Part shown: positions 1 to 64,000 of the stretch, piece by piece | Layout of the letters: every line of letters begins with the position of its first letter | Numbering within the stretch: position 1 is the stretch's first letter | DNA from: Fluviispira vulneris | GTDB taxonomy: Bacteria > Bdellovibrionota_B > Oligoflexia > Silvanigrellales > Silvanigrellaceae | Length of the DNA stretch: 64,000 nucleotides | Assembly: GCF_014281055.1 (NCBI RefSeq) | Contig: NZ_JACRSE010000005.1 | Location: 1 to 64,000, forward strand | Reading direction: 5' to 3' | Notes under the pieces: model-generated | What the model saw: only the letters and a program-made list of their open reading frames with translations | Databases searched by the model: none | What the model was told of the DNA's origin: nothing | Translations under genes and position numbers: made by a program

Positions 1-49
1 TAATTACTTACTCCATAACTTACGTTATGAAGATTTTTTTTCTTTTGAC

Positions 50-276
50 GGCTCGTCTTTTATCTCGAGCCCCGAAGCTTCCCTCTCTCTCGACTTGCGT
101 CGATTGAGTCAAAGCCTCTAAGGACCCGCACTCTGTTTCTGCTCTCTTCTCTTGTCAAATAACTTTACCAGTTATGCTGGGTTGTTAGACTGATTTCTCA
201 GTTTTGCTTCCCGCTGGTAAGGGATGTAGCTACAGAAACCATGATCACTTGTCAAACTTTTCTGAAAAGTTTTTTT
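50..276 (+). ncRNA. candidate structured RNA or leader upstream of dapB
   Basis: This stretch is clearly richer in G and C than the AT-rich DNA after it and has no convincing reading frame. Perfect short pairings are visible: 50-55 with 66-71, a TCGAC/GTCGA hairpin near 87-100, 135-141 with 233-239, 165-171 with 214-220, and 187-193 with 198-204. The last three nest into a rod with a large asymmetric internal bubble, and an intrinsic terminator follows at 254-276 on the plus strand. It could be a stand-alone small RNA (a 6S-like rod is one possibility) or a terminator-controlled leader for dapB. I cannot match it to a named family. The 5' end is not defined. Confidence 0.4.
254..276 (+). terminator. 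intrinsic terminator
   Basis: An 8-bp stem (254-261 with 265-272), a 3-nt loop and a following run of T make a classic rho-independent terminator on the plus strand. It lies about 125 bases before dapB, so it either ends the structured RNA or acts as an attenuator. The stem is AT-rich. Confidence 0.55.
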
Positions 277-399
277 AAATAAAATATTATTTTGTATTTT
301 CAAATACTTAAAACTGCCTCATTGCGAAGCTTTGAAAAAAGCGAATCTCGTTATATCCTCCCCACTGGTCTTGAATGTGTTAATTTATAAGGACTTTTT

Positions 400-1125
400 A
401 TGTATATTGGTTTGATTGGAGCGACTGGTCGACTTGGAACACTCACTGCAGAGATACTCGATCAAGAAAAAGCTTCCTATGTTAAGATTTCCCGAAATAT
501 GTTGGCAACCGTTGAAAATTTCAGATCTTTATTGTCTGATCTTCCTACTGATATGCTCTTACTCGACCTGAGCCTTCCTGCTGGAACATTAAATTTATGT
601 AATATAATTAATATTTTAGACACAAAGTCTCTTGAAAAGTTGTGTGCGCTCGTAATTGGAACAACGGGGCACAACGTCATAGAGAAAGAAGCTATTCAAA
701 AGTGCTCTACAAAGCTTCCTATTTGCATGGTCTCAAATTTCTCAAAGGGAATATTCTTATTTGAGCAGCTCTTAAAAGCAAAAACCACATCAGGCCTTAA
801 TGTAAGCGAACTTGCTCGAAGACTTGGCTTCGATCTCTCAATTCATGAGATTCATCATACACAAAAGAAAGATGCTCCCAGTGGAACAGCTATAACCTTA
901 GCAGATGCCTCATCTGTGAATCATGAAAGAATATCTTCTTCGCGGGTTGGAAAAGTCGTCGGTGAACATAGTCTTATATTAAGCCACAATAGTGAAAGTT
1001 TGCAAATTACGCACACAGCTCATTCACGAAGACTCTTTGCAGAGGGAGCTATTGAACTTTGTAAAAATATATATAAAAATCGACCCAAGCCAGGTCTATT
1101 GCGCACAGAAGATTTTTTTATTTAA
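400..1125 (+). CDS. dapB: 4-hydroxy-tetrahydrodipicolinate reductase
   Basis: Cytoplasmic NAD(P)H-dependent reductase of the lysine/diaminopimelate pathway, supplying cell-wall meso-DAP and lysine. The N-terminus has the Rossmann glycine motif GATGRLG (residues 7-13) and the second nucleotide-site motif GTTG near residue 87. The catalytic and substrate-binding block HH..KKDAPSGT is intact around residues 152-163. At 241 residues it is shorter than the roughly 270 usual for the family, the shortening lying before the catalytic block. Start ATG has AAGGA about 8 bases upstream. It stands alone after the structured RNA region. Identification is firm; how the leader controls it is unknown. Confidence 0.95.
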   Translation: MYIGLIGATGRLGTLTAEILDQEKASYVKISRNMLATVENFRSLLSDLPTDMLLLDLSLPAGTLNLCNIINILDTKSLEKLCALVIGTTGHNVIEKEAIQKCSTKLPICMVSNFSKGIFLFEQLLKAKTTSGLNVSELARRLGFDLSIHEIHHTQKKDAPSGTAITLADASSVNHERISSSRVGKVVGEHSLILSHNSESLQITHTAHSRRLFAEGAIELCKNIYKNRPKPGLLRTEDFFI

Positions 1126-1212
1126 TTGACTTGAACTTTAGAAGTCATTGCATAAAAATTTAAGCTAAACTATATCTTCGCTGGGATTATCCCAAATGAC
1201 TAGATACAACAA

Positions 1213-1884
1213 ATGCTGTCTTTTAATAAAGCAATTTGTAAATCTTACACTCTCACTCAATTAAGTTGTGGTTGGTATATGGAAACATTAGTACTCATAT
1301 TTAGAATTTTATTCATCGTTATTGCATCTCTTACAAGTATAATTTATATCCTATTACAGCTCTATCAAAAATTACCAAAAGTTAAATTCGAATTAGCCAT
1401 AGCAGATTACATTGTTTATTCGATAGTAAGTGTTATTTTTGGTTTTGGTACCGACTCTTATTTTGGACTTTTGGCCTTTATTCCTTTATTAATTGCAAAA
1501 ATTGCTGCAAAGAGTTTGATTGTGCCAAATAGAATCAGTGGTTCTGGTTTATGGATTGAACTTGATTGGAAAAAACTAACTCCAAAAGGTTTTGATCGCA
1601 ATGTTTCCAAACAAATACTCGATGAAATAAATAAAATGCTAAGTAGCACTCCTAATGATACACATTTTATTATTCCACGCATTTATGCACGAGTTGCTAT
1701 AGCTTTTATGATGCGTAAAATGAAAAAAGATAATCAAAAATTGCCTGCAGGGTTAACGGCTCAACAAAAAGATATGGGCATGAATCAGTTTACAACATTA
1801 GCACAAAGCATATTATCCCTTGAAGTGGGGAAGAGCGAAAAGAAAGATCTTCATATTGGTATACTTAGGATCACTCGACTCTAA
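1213..1884 (+). CDS. hypothetical inner-membrane protein
   Basis: I do not recognise the family. Two hydrophobic segments are visible, about residues 23-50 and 65-95, followed by a cytoplasmic-looking C-terminal half rich in Lys and Gln, which suggests a small membrane-anchored protein. The first ATG (1213) and an internal ATG (1279, residue 23, directly before the first membrane segment) are both possible starts; neither has a good ribosome-binding site. A 13-base palindrome (1182-1194, TGGGAT-T-ATCCCA) lies just upstream and could be an operator. The stop codon directly abuts the stop of the convergent gene at 1885. Confidence 0.6.
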   Translation: MLSFNKAICKSYTLTQLSCGWYMETLVLIFRILFIVIASLTSIIYILLQLYQKLPKVKFELAIADYIVYSIVSVIFGFGTDSYFGLLAFIPLLIAKIAAKSLIVPNRISGSGLWIELDWKKLTPKGFDRNVSKQILDEINKMLSSTPNDTHFIIPRIYARVAIAFMMRKMKKDNQKLPAGLTAQQKDMGMNQFTTLAQSILSLEVGKSEKKDLHIGILRITRL

Positions 1885-2526
1885 TTAGGATATATCTGGC
1901 AAATCAAAAAACCATTTCTCTTGCCCCTCTTCTTTCTCAAATCCAGCAATCAAAACTGAAGGAATAACGTCATTTTCAGATGAAATTGAAAGTATTTTTT
2001 CAAATTCAGCGTATTTATTTGCTGGTATATGGTTTTTAATCCACCCAAGCAAAGCATTAACAGATGTGCCAATAAGTATAATAGGTGGATTTATTTCATT
2101 GTTTAGAAGGTTGCTCAGATCCATAAGGGCATCATTTAAGGTGCCAATTTCTGGTTGTAAACCCGCATGTCTATCTAACCTTTTATCAACACAAACAGGC
2201 AAAGCCATTCTATTAGCAAGAATCTCAGATGTTTTGAGGCTTCGCATATCATTTCCTGCCAAAAGCAAAAGCTGAGGGCACAAACCAACTGAAGCTTGAA
2301 TTGCGTTGGGAAGTGAAGTGGGATCTTTAAAAGATTTCCACATATTATCTTCATTTAAAGATTTTGTTCTTGCTTCTATGTTGGATAAAAGATCTAGATG
2401 CAAGCTATCCTTTAAAAATGTGAATATTGATTCCGAGAGAGCTTCAGCACCTTGCTCACCTGTACGACTCAAATATTGGGGAGCTCCGGCTTCACCCTGG
2501 GTAAAAAATAAAAACAGTGATTTCAT
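1885..2526 (-). CDS. histidine-phosphatase-like protein lacking the RHG motif
   Basis: The N-terminus runs like a SixA/phosphoglycerate-mutase-fold protein: a short beta strand, then TQGEA where active enzymes have RHGEA, then LSRTGEQGAEAL, matching the usual LT..G..QA..L segment. A later IILIGTSVNALL matches the position of the second catalytic histidine segment but has no His. A KRLDRHAG stretch lies mid-protein. The catalytic His pair is therefore missing, implying a pseudo-enzyme or regulatory relative; the fold is my inference from pattern only. I place the start at ATG 2526 because it has a strong GGAAGGG site four bases upstream; the longer frame from 2556 lacks one. Confidence 0.6.
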   Translation of the reverse strand: MKSLFLFFTQGEAGAPQYLSRTGEQGAEALSESIFTFLKDSLHLDLLSNIEARTKSLNEDNMWKSFKDPTSLPNAIQASVGLCPQLLLLAGNDMRSLKTSEILANRMALPVCVDKRLDRHAGLQPEIGTLNDALMDLSNLLNNEINPPIILIGTSVNALLGWIKNHIPANKYAEFEKILSISSENDVIPSVLIAGFEKEEGQEKWFFDLPDIS

Positions 2527-2640
2527 ATAACCCTTCCTGAAATTCAATTGCCGCAAATAACCATTAGGATTTAACTCTCGCCACAGTCAAGCCCATGTAG
2601 TATGTTAGTGTTGGAAATCACAATACCTTCTATAAGTTGG

Positions 2641-2675
2641 ATTATTGTGCAAAATAAATATAATTTCGCAATAAT
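2641..2675 (+). promoter_or_regulatory. inverted repeat in divergent upstream region
   Basis: ATTATTGTG (2641-2649) pairs with CGCAATAAT (2667-2675), a 9-bp stem including one G-U pair, just ahead of the ribosome-binding site of the gene at 2693. It sits between divergent genes at 2526 and 2693, so an operator or a 5'-UTR hairpin are both possible. No recognised regulator motif. Confidence 0.25.
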
Positions 2676-2692
2676 ATGTTTGAGGTTCATTT

Positions 2693-3466
2693 ATGAATAA
2701 AAAAATTGAGTTTGAAAACCATTTTTCAGCTCGTGTTCTCGAAATATTCTTTCCAGAAGGATACCATATACATTCAGAGGAAGATATTTCAAATTTAAAA
2801 AACGCGTGGGTTGCAAATTTAAAATCATGGCATTCTCCCTATACATGTTTATTTGATCTTAGAGATTTTCATATATCTCAAGAACAAATCCCTGCTTTTG
2901 AAAACATGCTTAAATTTTTTAAAAATTTTTTTATGCGAAAAATAATTGGATTTTATGATGATGAATCTAAAAAACCAAATCTCAAAATAGAAATTATATT
3001 TAGTTACGACGAAGCTATTAAACACACAGGATTAGCACGAGGCAGAGGTGTTCAAAAAATTAAAGGAGATTTACGTAGCGCAATTCAAATTGATAATGAT
3101 TTTAATGCACACGTGATGGAAATAAATTTTGCTGAAAATGTTGATTTTATCTCAGCAGCAGATGTTCAAATATTAAAAGCAAAATTACAAAATATTCTCA
3201 TGATGTGGCATACACCGTATAGTGTTATGTTTAATTGTGTCAACTGCACTTTTAGTCAAGAAGCGTATAGAGAATTTACAAAAGTAGAACGATTCTTAAG
3301 AGGATTTTTTTGTAAGTCAATTATCGGCTACGCCCCAAAAGCTGAAAAAGAATCTTACCCATTTATCACGTTCCGTTCTCGCCATCTTGCCGCAGCGTCA
3401 CTTGAAAACAGTGGGATTGAATCCGGTGAAGTGGCAAACTGTTCGACACGTAAAATTGGCACATAA
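2693..3466 (+). CDS. tandem-duplicated STAS-like protein
   Basis: The protein is two copies of the same domain of roughly 85 residues. Each copy has a strand like VLEIFF or VMEINF, a helix, a WHSPY or WHTPY signature, a strand, S-Q-E, a helix, and an ending IIGF or IIGY. The beta-alpha-beta-alpha-beta order resembles a STAS (anti-sigma-factor antagonist) fold, but I see no certain phosphorylatable Ser motif. No signal peptide or membrane segment, so cytoplasmic. It is followed after 64 bases by a kinase/response-regulator-like gene and, further on, a SpoIIE phosphatase, which would fit a partner-switching pathway. Function is inferred from fold and context only. Confidence 0.6.
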   Translation: MNKKIEFENHFSARVLEIFFPEGYHIHSEEDISNLKNAWVANLKSWHSPYTCLFDLRDFHISQEQIPAFENMLKFFKNFFMRKIIGFYDDESKKPNLKIEIIFSYDEAIKHTGLARGRGVQKIKGDLRSAIQIDNDFNAHVMEINFAENVDFISAADVQILKAKLQNILMMWHTPYSVMFNCVNCTFSQEAYREFTKVERFLRGFFCKSIIGYAPKAEKESYPFITFRSRHLAAASLENSGIESGEVANCSTRKIGT

Positions 3467-3504
3467 ATTTCTGTAAAACAGGTTAAACTGAGAGCATCCT
3501 AGTT

Positions 3505-3516
3505 TTGCTTAAGCAA
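3505..3516 (+). promoter_or_regulatory. 12-base palindrome overlapping a ribosome-binding site
   Basis: TTGCTTAAGCAA is a perfect palindrome whose last two bases are the first two of the AAGGAG site of the gene at 3531. Binding of a dimeric protein or RNA pairing here could limit translation. A similar TTGC-N4-GCAA palindrome lies at 25016-25027. Confidence 0.25.
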
Positions 3517-3530
3517 GGAGCTCAAATTAT

Positions 3531-5081
3531 ATGAACGATAATTTATCTGAAAATGAAATTCTTCGTGCTTTCGTAACAAATTCAAAACAGAAGATCCAGG
3601 AACTCAATGGAGTTGCTACCATTTTAATGAAAGAAGGACCAAAACCTGAATTTTTTGATGCAATATATCGAGCGAGTTCTGCAATTAAAAATTTTGCTGC
3701 AACCTGTAATCAAAATCAAATAGTTTATTATATTGTAAGTGTAATCGATGTTCAATTTAATCAATTACGTTTAGAACGAAAAGAAATTACTGAGACAGTT
3801 AAACATGAAATAAAAGAAAATATTCAAACATTAAAAGATATGATTTTAAAACTATCAAATGATACTTCAACTAAAGAAACAGATGATGACAGCTATACAG
3901 ATATTAGTGAAAATCACCTTGGCATGTATGTTGCAATTGGTCAATTGAGTGTCTGGAGTTTTCACGACATGATGAATGCTTTTGCAAAAATACATGGATA
4001 TACAGAACTTTTAGATGACATTGTTCAGCATATCCCAAAAACATTTTCACAAGTTCATAGTGAACTGCATGTTGTTAAAGAAAAGCTTATCTCAAATACC
4101 GAATATATGACAGGAATAGTTAATCGTATTCGCTCTTTACGTGGTAAAACAAAACTTATTATGAAAGAGCATAATATTCGAAGCATTGTGCAAAAAATTC
4201 AAGATTTAACTCAACAACCTCGTAAAACTTTGCAATGGTCTACCTTACAAATTCCAAGCGTGAATGTACAAGTGGACTATATTATTTTTGAGCAGATGTG
4301 GGTTCATCTTTGGCGGCTTCTCACGGAATGGCAGATCCCTGGAAAAAGTGTACAATCCTTGTGTCTAGGAAAAATTGAAAAAAATAAATTTCCGGGCAAT
4401 CCAAAATTTAAAAACCAACTGAATTTATATATTTGGTTAGAATCTAATGATATATCTAAAGTAAATCCTGAAGAAATAAAATACAATGATAAAACAGAGC
4501 ATTCAGATATAGCAAATATCTTTTTGTACACAGCAAAAACAGCCGAACGTATTCAATGCGAAGTCTTATATGGTAAAACTTCAGATGGTGTTCCTATATT
4601 TAGAGTTTCTCTTTCATGCGATGATATTTTGCATGCAGTCTCTGAAACAACTGGAAACGCTGTTCCTCAACCACTACATGCAACCGAAGAAAATAAAAAT
4701 TTAGTTCCATTAAAATATGTTCTTATTGTTGATGATGAAAAAGATCTTCGTTCAATATTAAGTTTGAAGATAAGTAAACTAGGCTATGGCGTTTGCGCAG
4801 CTTCCACAATTCAAGAAGCTCGTGAATTAACTAAACAAAAAGATATAAAACTTATTCTATCCGATTTATATTTAAATAATGAAAGCGGAATTGAATTAAT
4901 GAAAGAATTTAAGCAAAGTTTTCCATCGACACCATTTATTTTTATTACGGGTGCAGATGCAGATGATATACCAAACTCTATCATGGAAATTATGACAAAA
5001 TATTCTTCAGGATTCTTAGCAAAGCCAATTTCTAATCAAACTTTAAAGGACATGCTTGATAAAAATTTACCACTCATCTAA
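3531..5081 (+). CDS. degenerate hybrid histidine kinase with C-terminal receiver
   Basis: Likely cytoplasmic signalling protein of 516 residues. The N-terminal 100 residues are helical and Hpt-like. Around residues 140-165 there is an H-box-like segment, FHDMMNAFAKIHGYTELL, resembling NtrB-type dimerisation domains. The following region has the length of an ATPase domain but I cannot find convincing N, G1 or G2 boxes, so kinase activity is doubtful. The C-terminal 120 residues are a complete receiver domain: the acidic DDE triad, phospho-acceptor Asp in LILSDL, Thr in FITGAD and Lys in AKPIS. It follows the STAS-like gene and precedes an outer-membrane protein gene. A phosphotransfer or scaffold role is inferred. 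Confidence 0.7.
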   Translation: MNDNLSENEILRAFVTNSKQKIQELNGVATILMKEGPKPEFFDAIYRASSAIKNFAATCNQNQIVYYIVSVIDVQFNQLRLERKEITETVKHEIKENIQTLKDMILKLSNDTSTKETDDDSYTDISENHLGMYVAIGQLSVWSFHDMMNAFAKIHGYTELLDDIVQHIPKTFSQVHSELHVVKEKLISNTEYMTGIVNRIRSLRGKTKLIMKEHNIRSIVQKIQDLTQQPRKTLQWSTLQIPSVNVQVDYIIFEQMWVHLWRLLTEWQIPGKSVQSLCLGKIEKNKFPGNPKFKNQLNLYIWLESNDISKVNPEEIKYNDKTEHSDIANIFLYTAKTAERIQCEVLYGKTSDGVPIFRVSLSCDDILHAVSETTGNAVPQPLHATEENKNLVPLKYVLIVDDEKDLRSILSLKISKLGYGVCAASTIQEARELTKQKDIKLILSDLYLNNESGIELMKEFKQSFPSTPFIFITGADADDIPNSIMEIMTKYSSGFLAKPISNQTLKDMLDKNLPLI

Positions 5082-5114
5082 GAAGTAAACGGTATTGTAT
5101 GGAAAGGAATTAAA

Positions 5115-5915
5115 ATGTTTTTTAAAAAAAAATCCCCGCAAAGAAAATCAATATCTATACTTAGCCTATCTTTTTCTTTGTTTATGACTCAAGAAATTTA
5201 TGCAACATCCCTCGATTATCAATTTACGGCACAACCATCTCAAAGTGACTATGACAATATTGTACGCCCTATTGTAAATTCCACCCGTTTTCAATTCATG
5301 TCTTTTCCTGGAGCATCGGCAGGTAGAATAATTCCACTCTCAATCTCTGTTGGAGCAGGAGCAACATATTTTGATGTTTCGAGTTCAACCAAAACGTCTT
5401 TAAGTAACTACACAAATGGCAGCGCTAATTTTCCAACATCCATCGTTTATCCTCGTATTATAGCTCAATTAGGTATACCATTTGGCTTGGATGTAGCGTT
5501 GAACTATGCACAAATACCAAATAGTAATATTGAATTATCTGGGGTCGCATTACAATATGCATTCAAGCCAAAACTATTACCACTATCGTTTGCTTTGCGA
5601 GCAGGATATACGCAAATAGCAAATTATGCACCGTTTACAGCTTCTTCTACAAATGCAGAATTATTAATTGGTTTAGCTGTTCCATTTTTGAAACCATATT
5701 TGGGTGCAGGAGCAAATTGGTCAAACGCAAGTACAAATGCAGATTTCACAAGCAATGGTGTTACAGTTCATGTTTCACAAAGTTCAGCTTGGACAGAATT
5801 TTATGGAATGGGCGGCCTTCATGTTTCCTTAATTCCGTTTATTGGAATTGATTTTAATGCACAAATTTCCAGTTCACAAACAATTTATAATGCAAAACTT
5901 TCATTAGATATTTAA
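5115..5915 (+). CDS. outer-membrane beta-barrel protein
   Basis: A signal peptide is clear: a Lys/Arg-rich start, a hydrophobic core, and a likely cleavage after YA near residue 31. The rest shows alternating short amphipathic strands with Gly, Ser, Asn and aromatic residues, as in small outer-membrane barrels, and ends with a strand-like YNAKLSLDI. At 266 residues it would form a barrel of perhaps 8 to 12 strands. No specific family is recognised. It has a good upstream AAAGGAA and lies between the hybrid kinase and the small gene at 6092. Confidence 0.65.
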   Translation: MFFKKKSPQRKSISILSLSFSLFMTQEIYATSLDYQFTAQPSQSDYDNIVRPIVNSTRFQFMSFPGASAGRIIPLSISVGAGATYFDVSSSTKTSLSNYTNGSANFPTSIVYPRIIAQLGIPFGLDVALNYAQIPNSNIELSGVALQYAFKPKLLPLSFALRAGYTQIANYAPFTASSTNAELLIGLAVPFLKPYLGAGANWSNASTNADFTSNGVTVHVSQSSAWTEFYGMGGLHVSLIPFIGIDFNAQISSSQTIYNAKLSLDI

Positions 5916-6032
5916 TCTCGCAAATTCCTCATTAAAAAAGTCAATCCAAATAAATATAAGGCATTTCTTGCCGCATTAACTATTTAACTGATGCTCCGAT
6001 CAAATATGAAGCAATAAAAGAGCCCCAGCAAA

Positions 6033-6069
6033 GGAATCTTTTATTCCAAAGAAACAAGAAGTTTCTTTG
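6033..6069 (+). promoter_or_regulatory. two adjacent hairpins in the leader of the gene at 6092
   Basis: GGAAT (6033-6037) pairs with ATTCC (6043-6047), and CAAAGAAAC (6047-6055) pairs perfectly with GTTTCTTTG (6061-6069) around an AAGAA loop. The second stem is 9 bp and ends 7 bases before the CAGGAGG ribosome-binding site. There is no T-run, so it is not a normal terminator; an RNA control element or mRNA stability hairpin is possible. Confidence 0.4.
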
Positions 6070-6091
6070 TATATGCCAGGAGGCAATTATT

Positions 6092-6421
6092 ATGATCTTT
6101 TTTACTTTACAAAAAAAGTTGCGTGAACTTGTGACTTCAAATTGCACTTTATTGTGGCTTGAAGGAGCGAAGCATGAAAGAGTTCTGAAAATTAAATTAA
6201 CAGGAAACAAGGTAATTTTAAACTTAGCAAACGAAACAACACGCGTAATAGCTTTCGAGCGCTATGCGTGTACTTCAGTCGGATTACAATTTTGGTTTCA
6301 AGGAAAAGCTGGAGTTTTATATAAATGGGAACAAGTGCCAAAATCAGGCGGATTTGACAGCATACAAAAGGAACAAAATTTACCGGATGATGAACCTCCA
6401 CCGCCCAATGTTGCAGCTTAA
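6092..6421 (+). CDS. hypothetical small protein
   Basis: 109 residues with a very good CAGGAGG site 9 bases before the ATG. The first 70 residues look like a compact, mainly beta domain, and the last 25 are acidic and Pro-rich (PDDEPPPPN). No signal peptide or membrane segment. I do not recognise the family. It is encoded 32 bases before the SpoIIE-type phosphatase gene and probably shares its transcript, so it may be an accessory of that protein. The antisense frames at this locus are regarded as shadows. Confidence 0.6.
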   Translation: MIFFTLQKKLRELVTSNCTLLWLEGAKHERVLKIKLTGNKVILNLANETTRVIAFERYACTSVGLQFWFQGKAGVLYKWEQVPKSGGFDSIQKEQNLPDDEPPPPNVAA

Positions 6422-6453
6422 GTAAAGAAGATATATTAATTTTCGGGGTTTTT

Positions 6454-8466
6454 ATGAGGTTAACTGCAAAAATACTTTCATGGATACTAGGTTCAACATT
6501 AGTAGTCATGCTTACTTTTGCAAGTTTAGCTATTTATATGCTTGAAAAAAATTTGAGAGCAGAAGCATTAAATTCACACAAACTTATTTATACATTATTC
6601 GTTCCTTCAGTTACCCGTTACTTATGGGAATTTGATATATCAGGAATCAGAGAAACTCTTTCAAATATTATCGAAAATAATTATGCTTATAAAATATATA
6701 TATTTGATTCCGATTCATCTCTTGTCACATATTTAGGAAAGGATCCTAAAAGCGAGAAAATATCTAATAATTATGATAAAAACAAAGAAAACGAAATAAA
6801 AGAAATCATCACGCCAGAGAAAAAGAAAAAGTTGGAAAATAAGCTTTTAAAAAGTGAAGAAAGCTTTTTATACCAAGACAATCTCCCAAATGAAACATCG
6901 AGAATTATCGGCAGTATGATTCACCGAAAAAAAGCCAATGCGGAACCAACTGTTATCGGTTATTTTGTGTTAGATTATTCCACTTCAAATATTGCAAATG
7001 CAATTCGTGCCATGATCCGCAATGTCGTATTTCTTGCATTAGCAATTACAGTTATGATCGTGTTTTCTATAGGACTTCTGTTAAGAAAAACTTTAATCAA
7101 TTCCATTTTAAGACTCAGTCAAGCAAGTTTAAATATCTCTCGCGGAAAATTTATAAAAATTCCGGAAAGACTTGGCAGTCGAGATGAGATGAAAGATCTT
7201 GTCAAAAACTTTAATATAATGAGCTCACAAATCGAGGAAAATCAAGATAACCTCAAAAATTTAGCGGAAGAAGGTATGAAAGTTTCCAGTACCTTTTCTA
7301 TTGAAGATCTAGGAAAACAGTTATCAGAATCTCTAGAAAAAATAGCAAAGAGAAAATTAAATACTGAGTTTTATGTTATACATTATTTATTACAATTTAC
7401 ATCGACAGAAGGTTTTCATGAAATATTAAAAGCCGATGAAACAGGTGAGGATAATTTTTTAGCGTTAGATAATATTGAAGATGAACCTCTGGGAAGAAAA
7501 AGATTCTATATCAAAGACAATGGAACAGGAGAAGTCAGTGCAATAATTCAAATTGATGATATTCGCCAGATCTATCAATTCTCCTACAATGCAGCAGAAT
7601 CAGTTTACAGTGCGATCAGAGCTCTCCAGATCAGTGTATCAAATGCGCTTGATAATATCCGATTTATTAAAGAGCAAAAGGAACAACAAAGACTCATTGG
7701 TGAGCAAGAAACAGCTCGGCTTGTACAAAATAATCTTATGCCTAAGTCAGATTTTAGAGTGATAGGTGATTTTGAATTGGCAAATCACTTTGAAGCTGCA
7801 GACAAATGCGCAGGAGATTGGTGGAATTATTATACTTTAACGAATGATAGGTTGTTACTTTTGTTAGGAGATGTGACTGGTCACGGCACAGCGAGTGCTC
7901 TCTTAACGGCAGTTGTAAAAGGGTATTGTGATTCCATTCATACACAACCATTTATAACAACCAAAGCAATCTTATCTCAACTCGACGCAGTCGTACGCAA
8001 TAGTGGAGACGGCAATAAAGTCATGACCATGTTTGCAGCAGTCCTAGATCCTATCAATAAAACTATTGAGTTTTCAAATGCAGCTCATAATTTCCCCATA
8101 ACAATTAAAAAGAAACAAGGAAAAAATACTTTGTCGAAACTCATTGCTCAAGGCAAACCACTCGGCTTTGATATGACACCGACAGCTGAACTGTCATCTC
8201 AGAATTATGAGCAAAGAAATGTAGTACTTGAAAACGGTGATGCATTGATTATATATTCGGATGGATTAATTGAAGCTCTGAATAATTCTGGCGAAGAATT
8301 TAGTGAAAAAAGATTAAAAATGATCATTCTGAATAAAGCAGAAAGTAGTGTAACAGAAATAAAAAATGAAATCATAAAAGAATTCAGAGATTTCACTTTT
8401 CCAAATAAACTTATGGATGATGTTACCTTTATAGTTTGCCGCTTTAAAAAAATAGAAGATGCTTAA
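6454..8466 (+). CDS. membrane sensor SpoIIE/PP2C-type serine phosphatase (RsbU-like)
   Basis: 670 residues. Order: transmembrane segment about residues 8-30, an extracytoplasmic sensor region to about 180, a second membrane segment about 185-210, a HAMP linker, a middle region of possible GAF type, and a SpoIIE-like phosphatase domain from about 415 to the end. Metal-binding and catalytic signatures are visible: DKCAGDWW, GDVTGHG, YSDGLIEA and DDVTF. Family members dephosphorylate STAS-domain antagonists in partner-switching pathways. The STAS-like protein at 2693 is a plausible but unproven substrate. The gene converges on the ABC-F gene with a one-base gap and no terminator between. Confidence 0.9.
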   Translation: MRLTAKILSWILGSTLVVMLTFASLAIYMLEKNLRAEALNSHKLIYTLFVPSVTRYLWEFDISGIRETLSNIIENNYAYKIYIFDSDSSLVTYLGKDPKSEKISNNYDKNKENEIKEIITPEKKKKLENKLLKSEESFLYQDNLPNETSRIIGSMIHRKKANAEPTVIGYFVLDYSTSNIANAIRAMIRNVVFLALAITVMIVFSIGLLLRKTLINSILRLSQASLNISRGKFIKIPERLGSRDEMKDLVKNFNIMSSQIEENQDNLKNLAEEGMKVSSTFSIEDLGKQLSESLEKIAKRKLNTEFYVIHYLLQFTSTEGFHEILKADETGEDNFLALDNIEDEPLGRKRFYIKDNGTGEVSAIIQIDDIRQIYQFSYNAAESVYSAIRALQISVSNALDNIRFIKEQKEQQRLIGEQETARLVQNNLMPKSDFRVIGDFELANHFEAADKCAGDWWNYYTLTNDRLLLLLGDVTGHGTASALLTAVVKGYCDSIHTQPFITTKAILSQLDAVVRNSGDGNKVMTMFAAVLDPINKTIEFSNAAHNFPITIKKKQGKNTLSKLIAQGKPLGFDMTPTAELSSQNYEQRNVVLENGDALIIYSDGLIEALNNSGEEFSEKRLKMIILNKAESSVTEIKNEIIKEFRDFTFPNKLMDDVTFIVCRFKKIEDA

Positions 8467-8467
8467 A

Positions 8468-10420
8468 CTATTTTGGTAAACAACTCAATCTTTCTTCAAT
8501 CTCAATCCACTCTTCTTCAGATTTAATTAATAAAGATTTAAGATTTTCATGCTGTTTATTTAAGTCTGTAAGACGTTTATAATCATTATGATCTACGCTT
8601 TCCATTTCGTTTGAAATATTCTTAATCTTTCCGCTTATTTCAAGAATATCTGCATCAATTTTTTCCTTTATCTTTTCAAGCTTTAATTTTTCTTTTTTGT
8701 ATTCTTGCTGCTGTTCTCTTGAATTATCCGAAGAGTTTGCTTGAATAGGTTTTGTATATTCATCAGAAATTTTTGCAACTTCTAAGCTTTTATCAGGACT
8801 CAAAATATCAGGAAAACCTGACAAAGGAGCTAATCTTTCATAATCTTCAAGTTTTCCTTCGAATAAGGCAAAACGCCCATCATTGGTCATAGCAAAAACA
8901 TGTGTGCATATCGAGTCGATAAAATTTCTATCATGACTAACGAAAAGCACAGTTCCTTCATAATCATCAATTGCCTGCGCTAAAATTTCTGCACTGGACA
9001 TATCTAAGTGGTTTGTAGGTTCATCTAATAATAAAAAGTTTGCTTCCTGCAGTAAAAGACATGCTAGTCCCACTCGACTTTTTTCACCACCCGATAAAAC
9101 TTTTACAGGTTTGAACACATCATCACGCCTGAACAAAAAACTTCCCAAAAGACTGCGGGCACGTCTTTCTGAGACATGGGCAGAGCTTCTCATAACATTT
9201 TCTAAAATTGTTAATTTTTCATCAAGAACATCTAACTGATCTTGGGCAAAAAACGCTAAAGAAACATTGTGTCCCAATTCAAAACTACCATCATATGGTC
9301 GAATATTTTCAGAAATTGTTTTTAATAAAGTTGATTTTCCGATACCATTTGGCCCTATTATTGCAATTTTCTGCCCTCTTGTTACTTTTAAATGAATATC
9401 TTTTGAAAGTACTTTATCATAGCCGATGCTAAGCTTTTCAATTGTTAATACTTCCTTACCACTTGCAATGGTTTTAGGTAATGAAAAAGAAATTTCATCC
9501 GCAGCATTATCTAAATCAAATGTTCCCTCAAGTTCTTTCATACGTGCGAGCATTTTCACACGGCTTTGGGCTTGCTTTGCTTTTGAAGCTTTTGCTTTAA
9601 ATCGATCAACAAAGCGTTGAACTTCTTCCATTCTTTTTTTCAAGCGATCAGCTTGAGCTGCTTCTAATTCAAGTCGATGTTCCCGTTGTTCTAAAAAAGA
9701 ATCAAAATTACCTTTATATGGTGTTAATTTACCATTATTAAGATGCAACGTAACAGTGGACAAACGATTTAACAGTGCTCGATCGTGGGAAACAAACAAT
9801 AACGTTCCCTGAAAGCTCTGTAAAAATTTCTCCACCCAGATGAGACTTGGTAAATCGAGGTGGTTGGTCGGTTCGTCAAGTACTAAAAAATCAGGATCAT
9901 TTAAGAAAACACGGGCCAACTCAAGACGCATTCTCCAACCACCCGAAAGTTCTTTTGGGTTTTTACTAAAAAGAAAATCCTGAAAGCCAAGACCTAATAA
10001 AATACCTTTCGCACGAGCTTCGAGTGCATATCCACCCGCCTCACGAAAATCATTTTCTATTTTCTCATATTTTTTATGAACTTCTTCACTATAATTTTCT
10101 TCCATTTGTTCAAGAATATGATCGAGCTGTTTTTTAAGCTCCCGCAATTTAATTGCACCATTAACACACTCTTCAAGAAGTGTTGCCTTTGGATGTGCGT
10201 TCGGTTCCTGAGGTAAATAACCTAGATTTACCTTTGCAGGTTTTAATATTTGTCCACTGTCCGCTTCATCAATTCCGCAAATAATATTTAATAATGTTGA
10301 TTTTCCAGCACCATTGGGCCCAACCAACGCCACTCTTTCCGCTTCTGGAAAATGATAGGTTGTGTTTTGAAATAAGGTTTTTGCAGCATAACCTTTCGTT
10401 AAGTTCTCGATCCGAATCAT
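8468..10420 (-). CDS. ABC-F family ATPase
   Basis: 650-residue soluble protein with two ATP-binding cassettes and no membrane segments. Domain 1: Walker A GPNGAGKST, signature LSGGWRMRLELAR, Walker B LVLDEPTNHLD. Domain 2: GPNGIGKST, LSGGEKSRVGLA, LLLDEPTNHLD. A charged interdomain linker (about residues 240-300) and a C-terminal coiled coil (about 560-645) are present, as in Uup/YdiF-type members. ABC-F proteins act on ribosomes (translation factors or antibiotic protection) rather than in transport. The exact subgroup cannot be decided here. It follows the lipase gene by 27 bases and is probably co-transcribed with it. Confidence 0.93.
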   Translation of the reverse strand: MIRIENLTKGYAAKTLFQNTTYHFPEAERVALVGPNGAGKSTLLNIICGIDEADSGQILKPAKVNLGYLPQEPNAHPKATLLEECVNGAIKLRELKKQLDHILEQMEENYSEEVHKKYEKIENDFREAGGYALEARAKGILLGLGFQDFLFSKNPKELSGGWRMRLELARVFLNDPDFLVLDEPTNHLDLPSLIWVEKFLQSFQGTLLFVSHDRALLNRLSTVTLHLNNGKLTPYKGNFDSFLEQREHRLELEAAQADRLKKRMEEVQRFVDRFKAKASKAKQAQSRVKMLARMKELEGTFDLDNAADEISFSLPKTIASGKEVLTIEKLSIGYDKVLSKDIHLKVTRGQKIAIIGPNGIGKSTLLKTISENIRPYDGSFELGHNVSLAFFAQDQLDVLDEKLTILENVMRSSAHVSERRARSLLGSFLFRRDDVFKPVKVLSGGEKSRVGLACLLLQEANFLLLDEPTNHLDMSSAEILAQAIDDYEGTVLFVSHDRNFIDSICTHVFAMTNDGRFALFEGKLEDYERLAPLSGFPDILSPDKSLEVAKISDEYTKPIQANSSDNSREQQQEYKKEKLKLEKIKEKIDADILEISGKIKNISNEMESVDHNDYKRLTDLNKQHENLKSLLIKSEEEWIEIEERLSCLPK

Positions 10421-10446
10421 GAATTAATTTCCATTTCTTTCTGATT

Positions 10447-11328
10447 TCAACCACTTTTTTCAATCCATTTTAAGAGATCGGATATAGCTTGTGATCGACA
10501 TTGTTCTGTTTCATTAAAAATCTCATGCCCCGCCCCTTCAATGACTTTGAATGAACTGTCATTATGAGAAAAATAGGGTACGCATTTTTTTGTCACTTCA
10601 ATTTTTACGAGTTTGTCATCCGAAGCGGCAATAACTGTGACAGGGGCTCGGATAAGACGAATTGCTTGGACAATTTTCTTTTCATCAAGGGCTCCTAGGA
10701 ATGTGCTTCCCATTCTCGCAGTTATATGGGTTAAAATTAAATGATCATGCCGTGCCGCCTCATTATTCTCGGGATTGTTGGATAAGGAATTGGGAGGAAT
10801 TCCAATAGGAGCCACCAAATTAGGAAGAAACTTTGCAACTTTTGTGGCAAGAAATTTTTTCCAAACGGGTATATTTTGCTTAACCCCATAACATGGCGAA
10901 CTTAAAAAAAGCGGTGGACAAGAGTCTGCCAAATGCGCTGCTGCATAAGTTGCAAGTAATGAGCCAAAACTGTGGCCAAACAAACCAAAAAAAGAATTCT
11001 TTTGTTTTGTTAAACCAAGAATTTCCTTAACATGATTTGTCATAAATATCACGTCTAAAACCATCGCATGTAAATTTTCAGCATCCCCACGTGTTGGTCC
11101 CGATTTACCATGCCCTCGGATATCAAAAATTGCAAAGGCAAGATTTTTCGAGCAGACAGCTCTTGCGACATGCGCATATCGTCCACTGTGTTCACCAAAA
11201 CCATGAACGGCAAGAACGACTCCATCTAGTTTTGACTCCCTCTGTTCTTTTTTTGCAGGAGTGTAGACACGAAAAAAGAGTTCATTTCCATCGAAACTTT
11301 TTATATTTTCTGCACGTTCTTGAAACAT
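10447..11328 (-). CDS. alpha/beta hydrolase (monoacylglycerol lipase/lysophospholipase-like)
   Basis: The serine-hydrolase fold is shown by VLAVHGFGEHSGRY (oxyanion-hole region), FDIRGHGKS, the nucleophile elbow GHSFGS, an Asp in ASDDKLV and a His in EGAGHEIFNE. The GHGKSGPTRG stretch and overall length match the monoacylglycerol lipase/PldB group, which hydrolyse lyso- or monoacyl lipids. No signal peptide, so cytoplasmic or peripheral. I prefer ATG 11328, preceded by CAGGGAG, over the TTG at 11349. Divergent from flgG and upstream of the ABC-F gene. Confidence 0.85.
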   Translation of the reverse strand: MFQERAENIKSFDGNELFFRVYTPAKKEQRESKLDGVVLAVHGFGEHSGRYAHVARAVCSKNLAFAIFDIRGHGKSGPTRGDAENLHAMVLDVIFMTNHVKEILGLTKQKNSFFGLFGHSFGSLLATYAAAHLADSCPPLFLSSPCYGVKQNIPVWKKFLATKVAKFLPNLVAPIGIPPNSLSNNPENNEAARHDHLILTHITARMGSTFLGALDEKKIVQAIRLIRAPVTVIAASDDKLVKIEVTKKCVPYFSHNDSSFKVIEGAGHEIFNETEQCRSQAISDLLKWIEKSG

Positions 11329-11463
11329 AATCAAAACTCCCTGCTTCAAAATTTCCTATAGTTAATTAGATAGCTGCAATGTTTTCATACGACTTTCACA
11401 CTAAAACAAATTAACCTGCAAGAAGAAATGGAAATATTTTGATTCCTATAAAGGAGGCAGCTT

Positions 11464-12249
11464 ATGCTTCGCAGTTTAAACACAGCAGCGACAGGTATGG
11501 ACTCTCAACAAAGATTGATTGACACACTTTCCAACAATATGGCCAACGTCAATACAATTGGATTTAAGGGGAGTAAAGCGTATTTCCATGATCTGCTCTA
11601 TCAAAATATTCGCGCTCCGGGACTGCAAACAACGACAGGAACAATCGCACCAAGTGGTATTCAAATCGGGAATGGTTCAAAACTTGTCTCGGTTGAAAAG
11701 TCCTTCGATGAAGGCGCAATAAAAATCACAAACAAAGACACAGACATGGCTATAATGGGCAAAGGATTTTTTAGGATTCAACTGCCCGATGGCAACATAG
11801 CATATACACGTGATGGAACCTTTCGGCGCAGTGCAGATGGAAGAATTGTTACATCGGAAGGATTGCCATTGTTACCAGAAATCGTTGTACCAGCAAATAC
11901 ATTGCATTTAGGCATAACACTTGACGGAGTCGTTTCAGCTAAAGTCAGTGGAGAATATGAGCCTCGCAATTTAGGCCAAATTCAATTGGCAAATTTCATA
12001 AATCCTGCAGGTTTAAACTCTATGGGCCGTAACCTTTACACAGCCACTCCTGCATCTGGTGAAGCATTAGTTTCAATACCAGGTGAAAATGGTGTGGGTA
12101 CAATTGATCAAGGCGAACTTGAAACGAGTAACGTCAATATCGTAGAAGAAATGGTGCAATTGATTGTTGGACAACGTGCTTATGAATTGAATAGTAAAGT
12201 CATAAAAACGGGCGATGAAATGTTAGCATCAACCAATCAAATGAAATAA
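11464..12249 (+). CDS. flgG: flagellar distal rod protein FlgG
   Basis: 261 residues, the usual FlgG length. The N-terminal rod signature is intact (LNTAATGM near the start, then a LSNNMANVNTIGFK heptad segment), and the C-terminus has the matching coiled-coil motif EMVQLIVGQRAYELNSKVI. FlgG polymerises to form the distal rod crossing the periplasm and is exported by the flagellar type III system, so it has no cleaved signal. A perfect AAAGGAGG site precedes the ATG. It opens the flgG-flgA-flgH-flgI-flgJ operon. Confidence 0.97.
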   Translation: MLRSLNTAATGMDSQQRLIDTLSNNMANVNTIGFKGSKAYFHDLLYQNIRAPGLQTTTGTIAPSGIQIGNGSKLVSVEKSFDEGAIKITNKDTDMAIMGKGFFRIQLPDGNIAYTRDGTFRRSADGRIVTSEGLPLLPEIVVPANTLHLGITLDGVVSAKVSGEYEPRNLGQIQLANFINPAGLNSMGRNLYTATPASGEALVSIPGENGVGTIDQGELETSNVNIVEEMVQLIVGQRAYELNSKVIKTGDEMLASTNQMK

Positions 12250-12265
12250 AAATATTAGGTGAACT

Positions 12266-13060
12266 ATGATTGCATTGCCTCCACAAATCTATATTGAATA
12301 TAAAAATTTAGCGAATGATCAAATCCGTGCAGAAATTCAAAAAGATCTCATCGCACAGGTTTTAAAAAAAAATGGATTTGAAGAAAATGTAATTATTGAA
12401 AATCAATTGCAAAAAAATCCATCGGAAAAAGATTATATTTTGAATGTCAATTGTCTTCAATGTAATCTTTTAGGATCTGATGAAAATGAAGTTGTTTTTT
12501 CTTCTATTCATAAATCAAACACAAAAAACAATTATACTGTAGAATATACATTTGAAGTGAGTGCAAACAAAAATAAACGTTCGCTCTGGAAAATTGCTGT
12601 TACTGACAAAAAAATAATTTATTTTATTTCAGCAAAACAGAATCTTCAGGTAAATACAATTTTATCTTCAAATAACATCGAAATCAAAACATGTCTCACA
12701 GGGGATGATAAATGCTCGCCTAAAATGTCTTATCAAACTTCTCAAGAGGCAATCGAGCAATTAAAACTTTTTATTAATAAAAAAACAAATAAAGATTTAA
12801 AAGTAGGTCAGGAGATTGAAATAAAAAATCTATCCCAAGAAATTCTTGTACATACAGGTGAAAAGACTCGAATTACCTATAAACCTTCCAATACACTTAC
12901 GATACAAACTCACGGGAAAGCTCTCTCAAACGGTGGACTTGGAGAAATAATTCGTGTTCAAATAAATGACTGGTTTGAGAAAAATGCTTCTTTTCGCCCT
13001 ACGGGGATCATTGAAGGAACAGTGATTGCACCAGGGGAGGTTGAATATGCTATCAAATAA
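12266..13060 (+). CDS. flgA: flagellar P-ring assembly chaperone FlgA, without signal peptide
   Basis: The C-terminal half carries the FlgA/SAF signature: VGQEIEIKNL, then a beta-rich region and GKALSNGGLGEIIRVQ, matching the family's G-A...G..G..I.V ending. FlgA normally works in the periplasm helping FlgI polymerise. Here the protein begins MIALPPQIYIEYKNL with no hydrophobic leader, and a TGA two codons upstream rules out an in-frame extension. At 264 residues it is slightly long. It lies 16 bases after flgG and overlaps flgH by 14 bases. The family call is good; how it reaches the periplasm is unclear. Confidence 0.85.
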   Translation: MIALPPQIYIEYKNLANDQIRAEIQKDLIAQVLKKNGFEENVIIENQLQKNPSEKDYILNVNCLQCNLLGSDENEVVFSSIHKSNTKNNYTVEYTFEVSANKNKRSLWKIAVTDKKIIYFISAKQNLQVNTILSSNNIEIKTCLTGDDKCSPKMSYQTSQEAIEQLKLFINKKTNKDLKVGQEIEIKNLSQEILVHTGEKTRITYKPSNTLTIQTHGKALSNGGLGEIIRVQINDWFEKNASFRPTGIIEGTVIAPGEVEYAIK

Positions 13061-14330
13061 TAACACCAAAAATTTTATTCATGATCTTGATTCTATTTGT
13101 TTACATGAAGAAGAAGGATATACAGAGACATTAAAAGTTAAAGAACACCGTAATAAAAAAAGTAAAAAGGTGATTTTTAGTTCTAAAAGCTCTGATAAAG
13201 AAACAAACGATCACAATGTTTGGTTTTCAACAATAGATAAATATTTAAATTCAGTTGAGTATGCTTTTGACAAAGGTAACACTACGAGCAAAAAAGTATC
13301 ATCAGCATTTGATAAAATACCTGAACCAACCTCAAAAAAAATTGTTTTGCGCCTGACTATTCTTTTTGCAATTATTGCTATGATTATCTTTTTTTCAAGC
13401 TGTGCTCCAAATAGAGTTTATGCACAAAATTTACCTATTCGGCCTCTGGTTGGAAATATAAATGGTCCACAAAATAACAATGAAGATTTGAAAATAGAAA
13501 AAAATAATCCAGTTGATATTCCCCGTGGGCAAGAGCAATTATTTATAAAAAGAGAAAATTTATCAATAAAAACAAGAGAAGCCGGTTCATCTTCGGGAAG
13601 TATTTGGACGGATTCAATGCAACCCAAATCCCTCGCTACAGAATACCAACCTTCGCATGTAGGTGAAACGATAACAGTGAATATTCCTGATGATTTACAA
13701 TTTAAAGATTCACCGAATCCTGCACAGCCACCAGCAGGCGGAGCTGCTCCTGCCACTCCACCGGCTTCAGGGCAAAAATATGATCAAGTAAAATCTATGA
13801 AATTTGAAATCGTTGGTTTTGAGCCTGGCGGAGACGTTTATATAAGAGGAACAAAAAACTATATAAGTGATACAGGGGAAAGCAAAAATATATTAATCAT
13901 GGCAAAACTTCCTCAACGTAGCCTTAATAAATTTGAAGTAGATGCAAAAGAAATTACTCAAATAGCAATCAATGAAAATAGCAATGGTCAAAGTTCTGAG
14001 TATTCGGCAGCAGGCTGGGATATGACTGTATCAAGAAAACTATCAGGTTATGCACCTGATATGAATACGACAATTGCTGCTCTTGATGGACAAAAGAAGG
14101 AACTAGAAACACAGAGAAATGCGCTAAAAGAACAGCAAAAAGCACTTAAAAATGATGAAGAACGGATTAAGAAAGATAGAAGCCGCTTGGATGCAGAGAT
14201 GGCACAAGCTAAAAAGCTTTTAGATTCAGCAACAATTATTGATGCACCTGATCAACAAGGGGCAGGAGATGGTAAAGGAAAAAGCAAAGGGGCAGGAAGC
14301 GCTGGTGGTAACAAACCTGCTGCAAAATGA
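13047..14330 (+). CDS. flgH: flagellar L-ring protein FlgH with long N-terminal extension and C-terminal coiled coil
   Basis: FlgH is the outer-membrane lipoprotein forming the L ring. The core is recognisable: REAGSSSGSIWTD, then VGETITVNI, and a C-terminal GDVYIRGTKNYI segment. Three things are odd. The lipobox FSSC (Cys at about residue 119) and its hydrophobic segment are preceded by about 100 hydrophilic residues that would sit in the cytoplasm. The core contains a Pro/Ala/Gly-rich insert. About 70 charged coiled-coil residues plus a Gly-rich tail follow the core. Total 427 residues against roughly 230 normally. Start ATG 13047 has AGGGGAGG upstream. A leaderless internal TTG just before the hydrophobic segment is an alternative. 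Confidence 0.85.
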   Translation: MLSNNNTKNFIHDLDSICLHEEEGYTETLKVKEHRNKKSKKVIFSSKSSDKETNDHNVWFSTIDKYLNSVEYAFDKGNTTSKKVSSAFDKIPEPTSKKIVLRLTILFAIIAMIIFFSSCAPNRVYAQNLPIRPLVGNINGPQNNNEDLKIEKNNPVDIPRGQEQLFIKRENLSIKTREAGSSSGSIWTDSMQPKSLATEYQPSHVGETITVNIPDDLQFKDSPNPAQPPAGGAAPATPPASGQKYDQVKSMKFEIVGFEPGGDVYIRGTKNYISDTGESKNILIMAKLPQRSLNKFEVDAKEITQIAINENSNGQSSEYSAAGWDMTVSRKLSGYAPDMNTTIAALDGQKKELETQRNALKEQQKALKNDEERIKKDRSRLDAEMAQAKKLLDSATIIDAPDQQGAGDGKGKSKGAGSAGGNKPAAK

Positions 14331-14357
14331 TTTTGCAAAGGGATAAAGGAGAATAAA

Positions 14358-15434
14358 TTGAGAGTTTTATTAAACTTCTCTAAAATAAGAATTGCTTTCT
14401 TTCTCTTAATATCAATATTATTTCAAGTTTCTATCACAGCGCAAGAAAGCGAATTACCTGTCAGATTAAAGGATCTTGTCGAAGTCCGAGGTGTTCGTGG
14501 AAATTCCCTATCAGGAATCGGACTTATTGTTGGGTTACAGGGAACTGGAGATAGTAAAGCCAGTCTTGCAACTAATAAAGCGACTTCCACCGTTTTTAAA
14601 CGCTTAGGCATGACAGTTGAACCAACCGAAGTGATTACAAAAAATATTGCAATCGTCGTCGTCACAGCTGTCTTACCTGCTTTTGCCCGCGTAGGTGACA
14701 AACTCGATGTCCGTATTTCCAGCATGGGAGATGCGCAAAGCCTCGAAGGAGGCACTCTTTTACTGACAACTTTAAGTGCGGTAGATGGACAAGTTTATGC
14801 AACGGCTCAAGGAACAATCAGTCAGGGTACATCGATGGCGGGAGCGGAAGGTGGCACGGGACAAGCCACGCGCGGCTCGACCACAAAAACTGTTTCTTTA
14901 ACAAACACAGGAACAGTTGAAAAAGAATTTTTATCGACCTTTATAAGTAATAATAATATTGAATTGAGTTTAAAAAATGCAGATTTTACTACTGCAACTC
15001 GTATAGCAAAAGCACTCAACGATACCTTTGGTGAATTTATAGCCGATCCCATCAATGCAGGACTTATATCTGTTAAAGTTCCAAATAAAGTAACTAGAAA
15101 CAATCCAAGTTTTAATCCGGTCACATTTATGTCAATTTTAGAACAAATTAAAGTAACTCCTGACTCAATAGCTTTTGTTGTCATCAATGAACGGACTGGC
15201 ACAATTATTTCTGGAAGCAATGTCGTCATAGAACCCGTTGCCATCAGTCATGGTCGCTTGGAAATACAAGTTGGCAAAAAAAATTATAAAGTGGGTGAAA
15301 TGCCAGCTGTGACTTCAGTTTCTGACCTTGTTCGTGCACTCAATAATTTAGGAGCAGGTCCTAAAGATATTGTCTCAATTATACAGACATTAGAAATTGC
15401 AAAAGCCATAAAAGCTCAAATTAAACTCATGTAA
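14358..15434 (+). CDS. flgI: flagellar P-ring protein FlgI
   Basis: 358 residues, normal for FlgI. A signal peptide (hydrophobic core, ending near ITAQ) precedes the conserved RLKDLVEVRGVRGN and GIGLIVGLQGTGD signatures. Further family motifs include KNIAIVVVTA, RVGDKLDVRISSMGDA and GGTLLLTTL; the C-terminus ends with the usual ALN.LG....D...I.Q..K motif. It is assembled in the periplasm into the P ring around the rod with FlgA help. The start codon is TTG at 14358 with AAAGGAG eight bases upstream. Thirteen bases separate its stop from the flgJ ATG. Confidence 0.97.
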   Translation: MRVLLNFSKIRIAFFLLISILFQVSITAQESELPVRLKDLVEVRGVRGNSLSGIGLIVGLQGTGDSKASLATNKATSTVFKRLGMTVEPTEVITKNIAIVVVTAVLPAFARVGDKLDVRISSMGDAQSLEGGTLLLTTLSAVDGQVYATAQGTISQGTSMAGAEGGTGQATRGSTTKTVSLTNTGTVEKEFLSTFISNNNIELSLKNADFTTATRIAKALNDTFGEFIADPINAGLISVKVPNKVTRNNPSFNPVTFMSILEQIKVTPDSIAFVVINERTGTIISGSNVVIEPVAISHGRLEIQVGKKNYKVGEMPAVTSVSDLVRALNNLGAGPKDIVSIIQTLEIAKAIKAQIKLM

Positions 15435-15447
15435 ATGGAGATTGGTT

Positions 15448-15930
15448 ATGCGGATTGGTTCTCAAGATATTTTACAAAAAATGAAAAGCAATTCAGATCC
15501 ATCAATCAACCAACCTACTCAGACAGTAAAAGACCTATCGAAAAAAGAACAGAATTTAAGAGATGCAGAAAATGTTTCGAAAGAATTCGAAACTCTTTAT
15601 ATCGATATGATGATAAAAAGTATGCGACAAACTGCAAAACCTGAAGATGAAAGCAATGCTCACGATATTTTTCAAGGTATGCTTGATGGGGAATATGCAA
15701 AAATTATGGCCGATGCGCAAAGTTTCGGTATTCGTGACCTCATTTTAAATTGGATGAAAGAAAATGATCCTGAATTAAATCCAAATATTAAACTCCCAAA
15801 TGATAAAGATGGGATTGCCGCAACTAAGAAAGAATTCAATAAGGCATCTGAGCTCATGAATAAAATAAAAAATGATTCTTATATGTCTAAGTTAGCAATC
15901 GATCAGTATAAGATGGGTATGGGAAAATAA
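15448..15930 (+). CDS. flgJ: rod-binding protein FlgJ, N-terminal domain only
   Basis: The single FlgJ rod-binding domain is visible: EFETLYIDMMIKSMRQT followed by LDGEYAKIMADAQSFGIRDLI, the classical spacing. There is no C-terminal peptidoglycan hydrolase domain, as is common outside Gammaproteobacteria, so wall opening must come from another enzyme. 160 residues from ATG 15448, chosen because GGAG lies 7 bases upstream; an earlier TTG at 15442 is less likely. Last gene of the flagellar run. Confidence 0.9.
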   Translation: MRIGSQDILQKMKSNSDPSINQPTQTVKDLSKKEQNLRDAENVSKEFETLYIDMMIKSMRQTAKPEDESNAHDIFQGMLDGEYAKIMADAQSFGIRDLILNWMKENDPELNPNIKLPNDKDGIAATKKEFNKASELMNKIKNDSYMSKLAIDQYKMGMGK

Positions 15931-15945
15931 AAGTAAATCCATATA

Positions 15946-15961
15946 TAGAAAAAATTTTCTA
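15946..15961. terminator. possible bidirectional terminator
   Basis: TAGAAAA (15946-15952) and TTTTCTA (15955-15961) form a short AT-rich inverted repeat between the convergent flgJ and the gene at 15995. It is weak and low in GC, so this is only a candidate. Confidence 0.3.
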
Positions 15962-15994
15962 GATCTAATTGGAATAGTTCCTTATAATTATCTT

Positions 15995-16369
15995 TCATAA
16001 CTCATCAGGTAAATAGAGTTCTTCTCCATTAGGCATGACAGTTATTGTTACGTTCCCTTTTCTGAATATGCGTGCTCCGTCATTTTTAATTTCAAGCAAA
16101 ACTCTGTCTTTTGGATCTTTTAGCCAAGCCACATATTCATGGGGAGAGAGTTCATTATAATTTACTTCATCTTTCACATTATCTTGAACTCTATCTTCAT
16201 TATTCTTCGCTTCATTCTTTTGCTCATTATTGATATAAACATCTTTTGACAAACTTATTTCTGCATCATTTAAATTTATACTATTACTTCTTATTTTAAA
16301 TATAAAAAATAAGCTTAAAGAAAGAAATATAAATGACATTAATACAATAATTTTATTTTTTAATTTCAT
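15995..16369 (-). CDS. membrane-anchored hypothetical protein
   Basis: About 124 residues. One hydrophobic segment (residues 5-25) acts as a signal anchor or uncleaved signal, followed by an Asn/Glu/Lys-rich linker and a small C-terminal domain ending in PNGEELYLPDEL. No family recognised. The C-terminal part looks like a compact beta domain (LLEIKNDGARIFRKGN). The ATG at 16369 overlaps the upstream gene's TGA (ATGA) and has GGTGGGA before it, so the two are translationally coupled; the longer frame starting at TTG 16381 is rejected. Confidence 0.6.
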   Translation of the reverse strand: MKLKNKIIVLMSFIFLSLSLFFIFKIRSNSINLNDAEISLSKDVYINNEQKNEAKNNEDRVQDNVKDEVNYNELSPHEYVAWLKDPKDRVLLEIKNDGARIFRKGNVTITVMPNGEELYLPDEL

Positions 16370-17322
16370 TGTCCCACCCAAACTAAATTATCTGAATATT
16401 CCGAACTACGAGTCAATCTAAAAACCACAAAATTTCTATTAATTGAATTGCTTCCACAATTATCGCTTAAAAACTTACCATTTAGAAAGCACTTATCATA
16501 CAATAACTTTGCACTTTTTTGATAAGGAATCATTTTATAATAATCATTTATGTATTCAGAAAAGTTTGGAAGTTTTCTGCGTAATGCATCTATAAATAAA
16601 AATGCGACCTCACTTTCATTCCAACTTTCTTTAGCTGATTTTTCTAAAGTTTCTACGAACTCATTTACAACTTCTGGTGTTGCTTGTGGCGAATACAACT
16701 CAAAGGAATCAATCCAAGTTAAAAAATTTTTAAGCTCTTTCATTGAAAGCTCTTGAGATTGAGTTGCATAGGTTTTCCCTAAAATATTTTTATATTTTTC
16801 ATCTTCTGGACGACAAGATGCTTTTTCACTAAAGTATTGTTCTAATCCTACAAAAATATAGGTAAAAGACAAATCTAAAATTGGCTTTTCACTGCGACAA
16901 TTTTCACTATACATCTGGGTAAAGTTAAATAAAGATTCAGAATAAGATGAAATCTCATCCATATGAAATGAAGATGGTGTCTCTGGTTTCAGATACTCCA
17001 TAAGTGTTAATTTATTATGCAGATCAAGTTGTTTGAGCCATCCCCAAAAACACCCACGCACAACATTTTGCACAGCATTGTGATAATCAAGTGATATAGT
17101 TAAATCGTTATATTTAAATTTTGTACCTGATAATATTTGTCTTAACCAAATATCAGAGTTTTTCATTTCTTCAGGACTAAATTTGTCATTAAAAGTAGGT
17201 AAAAAATAAATTTTATCCATTAACTGGGAAGTTCTAAAACTCCCATAAATGTAATTAATGGGTAAGGAGTATATATTTACAGTAAATAATAAAAATGCGA
17301 TGCCGATAAAAAGCTTTTTCAT
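16366..17322 (-). CDS. hypothetical secreted protein
   Basis: 318 residues beginning with a clear signal peptide (MKKLFIGIAFLLF, likely cleavage after YS near residue 19). The mature part is mainly helical with scattered aromatic residues and several Cys, for example CFWGW, NCRSEK, ASCRPE, DKCFLN and DNCGSN, compatible with disulfides in the periplasm or outside. I recognise no domain. The start has GAGGAACC upstream, following directly on the terminator at 17339-17369. Translationally coupled to the downstream gene at 15995. Confidence 0.6.
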   Translation of the reverse strand: MKKLFIGIAFLLFTVNIYSLPINYIYGSFRTSQLMDKIYFLPTFNDKFSPEEMKNSDIWLRQILSGTKFKYNDLTISLDYHNAVQNVVRGCFWGWLKQLDLHNKLTLMEYLKPETPSSFHMDEISSYSESLFNFTQMYSENCRSEKPILDLSFTYIFVGLEQYFSEKASCRPEDEKYKNILGKTYATQSQELSMKELKNFLTWIDSFELYSPQATPEVVNEFVETLEKSAKESWNESEVAFLFIDALRRKLPNFSEYINDYYKMIPYQKSAKLLYDKCFLNGKFLSDNCGSNSINRNFVVFRLTRSSEYSDNLVWVGQ

Positions 17323-17338
17323 TGGTTCCTCAAGGAAA

Positions 17339-17369
17339 AAAAAGCTCCAGAAATTCTCTGAAGCTTTTT
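17339..17369. terminator. bidirectional intrinsic terminator
   Basis: Arms 17339-17351 and 17357-17369 pair (one mismatch) as AAAAAGCT-C-CAGA with TCTG-A-AGCTTTTT around a 5-base loop. The symmetric A and T runs make it functional in either direction. On the minus strand it ends the transcript of the 571-residue secreted protein before the next gene starts at 17322. Confidence 0.7.
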
Positions 17370-17378
17370 TAAATAATC

Positions 17379-19094
17379 TTAAAGATTATCTGGTAGAATG
17401 TTCCCTTCTGGTGAAGTAGGAGCATTTGTATTTCTGCTCTCTCCACAAGTATTCGCGTCTTGTACATTTGCACAGGATTGAGATTGTCTAGCGGCCTGCG
17501 TTGCATCAGTTAAAGGTAAAGCGGTTGTTTGCTCACCTTCATTACAAGCTCTATAAGCTTTCACATGGACATTCCAAACAAAACAAATATTGGTTGGAAT
17601 TGAAATATTTATAGAGCGTGAATTATTAGATACGAGATCACGATGTATTTTTAATCCTGTTAATGTTGCCATTTCTTGTGCATTTGTTTGCCAATAGTAA
17701 TTTGGTCTTTGCGCAATAGCACTTACAGCCGACTGCGACCAACCTGATTGCTGATAGGCTTGAAACACGTTTTGATGACCATTGTTTTGTGCTGTTCTAT
17801 CTTGAATAAGTCCTTGTTGTTGTTGCATTTGTTGCCAATATTGATTTCTATCTTGCAATGATAAATTTGTTTTTTGCACTTTTAATTTTTCAATTTCACT
17901 TTCAAGAGCTTGTGTCGCAGCAAGCATAGCTGCTTGAGAGTCTCCTGAATGAACTGTGATACGACATTGACTTTGTGACTGTGGACCATTCATAATCATA
18001 TTTGAAATTGTATTATCATTAAATACTGCGACTTGTTTATTGATAATCGAACGGTTTTTAATTATCAATCCAGGGCCAAAATCACAGTCAAGAGTCGCAT
18101 TGTATGGACTTATATTTTGCTGTAAAACACCTTTCACGCTTATCGGTGGAATAAATGGAGATAAACTTCTAGCAAATGACACCGAACCATTTGTGGTTAG
18201 ATCGAAGTTAAATGTAGCACCCGTGAGAGTTCCTCCTCCTTTAAGCGATGAAAATATCGGAATACCTGCGCGTTGGCTTTTAACCCCATTGGAATCGTAT
18301 TGTAATTCTGTTAAAGATTCAAAAGTCAAACTCGCAAGTGGAATTACAGATATTTTTATATTTGGAGCATATTTTGATTTATAAGTTTTGATTTTTATGA
18401 GATCACTGTCACTAAATCCACCATAAATATTTCCAGTAATGAGTCCACCATTTGAAGAATTCAAATCAACTAACTTTTGATTTAATCTATTGTGTCTAGC
18501 TGTCACATTTTCATTTTCGTATATTGGAAAATGGATACCAGCATTTCCAAATACAGTTGCAATATTATTGTAAATCGAGGTTAAAATTCCTTTTGGTAAT
18601 GTTTGTTCAAAACCACTCGCCTTTTTTTCTATTTCAGTTTTCTTCTCAATCGCTTTGTTTAAATAATTTTGATAGACTTGAATATTTGGATCAGAAGGAT
18701 TTCGCTTAATCGTTTCATTAATAATATTTTCCAAATCAAGCACTGTTTTTCTTGCATTAAAGTATTCTTCAGTCGTTAAATTAGAGACTTTAATACTTAA
18801 ATCTGCGATAACAGACGAACTTGAAACTGCAACATCATTTTTTAAATAAGTTGCAGATACACCATCAGCATTTGTCGATGCTTTTAATTTTGGTACATAA
18901 TAGTATTGATTAATATCAACTTGATCTTGATAAACAGGTATGCCAACAACATAATCTATTGCTTGTTTGTCAATTTGCTCCATCGTTTTGTCAACAGGCA
19001 AAGGAAGAGTAGTGCTTTGAAGCTTTGGCATACCAGCATAACTTAGACAAGGTATCATTAAACTAACGACAGAAAACACAGATACATTTTTCAT
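17379..19094 (-). CDS. large hypothetical secreted protein
   Basis: 571 residues with a signal peptide (cleavage likely after LSYA, residue 20). The N-terminal half contains a helical coiled-coil-like region (about 110-165). The centre is beta-rich, with NGGLITGNIYGGF and repeated short strands. Residues about 400-470 form a helical, strongly Gln/Asn-rich stretch. Two Cys pairs occur near the C-terminus (VQDANTCGES). No homologous family is recognised; it could be an exported surface or secreted protein. AAAGGGA precedes the ATG. It is followed by a strong terminator, so it is probably a single-gene transcript. Confidence 0.65.
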   Translation of the reverse strand: MKNVSVFSVVSLMIPCLSYAGMPKLQSTTLPLPVDKTMEQIDKQAIDYVVGIPVYQDQVDINQYYYVPKLKASTNADGVSATYLKNDVAVSSSSVIADLSIKVSNLTTEEYFNARKTVLDLENIINETIKRNPSDPNIQVYQNYLNKAIEKKTEIEKKASGFEQTLPKGILTSIYNNIATVFGNAGIHFPIYENENVTARHNRLNQKLVDLNSSNGGLITGNIYGGFSDSDLIKIKTYKSKYAPNIKISVIPLASLTFESLTELQYDSNGVKSQRAGIPIFSSLKGGGTLTGATFNFDLTTNGSVSFARSLSPFIPPISVKGVLQQNISPYNATLDCDFGPGLIIKNRSIINKQVAVFNDNTISNMIMNGPQSQSQCRITVHSGDSQAAMLAATQALESEIEKLKVQKTNLSLQDRNQYWQQMQQQQGLIQDRTAQNNGHQNVFQAYQQSGWSQSAVSAIAQRPNYYWQTNAQEMATLTGLKIHRDLVSNNSRSINISIPTNICFVWNVHVKAYRACNEGEQTTALPLTDATQAARQSQSCANVQDANTCGESRNTNAPTSPEGNILPDNL

Positions 19095-19482
19095 ACTAGT
19101 TCCCTTTATATTTGTTAAATTAACAAAAATACATTCTACAGTAAAAATTAAAACTTAAAATATTCGCATTACCTAGCATAGTATAATTAAAAGATCAACA
19201 TAAATAAAAATTAAATAAAAATAAATTATTGATAAACAACGTAAATAATAATAATAAATTTTCTTATTAACACAAAATAAATACAAATATTAAGATGATT
19301 TTTTTATTCTAATTTTTTTAATCATTAAATTAATTAACAGGTCAAAATATCCAAAATTTACTCCCCCTAGAGAGTCAGAAAAAGAACATCAAATAGCTTT
19401 GGCTATTACATAAAAATGCATTTTCTGTTACTTTTAAGATCTGAAGATACATACATTTTTAAAAAAATTATAAGGCTTAGCT
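19095..19482. other. AT-rich divergent intergenic region
   Basis: No gene is seen. It must hold promoters for the secreted protein (minus) and chemoreceptor (plus). Visible elements: a hairpin AATAGC-TTTG-GCTATT at 19392-19407, a 12-base palindrome AAAATGCATTTT at 19413-19424, and a TATAAT at 19182-19187 without a recognisable -35 element. No flagellar sigma-28 type motif could be made out. Confidence 0.4.
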
Positions 19483-21429
19483 ATGGCTTTAGAAAAAATA
19501 AATAAATTATTGGATAGATTTAGCTTAAAAGCTAAAGTTATCTTCACTGGTATATTTGGTATTACGATAATTGCTTTTATCATAATCACAATTGCTCTTA
19601 TAAATAATAATATTAGAAATCAAGAAGCGATCCAAAACTATATAAATAAATCAACCTACGCAATTGATAAATCCATCTCAGCACAATTTTATGAGCGCTA
19701 TGGTGACGTACAGGCATTTGCCGTCAATACGATTCTACAAACGAACAGAACAGATGACATGGCGAAAGTATTCAACGAATATGTAAGAATGTATGGAATA
19801 TATGATTTCATTCTATTTGTAGATGCAAATGGCAACTACGTTGCCTCAAATACAAAAGGATCTAAAGATGAAAAACTAAATCTTGCAAAATTATCTAAAC
19901 AAAACTTTGCTAAAACGGAATGGTTTAAAAATTCATTTGAAGAAAGATACACGGTTGATAAAACAAATGGATTCGATGGAACTTTTTTTGAAGATGCACA
20001 AACGGATAGTCTTGTTGAAGAAGCTTATGGAAGACAGGAGTTCACCACAAGTTTTAGCACCGTTGTTAAAAACTCAGCTGGAAAAAAAATTGGCGTCATA
20101 ACCAATCGCGCAAATTTTGCTTGGGTTGGAAGTGAAATATCGACAGAATTTGAGCAAGCAAGAAAATACAGTGCCATCAGACTGGATATTTTACTTTTAA
20201 ATAAAAATGGAGCTCTTCTTGCTGACTTCACCCGTGAGAGTTTCGAAAAAGGCAAAGCGCTTGATCCAAATTATTCTTCAGAAAAAGCAAAAATGCTCAT
20301 TGACTCAGATGCTGTAAAAGATGCCTTAAACAACAAAAGCGGATCTTCATACTTTTACGACAAAATATCAAAAAGAGATACCTATCTTGCTTTTGATCAA
20401 ATCAAGAATAAAAAATTTATTCCAAGTATTAATTGGACACTCGTTATTAGTATTCCAGTCGATGATATATTTGGTGGAAATAATAGACAGACTCTTTATA
20501 CAGTCATTATTATTTCATCGGTTTGGCTTATCTCTTTGATTTTTGCTCTCTATCTTTCTCTTGGTCTCTCGAAGAAATTTGCTGAGGTTGCTCGTAGGCT
20601 TGGGATCACTTCAGAGTCAATTTTAAAATCATCAAAAGAGCTAACGAAACTTTTCGATAAAGTTGCTGCTAATGCTGTTAAACAATCACAATCGCAGGAA
20701 CAATCATCAGCATCCTTGACTCAAATTTTAGCCATGATCAATCGCACTGTTGAAAATGTTCAAAGTTCAAAAGTCACTGCTACCAATGTTTCAAATGAAG
20801 CTCAAGAAGGCAACCAAGCTATGGAGCGTATGGAAAAAGCTGTCATTAAAATAGAAGAAACCAATACCTCCCTAGAAGAAATCAGAAAGATTATCAATCA
20901 AATAAATACAAAAACATCACTTATAAACGATATCGTATCAAAAACAGAGCTCCTCTCACTCAATGCTTCTATTGAAGCAGCGCGAGCAGGCGAATACGGT
21001 AAGGGGTTTGCTGTGGTAGCAGAAGAAGTCGGGAATCTTGCCAAAACAAGCGGAAATGCTGCAAACGAAATAGAAACGCTCATTGCCTCCAGTGCATCGA
21101 AAGTTGATAGCATTATAGAAGAAACAAAACTTAAAGTTGTAGAAGGAATTGAAGCAAGTAAACTTGCTGTCACTATATTTAAAGGCATATCTGAAAAAAT
21201 AGAAGATATTAAACAGAGAGTTGATTCAATTAATGAAGCAACGAATGAACAAAAAATTGGAGTAGAAACCACCACCGAAGCAACCAATCAACTGAGCTTG
21301 GTTACAAAAGAAAATAGTGATTCAGCAGATAAAGCTCTTGCTACAGCTAAAACCGTTGAACAGGATAGCAATCGCATTGCTCTCAGTATGAATGAAATAA
21401 AATATTTAGTTTATGGTAAAAGATTTTAA
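19483..21429 (+). CDS. methyl-accepting chemotaxis protein
   Basis: 648 residues. A transmembrane segment (about 18-45) leads into a periplasmic sensing region of about 300 residues that looks like a double-Cache domain, with [17 protein letters not shown] in it. A second membrane segment (about 340-365) follows. There is no evident HAMP domain. The cytoplasmic coiled coil contains the conserved hairpin tip [21 protein letters not shown] and the [11 protein letters not shown] segment that binds CheA/CheW. It senses an unidentified ligand and signals to the flagellar motor. It faces another receptor gene (21464) across a shared terminator. Confidence 0.93.
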
Positions 21430-21433
21430 TTGA

Positions 21434-21484
21434 GGAGTGCAAAAAAGAAGAAATCATATTCAATCAGTCCTTCTTTTTTGCTCC
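21434..21484. terminator. bidirectional terminator between convergent chemoreceptors
   Basis: Long inverted repeat with arms 21434-21450 and 21470-21484: GGAG.GCAAAAAAGAAG against CTTCTTTTTTGC.CC. It overlaps the last codons of the minus-strand receptor, whose Lys-rich C-terminus is encoded within the T/A run. Confidence 0.7.
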
Positions 21485-22969
21485 TTGAATGACAAGATTT
21501 GACTTTTCAACATTATCTTTTAAAACTTCACTTACTTTTGCAATATCTTCGGTTGCTCTTAATGATTTTTCTGACTCACTGCTGTTTTTTAAGGCTAAAT
21601 CGTTTAATTGGCTCATTGCTGTAGAAATCTGTCTTACACCAATCTCTTGTTCTTTGATGGCATCTGAAATTTGTCCCATTTGCGTATTTATACCCAAAAT
21701 TCCATTCACGATATCAGGGAAAGAGTCAGAAACGGTAGATGTTCTTTGCTCTCCAACACTGACATTCTCAATAGTTTCTTGCAGAATTCCATCGACATCC
21801 TTCCGGCTTCTATTCAAGAGATGCTGAATTTCATTGGAAGCTTTACCGCTCATTTGGGCAAGATTTCCGACTTCAAGTGCCACCACTGAAAAGCCTTTCC
21901 CCGTTTCTCCAGCACGGGCAGCTTCTATTGATGCATTTAAAGAAAGCAGTTCGGTTTTAGCAACAATTCTCTTTATATCCTTAGTTTTGATTTCAATTTC
22001 ATTAAATATTTTCTCAATATTTTTTAATTTAAAACTCGATTCTTTGATTTTCTGCATTGAGTCTTGCATACTTTTGATAGAATTTTCACCCTGTTCAACT
22101 TTTTTTGAGATTTCATTCGCAGATCTCGCTGAATCCATAGAAAACTCGGTAGTTTTTGCAATCATACTTGTTATTTCAGAAATTGCAGAAGCTGTAGATT
22201 GAATAGAAGCTTCCTGATCTTTAGAAAAAGATTGGACTTTTTGACTTGACTCACTCAAAAATTTGCTTTTATGTGTTAGAGCTTCAGAATTTTTCATCAA
22301 AATACTACTAACTTTCATCAACGGTTTTACAACTGAGTTTGCAAAATAAAGCCCAAGCGAGAGGAGTGCAGCGACACAAAAAATAAATGAAACCAGCAGT
22401 ATTTCAATAAATTTTTTAAGAGAATTTAATACATCATCTAAATACAATCCCGTTCCAACAATCCAATTCCACTCAGGAATTAATTTTACATACGCAATTT
22501 TTTCAATTGGCGTATTTGAGCCAATTTTAGGCCACATATAACTTAAAAAACCTTCTCCTTTTGTTTTAGCAATTTCTGTAATTTTAATATAAATTTTAAA
22601 TCCTGTAGGGTCTTTAAAATCACTCATATCTTTCATAAACAAATCAGGTCTTGAAGGGTTTACAACCAAATAATTTCTTGTATCAGCAATAAAAATATAT
22701 TCTGATTCAGAGTACCGAATAGATTTTATATTATCCATCAATCTTTTTTGTGCTTCTTCGTGTGTCAAGAGGCCTTTTTTTTCTAATTCAACATATCCTT
22801 TAGATAAAGTATAACCAATATCAACTATATTTTTTATTCTCTCTTTTCTTGTTTCAAGCAACACATTCCAATAAAAATTGCTAAGCCAAACTAAAAAAAC
22901 AAAAAATATCATAACTGATAGGAGACAGTTTAATAAAATTTTAACTTTAATACCATACCGGTCAAACAT
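21464..22969 (-). CDS. methyl-accepting chemotaxis protein with single Cache sensor
   Basis: 501 residues. Membrane segment about 10-30, then a periplasmic sCache-type domain (YTLSKGYVELEKKGLLTHEEA, ending WIVGTGLYLDDV), the second membrane segment about 190-212, and a cytoplasmic signalling coiled coil with the tip [21 protein letters not shown]. sCache_2 domains commonly bind small carboxylates or similar ligands; the ligand here is unknown. The start has AAAGGA 6 bases upstream. It converges on the other receptor gene; the shared hairpin tip sequence suggests both join the same array. Confidence 0.92.
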   Translation of the reverse strand: MFDRYGIKVKILLNCLLSVMIFFVFLVWLSNFYWNVLLETRKERIKNIVDIGYTLSKGYVELEKKGLLTHEEAQKRLMDNIKSIRYSESEYIFIADTRNYLVVNPSRPDLFMKDMSDFKDPTGFKIYIKITEIAKTKGEGFLSYMWPKIGSNTPIEKIAYVKLIPEWNWIVGTGLYLDDVLNSLKKFIEILLVSFIFCVAALLSLGLYFANSVVKPLMKVSSILMKNSEALTHKSKFLSESSQKVQSFSKDQEASIQSTASAISEITSMIAKTTEFSMDSARSANEISKKVEQGENSIKSMQDSMQKIKESSFKLKNIEKIFNEIEIKTKDIKRIVAKTELLSLNASIEAARAGETGKGFSVVALEVGNLAQMSGKASNEIQHLLNRSRKDVDGILQETIENVSVGEQRTSTVSDSFPDIVNGILGINTQMGQISDAIKEQEIGVRQISTAMSQLNDLALKNSSESEKSLRATEDIAKVSEVLKDNVEKSNLVIQGAKKKD

Positions 22970-23097
22970 AGAAATCCTTTCAAATAAGGATGTTCTATAC
23001 TTTATCGGTAGGTATTTCGTATTTATTAAAGAATTAAAAAATATAATTTTATATAGTAAAATTATATTGTTATAACAGAAACGATACGCTCGTTTAC

Positions 23098-24630
23098 CTA
23101 TTTTGAATCCTCAAAATAAGAAAGTCCGGAAGGAGATGAAATCAATGCCTTATCTTTAAAGAGCGTGAAACTCATAGGAAAGGGAATAGGAACCACTTTT
23201 CTAAAGATGATCGGATTTTCATGTAAATCTGCTAAATATATTCCATCGGTATGGTCTATATTTTTATTTTTTTCACTTTTCAAATTATTTTTAAGATTAT
23301 ATCCACATGTTTTGCAAAGTACAGATGCATAAATATAATTTTCCTGTATAAATAAATTGTAAATTTCATTATCACGCAATTCTTGCTGAGGATAAAATTT
23401 ACCTCCAACTCCATCTTTTGAAATATAGATACCATCTTTTCCGCCCAAAATAACTATATTTTTATTTACTGCGATTTCACTAATATATTCATCTTCTAAT
23501 TCAAATTTATTTTTATAAAATATTCCACTTGTCAAATCATTTGTATAAAAAATATTTTTCTCAGAAGCTATAATAACTTTATTTTCAGAAATAAGTAAAG
23601 AATTTATTTGCATACCAGGCATTAGATGTACCTTTTTAAAGGTCCCATTTACACCTTCTGTTGTAAAAAAAAGTGAATTATCATTAGTTAAAACATAAAT
23701 ATTTCTTCCTGAAGCAGCAACCCTAATTATTTTTTTATTTATTATCATTGGATCCCGCACAATTTTAAAATTCAGAATGTCATCATATGTGGTATAATAT
23801 AAACCTCCATTACCGCCATAGTTTGCTGCATAAATATATCCATTATCAAATGCCATATTACGTACATCTTCACTTCGAATAGATTCAATCTTTTTGAAAT
23901 TATTTTTTAGAAAATCACTGGTGTAAAATAATCCACCTTGTGTTTTGATTTGACTATTTGGTATATCTACGTTTTTATAACCTACTGCAAAAATTCCATT
24001 CCCATATGGATATACTCTATAAATTGCTTCGTGCGCTAATTCTTTTATTGTAAATTCTCTCGAATAATCAATTTCAATATTTTTCCCTTGAATACTGTAA
24101 TCAAACTCATTTACTCTTCTTAATTGAAGATAAACCGTAGGAGATATTAATGAATCTCCTTTATTAAGCATAACTTTTGCAAATATTTTATCATCAAAAT
24201 CACCCTGAGAATTACTTACCTTTGTGAATTCAAGGAATTTTTTTGAAAATTTATCTGATAAGAGGTACCTTTTTTTTCCATTGTTCATTACATTATATTT
24301 AGTAATAATATTATTTATAATTAATTTTAATCTCCTCAAATAAATTTTACAATTAACATCATTAGTAGACAATGCGAGAGTTTTCTCATGAATTTGGTCG
24401 CTACCAAAAAGTTTCCATTCTTTACCAATTAAGTGTTCATTACACCCTTCGCCATAAAATCCTTCTAGTATAATATTATTTTTTGGGATTTCTTTGCTTT
24501 GTGTCTGTATAGACAATCCAACGTTTAAATGCGAATCAACAGTTGATTCAGTTTGAAAATTATCTTGTTTACATGAATTTAATAAGAAGCAAAAAAATAA
24601 AACGACTACGCAATAAGATTTAACTTTCAT
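23098..24630 (-). CDS. lipoprotein with propeller-like repeats
   Basis: A signal peptide ends in the lipobox LLNSC (Cys about residue 20), so the protein should be lipidated. From about residue 200 the sequence has repeated segments of 40 to 50 residues of the type (L/I)(F/Y)(Y/F)T...., for example LFYTSDF, LYYTTYD, LFFTTEG, IFYTNDL and IYISKDG, separated by strands such as IYAANYG and NIYVLTN. That is typical of a beta-propeller, probably sialidase/BNR or WD-like. No catalytic residues are recognised. ATG 24630 has AAAGGA and is preferred to the frame start 48 bases earlier. Role unknown. Confidence 0.65.
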   Translation of the reverse strand: MKVKSYCVVVLFFCFLLNSCKQDNFQTESTVDSHLNVGLSIQTQSKEIPKNNIILEGFYGEGCNEHLIGKEWKLFGSDQIHEKTLALSTNDVNCKIYLRRLKLIINNIITKYNVMNNGKKRYLLSDKFSKKFLEFTKVSNSQGDFDDKIFAKVMLNKGDSLISPTVYLQLRRVNEFDYSIQGKNIEIDYSREFTIKELAHEAIYRVYPYGNGIFAVGYKNVDIPNSQIKTQGGLFYTSDFLKNNFKKIESIRSEDVRNMAFDNGYIYAANYGGNGGLYYTTYDDILNFKIVRDPMIINKKIIRVAASGRNIYVLTNDNSLFFTTEGVNGTFKKVHLMPGMQINSLLISENKVIIASEKNIFYTNDLTSGIFYKNKFELEDEYISEIAVNKNIVILGGKDGIYISKDGVGGKFYPQQELRDNEIYNLFIQENYIYASVLCKTCGYNLKNNLKSEKNKNIDHTDGIYLADLHENPIIFRKVVPIPFPMSFTLFKDKALISSPSGLSYFEDSK

Positions 24631-25084
24631 ATGAAAATCCTTTAAATTTTGCGAAAAAATATTATTAGGGAAATACAAAATGCCTTATATTATATTTTCC
24701 TATTATAAAAAAATTTAACAGAAAAATTCATGTATAATACAAATTATCAACTTTCAAGTACTTTCGTACTTTTAAAAATAATTTAAATTTGAAATTTATT
24801 AATATTTTAATTTTATTAAAAATTAATATTAACTTAATTATTTTTTTCTTAATAATTAATATAACCATATATTTATTATAACAATCTATTTATTTTTATG
24901 AAAAAATTCCCTAACACAAACAATTAAGATATTGTATATACTGGATTTTTATTTATAAGTTCATATTTTCTCAACATCATCCGATAAAATAACTTATAGA
25001 GTATGTGATTCTGATTTGCATATGCAATGTGCTGTTTTATTAAACTCTTACACAATCTATTTGGACCGACCCAGGGAGGCCTAA
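24631..25084. other. AT-rich divergent intergenic region
   Basis: No credible gene; a short minus-strand frame covering 24924-25124 is mostly antisense to the next gene. A small hairpin AAGTAC-TTTC-GTACTT lies at 24756-24771 and a 12-base palindrome TTGCATATGCAA at 25016-25027, about 60 bases before the gene at 25085. It probably holds promoters for both flanking genes. Confidence 0.4.
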
Positions 25085-26317
25085 ATGGTAAAAAAAATTG
25101 AAATTCACTTAAAAGAGGACCCATTGTCCACTTTAAGAATTTTCATAATGGAAAAAAGTCTAAATAAAAATGAAATCAAAAAACTTGATAATATAGAATT
25201 TATTCATGACAAATATAATTCTCTAACAATAGATCAAAAAAATAAACTAATTGAATTTACTGCATCACAATTGAAAAATAAATTCGATTTAGAAGAGCCA
25301 ATCTATGATCAGCTTTTTTCATTTTGTCTAATTTCAAGTTTTGAGAAAGAATTTCAACATAATAACAAATTAATTAATATACTAATGGAAGACTTGTCTA
25401 ACATGCATCTTCTTGATAAAATATGTCAGACTTTATTTTCTATTATGGATCATGAATATGACTTCGCATCAAATAACAGCTTAATTGCTGCACATTCACT
25501 AGCATTTATAATTGAATTAGGTATTAGACTCAACAAATTTCACAGCAAGAATGAATTTAACTCGGAACATACCCAGCATGTCATCAAATATATCACTTCA
25601 AATTTGCTTGCAAGAAGTAATATCAACAATGAAGAAATGCGCATCGGTCTTGTTTATTATTTATCTCGAATTGATACTAAGCCACAATTATATCTTCAAA
25701 AAATATTATCACGTTTCGGCGAAAGTTTACTTGAAAGTGTTTTTAACAAATATTTTATGAATCCGGAAAAAAATAAGACAGCACTCTACTTTCTAAAAGA
25801 ACATTTAAGTGTTTTTCTTGGCGGATCTGCATTTATTGCAGAAATGACACAATCTGTTTTACAAGCTCAAATGTTAAAAAACCCTGATGAATTTATTAAA
25901 CTCTTAACTCAGTTTTTAAAAGCTCCATTAAATGAACTAGATGATTATAAAAATATAACTATACATGTTTCATTTCTACTTAAAAAAGCATTTGCTATCA
26001 ATCATTCCAAACTCATCAATAGTCTAATGGATATCATTTTAGATCATTTGGAGACTATAAAAAATCAGAAAAAAGATATGTATTTGTTAGCCGGTGACAT
26101 TATAATTGACATATTATTGAGTGCAAGAACAAAACAATCCCGTCAGTTCATAAATAAAATATCTTCTCTAAATAAAGACATTTTAAATGATAATAAACAA
26201 CAAATTAAATTTAAAAAAACAAATGTTCATCCAATTAAACTCAATATGGAGGCAAAAGCTAAAATGAATTCCTCCCCTCCCTCAGTGCTAGATGAAATCT
26301 TACTTTTGGCAAGTTAA
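25085..26317 (+). CDS. hypothetical all-helical protein
   Basis: 410 residues with a strong GGGAGG site before the ATG. The sequence looks wholly alpha-helical, with Leu/Ile/Phe in heptad-like spacing and no membrane segment, signal peptide or enzymatic motif. A HEAT- or ARM-like helical-repeat scaffold is conceivable but I cannot define a repeat unit. The gene lies 67 bases before the CHASE2 cyclase and could share regulation with it. No family recognised. Confidence 0.6.
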   Translation: MVKKIEIHLKEDPLSTLRIFIMEKSLNKNEIKKLDNIEFIHDKYNSLTIDQKNKLIEFTASQLKNKFDLEEPIYDQLFSFCLISSFEKEFQHNNKLINILMEDLSNMHLLDKICQTLFSIMDHEYDFASNNSLIAAHSLAFIIELGIRLNKFHSKNEFNSEHTQHVIKYITSNLLARSNINNEEMRIGLVYYLSRIDTKPQLYLQKILSRFGESLLESVFNKYFMNPEKNKTALYFLKEHLSVFLGGSAFIAEMTQSVLQAQMLKNPDEFIKLLTQFLKAPLNELDDYKNITIHVSFLLKKAFAINHSKLINSLMDIILDHLETIKNQKKDMYLLAGDIIIDILLSARTKQSRQFINKISSLNKDILNDNKQQIKFKKTNVHPIKLNMEAKAKMNSSPPSVLDEILLLAS

Positions 26318-26384
26318 AACAAAATTACCTACATGAAATTTTTTAAATAAAAAATAATAAAATATATTATAAAAAGGATTTTTT

Positions 26385-28748
26385 ATGAAAAAAAATATAC
26401 GAAGCCTATTTTCGAAAAAGAGATTACTTCATTTTTTCTTTTTGCCAACATCATTTAAAACTGGCTTATTCATCTGTACTATATGCTTGTTTCTTTTACT
26501 AAGGCATTATTCATTACCCAAAAATGCATTAGATCTTGTTGGTCAATTAGAACGAGAACTCTACGACATTCGTTTTAAAATAAGAGGTCCGATCAAGTTA
26601 ACAGGAATTGTGGGAACATTGACAGCTGATGACAAAAGTATTGAAAAATTTGGACGGTGGCCATTCCCCAGAGATATTTATGAAAAAGCATTGCAAAATT
26701 TAAAAAAAGCAGGAGTAAAATGGATTGGTTTTGATGTCTTTTTTAGTGAGCCGCAAAGAAGATTTCTAGACGAAAGTATCCTTGATTTAAAACAAATTTA
26801 TACAGGAAAACACTTAAATTCAAAAGAGTTTGATAATACTTTATACAATTTGATGAACAATAGTCCTGGAGATTTTTCGCTTGGGAGGGGAATAGAAGAT
26901 TTTAAATCTATCACACAAGGATTTTATTTTATTGACCACAAGTCTCAACTCTTAAATTCTCAATACGATTGGCTTGCAAGTTTTCATCGCTTAAAAAATT
27001 CTGCAATCGACTTCGTTGATTTTCCTGCTGGTAAAAATATAAATCAGTATAAAGATTTAATGAGTTATGGTGCAGTCACAAACACTGATATTATTGCTGG
27101 AAAGTCACGCTATGTTGGCTTCGCAAACAATCAATCTGAATCCGATGGTCTCATCCGTAAAGCGGCTTTGGTCAAAGCTATTGAACCCACTGATAGTAAA
27201 GGAAATTCACATGGAAATGCCATCTTGGTGCCAAGTTTAGGACTGTCTCTTGCTGCTAATTACTTAGGCAGTGGCATTGTCGTCCACTTCGATGAAATAG
27301 GAATTGAAAGCATAGAGCTTTATCCGAGTGACAGTAAAAAACCACAAATAAAAATACCACTATTTTATGATGGGCAAGGTAAACTTCTTATCAATCACTA
27401 TGGTGAATTTGAGCAATTGCCCCAGCTGTCATTACATGATGCTTATGAAAATAAAATCCCAAAAGATGTCCCACCTATCCTTGTCTATGGAGGAACGGCT
27501 ACTGGTACAAACGACAAACGCCCCTCACCATTTGACGAAAATTTTGATGGAGTAGGCCATCATGTGACTGTTATTGAAAATATATTAACACAGAATTTTA
27601 TGAAAAGACCGTTATCAGCGCCTTTTTTAGAAATAGCACTCTTAATAGTAACTGGTATCCTTTTTTCCTTTATATTAAAACATATGAGTGCAATAAAATC
27701 AGCTATTTTTGTTGGAACATTTCTTATTTCTTTCTATTTAATTGATAAATATTTTCTATTTGGCAAAGGTAATTGGTTTTATGTAGGTATGTTTTATTTG
27801 CAAAGCTTTTCAATTTATTTTGGCATTACTATTTTTAAATATTTTACAGAAGAGCGGGAAAAGAAAAAAGTCAGAAGTGCATTTCAATATTACTTAAACC
27901 CAGCTGTAATAAACCAATTAATGGAACAACCAGATAAACTGAAACTTGGTGGAGAAAAAAAGAACTTAACAGTTTTTTTCTCCGACGTTAGAGGGTTCAC
28001 TACCATTAGCGAATCCCTTACCCCTGAAAAACTGACTGCTCTTTTAAATGAATATTTCACTCCTATGACAAAAATAATTCTTGATTCAAATGGACTTCTT
28101 GACAAATATATTGGCGATGCTGTTATGGCCGTTTGGGGTGCTCCTATTCCAATCGAAGATCATCCAGATCGGGCCGTTATGTCGAGTCTGAAAATGCTTG
28201 ATGAACTCGAGAATCTACAAAAAAAATGGGCTAGCGAAGGATTGCCCTTTCTCGATATAGGCATTGGTCTTAATACAGGTGATATGGTAGTTGGAAACAT
28301 GGGTAGCGATCAACGGTTTGACTACACAGTGCTTGGTGACGCTGTCAATTTAGGGGCACGCCTTGAAGGGATTAATAAAAACTATGGAACACGAATTATT
28401 TGTTCGGAGTTTACAAAAAATAGTCTCAAAAATCCTGAAAAATTTCTTTTGCGAGAGCTTGATATTATTCAAGTTAAAGGAAAAAATGAACCCGTCCGTA
28501 TATTTGAAGTTATGCGTTTTCAAGCAGCGGAAAGAGAACAAATCAAAGAACTCATTCAAGCATATGAGAGCGCCTTGAGTTTATATCGGGCCCAAAAGTG
28601 GAATGATGCTATCACTCAATTTAAAAATGCCTTAAAAATAAAGGCTGAAGACCCACCCAGTTTGGAATTTATCGAACGCTGCAACTATCTTAAAAAAGAA
28701 GGTGTCGATAAAAATTGGAATGGAGTATGGGTATTTAAAACAAAATAA
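26385..28748 (+). CDS. CHASE2-domain class III adenylate cyclase
   Basis: 787 residues. After a first membrane segment (about 25-45) comes an extracytoplasmic CHASE2 sensor containing WPFPRDIYEKAL and WIGFDVFFSEPQ. Three hydrophobic segments (about 410-490) lead to a cytoplasmic class III cyclase domain. The two metal-binding Asp are in FFSDVRGFT and KYIGDAVMAVWGAP; the Lys in LDKYIG and Thr/Asp in YTVLGDAVN suggest ATP rather than GTP as substrate. A C-terminal helical pair resembling a TPR (about 725-765) follows. It makes cyclic nucleotide in response to an unknown signal. Confidence 0.9.
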   Translation: MKKNIRSLFSKKRLLHFFFLPTSFKTGLFICTICLFLLLRHYSLPKNALDLVGQLERELYDIRFKIRGPIKLTGIVGTLTADDKSIEKFGRWPFPRDIYEKALQNLKKAGVKWIGFDVFFSEPQRRFLDESILDLKQIYTGKHLNSKEFDNTLYNLMNNSPGDFSLGRGIEDFKSITQGFYFIDHKSQLLNSQYDWLASFHRLKNSAIDFVDFPAGKNINQYKDLMSYGAVTNTDIIAGKSRYVGFANNQSESDGLIRKAALVKAIEPTDSKGNSHGNAILVPSLGLSLAANYLGSGIVVHFDEIGIESIELYPSDSKKPQIKIPLFYDGQGKLLINHYGEFEQLPQLSLHDAYENKIPKDVPPILVYGGTATGTNDKRPSPFDENFDGVGHHVTVIENILTQNFMKRPLSAPFLEIALLIVTGILFSFILKHMSAIKSAIFVGTFLISFYLIDKYFLFGKGNWFYVGMFYLQSFSIYFGITIFKYFTEEREKKKVRSAFQYYLNPAVINQLMEQPDKLKLGGEKKNLTVFFSDVRGFTTISESLTPEKLTALLNEYFTPMTKIILDSNGLLDKYIGDAVMAVWGAPIPIEDHPDRAVMSSLKMLDELENLQKKWASEGLPFLDIGIGLNTGDMVVGNMGSDQRFDYTVLGDAVNLGARLEGINKNYGTRIICSEFTKNSLKNPEKFLLRELDIIQVKGKNEPVRIFEVMRFQAAEREQIKELIQAYESALSLYRAQKWNDAITQFKNALKIKAEDPPSLEFIERCNYLKKEGVDKNWNGVWVFKTK

Positions 28749-28758
28749 AGGATAAAAG

Positions 28759-29193
28759 ATGAGTTCGTTGAAAGAGAAATTAAAAGAAGATCTTAAAGTT
28801 GCGCTTAAGGAACAAAATAAAGAAGTTTTAGCTGTTGTTCGTATGTTAATCAGTGCTATTCAATATGGAGAAACAGCTGCTAAACCTATCCCTGAGTTTG
28901 ACTCTGTTTTGACATATCGTAAACAGTTGCTGGATTCGCTTGAAATGTTTCCAAAAGGAAGTGAAAAGCAAGTCCTGATAGAAAAAGAATTGCAAATTGT
29001 CGAAAGATATATGCCTAAAGCTCCTAGCGAAGAAGAATTGCTGCAAATTATAAAAGATAAAATAAACTCAGTTCCAAAAGATGAAAAAATAAATATGGGT
29101 CTTATTATGAAAGATTTAAAACAAAGTTTCCCCACCTGTGATGGGAAAATGGTGATGGGATTGATTCAAAAAGAAATTGCTTTGCGAAAGTGA
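28759..29193 (+). CDS. GatB/YqeY domain protein
   Basis: 144 residues, the usual YqeY length, with the conserved pattern LKEDLKVALKEQNKEVLAVVRMLISAI at the start and the GKMVMGLIQKEI ending shared with the GatB tail domain. Function in the cell is not settled; the domain is thought to help tRNA binding in amidotransferases. It follows the cyclase gene by 10 bases with AAAGGA before the ATG, so it is likely in the same transcript. No GatA/GatB genes are nearby. Confidence 0.9.
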   Translation: MSSLKEKLKEDLKVALKEQNKEVLAVVRMLISAIQYGETAAKPIPEFDSVLTYRKQLLDSLEMFPKGSEKQVLIEKELQIVERYMPKAPSEEELLQIIKDKINSVPKDEKINMGLIMKDLKQSFPTCDGKMVMGLIQKEIALRK

Positions 29194-29203
29194 AATGGAA
29201 TTT

Positions 29204-29665
29204 TTAATTTTCAAAGGTGTATTGAAGTTTTAGTCCCATTGTCATCTTTGTTAGATCTCCGATTTCAAATGAATTTTCAGATTCACTTTGATTTTTGCCA
29301 TAAAAATTGGGTCTTGGCACATAAGTGAAAAGTGGCTCAGCATGAAATCCTGGTTGATCGAATTTATTCACATGTCTATTGCCCGAACCACAATCTGACA
29401 GAGACAGTTCAATCACACCAACCATGGCACCTAATCCTGCACCTATCAAAGTTGCTGTTGCTATTTTTGCGGGCACTTTATCAGAGGTCTCATTGGCTAT
29501 TAAAACCAAAGCTCCAACTCCCGCACCAATTCCTGCACCAAATAGGGTGTCACGAAAAAGAATAGGACCTACTTCACATTGTGCCTGAGCAGATTGCCAA
29601 CTTGGAACAAGGAAAAGGAAAGCTGATGCTAATATTGTTAAGCCTTTTTTAGAAATAAATTTCAT
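29204..29665 (-). CDS. exported glycine-zipper protein
   Basis: A signal peptide starts at the internal Met (29665): MKFISKKG followed by a hydrophobic core and cleavage after AQA. Two Gly/Ala-rich segments, LFGAGIGAGVGALVLIA and LIGAGLGAMVGVI, form glycine-zipper helices typical of small membrane-associated periplasmic or outer-membrane proteins. The longer frame from 29743 adds a second hydrophobic stretch and is less likely. The rest, around PRPNFYG, is unrecognised. It converges on yqeY with 10 bases between the stops. Confidence 0.6.
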   Translation of the reverse strand: MKFISKKGLTILASAFLFLVPSWQSAQAQCEVGPILFRDTLFGAGIGAGVGALVLIANETSDKVPAKIATATLIGAGLGAMVGVIELSLSDCGSGNRHVNKFDQPGFHAEPLFTYVPRPNFYGKNQSESENSFEIGDLTKMTMGLKLQYTFEN

Positions 29666-29792
29666 TTTTAAACCAATTTTATAAAAATACAAAACGAATA
29701 AACAAACCAAGAGGAGAATAACTGAGAATATTTCATTTTGCAATGGTGATATTGCTATAATTAAATAGCAATCGTATTTTCTGCAAGATCAA

Positions 29793-30245
29793 TTACTCAC
29801 CTTCATCAGTCAATTTTTTTTGCAAAGTTTTAATAAACTCAGCATCATAATCTGCTGCTATGACACTGTCGTCAATACCACCATTGGAGATATATTGAAC
29901 GGCAAGTTGAAGAAAGTTTTTCTCTCCTCCATCGTTCAATAATTTTACTGCGTTTGGAAAGACATACCAATTTAAAGTTATTTTCTCTCCTAATAAATTA
30001 AATACTAATGGCAATTCTTCTTCACTGCTTGCAATAAATTCTAGTAAATATTTTGTATTCACATTTTTGTTTATATGCCAATCAAATTTATCATGCCGAA
30101 TTAATTTATTCTTATTAATAATTTCTTTTAAATCATTTTTATCCAACGAGACTTCAACAATTTTATTATCTAACAAAGCAAACATAACTTTGAATGCATT
30201 ATTAGATAATTTTATTTTTGTAAATAAAAGCAATTTAGCTTTCAT
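29793..30245 (-). CDS. hypothetical protein
   Basis: 150 residues from ATG 30245 (AGGGAAA upstream; the GTG at 30260 is less likely). It appears soluble and mixed alpha/beta, with a KMTLN-like hydrophobic beta segment (EKITLNWYVF) and an acidic C-terminus (KLTDEGE). No motif or family recognised. It follows the cystathionine beta-synthase-like gene by 25 bases on the same strand and may be co-transcribed. Confidence 0.55.
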   Translation of the reverse strand: MKAKLLLFTKIKLSNNAFKVMFALLDNKIVEVSLDKNDLKEIINKNKLIRHDKFDWHINKNVNTKYLLEFIASSEEELPLVFNLLGEKITLNWYVFPNAVKLLNDGGEKNFLQLAVQYISNGGIDDSVIAADYDAEFIKTLQKKLTDEGE

Positions 30246-30270
30246 ATTTTCCCTATTCACTTAATAAATT

Positions 30271-31254
30271 TTATTTAGAAAATTTATTATTTGGTAAAAC
30301 CGCTTGCTTAAAATTTAATTTAGACAACCATTCGTTGTCCATCAGTTTTGTCATATAATTACGGATTCCATCGGGCAGAATAACTACAATTTTAGAACCC
30401 TTAGGGACAGTTTCAATTATTGCATTCACACCATATAAGGCTGTTCCTGAACTTCCACCACACAAAAAGCCTTCTTCACGAATGGCTCTACGCGCCCAAA
30501 CAAAACTTGGCTCATCCGTAGTTTTTATCCATTTGTCGATTAGATTGCAATCCAAAACTTTTGGGAAAAAATCATACCCAATTCCTTCAACTTGATAAGT
30601 CCCAACTTCGGTGCCCCCACCTAAGATACTGCCCACAGGATCACAACCAACAATTTGACAAGAAGGTTTTAACTCTTTAAATCTTCTAGCTATTCCGGTA
30701 ATTGTTCCCCCTGTTCCAGCCCCCGCTACTAAATAGTCTGGCACCATACCAAGATCATCAATAATTTCTTGCGCTGTAAATTTATAGTGGGCTTCACAAT
30801 TTGAAGGGTTTGCATACTGATCAAGGACATGCGCATTTGGTAGCTCTTTTGCTAAACGATTTGCTACAGAAATATGGCTTTCTGGCGCGTCATACGCTGC
30901 TTCGGTTGGTGTTCTTATTATTTCTGCTCCTAGAGCCGCAAGCACAACTTGTTTTTCTTTGCTCATTTTCTCAGGCAAGGTAATGATAACTTTATATCCG
31001 AGAACTGCTCCCGCCAACGCAATGCCAATACCCGTGTTCCCACTTGTTGGCTCTATCAAAATATCGCCTGGTTTTATTCTCCCAGAATTTTGCGCATCCA
31101 AAACCATTTGATAACCAATTCTATCTTTAACAGATCCTCCTGGATTTAAAAACTCACATTTTGCATAGACCTCAACCCCATCTTTTTTAAAGAGACGATT
31201 GATTTTTACCAAAGGAGTTCTACCTATTGCTTCAAGAATATTTTTTGTTTGCAT
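30271..31254 (-). CDS. PLP-dependent cystathionine beta-synthase/cysteine synthase
   Basis: 327 residues with the fold-type II signatures: PGGSVKDR with the PLP-binding Lys, EPTSGNTGIGIA, GAGTGGTITG and the C-terminal CGGSSG. The PEKMSKEKQVVL stretch and GCDPVGSIL are closer to cystathionine beta-synthase than to CysK, although there is no C-terminal CBS-pair domain. It uses serine or O-acetylserine and a thiol to build cystathionine or cysteine. ATG 31254 has GGAAGG upstream; the extra 38 residues of the open frame are rejected. It is divergent from the methyltransferase at 31328, 73 bases away. Confidence 0.85.
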   Translation of the reverse strand: MQTKNILEAIGRTPLVKINRLFKKDGVEVYAKCEFLNPGGSVKDRIGYQMVLDAQNSGRIKPGDILIEPTSGNTGIGIALAGAVLGYKVIITLPEKMSKEKQVVLAALGAEIIRTPTEAAYDAPESHISVANRLAKELPNAHVLDQYANPSNCEAHYKFTAQEIIDDLGMVPDYLVAGAGTGGTITGIARRFKELKPSCQIVGCDPVGSILGGGTEVGTYQVEGIGYDFFPKVLDCNLIDKWIKTTDEPSFVWARRAIREEGFLCGGSSGTALYGVNAIIETVPKGSKIVVILPDGIRNYMTKLMDNEWLSKLNFKQAVLPNNKFSK

Positions 31255-31327
31255 TTTTATACCTTCCCATGCGACAACCTGTCGTCGCGTATTTTTAGAA
31301 TCAACTTCTAACTCAAAAAGGGTTACA

Positions 31328-32626
31328 ATGTCCAAACAAAGCACAAAATACCAAACTACAAAACTCAACTTAGCAAGAGGGCTTCGCTTTCGTATTGGAG
31401 AAGATGGTAATATATATGCATCTATTTCAAGTTCATCGGGTGAATTTTATATCGCACCTGAAGTTTTGACCTTTTTGTGCTTTTTAACAGACAACAACAA
31501 AGTAACAGATATAGATCTCATTCCTAACAAAATAAAGAAACAATATAATAATCTTTTAAATAACATTCCAAACAAAGAAGAATGCAAAGAATTATTAAAT
31601 GATCTTATTGGCGCAGGAGTTGTCATCAGCTCAAATGCAGAGAATTCTCGCCATCTACATGAGGATGGTTTCGGTGACCCTTGGATTCAATGGGCTATGA
31701 TCTCTGATAATATGCGGTCGAACGCATATTTTGCTGCATTAAAGCAAGTTCTTACAAATCATTCTATCGTTCTGGATGTGGGTGCAGGAACAGGTCTTCT
31801 GTCAGCACAAGCATTATCGCTTGGAGCAAAAAAAGTCATTGCTATAGAAGAAACTAAAATAGCAGAAAATATTAAACCTATCTTTACAAAGTTAGGTCTT
31901 GAAACCAGTGCTAAGAATTTTATATTGCACAACACTAATAGTTTTGATGTTGAAATAAATGAACCGATTACAAATGTTGTAAGCGAACTTTTTGGCAATG
32001 ATCCTTTCCAAGAGGGAGTGATTCCCACTCTCAGAGAAATTGGCTCACGCTTTGTTGGCAAACAAATTACATATATTCCAAATAAAGTCTCAGTATTTTT
32101 TAATTTAATTGAATTGAATAATCACCCAGTTTTGCATAGAATCAAAGCATTTAATAAGCTCAAAGCAGATTCCAATAAGATTAATTTTACTGAAAAGTTT
32201 ATGCATGCTGCTGCAAGTAAATTAGATTTAAATTCTATTTCATTTCCGATTGCCTTAAATGCAAATGATTTTAAATATCTGGCAAAAACTTGTGCATTGG
32301 GTGCAACACGTCTAGATCCTCCACCTGTTTATAGTTCAGATTTAACGAAACATCCACTCTATGGAAAAAAAGAAATTATTATTGAAGAAGATTGTGACAA
32401 TATTCTTGCTATTATTTGGTTTAGAGTCCATTTGACTCAGTCAATTACTATTTCATCAAATCCTAAAGAAGAAGATGCTTGTGAACACTGGAGTCCCATT
32501 GCCATACCACTTAAAAAACTTTTAAATAAACAAAATAAAATTGAAATTAAATATCAACTCAGTGAACAAGAAAATCTATTTTGCTGCGATATTTATCACA
32601 ATGAAGAAAAAATAGGATCAAGATGA
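31328..32626 (+). CDS. PRMT-type methyltransferase with PqqD-like N-terminal domain
   Basis: 432 residues. Residues about 18-100 look like a PqqD/RRE winged-helix domain: GLRFRIGEDGNIYASISS, then a YIAPEVLTFL turn, and ELLNDLIGAGVVI. Residues about 118-390 are a class I SAM methyltransferase of the protein-arginine type: DNMRSNAYFAAL, motif I VLDVGAGTGLLS (about 148-159), post-I AIEE, the double-E loop SELFGNDPFQEG with the PRMT E-x8-E spacing (E220, E229), and an EHW loop (387-388) matching the THW loop. PRMTs are uncommon in bacteria; RRE domains bind leader peptides in RiPP systems. Substrate unknown. AAGGG precedes ATG 31328; its last bases overlap the next gene. Confidence 0.7.
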   Translation: MSKQSTKYQTTKLNLARGLRFRIGEDGNIYASISSSSGEFYIAPEVLTFLCFLTDNNKVTDIDLIPNKIKKQYNNLLNNIPNKEECKELLNDLIGAGVVISSNAENSRHLHEDGFGDPWIQWAMISDNMRSNAYFAALKQVLTNHSIVLDVGAGTGLLSAQALSLGAKKVIAIEETKIAENIKPIFTKLGLETSAKNFILHNTNSFDVEINEPITNVVSELFGNDPFQEGVIPTLREIGSRFVGKQITYIPNKVSVFFNLIELNNHPVLHRIKAFNKLKADSNKINFTEKFMHAAASKLDLNSISFPIALNANDFKYLAKTCALGATRLDPPPVYSSDLTKHPLYGKKEIIIEEDCDNILAIIWFRVHLTQSITISSNPKEEDACEHWSPIAIPLKKLLNKQNKIEIKYQLSEQENLFCCDIYHNEEKIGSR

Positions 32627-33972
32627 AACCAGAAAAAGAGCAAAATATTGAAAAGCAAATTAAAAAACACATCTACGGAAAATCTCAATCTGCAATCGTA
32701 ACTTTTCCAACTGGTTTTGGTTCGACTGCTTTGCAAGAAGTCGAAGAAATTTTAAATAATCTTTGGTTTAAACAAAAGTTTAATAGCAAATGTACACTCT
32801 TAAAAAATGAAATTTTAATTGAAAATGTGCATATTTTTGCCTTAAATGAAATTCTCATGCGCAGTCTTTGCCTCACGGATCTTCGTCTTATTTTACTCGA
32901 AGAAAAAGCTGTTGGCAAAGAAGCTTTTGCTAAGCATTGTCAATCCATTGCTTGGGATTATTATTTACAGAAATCAATGTCACTCAAAGTGAAAGTCGAC
33001 TCAGTTGCGAGTAAAGCCTTTCACGAAAGCGGTCTAAAAGAAATTTTAGCAAATATTCTAAAAGACAAATGCCTCGAAATCGTGAGCGGAGAAAACACCA
33101 ACGAAACAACAGCTCTCTATGCGCAGCTGTATAAAGATAAATTAACCGTCAGTTTATCCCTCTGCGGTCAACCTCTGTATAAAAGAGGCTATCGTGGAAC
33201 ATTGAGTGCCAGTGCCCCCTTACGCGAAGATGCGGCTGCCTGCACAATCACAAAAGCATTTCAATTTCTACAGAAACACAAGCAAGATCTCAAAGCTCAG
33301 ACACTCATGCTCCCTTTTTCAGGAACAGGTACTTTTGCCTTCGAATATCTTTTGTCACAGCTTGCACACGCCCCTTGTTTACTTAATAGAGAGTATGCAA
33401 TTCAAAAAATGCCGCTTTTTAGAAAAGAAAATTTTTCATTTCTTCTAAAGAAAGCGAATGAGTTTTCTAAACTAAATCTATTAAACTCACTAGATAATCC
33501 ATTCCATATTCTCAGCATCGACAATGCAAAACAAGCAAACGCTGCATTTCTGGAAAACATTGAAAACTTTAAAAACAAACTCGACAATTCATTGCAGGAA
33601 TTATTTATTAATAGTTTTTATAAAAGTAACAGTTCCAACGAAAAAATATTGTGTGAAAACTTCTTAAAATTAAACATCGATGAGCTTTTGCAAAATGCAA
33701 ATTTTGGGAATGTCTTTCTTCCACTCAATCCCCCATACGGAATCCGCTTAAATGACAAAGGAAACTCAACGGTTTTCTACGCAAATGTAGGCAAAAAAGT
33801 TTCCGAAATTCGAGCAAAATTAAAAAATAATAACTCACATTTATTTGGCTTTATACTTTGTCCGAGTGAAGATTCCTGGTCCGCTTTTTGTAAATGCATG
33901 CGTGGAGCAGAACTCGAAACTTATCATTTTACCCAAGGTGGTATGGATATACGTGTGTGTATGTTTGTTTAA
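32623..33972 (+). CDS. RlmL-like rRNA guanine-N2 methyltransferase
   Basis: 449 residues. The N-terminal 130 or so residues suit a THUMP RNA-binding domain, and the C-terminal part is the UPF0020-type SAM methyltransferase with GQPLYKRGYRG, LMLPFSGTGTFAFEYL (motif I region) and the NPPYG catalytic motif. Members make m2G in 23S rRNA (RlmL/RlmK) or related sites. The last third has an acidic, Asn/Lys-rich linker. ATGA overlap with the PRMT-type gene shows translational coupling, so both may act on the translation machinery. Confidence 0.85.
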   Translation: MKPEKEQNIEKQIKKHIYGKSQSAIVTFPTGFGSTALQEVEEILNNLWFKQKFNSKCTLLKNEILIENVHIFALNEILMRSLCLTDLRLILLEEKAVGKEAFAKHCQSIAWDYYLQKSMSLKVKVDSVASKAFHESGLKEILANILKDKCLEIVSGENTNETTALYAQLYKDKLTVSLSLCGQPLYKRGYRGTLSASAPLREDAAACTITKAFQFLQKHKQDLKAQTLMLPFSGTGTFAFEYLLSQLAHAPCLLNREYAIQKMPLFRKENFSFLLKKANEFSKLNLLNSLDNPFHILSIDNAKQANAAFLENIENFKNKLDNSLQELFINSFYKSNSSNEKILCENFLKLNIDELLQNANFGNVFLPLNPPYGIRLNDKGNSTVFYANVGKKVSEIRAKLKNNNSHLFGFILCPSEDSWSAFCKCMRGAELETYHFTQGGMDIRVCMFV

Positions 33973-34039
33973 ATGATAAAATTTAATTAAATAAATTTAT
34001 TTTTCATATTTTCAAAATTTTCTTGATCTGTTTTTTTGA

Positions 34040-34138
34040 TTACAATTCATCGTCTTCAGTAGCGCCCCATTCAGTTAGAACAGTATTCGTTAATGGCAAG
34101 TACCATTGAAAATCAGGGTCATTTTCGTTACTAAACAT
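34040..34138 (-). CDS. short acidic peptide gene (32 codons)
   Basis: Too short for a normal ORF screen. The coding strand has TGGAGAT four bases before an ATG, then 32 codons to TAA. The peptide is acidic, with no Arg, Lys or Cys, has two Trp and one Tyr, and ends in a run of Glu/Asp. In-frame ATGs a few codons earlier could extend it by five or six residues but would overlap the ribosome-binding site. It lies between the convergent rRNA methyltransferase gene and the divergent glycosylase gene. It could be a real small protein or a peptide substrate for a nearby enzyme; no function is known. Confidence 0.5.
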   Translation of the reverse strand: MFSNENDPDFQWYLPLTNTVLTEWGATEDDEL

Positions 34139-34286
34139 TTTAATCTCCATCATAATGTTCAGCTAAGAATTAAAACAGCTTTGCTATTTACTCAAGCATT
34201 TATTACAGTAAACTTTGCTTTTACAAAAAGCGTTCTGCAATAAATGTGCTTTTATATTTTTTTATCTCATTGAGAGTGACTTTAAT

Positions 34287-34835
34287 ATGAACCACCTAGA
34301 TAGAAATTTCTTTAAACAAAATGCAACGGAACTCGCCCCAAAGCTCCTTGGCATGACGCTTTGTCACGTCAATTCTAAAGGTCTGCGCAAAACAGGAATC
34401 ATTGTCGAAACGGAAGCTTATATGCCAGACGACCCTGCTTGCCACGCTTCTCGGGGTAAAACCAAGCGCACTCTTCCCATGTTTGAGGAAGGTGGTATGA
34501 GCTATGTTTATCTTATCTATGGTATGTATTATTGCTTTAATATTGTTTCAGGCGAAAAAGACAGTGGTCAAGCAGTACTTATTCGTGCACTTGAAATTCC
34601 CAATTATCCCCATGCTAAAGAAGCCGCTGGTCCTGGTAAGCTTTGCCGTTACCTTGAGATTACAAAAGAACACAATGGTATTTTACTTGCAAAAGAAAAC
34701 AATCTTTGGTTAGAAAATTCAATAATAATTCCTAGATTCGAAATTGTAACCGCCCCGCGTATAGGAATTTCTGCAGGAAAAGAAAATCTGTGGAGATTTT
34801 ATATAAAAAATAACAACTCAATTAGTAAAAAATAA
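34287..34835 (+). CDS. 3-methyladenine DNA glycosylase (AAG/Mpg family)
   Basis: 182 residues. The family block is present: VETEAYMPDDPACHASRGKT with the catalytic Glu, then a YVYLIYGMYYCFNIV segment and VLIRALE, and AAGPGKLCRYLEI later. It removes alkylated and deaminated purines in base excision repair. The internal ATG (34287) matches the usual N-terminus; the open frame extends 24 codons upstream without family similarity. Upstream GAGAGTGAC is only a weak ribosome-binding site. Divergent from the peptide gene at 34138. Confidence 0.9.
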   Translation: MNHLDRNFFKQNATELAPKLLGMTLCHVNSKGLRKTGIIVETEAYMPDDPACHASRGKTKRTLPMFEEGGMSYVYLIYGMYYCFNIVSGEKDSGQAVLIRALEIPNYPHAKEAAGPGKLCRYLEITKEHNGILLAKENNLWLENSIIIPRFEIVTAPRIGISAGKENLWRFYIKNNNSISKK

Positions 34836-34989
34836 ATTATTTATTTTTTTAAATTTATCAAAAAAATTATTTATTATAAATAATCCTTCTTTAGAATATT
34901 TAGCGCAAAGAAATATTGAAATTGCAGCAAAGATAAAATATCATAGTTTAATAAAATTTCAAAAGTTATGAGAAAGGTAATCTTATAAC

Positions 34990-36381
34990 ATGATACATGT
35001 GAAGCATATTCGTAGAAGAAAATTTTTTGTATTAGTAGATTTTTTAGTTGTATTATTGTCTATTTATATTGCTATATTTGTAAGAACAAAGATAAATATC
35101 CCAATTTTTGAAGGACTATTACCTTCAGCTGTTATTGATCAGCAGATTACTCTTTTCTTTACAACAATTATTTTAGGCAGTAGTTTTTGCATTAGCGGAT
35201 ACTTAGTTGGCTTATACGATATGTGGAATACATCTAGTATAACAATTTGGGCACAAAAAATTATTTTTCCAAACTTACTTATAGTTGCAATTGCTTTTTC
35301 ATATCTCTATTTAAGTAAAAACTTTTACTTTCCCAGTTCATTTTTAGTAACACTCTTTATAATAAATTTTTGGCTGTCTCTTTTATGGAGAGTTTTTTAT
35401 TTTAAAATATTTGAACGCGAAATTAGCAATATTGTTCTTATAGGTGAGCATGAGAATTGCTATGAATTCTCCCAAGAATTTTTAAAAGATCCTTTTATAA
35501 ATAGAATAAAAGTTTGCGCAATATTCTGCTATAATATAAAAGAATCAATCGCATCAACAGGATTACAGCCTAAAAATATTTCTGAATTTAAGAATTTTTC
35601 ACAAGACAATTTAATAACTTCTATAATTATTGTTAACTCAAACAATATTCAAGAAAATATTTTTCCCGATGTTTTTAAAGCCGCACGCAAGGGTGTTCAA
35701 GTCTTTACAGTGCCAAATCACTACGAAATACTATTAGGCAGACTGAGACATGTCCATGTCAATGACCTCCCACTTATTGAATTAAAATTAGAAAATAGCG
35801 TCTCATTTTATCTTAAAATTAAACGTCTATTCGATATATTATTTTCATTGATTATTCTAACATTTTTATCAATTCCAATCGCTATCATTTCAATACTAAC
35901 AAAATTAACTTCAAAAGGGCCCGTAATTTACAAACAACAAAGAGTAGGCAGAGATTCTAAAGTTTTTAATATAATCAAATTTAGAAGTATGATGGATAAT
36001 GCTGAATTAAAAACTGGCGATGTTTTTGCAAGTAAAAACGACCCAAGAATTACAAAATTTGGTAAATTTATGCGCGAAACACGGTTGGATGAAATCCCAC
36101 AACTTATAAATATTTTAAAAGGGGATATGAGTTTTATAGGACCACGTCCAGAAAGGCCGTCCTTTGTTAATAAGTTTGAAAAAGAAATTCCAGCTTATTC
36201 AGAGCGCACTCGCATCAGACCTGGTTTAACAGGTCTTGCCCAGATCCATGGTGATTACGAAAGCAGCGCTGATACGAAACTAAAATACGATTTAGCTTAT
36301 TTGGTCAATCAAAGTTTTTTCTTAGATTTTCAGATTTTAGTAAAGACAATTAAGGTTTTGCTTTTAAGAAAAGGGCAATAA
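34990..36381 (+). CDS. initiating undecaprenyl-phosphate sugar phosphotransferase
   Basis: 463 residues: about five hydrophobic segments in the first 300, then a bacterial sugar transferase domain (from about 275) with KRLFDILFSLI, GPVIYKQQRVGRD, IIKFRSM, the acidic D-P-R-I-T-K block and GPRPERPSFV. WcaJ/WbaP-type enzymes start glycan synthesis by putting a sugar-1-phosphate on undecaprenyl phosphate. First gene of a plus-strand operon for surface polysaccharide. The upstream 154 bases hold an AT-only hairpin (34866-34884) and no JUMPstart element. Confidence 0.93.
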   Translation: MIHVKHIRRRKFFVLVDFLVVLLSIYIAIFVRTKINIPIFEGLLPSAVIDQQITLFFTTIILGSSFCISGYLVGLYDMWNTSSITIWAQKIIFPNLLIVAIAFSYLYLSKNFYFPSSFLVTLFIINFWLSLLWRVFYFKIFEREISNIVLIGEHENCYEFSQEFLKDPFINRIKVCAIFCYNIKESIASTGLQPKNISEFKNFSQDNLITSIIIVNSNNIQENIFPDVFKAARKGVQVFTVPNHYEILLGRLRHVHVNDLPLIELKLENSVSFYLKIKRLFDILFSLIILTFLSIPIAIISILTKLTSKGPVIYKQQRVGRDSKVFNIIKFRSMMDNAELKTGDVFASKNDPRITKFGKFMRETRLDEIPQLINILKGDMSFIGPRPERPSFVNKFEKEIPAYSERTRIRPGLTGLAQIHGDYESSADTKLKYDLAYLVNQSFFLDFQILVKTIKVLLLRKGQ

Positions 36382-36423
36382 TAACTTCATAAATTTTTAA
36401 GACTCAAGGAAAAATTCGCAAAA

Positions 36424-37593
36424 ATGAGTTCGAATATCCAAAATAATAATAGTTCAAAAAAAATAGTATTTGTTACCAATTCTTCAAAATATTTTTTTTC
36501 CCATCGAATCTCTCTAGCAAACTTTTTACTTGAAAATGGATTCAATATTGTAGCTATCACTAAAATTGATTCCTCTGATAAAATTCAAGATAAATTTTCA
36601 GCAAATTTTAAATTAATTAATTGGAATATAGACAGAAAAAGCTTTTATCCAATAAAAGAATTATATACATTGATTAAGTTATTTTTCCTAATAAAACAAG
36701 AAAAACCAGATTGCGTCCACAGCATGACAATAAAAAGTGTTATTTATTCTGGAATAGTTTGCAGAATTTTAGGATTGCCTATGGTTTCATTAATTCCAGG
36801 CTTAGGAACAGCCTTTACATACCCTGGCATAATAGGATTTTTTCTGAAAAAAATTGCTATTTTTCTCTATAAAATATCCTTAAACAATAAAGACTTTAAA
36901 ATTTTCTTTGAAAATAATGACAATAAAGAGACTTTTATTAAATTAAAAATTCTTAATCCAAACAATGCAATTACAATTAATGGAAGCGGTATAGATATTG
37001 AAAAGTTTAAATTCAAGCCTAGAAATTTCCAAGACAATACAAAGCGATTTGTCCTAATGGCCGCAAGGCTTATAAAAGACAAAGGACTGATTGAGTATAT
37101 TGAAGCTGCAAAAATTATTGCGAAAGAAAGGAGTGACATACAATTTATTCTTGCAGGAGAAATCGATCCTGGAAACATAACATCTTTTTCAAAAGAAGAA
37201 ATTTTAGCAATGCTAAATGGAACTCAAATTTCTTATATTGGCTATCAAAAAAATATTCTTGAAATTTTAGAACAAGCACATATTTTTTGCTTACCGAGTT
37301 ATCACGAAGGTCTGCCGGTATCAGTTTTAGAGGCACTCGCTTCTGGAGCAATTGTTGTCACATCAAATGTTCCTGGCTGCAGAGATGCAGTATTAAACGG
37401 CAAAATAGGCTATACTGTACAAGCGAAAAACCCTCTCGAACTTGCAAATGCCATTTTAGAAATTTCTAATTTTAAATCTTATCCTCAAATTGGTTATAAA
37501 GCGCGCTTAGCTATTGAAGAAATTTTCTCTTCTAGCATAATTAATAATATTTATTTAAATACATACATGAAAATATTAAATATTAAGCATTAA
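36424..37593 (+). CDS. GT4-family glycosyltransferase
   Basis: 389 residues with GT-B fold signatures: an N-terminal VFVTNSSKYFFSHRISLA strand, C-terminal domain ARLIKDKGLIEYIEAA and the nucleotide-sugar segment CLPSYHEGLPVSVLEALASGA with the E-x7-E pattern. Such enzymes add a hexose or aminosugar to the lipid-linked oligosaccharide. It resembles CapM/WbuB/PglA-like transferases but the donor cannot be told. 42 bases after the initiating transferase. Confidence 0.9.
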   Translation: MSSNIQNNNSSKKIVFVTNSSKYFFSHRISLANFLLENGFNIVAITKIDSSDKIQDKFSANFKLINWNIDRKSFYPIKELYTLIKLFFLIKQEKPDCVHSMTIKSVIYSGIVCRILGLPMVSLIPGLGTAFTYPGIIGFFLKKIAIFLYKISLNNKDFKIFFENNDNKETFIKLKILNPNNAITINGSGIDIEKFKFKPRNFQDNTKRFVLMAARLIKDKGLIEYIEAAKIIAKERSDIQFILAGEIDPGNITSFSKEEILAMLNGTQISYIGYQKNILEILEQAHIFCLPSYHEGLPVSVLEALASGAIVVTSNVPGCRDAVLNGKIGYTVQAKNPLELANAILEISNFKSYPQIGYKARLAIEEIFSSSIINNIYLNTYMKILNIKH

Positions 37594-37754
37594 TACTATT
37601 TTCATTTAACATCCTTAAATTGCAAAATCTATTTAAATAGACAGCATTTATAAACCAAAATATATCTTGCATTCTTCAAGAAAAAAAGTATTATTTTCGT
37701 AACTAAAGTTCAAGCTTTTCTTAAAAATTCTAGAAATGGAACAGTTTACAAGAA

Positions 37755-38873
37755 ATGGGGAATGTCTTGCCTATTAAACAATCATTCAAAGAAACTTATA
37801 ATAATAAAAAAGTATTTATCACAGGACATACTGGATTTAAAGGAGCATGGCTAACGCAGTGGCTTCTTGAATTAGGAGCAGAAGTATCAGGTTATTCTTT
37901 ATATATACCTTCAGATCCAAGTTTATTCGAAATACTAGATTTAAAATCAAAAATTCAAGATCATAGACAAGATATAAGAGATTTTCCCACACTACAAAAA
38001 ACTATTCATGACTTTAAACCAGACATTATTTTTCATTTAGCAGCACAATCTATTGTCATGGAATCTTACAATAAGCCGAGAGAAAATTTTGAAGTAAATG
38101 TAATGGGTATGGTTAACATTCTTGAATCGATCAAAACGATCGAAGGAATTCAAGCTGCAGTCTTAATTACAAGTGATAAGTGTTATGAAAATGTAGAATG
38201 GGAGTATGGCTATCGTGAAACAGATCGTTTAGGCGGCAAAGATCCTTATAGCGCATCAAAAGCATGTGCTGAAATAATTTTTAGCTCTTATGTGAGGTCT
38301 TTTCCTTTACTTAAAAATAAATTTGTAGCAACTACCCGAGCTGGCAATGTCATTGGCGGAGGTGATTGGGCTGCTCAAAGAATAATTCCAGATGCAATGA
38401 GATCTTGGTCAAAGGGATTGAGCCTAAGTATTCGAAATCCATTTTCGACAAGACCCTGGCAGCATGTTTTAGATCCTCTAAGTGGTTATTTATGGCTCGG
38501 AGCTCAGTTACTTCAAAAAAATAAACTTTTAAATGGAGAGTCGTTTAATTTTGGACCTCATTCAGATTCCAACCATACAGTTGAAAAACTACTAAAAATA
38601 ATTGAAAAAGACTGGAATTCACCACCAACGATAATTGAGAATCAAGAAACACGGATTGGTGAAGCTCATTTACTAAAGTTATGCTGCGATAGAGCTTCAT
38701 CTCTCTTAAATTGGAAACCGAATTTGACCTTTGAAGAGACGCTCTTATTTACAAATGAATGGTACTTAAATTTTTATAAAAATAATTCTATCAACATGAA
38801 AGAATTTACATTGCATCAGCTTAATAATTATTTTAATTTTGCAAATAAGAGGAATTTATGTTGGGCTACTTAA
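37755..38873 (+). CDS. rfbG: CDP-glucose 4,6-dehydratase
   Basis: 372-residue short-chain dehydrogenase with the motif TGHTGFKGAWL at the NAD site, FHLAAQSIV, the TSDKCYEN stretch specific to the CDP-glucose dehydratases, and catalytic YSASK. The product, CDP-4-keto-6-deoxyglucose, feeds 3,6-dideoxyhexoses and branched deoxysugars. The partner enzyme making CDP-glucose is encoded at the far right edge on the other strand. 160 bases of AT-rich DNA precede the ATG. Overlaps the aminotransferase gene by 16 bases. Confidence 0.93.
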   Translation: MGNVLPIKQSFKETYNNKKVFITGHTGFKGAWLTQWLLELGAEVSGYSLYIPSDPSLFEILDLKSKIQDHRQDIRDFPTLQKTIHDFKPDIIFHLAAQSIVMESYNKPRENFEVNVMGMVNILESIKTIEGIQAAVLITSDKCYENVEWEYGYRETDRLGGKDPYSASKACAEIIFSSYVRSFPLLKNKFVATTRAGNVIGGGDWAAQRIIPDAMRSWSKGLSLSIRNPFSTRPWQHVLDPLSGYLWLGAQLLQKNKLLNGESFNFGPHSDSNHTVEKLLKIIEKDWNSPPTIIENQETRIGEAHLLKLCCDRASSLLNWKPNLTFEETLLFTNEWYLNFYKNNSINMKEFTLHQLNNYFNFANKRNLCWAT

Positions 38874-39934
38874 AACTGAGTAATCATGAAAAGGAACTCG
38901 TAAATAGTATTTATTATAATAAAAATTTATTTCACAAAAATAAAACCAATATAATTCTACCCCCTTTAAATACATTTTATTTTGGATATTGCCGAAATGC
39001 CTTATATGAAGCATTAGTACTATTAAATGTTATGAAAGGTGATAAGGTTCTTTTACCAAGTTTTATTTGCAAAGATTTATTATCAGCTATTAATAGCTTA
39101 TCAGCAGAACCCGTTTTTTACGATGTGAATGAAAATTTTGATCTTATTATCCCTCCAGAGTCTCTTCCAAAGGCCAAAGTTATTATTGCAGTAAATTACT
39201 TTGGCTTTCCTCAAACACTAGATAAATTTAAAGAATACTGTTCTAGAAATAATTGTTATTTGATCGAAGATAATGCTCATGGTTTTCTCAGCAAAGATGA
39301 ATACAATAATTACCTAGGAACAAGAGGAGATATTGGAATCTTTAGCTTCAGAAAAACATTACCTTTAGAAAGTGGAGCAGCATTACTTATAAATAACAAA
39401 TTAATTCATAACAGTTTAAACTCTAACTCAGATTTAAAATATACAATTTCATTAAAATACAAAATGAAAAATTCAATTAGAAAAACTTGCGCTTTTTGTG
39501 GATTATGGCACATTTATCTATTTATTTACCTTATCAGAATGTTTCGAAAAATAAAAACAGGCAATATCTTCCCAGTTTCAGATACTTCAGAAGAATACAT
39601 TTTGCCAAAAAATAAATTGCTGAAAGATAATTTAATGAATCATCTTAATAATCTCAATATTGAATCTGAAATTGAAAGAAGAAGAAAATTATATTTTTTA
39701 GCTGAAAAATTATTAATCAATGAAAAATGCATATTTATATACAAAGAATTACCCAAAAATGTAGCCCCTTACTTATTTCCATTTTACTGTCAACCTGAAA
39801 ATATTGACTCAATTAAAAGAAAACTTGCTCAAAATTTTTTATTCTGTTTTCCATGGCCAGATCTTCCACAAGAACTAAAAAATAATTGTCCTGATTATTA
39901 TAAAAACATTTGGGGAGTTTCATTTCAATGGTAA
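38858..39934 (+). CDS. DegT/DnrJ/EryC1-type aminotransferase
   Basis: 358 residues. The PLP-binding Lys is in SFRKTLPLESGAALL and the aspartate in IEDNAHGF, the usual D-x-A-Q/H pair of sugar aminotransferases. The DegT family makes amino sugars such as 4-amino-4,6-dideoxyhexoses from keto sugars, here probably the CDP-4-keto product of the preceding dehydratase or a UDP-sugar. It overlaps both neighbours, so it is part of a tight operon with a FemAB-like gene next. Exact product is not predictable. Confidence 0.85.
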   Translation: MLGYLKLSNHEKELVNSIYYNKNLFHKNKTNIILPPLNTFYFGYCRNALYEALVLLNVMKGDKVLLPSFICKDLLSAINSLSAEPVFYDVNENFDLIIPPESLPKAKVIIAVNYFGFPQTLDKFKEYCSRNNCYLIEDNAHGFLSKDEYNNYLGTRGDIGIFSFRKTLPLESGAALLINNKLIHNSLNSNSDLKYTISLKYKMKNSIRKTCAFCGLWHIYLFIYLIRMFRKIKTGNIFPVSDTSEEYILPKNKLLKDNLMNHLNNLNIESEIERRRKLYFLAEKLLINEKCIFIYKELPKNVAPYLFPFYCQPENIDSIKRKLAQNFLFCFPWPDLPQELKNNCPDYYKNIWGVSFQW

Positions 39935-40962
39935 AATGGAAACCAATTATCAAACAGAATGAAAACCAATTATTTTGGGACAACTTGTTTAAGAATAAAT
40001 TATATACTTCATTTTATCAAAGTTATAATTGGGGTGAATACAAAAGAAATTTCAAATGGATACCTTATCGATTAACTTGTCATGAAGAATCCTCAGATAT
40101 TTGCTTAGAGCAAATTCAAATTTTAGTTAAATCTTATAAAATAAATTTTTTTTATTTATGGATATTTAGAATATCAATTTGCTGGATTCCTGGAGTGTCT
40201 ATTGAGACTTCAAAGTTTTTAGATAATAATTTTATTCAATTAATAAAAAAACTAACTAAATCCAATATCGTTTATCTCAGAAGCTCTATTTTTTCTTCAT
40301 ATTCTACCATAAATTCAATTATACTTATAAGTCAAAATTGGAGAAGGGCTCTCGTTCCACTCAGCACTGGCTTAAGCATGGTACATGATTTAACCATTGA
40401 CTTATCACAGTTAGATAAGATTATGAGCTCAAATTGGCGACATAATTTAAAAAGAGGTCTAACAAAAAACTCTGAACCAAAGAAATGGGACAATCCTTCT
40501 GCTAAAAAGATTTTTGAGCTTTATCGTGACGTTGAATTAAAAAAAAATATTGCAGAGCAATTTTCTTTAAGTGAAATTGAAAAATTATTACAATACTTTG
40601 GTGAAAATCTCATAATATTTAAAGTAGAAAATATATTCAATGAAGTTATTGCAATCAGAGGTTGTATCATTTGGGGAAACACTGCATTTGATTTATTTGC
40701 TGCAGCAAATGAAGAAGCAAGAAAAATTTATGCTTCTCACGTAATTCTTGCTAAACTTTTAAAATATTGCATAAGCCAAAATGTTATTCGCTATGATATG
40801 GCAGGTATAGATCCAATAAATGGCAAAGGGGTTTATCATTTTAAAAAAGGGAGTGGTGCAAAAGAAATTGAATACATGGGTGAGTGGGAGCAATCGAATT
40901 CGAAAATATTAAGATTAATAATTAATTTTAAAGTCAGTAGGATTTCAAATGTCAACATTTAA
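39928..40962 (+). CDS. FemAB-like GNAT-fold acyltransferase
   Basis: 345 residues in a FemX/FemAB-type double-GNAT arrangement: an aromatic N-terminus with SFYQSYNWGEYK, SSNWRHNLKRGL, ARKIYASHVILAKLLKYC and a C-terminal DMAGIDPINGKGVYHFKKGSGA, typical of peptidyl or acyl transferases acting on polysaccharide or peptidoglycan precursors. Directly after an aminotransferase, it could acylate the amino sugar. ATG 39928 preceded by GGGGAG is preferred to TTG 39910; it overlaps the upstream stop by 7 bases. Confidence 0.75.
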   Translation: MVKWKPIIKQNENQLFWDNLFKNKLYTSFYQSYNWGEYKRNFKWIPYRLTCHEESSDICLEQIQILVKSYKINFFYLWIFRISICWIPGVSIETSKFLDNNFIQLIKKLTKSNIVYLRSSIFSSYSTINSIILISQNWRRALVPLSTGLSMVHDLTIDLSQLDKIMSSNWRHNLKRGLTKNSEPKKWDNPSAKKIFELYRDVELKKNIAEQFSLSEIEKLLQYFGENLIIFKVENIFNEVIAIRGCIIWGNTAFDLFAAANEEARKIYASHVILAKLLKYCISQNVIRYDMAGIDPINGKGVYHFKKGSGAKEIEYMGEWEQSNSKILRLIINFKVSRISNVNI

Positions 40963-41821
40963 CTTTACAACACTTTGTACTTATAAAGTATCTATTATAA
41001 TACCTATTTACAATGATGAAGTTGTCATTCCCAGACTGGTAAATGAAACCTTAATTAATTATAAAAACGAAAATAAATATGAGATAATTATTATAGATGA
41101 CTTTAGTGTTGATAATAGTTTAAACCTAATAAAAGAATTGCTTATATTGAATAATTTCGATAATTATATTATATTAAAGCATTCTAAGAATCTAGGTGCT
41201 TCAGCTGCTAGAAACTATGGATGTAGGCATGCAAACGGTGAATTTATAGCTTTTCTCGACAGTGATGACTCATGGCATTTGCAAAAGCTTGAGCTACAAA
41301 TAAATATTATGATGCAACAAAAGTCTTTTCTATCAGGAACTTTACATAAAGTGATTGATCCAAAAAATTTAAAAAAAAGTATGAACTTAGAAATTAACAA
41401 TGTGAATTTTTGTGAAATAAAATGGCCAAATATTCTATTTAAGTCGCCTTTCTCTACACCAAGTGTAGTTATGCATAGAAGTTTATTAAAAAACTTCAAA
41501 TTTGATGAATCTTTTAGATATTCTGAAGATTACGATCTATGGCTTAGAATTTCAAACTCCTACAAAACAGTTAAAATCTTGGAAAATTTAACATTTACCT
41601 TTAAACATGACTACTTATCAAATAATAAATCGCTTAGTTCAAATTTATTACGTATGCAAAACAGCCTTACATTTATCAAGCTTAAAGCGATCAAAGATAG
41701 AAACATAAATTTATTAAGAAAAATCATTGTTTTTATTTCAATTTTTTTTGATTTTTTAAAATTATTTAGACGAATTATCTTGATGATAGGATTTAAAATT
41801 AAGACAATAAGATTTACTTAA
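40949..41821 (+). CDS. GT2-family glycosyltransferase
   Basis: 290 residues with the GT-A fold signatures: VSIIIPIYND, an IIIIDDFSVDNS nucleotide segment, ASAARNYG, and the DSDDSW metal-binding motif, then SEDYDLWLR. Adds one sugar to the growing oligosaccharide. It overlaps the FemAB-like gene by 14 bases and is the last gene of this operon; it converges on the frameshifted methyltransferase at 41892. Confidence 0.9.
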   Translation: MSTFNFTTLCTYKVSIIIPIYNDEVVIPRLVNETLINYKNENKYEIIIIDDFSVDNSLNLIKELLILNNFDNYIILKHSKNLGASAARNYGCRHANGEFIAFLDSDDSWHLQKLELQINIMMQQKSFLSGTLHKVIDPKNLKKSMNLEINNVNFCEIKWPNILFKSPFSTPSVVMHRSLLKNFKFDESFRYSEDYDLWLRISNSYKTVKILENLTFTFKHDYLSNNKSLSSNLLRMQNSLTFIKLKAIKDRNINLLRKIIVFISIFFDFLKLFRRIILMIGFKIKTIRFT

Positions 41822-41891
41822 AAAATAATTTAAATATTTTTAATTGAAAATTAAACAAATAATAAAATCAAACTGAAGTTAAACATGCATT

Positions 41892-42930
41892 TTATAATTT
41901 AACAGACAAGCAATGTATTTCAGAACAAAAATGTCTTTCATCTATTGCAGTTTGAAGTTTGTCTATAGTATTCGCAAATTCACTCTTCATAATATTGATA
42001 ACTTTATTCGATGCTTTATTCTTATTTAACATTGTAATAATACTTCTATATAAATCCATTATGTCTGTACCAAATCTCCATTCAGCTAAGGATTCTACCC
42101 CAATTATAGAATTCATTTTTTTAATAGATTCATCTGTAAATAAATGAGTATGACCTCCTGATAATTGTCTTGGAAATACTTCTGGAAAAATACTCTCTAA
42201 GATTACAGAGAATGAAAACATAGGAACTGAGTAATATAAATATTTTGCAGTACTTTCTTTAAATGCATCAAAAAAAATGCTCAATGACTCCAATAGCAGT
42301 TATAACATCGACATTACTAACTTTAATTGCACCAAAAAAACCTTCTTCATCAACTACTGAAAGAGGGAATTTAGCTAAAAAATGTGATATTTGACTATTT
42401 CCAAATTCAACCATAGCTTTACTGATATCAATTCCAGATGCTTCAATCCCCCTTTTTAATGAAGAATAAACAAAATATCCACAACCGCATCCAATATCTA
42501 AAATTTTACATGTATTCAGTGGAAGATTATCTAATAAAAAATCAACTTTTGGTAAGTAAATGTCATTAGAGCGTTTTTCGAAACTTGTATCAATATAATT
42601 ACTTGAATACTCTAAACCAGAATTTAATATATATATTTGCTCAATAAATGCTTTAGTATCATCATACTTTCCATTTAAATGATTACATAATTCGCAAAAT
42701 GAATATTCAATTCCATGTTTATAAATATCTATCTTATTTGGCAGATCCTCTGAACATATTTTACATTTATCTCGGCGTGGCTGCGAAGCATATAATAGAT
42801 TTTTCTTTAAAGAATTACTTAGCAAAATATCATTATCAATAAAAAAATCATTTTTTGTCTCAAAGTAAAACGATGAGGATTTAGAATATTTAATTTTTGA
42901 AACCTCATTTTTATCATTTTTTTGATACAT
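41892..42930 (-). pseudogene. class I SAM methyltransferase disrupted at a run of eight A/T
   Basis: Two adjacent minus-strand frames form one protein. The upstream frame (42268-42930, 220 residues) has a zinc-ribbon-like CKIC..CELC pair, then motif I DIGCGCGY, ending VIEHFF and a stop. The downstream frame (41892-42293) continues naturally with FPEVFPRQLSGGHTHLFTDE, a C-terminal part typical of sugar methyltransferases. The break falls in eight consecutive A (plus strand 42270-42277); deleting one base restores a single ORF of about 345 residues. Either a real inactivated or phase-variable gene, a slippage site, or a sequencing error. Confidence 0.75.
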
Positions 42931-43305
42931 AATTTATTTTACTTTCATTTAGTATTAATTACAAATTCATAAAAATTAAAAAGCATCATTTCTATTATAT
43001 CAGATAAGAATCCATTAAAGCTATACATTAAAACTTTATTTTATAATTAACAAATAAAAATTTTACAATATCGCTCTTTAATTAGGCATTAATAAATATT
43101 AAAGATTTATCCACTTTAATTTATTTATTTTATCAAAACAAACAATAAAGCAAATACTACTACTTGCTATAAAATATAACAAATTAAATCGTTCTTCTAA
43201 AAGGAGGTATGCATCACTTTATTTTCAAAGTTTTATAGTATATGCTGCAAACGATCATCTTTATACTATTAGGTAATTTAAATATTTATTAGAAAGAATT
43301 TTTAA
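42931..43305. other. AT-rich divergent intergenic region
   Basis: No gene seen. It lies between the methyltransferase (minus) and the cytidylyltransferase (plus). It contains an isolated perfect Shine-Dalgarno (AAGGAGGT, 43201-43208) directly touching an ATG with a nine-codon frame (43209-43238). The spacing is too tight to function normally, so I treat it as a remnant or chance. Promoters for both flanks are presumably here. Confidence 0.35.
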
Positions 43306-44046
43306 ATGTCTTTAAATATTCATTGTATAATTCAAGCAAGAATGACTTCAACTCGTCTCCCTGGCAAGGTAATGAAGATACTCGGTGATAAAAGTGTTCT
43401 TCAGCATGTTATTGATAGATGTAGCAAAAGTATTTATTTATCAAAAATAATTATTGCATCCCCATTTGGTGAAGAAAGCATACCGATTCGAACATTTGCA
43501 GAAGAAAATAATGTTCAATATTTCGAAGGTTTAGAAAATGATGTATTAAATAGGTATTATTGTGCCTCTCAGCAATTTAATTCAGATATAATTGTAAGAA
43601 TAACGTCAGATTGTCCTCTCATTGATCCTTGTATTATTGATGCTATGCTCTCAAATTTCTTATGTGAATACAATACAACTCAGGAACTTCATTACTACTC
43701 CAATACGATTGAAAGAACATTTCCAAGAGGATTGGACGTAGAAATTTTCACAAAAAAAACGTTGGAAATATTGAACACAGAAGCATTTCTCGCAGAAGAC
43801 AGAGAGCATGTAACGCGATACATATATTTTAATTTAGATAAATTTAATGTTGGAAATTATAAATGCTTATTAAATTTATCTAAATATAGATTGACTCTAG
43901 ATACAGAAGAAGACTTCAACATGTTCAAAGAATTACATAAATTTAATAATATTGAACGATTTTATCTGCCAGATATTATTAAAATCCTAGAAAAAGCTCC
44001 TTTTATACAAAAAATAAATGAAAATGTGGTACAAAAATCATTATAA
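43306..44046 (+). CDS. spsF: SpsF-like cytidylyltransferase
   Basis: 246 residues. The nucleotide-binding signature QARMTSTRLPGKVM is at the N-terminus, followed by ITSDCPLIDP and a RGLDVEIF segment, as in SpsF/NeuA-related proteins. These belong to the CMP-sugar synthetase fold and often lie in flagellin or capsule glycosylation loci; the true substrate is uncertain. It starts a short operon with a methyltransferase and a DUF4910 protein. Ribosome-binding site weak. Confidence 0.8.
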   Translation: MSLNIHCIIQARMTSTRLPGKVMKILGDKSVLQHVIDRCSKSIYLSKIIIASPFGEESIPIRTFAEENNVQYFEGLENDVLNRYYCASQQFNSDIIVRITSDCPLIDPCIIDAMLSNFLCEYNTTQELHYYSNTIERTFPRGLDVEIFTKKTLEILNTEAFLAEDREHVTRYIYFNLDKFNVGNYKCLLNLSKYRLTLDTEEDFNMFKELHKFNNIERFYLPDIIKILEKAPFIQKINENVVQKSL

Positions 44047-44059
44047 TAAGGAAAAAAAA

Positions 44060-44953
44060 ATGAATAATTCTATTTCTAGCCACTATGATGCTTCATCTGA
44101 AAACTATTATCTACAATATGAGCGCAATTTACTAAATGATGTCAATAGAGTATATCCTGCAAATTATTTCCGCTTACAATTATTAGTAAACTCATTTATT
44201 GAAAAAAATATTAAAAGAGTTATTGAAGTTGGAGTTGGAGAAGGAACTCCATTATCGACGCTATCAAATCTAGGAATCGATGTCACAGGATTCGATATTA
44301 GCCATGAAATGGTTAAAAAATCAAAAGAAAAATTACAAAAATTAGGTCTAGATCCGAACAATATAATTTGGGGAGACATTCAAGACCCAATTACATATTC
44401 CAGTTTACTCCGTAAAGGTCAGTTTGATGCTCTTTTAGCAATGGGAGTTATGCCTCATGTCAGAAATGACGAAGAATGTTTACTAAATATTAAGGCACTT
44501 GTTAAACCTGGAGGAACTGTTTTTATAGAGTTCAGAAATAAACTTTTTTCGCTTTTTACTTTTAATAAATATACATATGAATTTATTCTTGATGATTTAC
44601 TTTCAAATGTTTCAACAGATATAAAAAATTTAGTTAGCGCTGAGCTTAAAAATAAATTGGAAATGAACAAGCCAACTCCTCGTGTTATTCACGAGGAGAA
44701 TAATAAATCACCAGGTTATGATGCAATATTGTCAAAATTTCATAATCCTTTTGAAATATCTAATTTATTTAAAAAGTGTGGCTTTAAGAATTTAAATCTT
44801 CTTTGGTATCATTATCATCCGGCCATGCCATATCTAATGGAGCAAAATCGAGAGCTTTTTAGAGCAGAAGCTCTAAAACTTGAACACGATACGTCAGGCT
44901 GGAAAGGTATGTTTCTCTGTTCAGCCTTCGTAGTAGAAGCTACTAAGGAATAA
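44060..44953 (+). CDS. class I SAM-dependent methyltransferase
   Basis: 297 residues. The motif I stretch RVIEVGVGEGTPLSTL, followed by VTGFDISHEMVKKSK, and LAMGVMPHV and VKPGGTVFIEFR later, show a class I methyltransferase with an extra 80-residue region (about 170-250) of Lys/Asn-rich helices. It could methylate a sugar or a nucleotide-sugar. Start ATG 44060 follows AAGGA; the frame start 42 bases earlier is rejected. Co-transcribed with SpsF. Confidence 0.8.
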   Translation: MNNSISSHYDASSENYYLQYERNLLNDVNRVYPANYFRLQLLVNSFIEKNIKRVIEVGVGEGTPLSTLSNLGIDVTGFDISHEMVKKSKEKLQKLGLDPNNIIWGDIQDPITYSSLLRKGQFDALLAMGVMPHVRNDEECLLNIKALVKPGGTVFIEFRNKLFSLFTFNKYTYEFILDDLLSNVSTDIKNLVSAELKNKLEMNKPTPRVIHEENNKSPGYDAILSKFHNPFEISNLFKKCGFKNLNLLWYHYHPAMPYLMEQNRELFRAEALKLEHDTSGWKGMFLCSAFVVEATKE

Positions 44954-44956
44954 AAA

Positions 44957-46240
44957 ATGATTGGAGATAAAATATACAATCTTGCAAAAGATCTTTGGAA
45001 GATTGATAGGAGTATAACTGGTGATGGGGTCAGGAAAACTTTATCAATAATAAAGAATAAGCATCTACCACAATTATCAATTTTCGAAGTGCCTTCAGGC
45101 CACAAAGTTCTTGATTGGACTGTTCCGAAAGAATGGCGGATAAAAGATGCTTATATTATAACTCCTTCTAAACAAAAAATCTGTGACTTTAAAATAAATA
45201 ATCTTCATATTTTAGGATATAGCAAACCTATACATAAAAAAATGCAGCTTGATGAATTAAACCAAAATTTATATTCACTTGAAAATCAACCAGATGCTAT
45301 ACCATATGTTACTTCTTACTACACTGAACGATGGGGATTTTGTCTTTCACATAGAGAAAGACTTCAACTTCCCGAAGGAGAATATGAAGTCTTTATCGAT
45401 TCTGAGCTTTTTGATGGTTCATTAACATATGGTGAATTGATAATTCCTGGAGAGCAAAAAGAAGAGGTATTTCTTTCAACGTATGTCTGCCATCCATCTA
45501 TGGCAAATAATGAATTATCAGGACCATCAGTAACGACTTTTCTTGCTGAATGGTTGATGTCATTACATAAAAAAAAATATACTTACAGAATAATTTTTAT
45601 ACCTGAAACTATTGGGTCTATAACATACTTGAGTAAAAACTTAGATACATTAAAAGCAAATGTAATAGCAGGTTTTAATATTACTTGCGTTGGAGATAAT
45701 AGAACATACTCTTATCTTCCTTCAAGGAACGGAAATACATTAAGTGATATTATTGCAAAACATGTACTGAAATGGATCTATCCCCATTATAAGTCTTATA
45801 AGTGGAAGGATAGAGGGAGCGATGAACGACAATATTGTGCGCCTGGAATAGACTTACCAATAGCATCTATTATGAGATCAAAATATGGTGAGTATCCTGA
45901 GTACCATACGTCTCTAGATAATCTTAATAATGTTGTTACACCTGAAGGTTTAGCAGGAAGCTATAATACTTTAAAAAACGCTATAGAAGCCATAGAAAAT
46001 AATTATAAACCAAAGGTATCGATACTTGGAGAACCACAGTTAGGTAAAAGAGGTTTGTATCCAACTTTATCTATCAAAAATAATTCCGATAGCATAAAAA
46101 CTTTGATGAATTTAATTACATACTCTGATGGTACAAAAAGCCTAGTTGAAATTGCTGAAGAATGTGATGTCCCTATATGGGAATTATACCCCATAATTAA
46201 TAAGTTATTAGACCATAATTTATTAATTATAAATAAATAA
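44957..46240 (+). CDS. DUF4910/DUF2172 aminopeptidase-like glycan-locus protein
   Basis: 427 residues. It starts just after the methyltransferase stop (3 bases), with the features LWKIDRSITGDGVRKTL, DWTVPKEWRI, then STYVCHPSMANNELSGPSV, a putative metal/peptidase block, GIDLPIASIMRSKYGEYPEYHTS and a winged-helix-like C-terminus. These are the marks of the DUF2172/DUF4910 family, M28-peptidase-like proteins repeatedly found in polysaccharide and flagellin-glycan loci. The substrate is unproven; a hydrolytic or transferase role on N-acyl groups is a guess. Converges on legG with a 9-base gap. Confidence 0.85.
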   Translation: MIGDKIYNLAKDLWKIDRSITGDGVRKTLSIIKNKHLPQLSIFEVPSGHKVLDWTVPKEWRIKDAYIITPSKQKICDFKINNLHILGYSKPIHKKMQLDELNQNLYSLENQPDAIPYVTSYYTERWGFCLSHRERLQLPEGEYEVFIDSELFDGSLTYGELIIPGEQKEEVFLSTYVCHPSMANNELSGPSVTTFLAEWLMSLHKKKYTYRIIFIPETIGSITYLSKNLDTLKANVIAGFNITCVGDNRTYSYLPSRNGNTLSDIIAKHVLKWIYPHYKSYKWKDRGSDERQYCAPGIDLPIASIMRSKYGEYPEYHTSLDNLNNVVTPEGLAGSYNTLKNAIEAIENNYKPKVSILGEPQLGKRGLYPTLSIKNNSDSIKTLMNLITYSDGTKSLVEIAEECDVPIWELYPIINKLLDHNLLIINK

Positions 46241-46249
46241 TTTATAAAT

Positions 46250-47455
46250 TTAAAAATTAACCAATGTCATTTTCTTATTTAAAATTTCATTATTCAACTT
46301 AATTTTCATCAGAACATCTAAAATTTTTTCAGAAGCATCGCCTTGGCCATATGGATTAATAATTTCTCTGCACTTATTTCTAAAATCTACGTCATATAAA
46401 GAGTATCTTATTTTAGAGTAAATTTCATTTTCATCATAACTTACATCTAGAACATTTTCAGCACGTAATCTACCATTTTGCCGAGTTCCAATATTTACTG
46501 TTGGACAATAAAATGCTGGAGTTTCTTTTATACCAGAAGAAGAGTTTCCACAGCAAACTATTTTTTTATTCATATCTAAGGCTAATGATAAAAATCCATA
46601 ATAATTTTTTTGACCTAAAGAGGGGTATATATAAATATTTTTATTATTTCTATTATTAATAAAATAATTAATTTGTTCAATTATTATTTTACATCCTACA
46701 TCATTATTTGGATAGGTTATTACTATTTGTACGCCTTCATTTGCAAGTCTCCAAAGAGCTCTAAGCGATTGTTCAATATTTTTTTTTGTATCATCATATT
46801 CTATTGAGACTGGATGCTGCGTAAATAACACTAATGGTTTAGAAACATCAATTTTATATTGATCAATTAAGCTTTGTTCTGAAGTAATATAAGAATCTTT
46901 TATCAAATCTATCCCAGTAAAACCAACATTATGAACTCTCCAAATCTCCTCGCCCATACTGACTACTCTATTTGCAGCTTCTTGATTCGTTGTAAAATGC
47001 AAATGAGCTAACTTAGTAATCGCATGTCTCACTGAATCATCAAAAGCTCCCCCTTCAGTTATATCACCACCTTCAATATGAGCAGTTGGTATACACATTT
47101 GTGTGCTTGCGATTGCAGCTGCAAATCCTTCAAACCTATCTGCATATACAACAAAAATATCTGGACGAATATTTTCCAAAGTCTGTGTCATAGATAAAAT
47201 AGCAGAGCCAATTGCTTTAGGAGTTGATGATAAGCTATCCATATTCATGTCAATTTTAACTTCACTTGAAACATTAAAACCATCATTACGAATCATTTCT
47301 AATGTTTTTCCAAAATTTTTATCAAGATGGGCTCCAGAAACGATTAAATGAAAATCAATACCTTCATGGTCTCGTAAAAGCTTTAAAAGAGGAAATAATA
47401 AACCATATTCAGCTCTATTCCCCGTAAATACTGCAATTCTCCTTTTACTTTTCAC
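46250..47455 (-). CDS. legG: UDP/GDP-HexNAc 2-epimerase (hydrolysing), NeuC/LegG type
   Basis: 401 residues with the NeuC-type motifs: VFTGNRAEYGLLFPLL at the start, VYADRFEGFAAA, HIEGGDITEGGAFDDSVRHAITKLAHLHF, a second GT-B half with NSSSGIKETP and TVNIGTRQNGR. It releases the nucleotide and inverts C2, giving the free 6-deoxy-diacetamido mannose for nonulosonate synthase. Whether UDP- or GDP-linked cannot be told; the LegB/PtmE neighbours favour the legionaminic acid pathway. Start GTG 47455, preceded by GGAG within the upstream gene. Last gene of the minus-strand operon. Confidence 0.88.
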   Translation of the reverse strand: MKSKRRIAVFTGNRAEYGLLFPLLKLLRDHEGIDFHLIVSGAHLDKNFGKTLEMIRNDGFNVSSEVKIDMNMDSLSSTPKAIGSAILSMTQTLENIRPDIFVVYADRFEGFAAAIASTQMCIPTAHIEGGDITEGGAFDDSVRHAITKLAHLHFTTNQEAANRVVSMGEEIWRVHNVGFTGIDLIKDSYITSEQSLIDQYKIDVSKPLVLFTQHPVSIEYDDTKKNIEQSLRALWRLANEGVQIVITYPNNDVGCKIIIEQINYFINNRNNKNIYIYPSLGQKNYYGFLSLALDMNKKIVCCGNSSSGIKETPAFYCPTVNIGTRQNGRLRAENVLDVSYDENEIYSKIRYSLYDVDFRNKCREIINPYGQGDASEKILDVLMKIKLNNEILNKKMTLVNF

Positions 47456-48296
47456 TCATATCTCCAATCAATTTATGAATACCATCTAAAATATTTGTTT
47501 TTGGGATCCAATTAAAGCACTCTGTAGTTTTACTGATATCTATTTTAATAGAAGAATAGCATGGTGGGAATCTATATTTAATTTGTAGATGTTCTTTATT
47601 CGTAGCTGTAAGAATTAATTTACATAAACTTTCCACAGAAATTGATTTACCACTCGCTACATTGAAGACTCCAGTAGCCTCCTTAATTGCTACATGATAA
47701 AGAGCACTTAAAAGATCGTCAATCCATAGATAATCCCGCTCAGAGCTACTATCATTTAAAATAATTTCACTATTATGTATTTGCGATAAAATATTACTAA
47801 AAATATTTCGATTTGACATTCCAGATCCAAAAATATTCGACAACCTGAGAATGACTCCATTATTTCTTTTTACAATATTTTCAACCAAGACTTTTGCCCG
47901 TGAATAAACATCGTTTGGTTCTGATAAAATAGAATCTGGATTTAAATATAAAGAGCTTTGATCATTATATACAGAGGTAGAAGAAGTGTAAATAAATCTT
48001 ATAGGTTTTTTACTCAGAAAATACAAAACTTGCTCTTCTACTCTTTTGATATATGAAAAACCTTGTTTATTAACTTCAGCCTTATCAGCTGTTTCTGCAA
48101 AATGAAAAACAATTGAATTCTGTGGAATCTTTGCTTCCAAATAACTCATAACATTTTGGTAGGAAATACCTGGATATTTATCCTCTATATTACTTCTATG
48201 TATAGCAGTTATATTAAAATTTTTATTTAAAATACTTTTTATAAATGCCTTTGCAATAAAACCAGAAGAACCGAGAATAACGATATCTTTTTTCAT
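47445..48296 (-). CDS. NAD-dependent epimerase/dehydratase family protein
   Basis: 283-residue extended SDR with the Rossmann motif GSSGFIAKAF, a TSSTSVYN stretch with the catalytic Ser/Thr, YSRAK catalytic Tyr/Lys and a RLSNIFGSG substrate segment. It could be a 4,6-dehydratase, epimerase or reductase of a nucleotide sugar. ATGA overlap with the synthase gene upstream and 11-base overlap with the epimerase gene downstream place it within the nonulosonate module. Specificity not assignable. Confidence 0.8.
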   Translation of the reverse strand: MKKDIVILGSSGFIAKAFIKSILNKNFNITAIHRSNIEDKYPGISYQNVMSYLEAKIPQNSIVFHFAETADKAEVNKQGFSYIKRVEEQVLYFLSKKPIRFIYTSSTSVYNDQSSLYLNPDSILSEPNDVYSRAKVLVENIVKRNNGVILRLSNIFGSGMSNRNIFSNILSQIHNSEIILNDSSSERDYLWIDDLLSALYHVAIKEATGVFNVASGKSISVESLCKLILTATNKEHLQIKYRFPPCYSSIKIDISKTTECFNWIPKTNILDGIHKLIGDMSEK

Positions 48297-49324
48297 TGAG
48301 AAACATCTTTCAGTTTTAAATGAATATCGTTCGGAATATCGTTCAAAGCTTTTTTTCCAATTATATTTTCAAAATCAGATGCAGGAATTTCGCCTAAACC
48401 AGGTCTTTTAACCCAGATATTTTCAATACTAAATACATCATCTTTACGAATTGGTGCAATTGTCGCCACCGATGCATATGCAAAATCAATGACAGGCTTT
48501 TCTTCTTCCAAAATACTTTTTCTTCCACCACGAGCTTCCCAAATTGCTCTTGATCCATTAACTAATTCTTTAAGCTCAAAGGGTGTGATCGAAATTGAAA
48601 TATCTGGGCCTTCCCAATCTTTTGAGAGAGTAAAATGTTTCTCCAAAATGCATGCACCTATTGCAACAGCACCTAATGCACAATAAATATTCAAAGAGTG
48701 ATCAGATAAACCAATTTCAATATTTGGAAAATTAGCTTTTAGATCATCAATTGCCCCGAGACGAACATGTTTATATGGCGTTGGATACATACTTGTGCAG
48801 TGTAGTAATATTAAAGGTACGCTATATTTAGATATAATATTCACTGATCTTCTAATTGATTCTATATCATTCATACCAGTAGAAAGTATGATTGGCTTAC
48901 CTTTTGCGGCTATATATTCTATTAAAGGTAAATTATTACATTCTCCAGAACCAATTTTATATGCTGGAACATCCATTTTCTCAAGCCGATCAGATGCTTC
49001 TCTAGAAAATGGTGTTGATAAGTACATAATACCTTTTTGATCACAGTATTTTTTTATTTTCAATTCTTCAATTTCTGTTAATTCACATCTTTTTATTATA
49101 TTCCAAAGAGGTTCTTTTGAAATTTCTCCAGGTAAAATATCTGTCTTAATCATTTCTTTTTCAGTAATATGGCATTGAAATTTGATTACTTCTGCTCCGC
49201 TTTCAAATGCACTATCAACCATAGCAATCGCTTTATTAAGATCTCCATCATGATTTATTCCAACTTCAGCAATAACAAGTGGTGGAAAATCTTTTCCAAT
49301 ACTTCTATTTCCAATTTTAAACAT
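48293..49324 (-). CDS. legI: nonulosonate synthase (LegI/NeuB family)
   Basis: About 343 residues from ATG 49324, preceded by GAGGGTGA. The N-terminal TIM-barrel has IAEVGINHDGDL, KFQCH, YLSTPFS, KIGSGE and LSTGM, with LHCTSMYPTP and GLSDHS, all NeuB-family motifs. The C-terminal SAF-like domain begins near RKDDVFSIENI. It condenses PEP with a 6-deoxy-HexNAc derivative to legionaminic acid, a sialic-acid-like sugar. The neighbouring amidotransferase set also suits a pseudaminic-type product. An alternative start at 49336 is possible. Confidence 0.88.
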   Translation of the reverse strand: MFKIGNRSIGKDFPPLVIAEVGINHDGDLNKAIAMVDSAFESGAEVIKFQCHITEKEMIKTDILPGEISKEPLWNIIKRCELTEIEELKIKKYCDQKGIMYLSTPFSREASDRLEKMDVPAYKIGSGECNNLPLIEYIAAKGKPIILSTGMNDIESIRRSVNIISKYSVPLILLHCTSMYPTPYKHVRLGAIDDLKANFPNIEIGLSDHSLNIYCALGAVAIGACILEKHFTLSKDWEGPDISISITPFELKELVNGSRAIWEARGGRKSILEEEKPVIDFAYASVATIAPIRKDDVFSIENIWVKRPGLGEIPASDFENIIGKKALNDIPNDIHLKLKDVSQ

Positions 49325-49345
49325 AATCACCCTCATTTTAAATGC

Positions 49346-50572
49346 CTAATCATCTACTCCGTCATTATTAACAGTATGTCTTAATCGCCATTCATGTCCT
49401 ACTTTTTTCCAGATATGATCTGATCTAGCTTTATCACACAACTCCAAAAAATCATCTCCATTAATTTCAAGATACTCCATAATCTCATTAAAATAGCGAT
49501 CGGGAAATTCACCATCAAATCGTTTGACAAGATTACATGCCTCTTCTCTATTAATATGATCATTTCTTATTTCTTGAGAGGCATCATATGTTGCCCGGCC
49601 GATCCCAAATTTTATAAATGTAGTATAATAATGCAGATCATCAATTTTATCATCAATACTACTATACTTGCTATATGTACCTTGCGTCCGAAACGGGCGA
49701 GGCTTAAATCCAGTGTTTTCAACTGCATAATAATATACTTCTTGTGGGGCCCACCTTAAATAATAACCTAAATAATGGACGTCAACAAAAGACTTTTCTA
49801 AATCGCTTATTGAAGCTGGCAAATATGGCATTAAATCAGCAAGCTCAATATTATGTTTTGATTGCAATTCTTTTACAGATACTCCACCTAAGTAAAGATC
49901 ATCTAAATTATTCATTGTAAAATATGATTTATCTCTTAAAGAAGTAGAGTTATCTGCGATTGGATTGCCATATTCAGCTTCATTCTCACCATAAAAAACT
50001 AAGGGAATATTAAATTTTGCTGCGATTTTTGGGGCCAAATTTTTTTGACCAAGAATAAATGTCTGAAATGGATGCAATAAATTAATAATAGATAAACGTG
50101 TTAATAATTTCATCACTCTTCCATTTTGCTTGAAACAAATATTATCGAATCCTCCTATTTCAATCCAGTTTTTATAATTCTGATAACCATATTCTGTATA
50201 TAATATAGGAGGCCATGTTAACGTAAGAGGATGCATGCCATACTTATACTTTAAGATATGTGCTGCATACGCACTATCTTTGCCTCCACTTCCAGGAACC
50301 AAACAATCATATGAACCATCTTTTTTTCGAAATTTATCACATAAAATTTCAAGTTCTTTTTCACGATCAGACCAATTTATATTATTTTTTTGTTCCGAAA
50401 AGCGGCAAGCGTCACAAACTCCACTCTCATCAATCTGCAGAGTTACTTTTTTACTTTGTATTGTATGTTTAAATTCTTGAGTAGATGAAGGTCTTTGATT
50501 TGACATAACGCATTTTTTACAAAAAATAATTTTTGGAGGAAGACCATACTTTACTTCTAAATTTTCAATCAT
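49346..50572 (-). CDS. wbpG: N-acetyl sugar amidotransferase (PseA/WbpG family)
   Basis: 408 residues with an N-terminal zinc-type CKKCVMSN....CDAC region and the PP-loop ATPase motif PGSGGKDSAY near residue 95. The family converts an N-acetyl group of a nucleotide sugar to an acetamidino group, using ammonia generated by a partner HisH/HisF pair, which is encoded immediately downstream here. In Pseudomonas LPS (WbpG) and Campylobacter flagellin glycans (PseA) related enzymes do this. Substrate here is presumably a nonulosonic acid. AAAGGA precedes the ATG. Confidence 0.88.
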   Translation of the reverse strand: MIENLEVKYGLPPKIIFCKKCVMSNQRPSSTQEFKHTIQSKKVTLQIDESGVCDACRFSEQKNNINWSDREKELEILCDKFRKKDGSYDCLVPGSGGKDSAYAAHILKYKYGMHPLTLTWPPILYTEYGYQNYKNWIEIGGFDNICFKQNGRVMKLLTRLSIINLLHPFQTFILGQKNLAPKIAAKFNIPLVFYGENEAEYGNPIADNSTSLRDKSYFTMNNLDDLYLGGVSVKELQSKHNIELADLMPYLPASISDLEKSFVDVHYLGYYLRWAPQEVYYYAVENTGFKPRPFRTQGTYSKYSSIDDKIDDLHYYTTFIKFGIGRATYDASQEIRNDHINREEACNLVKRFDGEFPDRYFNEIMEYLEINGDDFLELCDKARSDHIWKKVGHEWRLRHTVNNDGVDD

Positions 50573-50587
50573 ATCTTTTCCTTTAAA

Positions 50588-51241
50588 TTATAAAATATCC
50601 AGCCAATCTTTATAGATTTGAATTCCTTTTTTTGAACTTTTTTCAGGATGAAACTGAACAGCAAAAATATTGTCTTTAAGTATAGACGAACAATAATCTA
50701 TTCCTGCATAATTTGTATGAGTCAATTTAATTGATATCAAGTCAGGAACGACATAATAAGAGTGAATAAAATACATATAATCACTTATAAAAGATATATT
50801 TTTTAAAGGTGTCATTTCTAATAACTGATGTCCTTCAATATAATTAATTTTATTCCAGCCTATTTGAGGAACTTTGTAATTAATTAAATTATCTGAACTA
50901 AAGTTACTAAATCTTTTTACACTTCCAGAAATAATATTTAGTCCATTTGTCTCACCAAATTCTTCACTTTTTGAAAACAATAGTTGCATTCCTAAACATA
51001 TGCCTAATAAATGTTTTCCTGTTTTAATGAATTCAAAAATTGCATCTCCAATTCCAGTTGTATTTAATGTCAACATAGCATCTTTAAAGGATCCAACTCC
51101 TGGCAAAACAGCAGCATCCGATTGTATTATAACTTCAGGATCACTTGTAATTAAAACATCTTGTCCTAGATAATTGAAAACGTTATAAACACTGCTTAAA
51201 TTCCCTAGACTATAATCAATTATAACAATTTTTTTACTCAC
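50588..51241 (-). CDS. hisH: HisH-type glutamine amidotransferase
   Basis: 217 residues, with the class I glutaminase triad: Cys in GICLGMQ and the His-Glu pair in FHPEKS, plus IDYSLGNLSSV at the N-terminus. It makes ammonia from glutamine for HisF. Because the rest of the histidine operon is absent and WbpG follows, it is most likely a dedicated paralogue supplying amidination rather than histidine synthesis. Start is the GTG at 51241, with GGAG about 6 bases upstream; the frame start at 51295 lies within hisF. Confidence 0.85.
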   Translation of the reverse strand: MSKKIVIIDYSLGNLSSVYNVFNYLGQDVLITSDPEVIIQSDAAVLPGVGSFKDAMLTLNTTGIGDAIFEFIKTGKHLLGICLGMQLLFSKSEEFGETNGLNIISGSVKRFSNFSSDNLINYKVPQIGWNKINYIEGHQLLEMTPLKNISFISDYMYFIHSYYVVPDLISIKLTHTNYAGIDYCSSILKDNIFAVQFHPEKSSKKGIQIYKDWLDIL

Positions 51242-51251
51242 TTTTTCTCCA

Positions 51252-52103
51252 TTAAAAACAAGGACGACATATAATACTCTCATCCAATAATGCATTTTTT
51301 ATTTCGAAAATATTTGAAGGCTTTATATATTTTGGAATTTCTTTATTCTTCAAAAATTGAAGATTTCCTTCACTTTTTTGAGTATATTCTTTAAATAGTT
51401 CATGCACTAAATCGTAGTGTATGATACTTGCGAGTGCTATTGCATTAACATGAGTTTTCTTAGCACATTCTACAATTTGCGATAATTGTCCAGCACCACC
51501 ATGGGCAATGACAGGAATTCCAACTGCATTTACAAATTTTGAAATGAGTTCGCAATCAAAACCCGTTCCAGTTCCTTCTCTATCAATTGATGTGAGCAAT
51601 ATCTCTCCGGCACCTAATTTTTCTACTGTTTTAGCCCACTCAAAAGCATCAATTCCTGTATATTCCCTGCCATTGTTAGTATAAACTAAATAATTTTGAT
51701 TAGCTTGTTTTATAACTTCAATAGCAATAGTAATTGTTGATGAACCAAATTTTAAAGCCGCTTTTTCAATAAATGTAGGATCATTTATTGCTGCAGTATT
51801 TATACAAACTTTATCGGCTCCTACTCTAAGAACTGCTTTAATATCTTCAAGGTTTCTTATTCCTCCTCCAACAGTTAATGGAATAAAAGATTTCTTTGAA
51901 GTCTTTTCAATGAGATCATGCAAACTATTTCGATTATATAAGCTTGCAACAACATCAATATACAAAATTTCATCAATACCTTGCTCATAATAATTCTGAG
52001 CAAATAAAATTGGATCACCTAAAACTCTTAAACCTTCTAACTGAATACCTTTAACTAAATTTGGACCTTTTATATCTAATTTTGCAATTATTCTAAGAGT
52101 CAT
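51252..52103 (-). CDS. hisF: HisF-type cyclase/ammonia channel subunit, D130 position replaced
   Basis: 283 residues with the HisF barrel: KLDIKGPNLVKGIQL (Asp10), TVGGGIRNLEDI, ADKVCINTAA, GAGEILLTSIDREGTGTGFD and IAHGGAGQL. The first catalytic Asp (10) is kept. The second, D130 in the Thermotoga enzyme, aligns with Glu129 (IAIEVIKQ). The protein also carries a 30-residue C-terminal tail. It probably serves as ammonia channel for WbpG. ATGA overlap with legF. Confidence 0.85.
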   Translation of the reverse strand: MTLRIIAKLDIKGPNLVKGIQLEGLRVLGDPILFAQNYYEQGIDEILYIDVVASLYNRNSLHDLIEKTSKKSFIPLTVGGGIRNLEDIKAVLRVGADKVCINTAAINDPTFIEKAALKFGSSTITIAIEVIKQANQNYLVYTNNGREYTGIDAFEWAKTVEKLGAGEILLTSIDREGTGTGFDCELISKFVNAVGIPVIAHGGAGQLSQIVECAKKTHVNAIALASIIHYDLVHELFKEYTQKSEGNLQFLKNKEIPKYIKPSNIFEIKNALLDESIICRPCF

Positions 52104-52801
52104 TGAATGTTTCCCAAATATTTGTTACTTAATAAAAATTCTGCAAATTTCAAATCAAAATAATCATCTATATCTATAGAGTTTTCCTTTAGCATTATAT
52201 ATGGAATTGTATCATCATTGATTAGCTTTAAATTTTTTAAAAATTTTTTTACATCTATTACGTAAACTGCACCATTAATTTTATAATATACTTCCAAATC
52301 TTGTCGTCTTTTAATTTCGCCAATATTAATCACAGGTAATAAAGTATTGTTACTAGAAATCGAAAATGAATAATTTACAGCTTGGGTAGGAACAACTGAA
52401 ACCGCAGATGAAACTGAGTTATCTATGCACATTTTTATACAATTATCAATATCTTTATAACTTCGAAATGGAGATGTAGGCTGAAGAATAACTAGATAAT
52501 TATAATCCTCTGTAATATTTTTAATTGCATGCAATACTACATCGATGCTACTTGAAGTATCTTTAGCTAATTCTTTAGGTCTAACAAATGGTACTTCACA
52601 TTTAAACATCTTCGAAACTTCTATTATTTCTTTATCATCCGAAGAAAGAACGATTCTATCTAGAAAAATTGATTTTTTAGCCTCTTCAATTGTCCATGCT
52701 ATTAAAGGTTTCTCACCTAGATGCACAATATTCTTTTTTGGAATTCCTTTTGATCCACCTCGAGCTGTTATTAAACCTAGAATTTTATATCCACTGTACA
52801 T
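52100..52801 (-). CDS. legF: CMP-nonulosonate cytidylyltransferase (LegF/NeuA family)
   Basis: 233 residues. N-terminal GLITARGGSKGIPKKNI is the CTP-binding motif of CMP-sialate synthetases, followed by SSDDKEII, RPKELAKDTS, LQPTSPFR and INGAVYV. It activates legionaminic acid to the CMP form for transfer. LegF rather than PseF is chosen from the neighbours only. AAAGGG lies 13 bases before the ATG. It overlaps hisF by four bases (ATGA). Confidence 0.85.
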   Translation of the reverse strand: MYSGYKILGLITARGGSKGIPKKNIVHLGEKPLIAWTIEEAKKSIFLDRIVLSSDDKEIIEVSKMFKCEVPFVRPKELAKDTSSSIDVVLHAIKNITEDYNYLVILQPTSPFRSYKDIDNCIKMCIDNSVSSAVSVVPTQAVNYSFSISSNNTLLPVINIGEIKRRQDLEVYYKINGAVYVIDVKKFLKNLKLINDDTIPYIMLKENSIDIDDYFDLKFAEFLLSNKYLGNIQ

Positions 52802-52853
52802 CTTAATTAATACCCTTTAAAGTTTAATTTTTTTAATTCTCTATTTATGAGTC

Positions 52854-53861
52854 TCAAACATGATATACATTTGATGAGGATAAATAATAATTTTGATTTT
52901 TCATCCATTCAATTACTTTAGTTAATCCCTCTTCTAATTGAAACTTTGGCTTCCAATTTGTCGCTAATTTTAATTTTGACGGATCAGAGATTAGTCTTTC
53001 GACCTCACTCATTTGTGGCCTAAATCTTTCATTTTCAACAACAACATTTAATTTTATTTCAAATATTTTTTCAATTTTACTTACTAACTCACCAATAGAT
53101 ATTTCAGTTGATGTACCTGTATTAAATATTTTCCCTAAAACATCATCATTTGCAAGAGCAATCTCCAAAAATGCATTAACAGTATCTTTTACATAATTAA
53201 AATCTCGCGTTGGTTTTAGACTCCCCAATTTAATATCTGTACTTCCTGACAACACTTGTGAAATTATAGTAGGTATAATGGCACGCATACTTTGTCTTGG
53301 CCCATAAGTATTAAATGGTCTTAAAATGACGGCGGGCAATGACATCGACCGAAAATAAGATTCTACCGCCATATCTGCTGCTATTTTACTTGCAGAATAT
53401 GGTGATTGACCTTGCAATGGATGGTTTTCATTTATCGGAATGAATTTTGCTGTACCATAAACTTCACTAGTAGAAGTATGAATTAAGCGACTCACGGCGG
53501 GTGAATCCAAACAAGCCTCAAGGATATTTAAAGTACCTGTAAGATTTGTTTCAAAATAACTATATGGAGCAACATATGAATATGGAATGGCTATAAGCGC
53601 TGCCAGATGAAAAACTGTATTTTGATCCCTTAAAACTTTTTTCATAAAAAACGGGTCACGAATATCACCCAAAATAGCTTTTAGATTTCTAGGTTTTTTT
53701 TTATGAATTAAATCACTTAGCCAACCATAATTTCCAAATGAATTATAATAACAAAGTGCTGTTACTTCGAAATTTCTTTCTACAAGCTCTTCTACGAGAT
53801 GACTCCCAATAAAACCATCAGCTCCTGTAACAAAGACTCTGCCAAGTTCTCTATTAGACAT
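52854..53861 (-). CDS. legB: LegB-like nucleotide-sugar 4,6-dehydratase
   Basis: 335 residues; extended SDR with TGADGFIGSHLVEEL, YNSFGNYGWL, FHLAALIAIPYSY, TSTSEVYGTAKF and catalytic YSASK, with RPFNTYGPRQSMRAIIPT. The YNSF..(Y/W)GWL signature is shared by the GDP-/UDP-GlcNAc 4,6-dehydratases of legionaminic acid synthesis. It sits between the PtmE-like and legF genes, and AAAGGA precedes the ATG. Confidence 0.88.
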   Translation of the reverse strand: MSNRELGRVFVTGADGFIGSHLVEELVERNFEVTALCYYNSFGNYGWLSDLIHKKKPRNLKAILGDIRDPFFMKKVLRDQNTVFHLAALIAIPYSYVAPYSYFETNLTGTLNILEACLDSPAVSRLIHTSTSEVYGTAKFIPINENHPLQGQSPYSASKIAADMAVESYFRSMSLPAVILRPFNTYGPRQSMRAIIPTIISQVLSGSTDIKLGSLKPTRDFNYVKDTVNAFLEIALANDDVLGKIFNTGTSTEISIGELVSKIEKIFEIKLNVVVENERFRPQMSEVERLISDPSKLKLATNWKPKFQLEEGLTKVIEWMKNQNYYLSSSNVYHV

Positions 53862-53867
53862 TACTTA

Positions 53868-54971
53868 TTATCCTTTAAAATAGAGATGATATTCACTATT
53901 CGCTTTTAAATATTCTTCAGGATGTCCAATATCAATCCAATATTCATGCAACAAGTATGGAATGACTTTTTTGCCATCTGAAATACACATTTTTATAAAA
54001 TCTGTCATATCTAAATATTTATTACTATTTATAAGCCGTGTTATATCAGGGTTTAAAACATAAATACCAGCATTAACTAGAAAATTTAGAGTTGGTTTCT
54101 CTGATAAAGACATTATATTATTATAACCAATTTCAACAACTCCATAAGGGACTTTATATTGAAAAGGCCTCACAACACAGGTTATTTCAGCCCGATTTTT
54201 TTCATGTTCTTCTAAAATTTTATTATATTGAATATTTGATAATATGTCTGCGTTGCATACAATCAAAGGTTCAGTAATAAAATTATTAATTAAACCTATT
54301 GATCCAGCAGTACCTAACGCGATTTTTTCTCTAACAAAATGAAAATTTAAATCTGCAAATTTACTTGTGCTTAAAAATTCTTCTATTTGATTTGCTAAAT
54401 AGTTCGTAGAAATATAAAAATTTTTAAATCCCTGCTTATAAGCTCGATTAACAAGAGTCTCAATTATTGGCTTTCCACCGACTACCGCTAAAGGTTTGGG
54501 TCTATCGTTTATAATTGATTTTAACCGTGTTCCCAGCCCTCCTGCCAAAATAAATATATAATTTGAAAAACACTTATTTAGTTGAATTTCGTCATTCACA
54601 TTGTCTGAAAATCGGATATCATGCAAACCTAAAATATAAATATCAACAATTTTTCCGAAATCATCAACCAGTGGAATTTCCCTTTTGCCGACCCTATGAG
54701 CAAGATCGAATAACTGATTTGCTGAAGAGTTAAAACTTCCTATAACAGGATTAACATTCATCCATTTTTCAGAAAAATCATTTAGTGATGCCCCTCTCAA
54801 AAGAGCTCTTCGAATATCACTATCAGTTAGAATTCCCAATAGTTTTGAATCTGCAGCAGATGAAATACAGACAATAAGTAGTCCGGATTTTGTCAATGAT
54901 GCAAGACAATCCATTAATGTTGACCTACTTGACAACACGGCTTCGTTAAAGTTTGGTGAAAATTTGTTCAT
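53868..54971 (-). CDS. ptmE: CBS-domain nucleotidyltransferase (PtmE/LegX-like)
   Basis: 367 residues: a tandem CBS-domain pair (about 20-120) with GILTDSDIRRALLRG and GKREIPLVDD, then an NTP-transferase domain with LAGGLGTRLKSIINDRPKPLA, and CNADILSN. This arrangement is typical of the enzyme making GDP-glucosamine for GDP-linked legionaminic acid synthesis in Campylobacter. It is the first gene of the nonulosonate block, after a 186-base gap. The ribosome-binding site is weak. Confidence 0.85.
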   Translation of the reverse strand: MNKFSPNFNEAVLSSRSTLMDCLASLTKSGLLIVCISSAADSKLLGILTDSDIRRALLRGASLNDFSEKWMNVNPVIGSFNSSANQLFDLAHRVGKREIPLVDDFGKIVDIYILGLHDIRFSDNVNDEIQLNKCFSNYIFILAGGLGTRLKSIINDRPKPLAVVGGKPIIETLVNRAYKQGFKNFYISTNYLANQIEEFLSTSKFADLNFHFVREKIALGTAGSIGLINNFITEPLIVCNADILSNIQYNKILEEHEKNRAEITCVVRPFQYKVPYGVVEIGYNNIMSLSEKPTLNFLVNAGIYVLNPDITRLINSNKYLDMTDFIKMCISDGKKVIPYLLHEYWIDIGHPEEYLKANSEYHLYFKG

Positions 54972-55157
54972 TTTTCAATACCAATGGTAAACATCATATC
55001 TTATACACCTTGAATATAGAAAATATTCCTAAACATTATAACTAGACATTCATTAATGATATCGAATTAAAAGTTAGTTTTCAACTAGTTCTTCAAAATT
55101 ATTTAAATTTATATAAAAATTGCTAAATTTTACCATATCAACAAATTAAGCAATAAA

Positions 55158-56552
55158 TTATTTATCACATAATTCTCTTTCAATAATATTCAGAATTTTC
55201 TCCTTAGCATAAATGCTCTGCACAATATATTTATCGACTAAAATATCTGATAATTGAAGTTTACTTATAAATTGAATTAAATCATCCTTAACATAATTTT
55301 TTATTTTAAATTCGATATCTTCGCTATGAAAATGGGTATTTAAATCTGAGTTACCTGATAGATTTATAAATCCAATTTTTTTTCCCAACGCAAGAGATTC
55401 AACTGCTGCAGTAGAAAATGAAGTTAATACAATTTTCGCCGAGGATATTGCTTCATATACATTCATAGAATTACGATCTATATAACAAATATTTTCGGAA
55501 ATTAAATTATACTTTTTTAAAGTATCCAGTTCATTATTATATTTTGGAAAATATGCAATCTTAAGATTCTTATATTCTGAAGCGATTAAATTAAAAGCTT
55601 TTATATTTTCTGTTTCATTTTTTTTATAGCTAAAATAATGACTCATATTTTCATCAAAAGAAGATGAGTCTATAAAGGATCCAACATATATAATATCAAA
55701 TGAGAATTTACTTTCAAATTTATTTTTTAAAAATTCAGACAATCTTAATGAACCTAGTTCAATAATTTCATTAAACAAGCAACCTCCATAAATTCTTAAA
55801 TTACAAGTCGATTTCGAGGTTAATGAAAAATAAATATCAGCATATGAATAATTCGCATCACTTTCGATAGTTCTAATTCCATTCTGAATGGTTAGCAATT
55901 TAGCGCCACTTACTTTTGACTTTATAAACGGAAACCCATTATCATTTCCAGATAAAATAACTTTTGGCTGAAATTTATATTTAATATACTTCCCAGAATA
56001 TGTATTAAATACAAGTAACATATTTAATATATCAAAATTAATATGCAATTCTTTTTTAATTTTTTTAATATAAAAATTTGACTTTATAAACATGATAATT
56101 ATTTTAAAAAAATCTCTACATAAAAACTTACTTAATGTCGTAATATTTAGTGATTTAAATTTATTCTTTCTAATTTCACTGTCAGAGAAATAATAAAAGC
56201 TTTTCAAGCTTCCTTCGTACCATTCATCAATTAGTACATCATAATTATTTTTTCGATCATAACTAACTAATGACAAGAAACTCCCATGAAACACTCTAAG
56301 AATAAAGTAAATAGTAAATGGAATCCTTACAAATTTCATTCCCTTAGATAATTTATATTCATGCTCAGTAATAAGAATTTTTTTTATAAATAAAAAAATA
56401 ATTTTTTTTTCTACACCAAGATTTTTATATATAAAATTTGCATATGCACTTATTGTATTAATATTTTCTAAATCATTAAGTATATTAATATTTTTTCTAA
56501 TTACATGTGAGTATTCCTCAGGAACAGTAAAATCACATAGTTTTAAATTCAT
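55158..56552 (-). CDS. predicted GT-B-like surface carbohydrate transferase
   Basis: 464 residues with no signal peptide. The C-terminal half has nucleotide-sugar transferase-like features: PKVILSGNDNGFPFI, KLLTIQNGIRTIES, then a FSTAAVESLALGKKIGFINL segment, which resembles the sugar-nucleotide site of CDP-glycerol/KpsS-like and other GT-B proteins. The N-terminal half is helical and unrecognised. It is the third in a row of proteins of this general type. AAGGA precedes the ATG. Sugar and acceptor unknown. Confidence 0.6.
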   Translation of the reverse strand: MNLKLCDFTVPEEYSHVIRKNINILNDLENINTISAYANFIYKNLGVEKKIIFLFIKKILITEHEYKLSKGMKFVRIPFTIYFILRVFHGSFLSLVSYDRKNNYDVLIDEWYEGSLKSFYYFSDSEIRKNKFKSLNITTLSKFLCRDFFKIIIMFIKSNFYIKKIKKELHINFDILNMLLVFNTYSGKYIKYKFQPKVILSGNDNGFPFIKSKVSGAKLLTIQNGIRTIESDANYSYADIYFSLTSKSTCNLRIYGGCLFNEIIELGSLRLSEFLKNKFESKFSFDIIYVGSFIDSSSFDENMSHYFSYKKNETENIKAFNLIASEYKNLKIAYFPKYNNELDTLKKYNLISENICYIDRNSMNVYEAISSAKIVLTSFSTAAVESLALGKKIGFINLSGNSDLNTHFHSEDIEFKIKNYVKDDLIQFISKLQLSDILVDKYIVQSIYAKEKILNIIERELCDK

Positions 56553-56565
56553 AAATTCCTTAAAA

Positions 56566-58326
56566 TTAAATTTTTACAAAAGAATTCAAATCAATAACTT
56601 TATCCGCAGATCTAAGAATTCCCTGACGATGAGATACTATTATGATTGTAGTTTTCTCTTTCAACTTTTCAACTGTAGTTACAATTTCTGACTCTATTTT
56701 CTCATCTAAATTAGCAGTTGCTTCATCTAGAAGCAATATGTGTGGATTATTTAGGAGTGCCCTTGCCAAACAAATTCTTTGCTTTTGCCCTGCTGATAAA
56801 CCCGTTTGATCCTCAGATATATAATAATCTAAAGTACACTTCTCTACTAATTCTTTCAAACTAGATGCTTCTACGGCTAACATTATATCCTTATCATTCA
56901 CTTCCCTTTTAATTCCATATAATAAATTTTCCTTAATTGTTCCTTTTACTAAGAATGGTTCAGCTCCTACATAACCTACTCTTACCTTCATATTTTGAAA
57001 AAATAAGTAAGGATTCGTATTTGAAATAAAAATACTTCCCTTTGTTGGTTTTAAAATTCCGAGTAAAAGCATTAAAAGAGTGCTTTTACCAGATCCGCTT
57101 GATCCTATTATTCCAACACATTCACCAGGCTTTATACTGAAATCAATATTTTCTAAAATCGTACTATTCGTTTCAGGATAAGTAAATGAAACTTCATTGA
57201 AGTGGATAGAAGGAATATCACTTAATTCAGAATAATTGCAATTTGTTTTATTAGTTTCACTAGGAGCACTTAACTTTATTTTTTTTTCGTTGCCAAAGAA
57301 AGATAAATTTTTTAATATTCTTTCTAAATTTTCATGATCTTCTTCAGCTATATTTTTGAAAAATTTAATTGCCGTCATTGCCTGAGAAGAATATGTGTTA
57401 ATAACACCATAATAGTTTATTAATGAAGATAAGCTTTGGATAAAACGAACCAATAAATAAATAAATGAAACTAATACTAAAGGTGATGTTTTCCATTGCA
57501 CTATACTAAAATATATAGTAGAAACAAGTAATATAATTCCTAAAAATGAAGGAATTGTTGTATTTAAAACATTCAATATTGATGCTTTTATGGATTTTGA
57601 TGAATATCTTAATATATTTTTAATAAGAGAATTATATTCAATATATGCGCTTTTCATAATATTAATAAATAATAAATTACGAGAAATTCTCTGAATTCCT
57701 TGATTTAACTTCAGCTGTTCAATTGGAATTAGATCTGCAATTGTTCTAACTAATTTATTAACTTTTAAACAAATTAATCCGATAATTGACAAACAGAGCA
57801 TACAAAAAATAGTTTCTTTCCACGATGTAAGAAACAATAATATCACAAGAAACAAACATTGAATAGACATAGACAGCAAATATATAAAGCTAGAAATAAA
57901 TAAATTAGTTTTAGGAAATATCTCAGACAACCTATAATTCATTTCTGACACATCATTACTAGTTTTTGATTTATTGTATAAAAAATCAGAAATTGAATAT
58001 ATCCTTAATCTAGAACTGCAATATTCATTTATAAAATTGTTACTATGATTGACAATAACCTGAAAAATAAAGCGTAATATACCCACACATATTAGCATCA
58101 ATATTGCTTGATAAATGTCAATATTTCTTAGAGAATAATTTAAAATCTTTGGAGAAGAATCTATTATACCTAAATTTATTAAAAATAACTGCAAAAATAG
58201 CGCAACAAATAATTCTATAACGGCTAAAAATAATGAGAAGAAAAAATTTATTGCAAGCCAAAATAGAGATCGAAATCCAATAAATCGAATCAACAATTTA
58301 ATATTCTTTTTTATAGTCAAATTCAT
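56566..58326 (-). CDS. ABC exporter, fused permease and ATPase (PglK/MsbA-like)
   Basis: 586 residues: about six transmembrane helices in the first 320, then an ATPase domain with Walker A GSSGSGKSTL, signature LSAGQKQRICLARAL and Walker B ILLLDEATANLD. The expected Q-loop Gln lies in GYVGAEPFL, where an Ala appears to replace it. Likely flips lipid-linked oligosaccharide across the inner membrane. ATGA overlap with the LIC12162 gene upstream. Which glycan it moves is unknown. Confidence 0.9.
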   Translation of the reverse strand: MNLTIKKNIKLLIRFIGFRSLFWLAINFFFSLFLAVIELFVALFLQLFLINLGIIDSSPKILNYSLRNIDIYQAILMLICVGILRFIFQVIVNHSNNFINEYCSSRLRIYSISDFLYNKSKTSNDVSEMNYRLSEIFPKTNLFISSFIYLLSMSIQCLFLVILLFLTSWKETIFCMLCLSIIGLICLKVNKLVRTIADLIPIEQLKLNQGIQRISRNLLFINIMKSAYIEYNSLIKNILRYSSKSIKASILNVLNTTIPSFLGIILLVSTIYFSIVQWKTSPLVLVSFIYLLVRFIQSLSSLINYYGVINTYSSQAMTAIKFFKNIAEEDHENLERILKNLSFFGNEKKIKLSAPSETNKTNCNYSELSDIPSIHFNEVSFTYPETNSTILENIDFSIKPGECVGIIGSSGSGKSTLLMLLLGILKPTKGSIFISNTNPYLFFQNMKVRVGYVGAEPFLVKGTIKENLLYGIKREVNDKDIMLAVEASSLKELVEKCTLDYYISEDQTGLSAGQKQRICLARALLNNPHILLLDEATANLDEKIESEIVTTVEKLKEKTTIIIVSHRQGILRSADKVIDLNSFVKI

Positions 58327-60119
58327 ATGTTTATATCACCAATGATTTTTTTACAGCTTTTCAATTTATCGTTAAAAATTATATCATTTATTGTATCTAT
58401 CCACTCTTTATCCCAAGTTAAAGAGCTCCTTCCAAATTGCTCAATAAAAATTTTAACTGCATATTGTACCTTTTCAGAATACCACCAATCTTCTAAGTAG
58501 TCAAAAACTTCATTAATTTTGCTAGCAGCTGATTCTGGATTTGAATGAAAAATTCCAGCTTCATGAAGCAATTTAAAATAACTTTCTGAATATTTTGAAA
58601 TTACCCAATGATCACAATTCCAAAAAATAATTGTTGGCTTATTTAAGGAAAGACTTTGAATGAATGTCGTATTCATATTATCACTTATAAATAGACGACA
58701 TTCTGCAAGTTTTTCTTTGAAATCTTCAGGATTGTTATTCCTTATTATATTAATTTTTTTTAATTTATCGCATAACCTTTGCTGAATATCCCAAACAGAG
58801 TCTTCTGGAAATAGTCTAATAATTAATTTATTTCTAACTTTGTGATCTAGACTTTTTGCAAATCTAATTTGCCAATTCAAATATTCCAAAAACTGATCAC
58901 CGATTGGTGCTGAATAATAATTAGAATGATAATTTTGAATAAGAGTCCCTGTTAAAATTACACTATCAGTCATTTTTTTATTTTTAAATTTATTTATTAA
59001 TATTGGACTAGGCAATGGAATGGTTTTATATAGGCAATTTTTCCATCCCCATGTTATATAATAGTTGTTTATTTTTAACTCAAACTCTTCAGAATTATTG
59101 TTTAATCTATTTCCGTAACCACCACCATGCTGAATTCCAATTGTCATTGCACCATTTTCTGCACAATATGCAAACCATAGTGCAAAATGACTATTAGTAT
59201 ATAAAACTGTATCTTGTAGTATGTACTTTGGAACTCTATTTCCATAAAATTTTATTGAGTCTAAAAGCATTGAATCTAATTGTTCTAAATATTGCATAGG
59301 TAAATTATTTTCTAAACTCTTGATTAGAATTCTATAAAATTCATCATCAGAGTCAACTTCACTATAAGAACTTCTAAGACTTTTATTAATTAAAAATTTT
59401 TTATTACTTGAAAATTTTTTACACCTATTAATCCCAATTTTTAATTTTGACTTAATAACCAATTTTATCTGCTGAGATATCGTCAATTGATTCGAAAAAA
59501 GTTTTACATCTGAGTTGTAGCATAAAATAGATATAAATTTCCAGATATAGTTTTTTATTTTATTAACAACAAAATTATTTTCGGATATTTTATTATTAAA
59601 GTTATTAATTTTTTTTATATCTATTATTTTTATTTCATCTAAATTTCTTATTATTTGCGAGGAAACTTGCAAATTCCATTCTTCGGACTTCATAATGTTT
59701 AAGTATTCAGAAATATCATAAATAGTAATATATGAATTTTCATCTAACAAATAAGTACTTAATTTTTCATTATATAATTCAATAGCTTTTTTAATATGAA
59801 TATATTTGTCATAAAAATTAGTAATATAATATATTAGAAATGGAGTTAAAATTGTTCGCCAAAATTTATCTGAATAATTTTTATTAGTAAAATTATTTAT
59901 TTTTATTTTTAAATGGGAAATCACTTCATCTTGCAGCTTGTTTAAATAATTTACGCGACTTTGATTATTTTCATAATCATTCCATATATTTTCAACTGTT
60001 TCTGTATCTAGGTTTTTCCACATTTCCTTTCGTTTATATAGCTTACATGATTCAGACATAAAAATGATCTTCTGCTCTTTATCCCAAAAATCTTCATTTG
60101 AAGTATAAACTAAAAACAT
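58323..60119 (-). CDS. LIC12162-family putative transferase
   Basis: 598 residues. The N-terminus FLVYTSNEDFWDKEQ..IFMSESCKLY and the NLDTETVENIWNDYE, YLNKLQDEVISHL, SDKFWRTILTPFLIYYI series match the LIC12162 family described from Leptospira, whose members lie in surface-carbohydrate loci. The C-terminal half has a HGGGYGN and SLNKPTIIFWN stretch resembling GT-B nucleotide-sugar sites. Function not established. AGAGG precedes the ATG; ATGA overlap with the ABC exporter gene suggests functional pairing. Confidence 0.8.
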   Translation of the reverse strand: MFLVYTSNEDFWDKEQKIIFMSESCKLYKRKEMWKNLDTETVENIWNDYENNQSRVNYLNKLQDEVISHLKIKINNFTNKNYSDKFWRTILTPFLIYYITNFYDKYIHIKKAIELYNEKLSTYLLDENSYITIYDISEYLNIMKSEEWNLQVSSQIIRNLDEIKIIDIKKINNFNNKISENNFVVNKIKNYIWKFISILCYNSDVKLFSNQLTISQQIKLVIKSKLKIGINRCKKFSSNKKFLINKSLRSSYSEVDSDDEFYRILIKSLENNLPMQYLEQLDSMLLDSIKFYGNRVPKYILQDTVLYTNSHFALWFAYCAENGAMTIGIQHGGGYGNRLNNNSEEFELKINNYYITWGWKNCLYKTIPLPSPILINKFKNKKMTDSVILTGTLIQNYHSNYYSAPIGDQFLEYLNWQIRFAKSLDHKVRNKLIIRLFPEDSVWDIQQRLCDKLKKINIIRNNNPEDFKEKLAECRLFISDNMNTTFIQSLSLNKPTIIFWNCDHWVISKYSESYFKLLHEAGIFHSNPESAASKINEVFDYLEDWWYSEKVQYAVKIFIEQFGRSSLTWDKEWIDTINDIIFNDKLKSCKKIIGDINI

Positions 60120-60219
60120 ATAAACCTCTTTAAAAACAATTGTATTTTATTATTGTACATAATTTTTTATTTAAAATTACTTTAAAAATTATAAAAATAC
60201 TTCCTTAATTTTATCATTA

Positions 60220-61134
60220 TCAGTTTGAGATCGGATTTACAATCATCTTTATAAAGACTCTAAATGAAAATAATATAAGATAAAAACACCTAAATATTCT
60301 TGGAAACATAAAAACTGACATTAATAGATTTTCATATCCTTTATAAAATTTCCCTACCTCCACATAGTTTTTTGATTTTACATAATAAACTACTGCAAGT
60401 CTTTGCCTATATTTAATTCTATTTATTAGATTCTTTTTTATATTTTTGTAATAATGCTCATTCAATACTGACATAGTTGCTTCACTATTTTTTTCAACAT
60501 TTTTACTTTCATTTTTATCGTGTAAATGATATTCACCAAGAACGTCATTAATAAATTTTATTTTTATCTGATGATACATAATTTTTAGCCAAAAATCATA
60601 ATCTTCTGCTGTGATAAATGTAGTATTTTCAGACATAAAGTTAACCATTCTTGCTACAGATAACTTCAAAACTACTGCAGATGGACTGAGCTCATTTCCT
60701 CTAAAAAACAATTTTTCATAAGTTGCATTTTTCTCAGGACCATAGATTCTTTCTCTAATTTTTTTATTATTATAAATAAACGCTTCCCCATGACATACTA
60801 AATCATATTTATTTTGAATATGATTCATACATATTTCTAGCTTATTTTTATACCAAATATCATCAGAGTCTAAAAAAGCAATATATTCAGTTTCAGCAAT
60901 TTTCATTCCGTAATTTCTTGATGCTGCAATTACTCCATTATTTGAAAAATTGACCAATACAATTCGCTTGTCATTGAATGAATTAACAACTTCTTCTGTA
61001 TTATCTGTAGAATAGTTATTTACTATAATTGCAATCCATTGGTCAAAAGATTGATTAATAATTGATTGAATAGCATTTTTTAACATATTTGCATGATTAT
61101 AAGTCGGAATAATTATCGTCACAATAGCTTTCAT
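60220..61134 (-). CDS. GT2-family glycosyltransferase
   Basis: 304 residues with IIIPTYNHANMLKNAI, NNYSTDNTEEVV, ASRNYG and the DSDDIWYKNKLE metal site, then AEDYDFWL. The C-terminus has a hydrophobic, aromatic stretch (about 280-300) that may associate with the membrane. AGGTGA precedes the ATG. Adds a sugar to the locus glycan; donor unknown. Confidence 0.9.
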   Translation of the reverse strand: MKAIVTIIIPTYNHANMLKNAIQSIINQSFDQWIAIIVNNYSTDNTEEVVNSFNDKRIVLVNFSNNGVIAASRNYGMKIAETEYIAFLDSDDIWYKNKLEICMNHIQNKYDLVCHGEAFIYNNKKIRERIYGPEKNATYEKLFFRGNELSPSAVVLKLSVARMVNFMSENTTFITAEDYDFWLKIMYHQIKIKFINDVLGEYHLHDKNESKNVEKNSEATMSVLNEHYYKNIKKNLINRIKYRQRLAVVYYVKSKNYVEVGKFYKGYENLLMSVFMFPRIFRCFYLILFSFRVFIKMIVNPISN

Positions 61135-61167
61135 TTGATCACCTAATAATGTTTCATCAAGCCATTT

Positions 61168-61920
61168 TTAAAAATATTTTCTTATAAACAAATAATCATA
61201 ATATCCATTTATTTTTTTATTAAACAAATTACTATCATCTCTTTTAATTATCTCCGTTCTTCTAATCAAATAAGGATTATAATTTTTTAAAGTATTAATA
61301 TCTGATATACTACAGCCTGATAGTGAATAGCCACACTCTTTAACTAAGTTTATAGTTTCATTTGTATAACTACCATGAGGATATGTCATCGATGTAATTC
61401 GATGACCTAGAAGATCTTCCAAATAATTTTTACTAAATAATAATTCATTTCTTTGAACTTTGATAGTCTGATTTGCTAAAATTGGATGAGATTTAGTATG
61501 CGCGCCAATTTCACAAAATGGCATTTCAGATACTCTACGTAATTGTTCCTTTGTAAAAAAATATTTTTTTCCAATAAAATCTGTTGTAATAAATATTGTA
61601 AATGGGATTGATAATTCGCATAAAATATCAGCAGCAAGCATATTATCCTCATATCCATCATCAAATGTCAAACAAATAGAGTTTTTATTTAAGACTTCTT
61701 TATTAATTAATTCTGAAAATTTTAAAAAATAACTAATATTTTTTAAAATTTTCAGATGTGATTCAAATGTATCTAAATCAATGCTGATCCCATAGTTATC
61801 ATGCTGCAGTTCTGTACCAAATGCATGATACAAAAGAACTCGACATCCTTTTATATTAATATATTTTCGATAGATATTAAAATATAAAACTGCGAGCGTA
61901 TCCTTTATTGCTCCTCTCAA
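61168..61920 (-). CDS. NodB-type polysaccharide deacetylase
   Basis: 250 residues. The metal-binding motifs are intact: TFDDGYEDN with catalytic and metal Asp, HTKSHPIL with the two metal His, and TYPHGSY. It presumably removes an acetyl group from a sugar of the locus glycan. No clear signal peptide. The start is taken as TTG 61920 with AGGTG upstream because no nearby ATG is in frame; this is uncertain. Confidence 0.85.
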   Translation of the reverse strand: MRGAIKDTLAVLYFNIYRKYINIKGCRVLLYHAFGTELQHDNYGISIDLDTFESHLKILKNISYFLKFSELINKEVLNKNSICLTFDDGYEDNMLAADILCELSIPFTIFITTDFIGKKYFFTKEQLRRVSEMPFCEIGAHTKSHPILANQTIKVQRNELLFSKNYLEDLLGHRITSMTYPHGSYTNETINLVKECGYSLSGCSISDINTLKNYNPYLIRRTEIIKRDDSNLFNKKINGYYDYLFIRKYF

Positions 61921-61951
61921 ATTTGCACCTATATATTTAAAAGTTATTGAT

Positions 61952-62890
61952 TTAAAAATGAGATTGACAGTAAATTAATGTTTTATCAATCTCCTCTTCT
62001 ATCGCTCCTGAAAGCTTAAATCCAGTCGATTCAATTTTATTAATACAATATGTAAAAGTAGGATTACCATGACCTTCATCACCAATATCTTGCATAATAA
62101 TTTTAGGTGTAAATTTTAAGACATCTTGACATCTTTTTGAAATCAGTTTTGCCATATCATATACAGTCAATGTATTTTTTCCACCAAGATTAAATATTCC
62201 GTCATAAATATTAATTTTCTGATCAGATAAAAGGTGTAAAATGCAATTTTCGATATCTCCAATTGGAATAAAATCTCTTTTTTGCATTGGATTTTTTAAC
62301 GTCATACATTTATTTTCTATTACTTCTCTGCATAAATTATTTACCAATAAACTCCATCTATTAATATTCTTTGAAACTGGATAGCCAAAACCATTCGATA
62401 GACGTAGGACTAGTCCAGTTATTTTTTTATTGGAATGATAACTTAATATCAGATCTTCTGCCATTCGATGACATATAGAATATGGATGCCTCGGCTTAGG
62501 TAAAGACTCTTCATTTATATCACCGATTAAAGGACTTCCATAAATATGGGCAGTAGAAAAATATATTATTTTTTTTACATTACTTTTTTCAGCTGCACTT
62601 AATAAATTATATGTATAAATACAAGTTTCAATAATTGCTTTTTCAACATTATTTGCTGAATCGATTTCATTTGGCGTTGAAAGATGTAATATAGTATCAA
62701 TACCTTCACAACAGTCCATAATAGATTTTTCTGAAGTAAAATCTATTATTCTTAAATATGGAATATTTATATCAATATTTTTATTTCTAGAAGTTGAATA
62801 AACTTCATATTGATTAGATTCGGAGAGCTTTTTAAATAATCTACTTCCTAAATATCCAAGTCCTCCAGTAATTAAAATTTTTTGTGTCAT
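61952..62890 (-). CDS. extended SDR sugar epimerase/dehydratase with His in place of catalytic Lys
   Basis: 312 residues. NAD site TGGLGYLGSRLF, FSTAHIYG with the catalytic Ser/Thr, but the active-site Y-x-x-x-K reads YSICH (Tyr137, His141). The LRLSNGFGYP and KRDFIPIGDIE segments are ordinary for nucleotide-sugar SDRs. Lys to His at this position may change activity or mark a distinct subfamily. Ribosome-binding site weak. Specificity unknown. Confidence 0.8.
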   Translation of the reverse strand: MTQKILITGGLGYLGSRLFKKLSESNQYEVYSTSRNKNIDINIPYLRIIDFTSEKSIMDCCEGIDTILHLSTPNEIDSANNVEKAIIETCIYTYNLLSAAEKSNVKKIIYFSTAHIYGSPLIGDINEESLPKPRHPYSICHRMAEDLILSYHSNKKITGLVLRLSNGFGYPVSKNINRWSLLVNNLCREVIENKCMTLKNPMQKRDFIPIGDIENCILHLLSDQKINIYDGIFNLGGKNTLTVYDMAKLISKRCQDVLKFTPKIIMQDIGDEGHGNPTFTYCINKIESTGFKLSGAIEEEIDKTLIYCQSHF

Positions 62891-62928
62891 AAAGTACTCA
62901 TTATAAAGTTATTTAAATTATATGATTT

Positions 62929-63378
62929 CTATTTATTAATTAAACCCCATTTATACGGAATAATTTCACTTAATGGATCTAAGCGTTCTATTTCATGGCT
63001 GCTATGTGGTATGCTTGCACAATTTGCAACAATTGCAGTTTCGTTTCCCAGCCCTTTAAAACCATTCCAAATTTTTGGTGGCACTGAAACTAAAAGGTAG
63101 TTATCAACCCCTAAAAATATTTCCTGAATATTTCCTCTGGTCGGGCTATTTTCTCTGTCATCGTATAGTACAAATTTTATATTTCCATATGGAACACAAT
63201 AATTTAAAGTCATTTCTTTATGTATATGCCATCCTTTAATAGCATTTGGATAAACACAAGAAAAATATATTTCTCCAAATGATTTAAAAACTTCTGAATC
63301 GTTTCTCATCATATGCATAATTTTTCCTCTTTCATCTAAAATTTGTTTCAAAGGAGAAATTCTTACGCCATGTATCAT
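62929..63378 (-). CDS. RmlC-like cupin, dTDP-4-dehydrorhamnose 3,5-epimerase family
   Basis: 149 residues, shorter than RmlC (about 180). ISPLKQILDERGKIMHMMRND at the start, the WHIHKEMTLNY cupin segment with His residues, YDDRENSPT and VPPKIWNGFKGL match the RmlC-like sugar 3,5-epimerase/isomerase group. It would act on a nucleotide-linked 4-keto sugar. AAGGA precedes the ATG at 10 bases. It lies between the cytidylyltransferase and SDR genes, suggesting a CDP-deoxysugar pathway. Confidence 0.8.
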   Translation of the reverse strand: MIHGVRISPLKQILDERGKIMHMMRNDSEVFKSFGEIYFSCVYPNAIKGWHIHKEMTLNYCVPYGNIKFVLYDDRENSPTRGNIQEIFLGVDNYLLVSVPPKIWNGFKGLGNETAIVANCASIPHSSHEIERLDPLSEIIPYKWGLINK

Positions 63379-63453
63379 GCATTAATGTCCTTATAAAAGT
63401 TATTATTGTTTAATTTCTCAAATCAATTTACAATAATTACTAAAATTATATTC

Positions 63454-64000
63454 TTAATTAGAGAATACCCATGGAGCATTTCCATTATCATACATCTCAT
63501 TTAACAATTGGTATTCTCTATATGTGTCCATAGGTTGCCAGAATCCTTCATGCTCATAGACCATTAATTGTTTTTCAGAGACAAGTCTTTGCATTGGATC
63601 TTTTTCAAATACTAAGCTATCGTCATCAGTTAAGTAATCTAATAACTCTCTTCTACACACAAAATAACCACCAGAAATCAGTCCCCCTGTCGTTTGTGGC
63701 TTTTCATTGAACTCAGTTGCTAAGCCATGACTATTGCAAACAAGCTCGCCAAATCTACCAGGAGGCCGAACTCCTGAAACTGTTAGTATTTTGCCGTGTG
63801 ACTTATGAAAATTTACCAATTTATTAATATTAATATCACTTAAACCGTCACCATAAGTTAACATGAAGTTTTCATCATCATTTAAATATTTTCGAATTTT
63901 TCTAATTCTTGATCCTGTCATAGCTTCAAGACCTGTTTCAGCCAAGGTTACTTTCCAATCAACATTTTTTGAATTTCCAAAGTACTCAATATTTTGGCTA
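63454..64000 (-). CDS. rfbF: glucose-1-phosphate cytidylyltransferase, cut by the right edge
   Basis: The open frame runs past base 64000, so the N-terminus with the nucleotide-binding motif is missing. What remains has the RfbF features: VTLAETGLEAMTGSRI, MLTYGDGLSDI, VSGVRPPGRFGEL, NEKPQTTGGLISGGYFV and WQPMDTYREYQLL. It makes CDP-glucose, the substrate of the CDP-glucose 4,6-dehydratase at 37755. The TTG at 63945 is internal and not the start. Confidence 0.93.
   Translation of the reverse strand, partial: SQNIEYFGNSKNVDWKVTLAETGLEAMTGSRIRKIRKYLNDDENFMLTYGDGLSDININKLVNFHKSHGKILTVSGVRPPGRFGELVCNSHGLATEFNEKPQTTGGLISGGYFVCRRELLDYLTDDDSLVFEKDPMQRLVSEKQLMVYEHEGFWQPMDTYREYQLLNEMYDNGNAPWVFSN

Follow-up and report, generated by a model that had tools for sequence, protein, structure and literature searches.

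The window, i.e., the whole stretch of 64,000 nucleotides that was analysed, encodes a protein in which an N-terminal PqqD/RRE-like domain is joined to a methyltransferase of the protein arginine methyltransferase (PRMT) type, an architecture that is real and uncommon. In view of its architecture, residue conservation, distribution, synteny and cluster context, we consider it rather probable that this fusion represents a family of RRE-guided arginine methyltransferases, which would act as a housekeeping enzyme in the Silvanigrellales and as a probable tailoring enzyme of lasso peptides in myxobacteria. The host genome comprises 3.6 Mb in 9 contigs, and a search of plasmids gave no match to the fusion.

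The fusion protein and its two domains

Close relatives of the fusion protein have the same MSKQ N-terminus, and the genome belongs to the Fluviispira/Silvanigrella/Spirobacillus group, judging from named relatives at 78% and 53% protein identity. The two-domain architecture claimed in the earlier note was confirmed, for the PRMT part by sequence and predicted fold and for the N-terminal domain at the level of profiles. The features of the locus are collected in Table 1.

Table 1. Features of the fusion locus, in positions of the window
Feature	Position	Strand	Details
PqqD/RRE-like domain + PRMT-type methyltransferase fusion	31328..32626	+	432 aa, ATG start
N-terminal PqqD/RRE-like domain (residues ~13-101)	31364..31630	+	AlphaFold2 of the domain alone; hhalign to PqqD profile
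PRMT catalytic Rossmann domain + beta-barrel (residues ~115-432)	31670..32623	+	Foldseek against PDB, PDB profile search
Double-E loop, Glu220 to Glu229	31985..32014	+	invariant in 14/14 order members
HW of THW-loop equivalent (His387-Trp388)	32486..32491	+	invariant in 14/14 order members
THUMP/NPPY RNA methyltransferase, diverged RlmL paralogue	32623..33972	+	NCBIfam RlmKL 1.5e-23; coupled via ATGA
Cystathionine beta-synthase/cysteine synthase-like PLP enzyme	30271..31254	-	Pfam PALP 1.9e-74; divergent gene, kept next to the fusion in most order members
Conserved ~150-aa protein	29793..30260	-	linked in 13/14 loci, most constant fusion neighbour across the order
Last ~12 codons of deleted probable toxin gene downstream of the antitoxin	33987..34025	-	DNA alignment to L018, which has an intact 110-aa ORF
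PrlF/MazE-type antitoxin remnant (the "32-codon gene")	34040..34153	-	in-frame internal deletion of ~132 bases (DNA alignment to F. multicolorata)

The likeness of the catalytic part to PRMTs is far above chance. The single-sequence search of solved structures returned PRMT7 at 5e-12, and a family profile of 13 sequences matched the same protein at 1e-30, followed by PRMT4, 9, 8, 6 and 1. An AlphaFold2 model with a mean pLDDT of 84, for which the window protein was combined with ten relatives, superposes on PRMT structures, including PRMT1, with a Foldseek E-value against PDB of 1.9e-19 and a TM-score of up to 0.80 by target length, so that the structural comparison proposed for this part found the PRMT fold of Rossmann domain and beta-barrel. 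The double-E loop and the EHW motif lie at the positions given previously, with the exact E-x8-E spacing of Glu220 and Glu229 within SELFGNDPFQEG and the EHW at residues 386-388. Besides both glutamates, His387 and Trp388, the residues Met124, Asp127, Arg130 and Asp150 are invariant in the 14 Silvanigrellales members, and from what is generally known of PRMT1 we take this set to represent the SAM-binding, double-E and His-Asp dyad positions. We infer that the fusion would be an active arginine methyltransferase.

The N-terminal domain modelled alone by AlphaFold2 has predicted strands at residues 20-23, 29-32 and 40-42, followed by helices at 44-54, 62-78 and 83-95, which fits the order of three strands and then three helices required of an RRE in the passages of a 2025 study (PMC12710340). 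When the domains of Silvanigrellales and Myxococcota were combined in one profile, hhalign matched them to PqqD proteins with a probability of 94.7% (E 6e-8, 82 columns), as against 32.6% for MarR, at most 0.5% for 30 column-shuffled profiles and 0.4% for the reversed profile; the Silvanigrellales domains by themselves reached 48%. No fusion protein that was scanned passed the cut-off of Pfam PqqD (PF05402). The earlier expectation that residues ~1-100 should match PqqD/RRE structures held for the strand and helix order and for the PqqD profile. In Foldseek the domain alone gave nothing significant (best E 0.48), and the RRE proteins TbiB1 (E 0.58) and a lasso B1 appeared as weak matches amid WW-domain ones. 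We speak of a PqqD/RRE-like domain rather than of a proven RRE.

An unlikely alternative is that the catalysis is that of an ordinary PRMT and the N-terminal domain is a winged helix for DNA or RNA binding or for dimerisation instead of a peptide-binding RRE. Such a shape is common to RREs, and both the weak Foldseek signal and the score of the MarR profile would suit it; however, the strand-strand-strand-helix-helix-helix order, the much stronger match to PqqD and the lasso context of the relatives described below argue for the PqqD/RRE-like assignment.

A core gene of the Silvanigrellales

The fusion gene is present as a single copy in 14 of the 15 Silvanigrellales genomes, and the sole genome without it is 72% complete. 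None was detected in the remaining 43 genomes of the class that were searched, the profile search included. The match in this incomplete genome (G013) was rejected as an RsmD-like protein. A match in the Phycisphaerales (L041) was likewise set aside, since it covers 29 residues only and no PRMT reading frame is among the ORFs listed there.

The neighbourhood is conserved as well: the CBS-like enzyme is linked to the fusion in 12 of the 14 loci, and the still more constant ~150-aa protein has no significant Pfam match. The RlmL-like gene downstream overlaps the fusion by the four bases ATGA; it is directly linked in 10 of the 14 loci, with one more case inferred across a contig break, and is unlinked or absent in three genomes (G001, G002, G004). 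Its product shares the THUMP and NPPY(G) motifs with RlmL/RlmKL, the enzyme of 23S rRNA m2G2445, but differs in being a diverged second copy: since another gene of RlmL type, with the customary motifs, sits elsewhere in the genome (L119, 5633-7072), the coupled copy is a paralogue and was rejected as the canonical RlmL. The tight coupling pointed out in the earlier note is therefore real as regards the ATGA overlap. Because it is not universal and joins the fusion to a paralogue of the rRNA enzyme, the ribosomal protein proposed there as a target of the fusion is a guess.

The fact that most of the order couples the fusion to a THUMP RNA methyltransferase, together with the Rossmann domain being scored as PrmA/RsmD-like by Pfam, would also suit a protein with a PRMT-like fold that is no arginine enzyme and serves as an rRNA, tRNA or small-molecule methyltransferase, or as a partner of the RlmL paralogue in RNA methylation. 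We hold this to be improbable in about the same measure as the winged-helix alternative, because the double-E loop, the HW and the PRMT pre-motif are intact and the PRMT beta-barrel is present, and some genomes have kept the fusion but lost the coupling. RNA methyltransferases, to our knowledge, lack the double-E loop, the HW and the PRMT pre-motif.

Predicted lasso-peptide clusters of the Myxococcota and the window locus

Matches to the PRMT core at E 1e-10 or better were found in 56 of 284 Myxococcota genomes, and the N-terminal domain was present in 28 of the 83 ORFs read from the first of these loci, some of the 28 having been used to train the model. In a FastTree phylogeny of 118 cores with midpoint root, the Silvanigrellales appear together, near the lasso-linked group that carries the N-terminal domain. 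About 11 fusion loci lie in or beside predicted lasso clusters with homologues of B1, B2, C or K, and their precursors have leaders of the YxxPxLxxxG type and cores in which residue 8 or 9 is Asp or Glu. The lasso gene set is complete in L091 and L097 and partial in the others; lasso genes also occur at L270, L271, L273, L275, L277, L278, L279 and L282, in the fetched stretches and in some cases several kilobases off.

The complete predicted cluster of L091 (4977-11000) contains a PqqD-type B1, a B2-like protease, an asparagine-synthase C, a precursor in which a leader ending in YEKPVLVVHGTVAELTQ is followed by the Arg-rich core AGGRRRRDGLLTRAPS, the RRE-PRMT fusion, an HPr-kinase-like protein and a nucleotidyltransferase. 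The related (sister) core AGGVRRRDGINTRAPS directly precedes the fusion in L190, and L097 has the precursor YEPPRVTDLGRVTDLTRGNDGPGGPEGRSGVSGG and two tandem copies of the fusion. The first of these (6010-7239) is a degenerate copy that lacks the double-E loop and is perhaps a non-catalytic subunit; all other readable lasso-linked copies with the N-terminal domain keep the second glutamate, which was read directly in L091, L190, L097 (second copy), L270, L271, L273, L275, L277, L278 and L282, and from the motif TEMIGDDPLDE in L279. Each of the 10 cores found at loci with such copies contains at least one arginine, the L279 core being ambiguous because its precursor adjoins a copy without the N-terminal domain. 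The arginine in every core is at most suggestive of an arginine target.

A second lasso-linked clade of PRMT-like proteins has no N-terminal domain (L202, L219, L285 and the second copies in L278, L279 and L282). The copies with a readable loop (L202, L219, L285 and the second copy of L278) miss the second glutamate, and no HW was found in them; the motif search in the second copies of L279 and L282 returned nothing. Met is the last residue of the cores at L202, L219 and L285 and of the ambiguous one at L279; arginine is absent from those of L219 and L285 and occurs once in that of L202. This clade probably carries out a different methylation. L090 (966-2837) joins a PRMT-like core and a decarboxylase-like PLP region in one open frame, a possible natural fusion.

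The RiPP use of the fusion suggested in the earlier note does not apply to the window locus but, since the same fusion occurs within lasso clusters of the Myxococcota, is likely outside the window. The locus is no RiPP cluster: there are no RiPP enzymes near the fusion, whose neighbours are the CBS-like and RlmL-like genes, a DNA glycosylase and a sugar transferase, and the vicinity has no precursor peptide gene besides the antitoxin remnant. It could still be imagined that the fusion tailors a RiPP in this organism as well, the precursor being encoded elsewhere in the genome, as the myxobacterial clusters of the same architecture might suggest; this is quite improbable, given that the gene belongs to the core of the whole order with conserved non-RiPP neighbours, that no PqqD/B1 match was found elsewhere in this genome, and that the peptide nearby is a remnant of an antitoxin.

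That peptide had been put forward as a possible RiPP partner. The frame, about 1.4 kb from the fusion, is present as described: it contains no arginine and runs to 37 codons when read from the first ATG, or to 32 when a later one is taken. It is, however, a deletion remnant with no standing as an independent gene, and by DNA alignment it was rejected as a RiPP precursor. At the same place Fluviispira multicolorata has an intact 81-aa protein (Pfam PrlF antitoxin 7e-5, MazE 0.004, both below the curated cut-offs), after which comes the 110-aa ORF that resembles, by eye, a PemK/MazF-type toxin. Aligned with this DNA, the window shows an in-frame loss of ~132 bases within the antitoxin, and of the gene that follows it almost everything is gone; judged by the alignment, positions 33987-34153 are a decayed toxin-antitoxin pair, and the good ribosome-binding site of the short frame is that of the ancestral antitoxin. 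The survey of neighbourhoods did not show this gene as a conserved partner of the fusion, the antitoxin gene occurring at this place in 1 of the 13 other loci of the order (F. multicolorata), and the doubt already voiced about an Arg-free peptide as an arginine-methylation substrate was upheld, the peptide being a decayed antitoxin. That the frame encodes a real small peptide modified by the fusion enzyme has, despite its ATG and ribosome-binding site, a next to negligible chance, as the site is inherited, the alignment shows the internal deletion and the loss of the toxin, arginine is absent and the synteny contradicts it.

Proposed mechanism and known systems

Catalysis on arginine, dimerisation, substrate capture through the N-terminal domain and the identity of the substrate are what we infer for the fusion family. 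The N-terminal domain would capture a peptide segment of the substrate and present it to the catalytic core, which would probably dimerise through the beta-barrel arm as in PRMTs. Methyl groups of SAM would pass to an arginine whose guanidinium is held by Glu220 and Glu229, with Asp127 and His387 as the conserved dyad in catalysis. Since the gene belongs to the core of the order, in single copy, and its translation is mostly coupled to that of the diverged RlmL-like RNA methyltransferase, a cellular protein is the most likely target in the Silvanigrellales, possibly one that belongs to the translation machinery, rather than a natural product. In the Myxococcota the same architecture appears to have been recruited to lasso clusters, with an arginine in the precursor core as the likely target. 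A plausible, still tentative reading is that the RRE-PRMT fusions constitute a distinct bacterial enzyme family, the myxobacterial branch of which would produce N-methylarginine in lasso peptides, while the Silvanigrellales branch would be a core enzyme that picks a cellular protein target via its RRE domain.

PRMTs have been described mostly in eukaryotes, and we know of few bacterial ones with known jobs. The fusion shares with PRMT1/3/6/7/9 the Rossmann core, the pre-motif M..D..R, the double-E and HW loops and the beta-barrel, but it is bacterial and has the PqqD/RRE-like domain in place of the eukaryotic accessory domains. It resembles the PqqD and RRE proteins (lasso B1, e.g., TbiB1) in the strand and helix order and in profile similarity; unlike them, its N-terminal domain is fused to a PRMT, stays below the Pfam threshold and in the Silvanigrellales lies outside a RiPP cluster.

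StspM and LihM are likewise SAM enzymes of lasso clusters but, according to passages of PMC8498205 and PMC13352647, modify other residues, StspM methylating the C-terminal carboxyl of the lasso peptide and LihM an aspartate towards aspartimide. The modifications of lasso and interlocked peptides named in passages of these 2021 and 2026 reviews comprise C-terminal methylation, phosphorylation, nucleotidyltransferase-linked glycosylation, deimination, aspartimide formation and others, and those passages make no mention of arginine methylation or of an RRE-PRMT fusion. The literature search for an arginine methyltransferase combined with PqqD or a RiPP recognition element found none, nor was N-methylarginine found as a lasso modification in the searchable literature.

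Through its myxobacterial branch, the family lends itself to a test of the RRE reading. If true, an RRE-addressed enzyme family would open a way to bacterial arginine methylation that can be put to a direct test, arginine-methylated lasso peptides would be predicted from the precursor cores named above, and a guide domain of RiPP type would be at work in a housekeeping setting.
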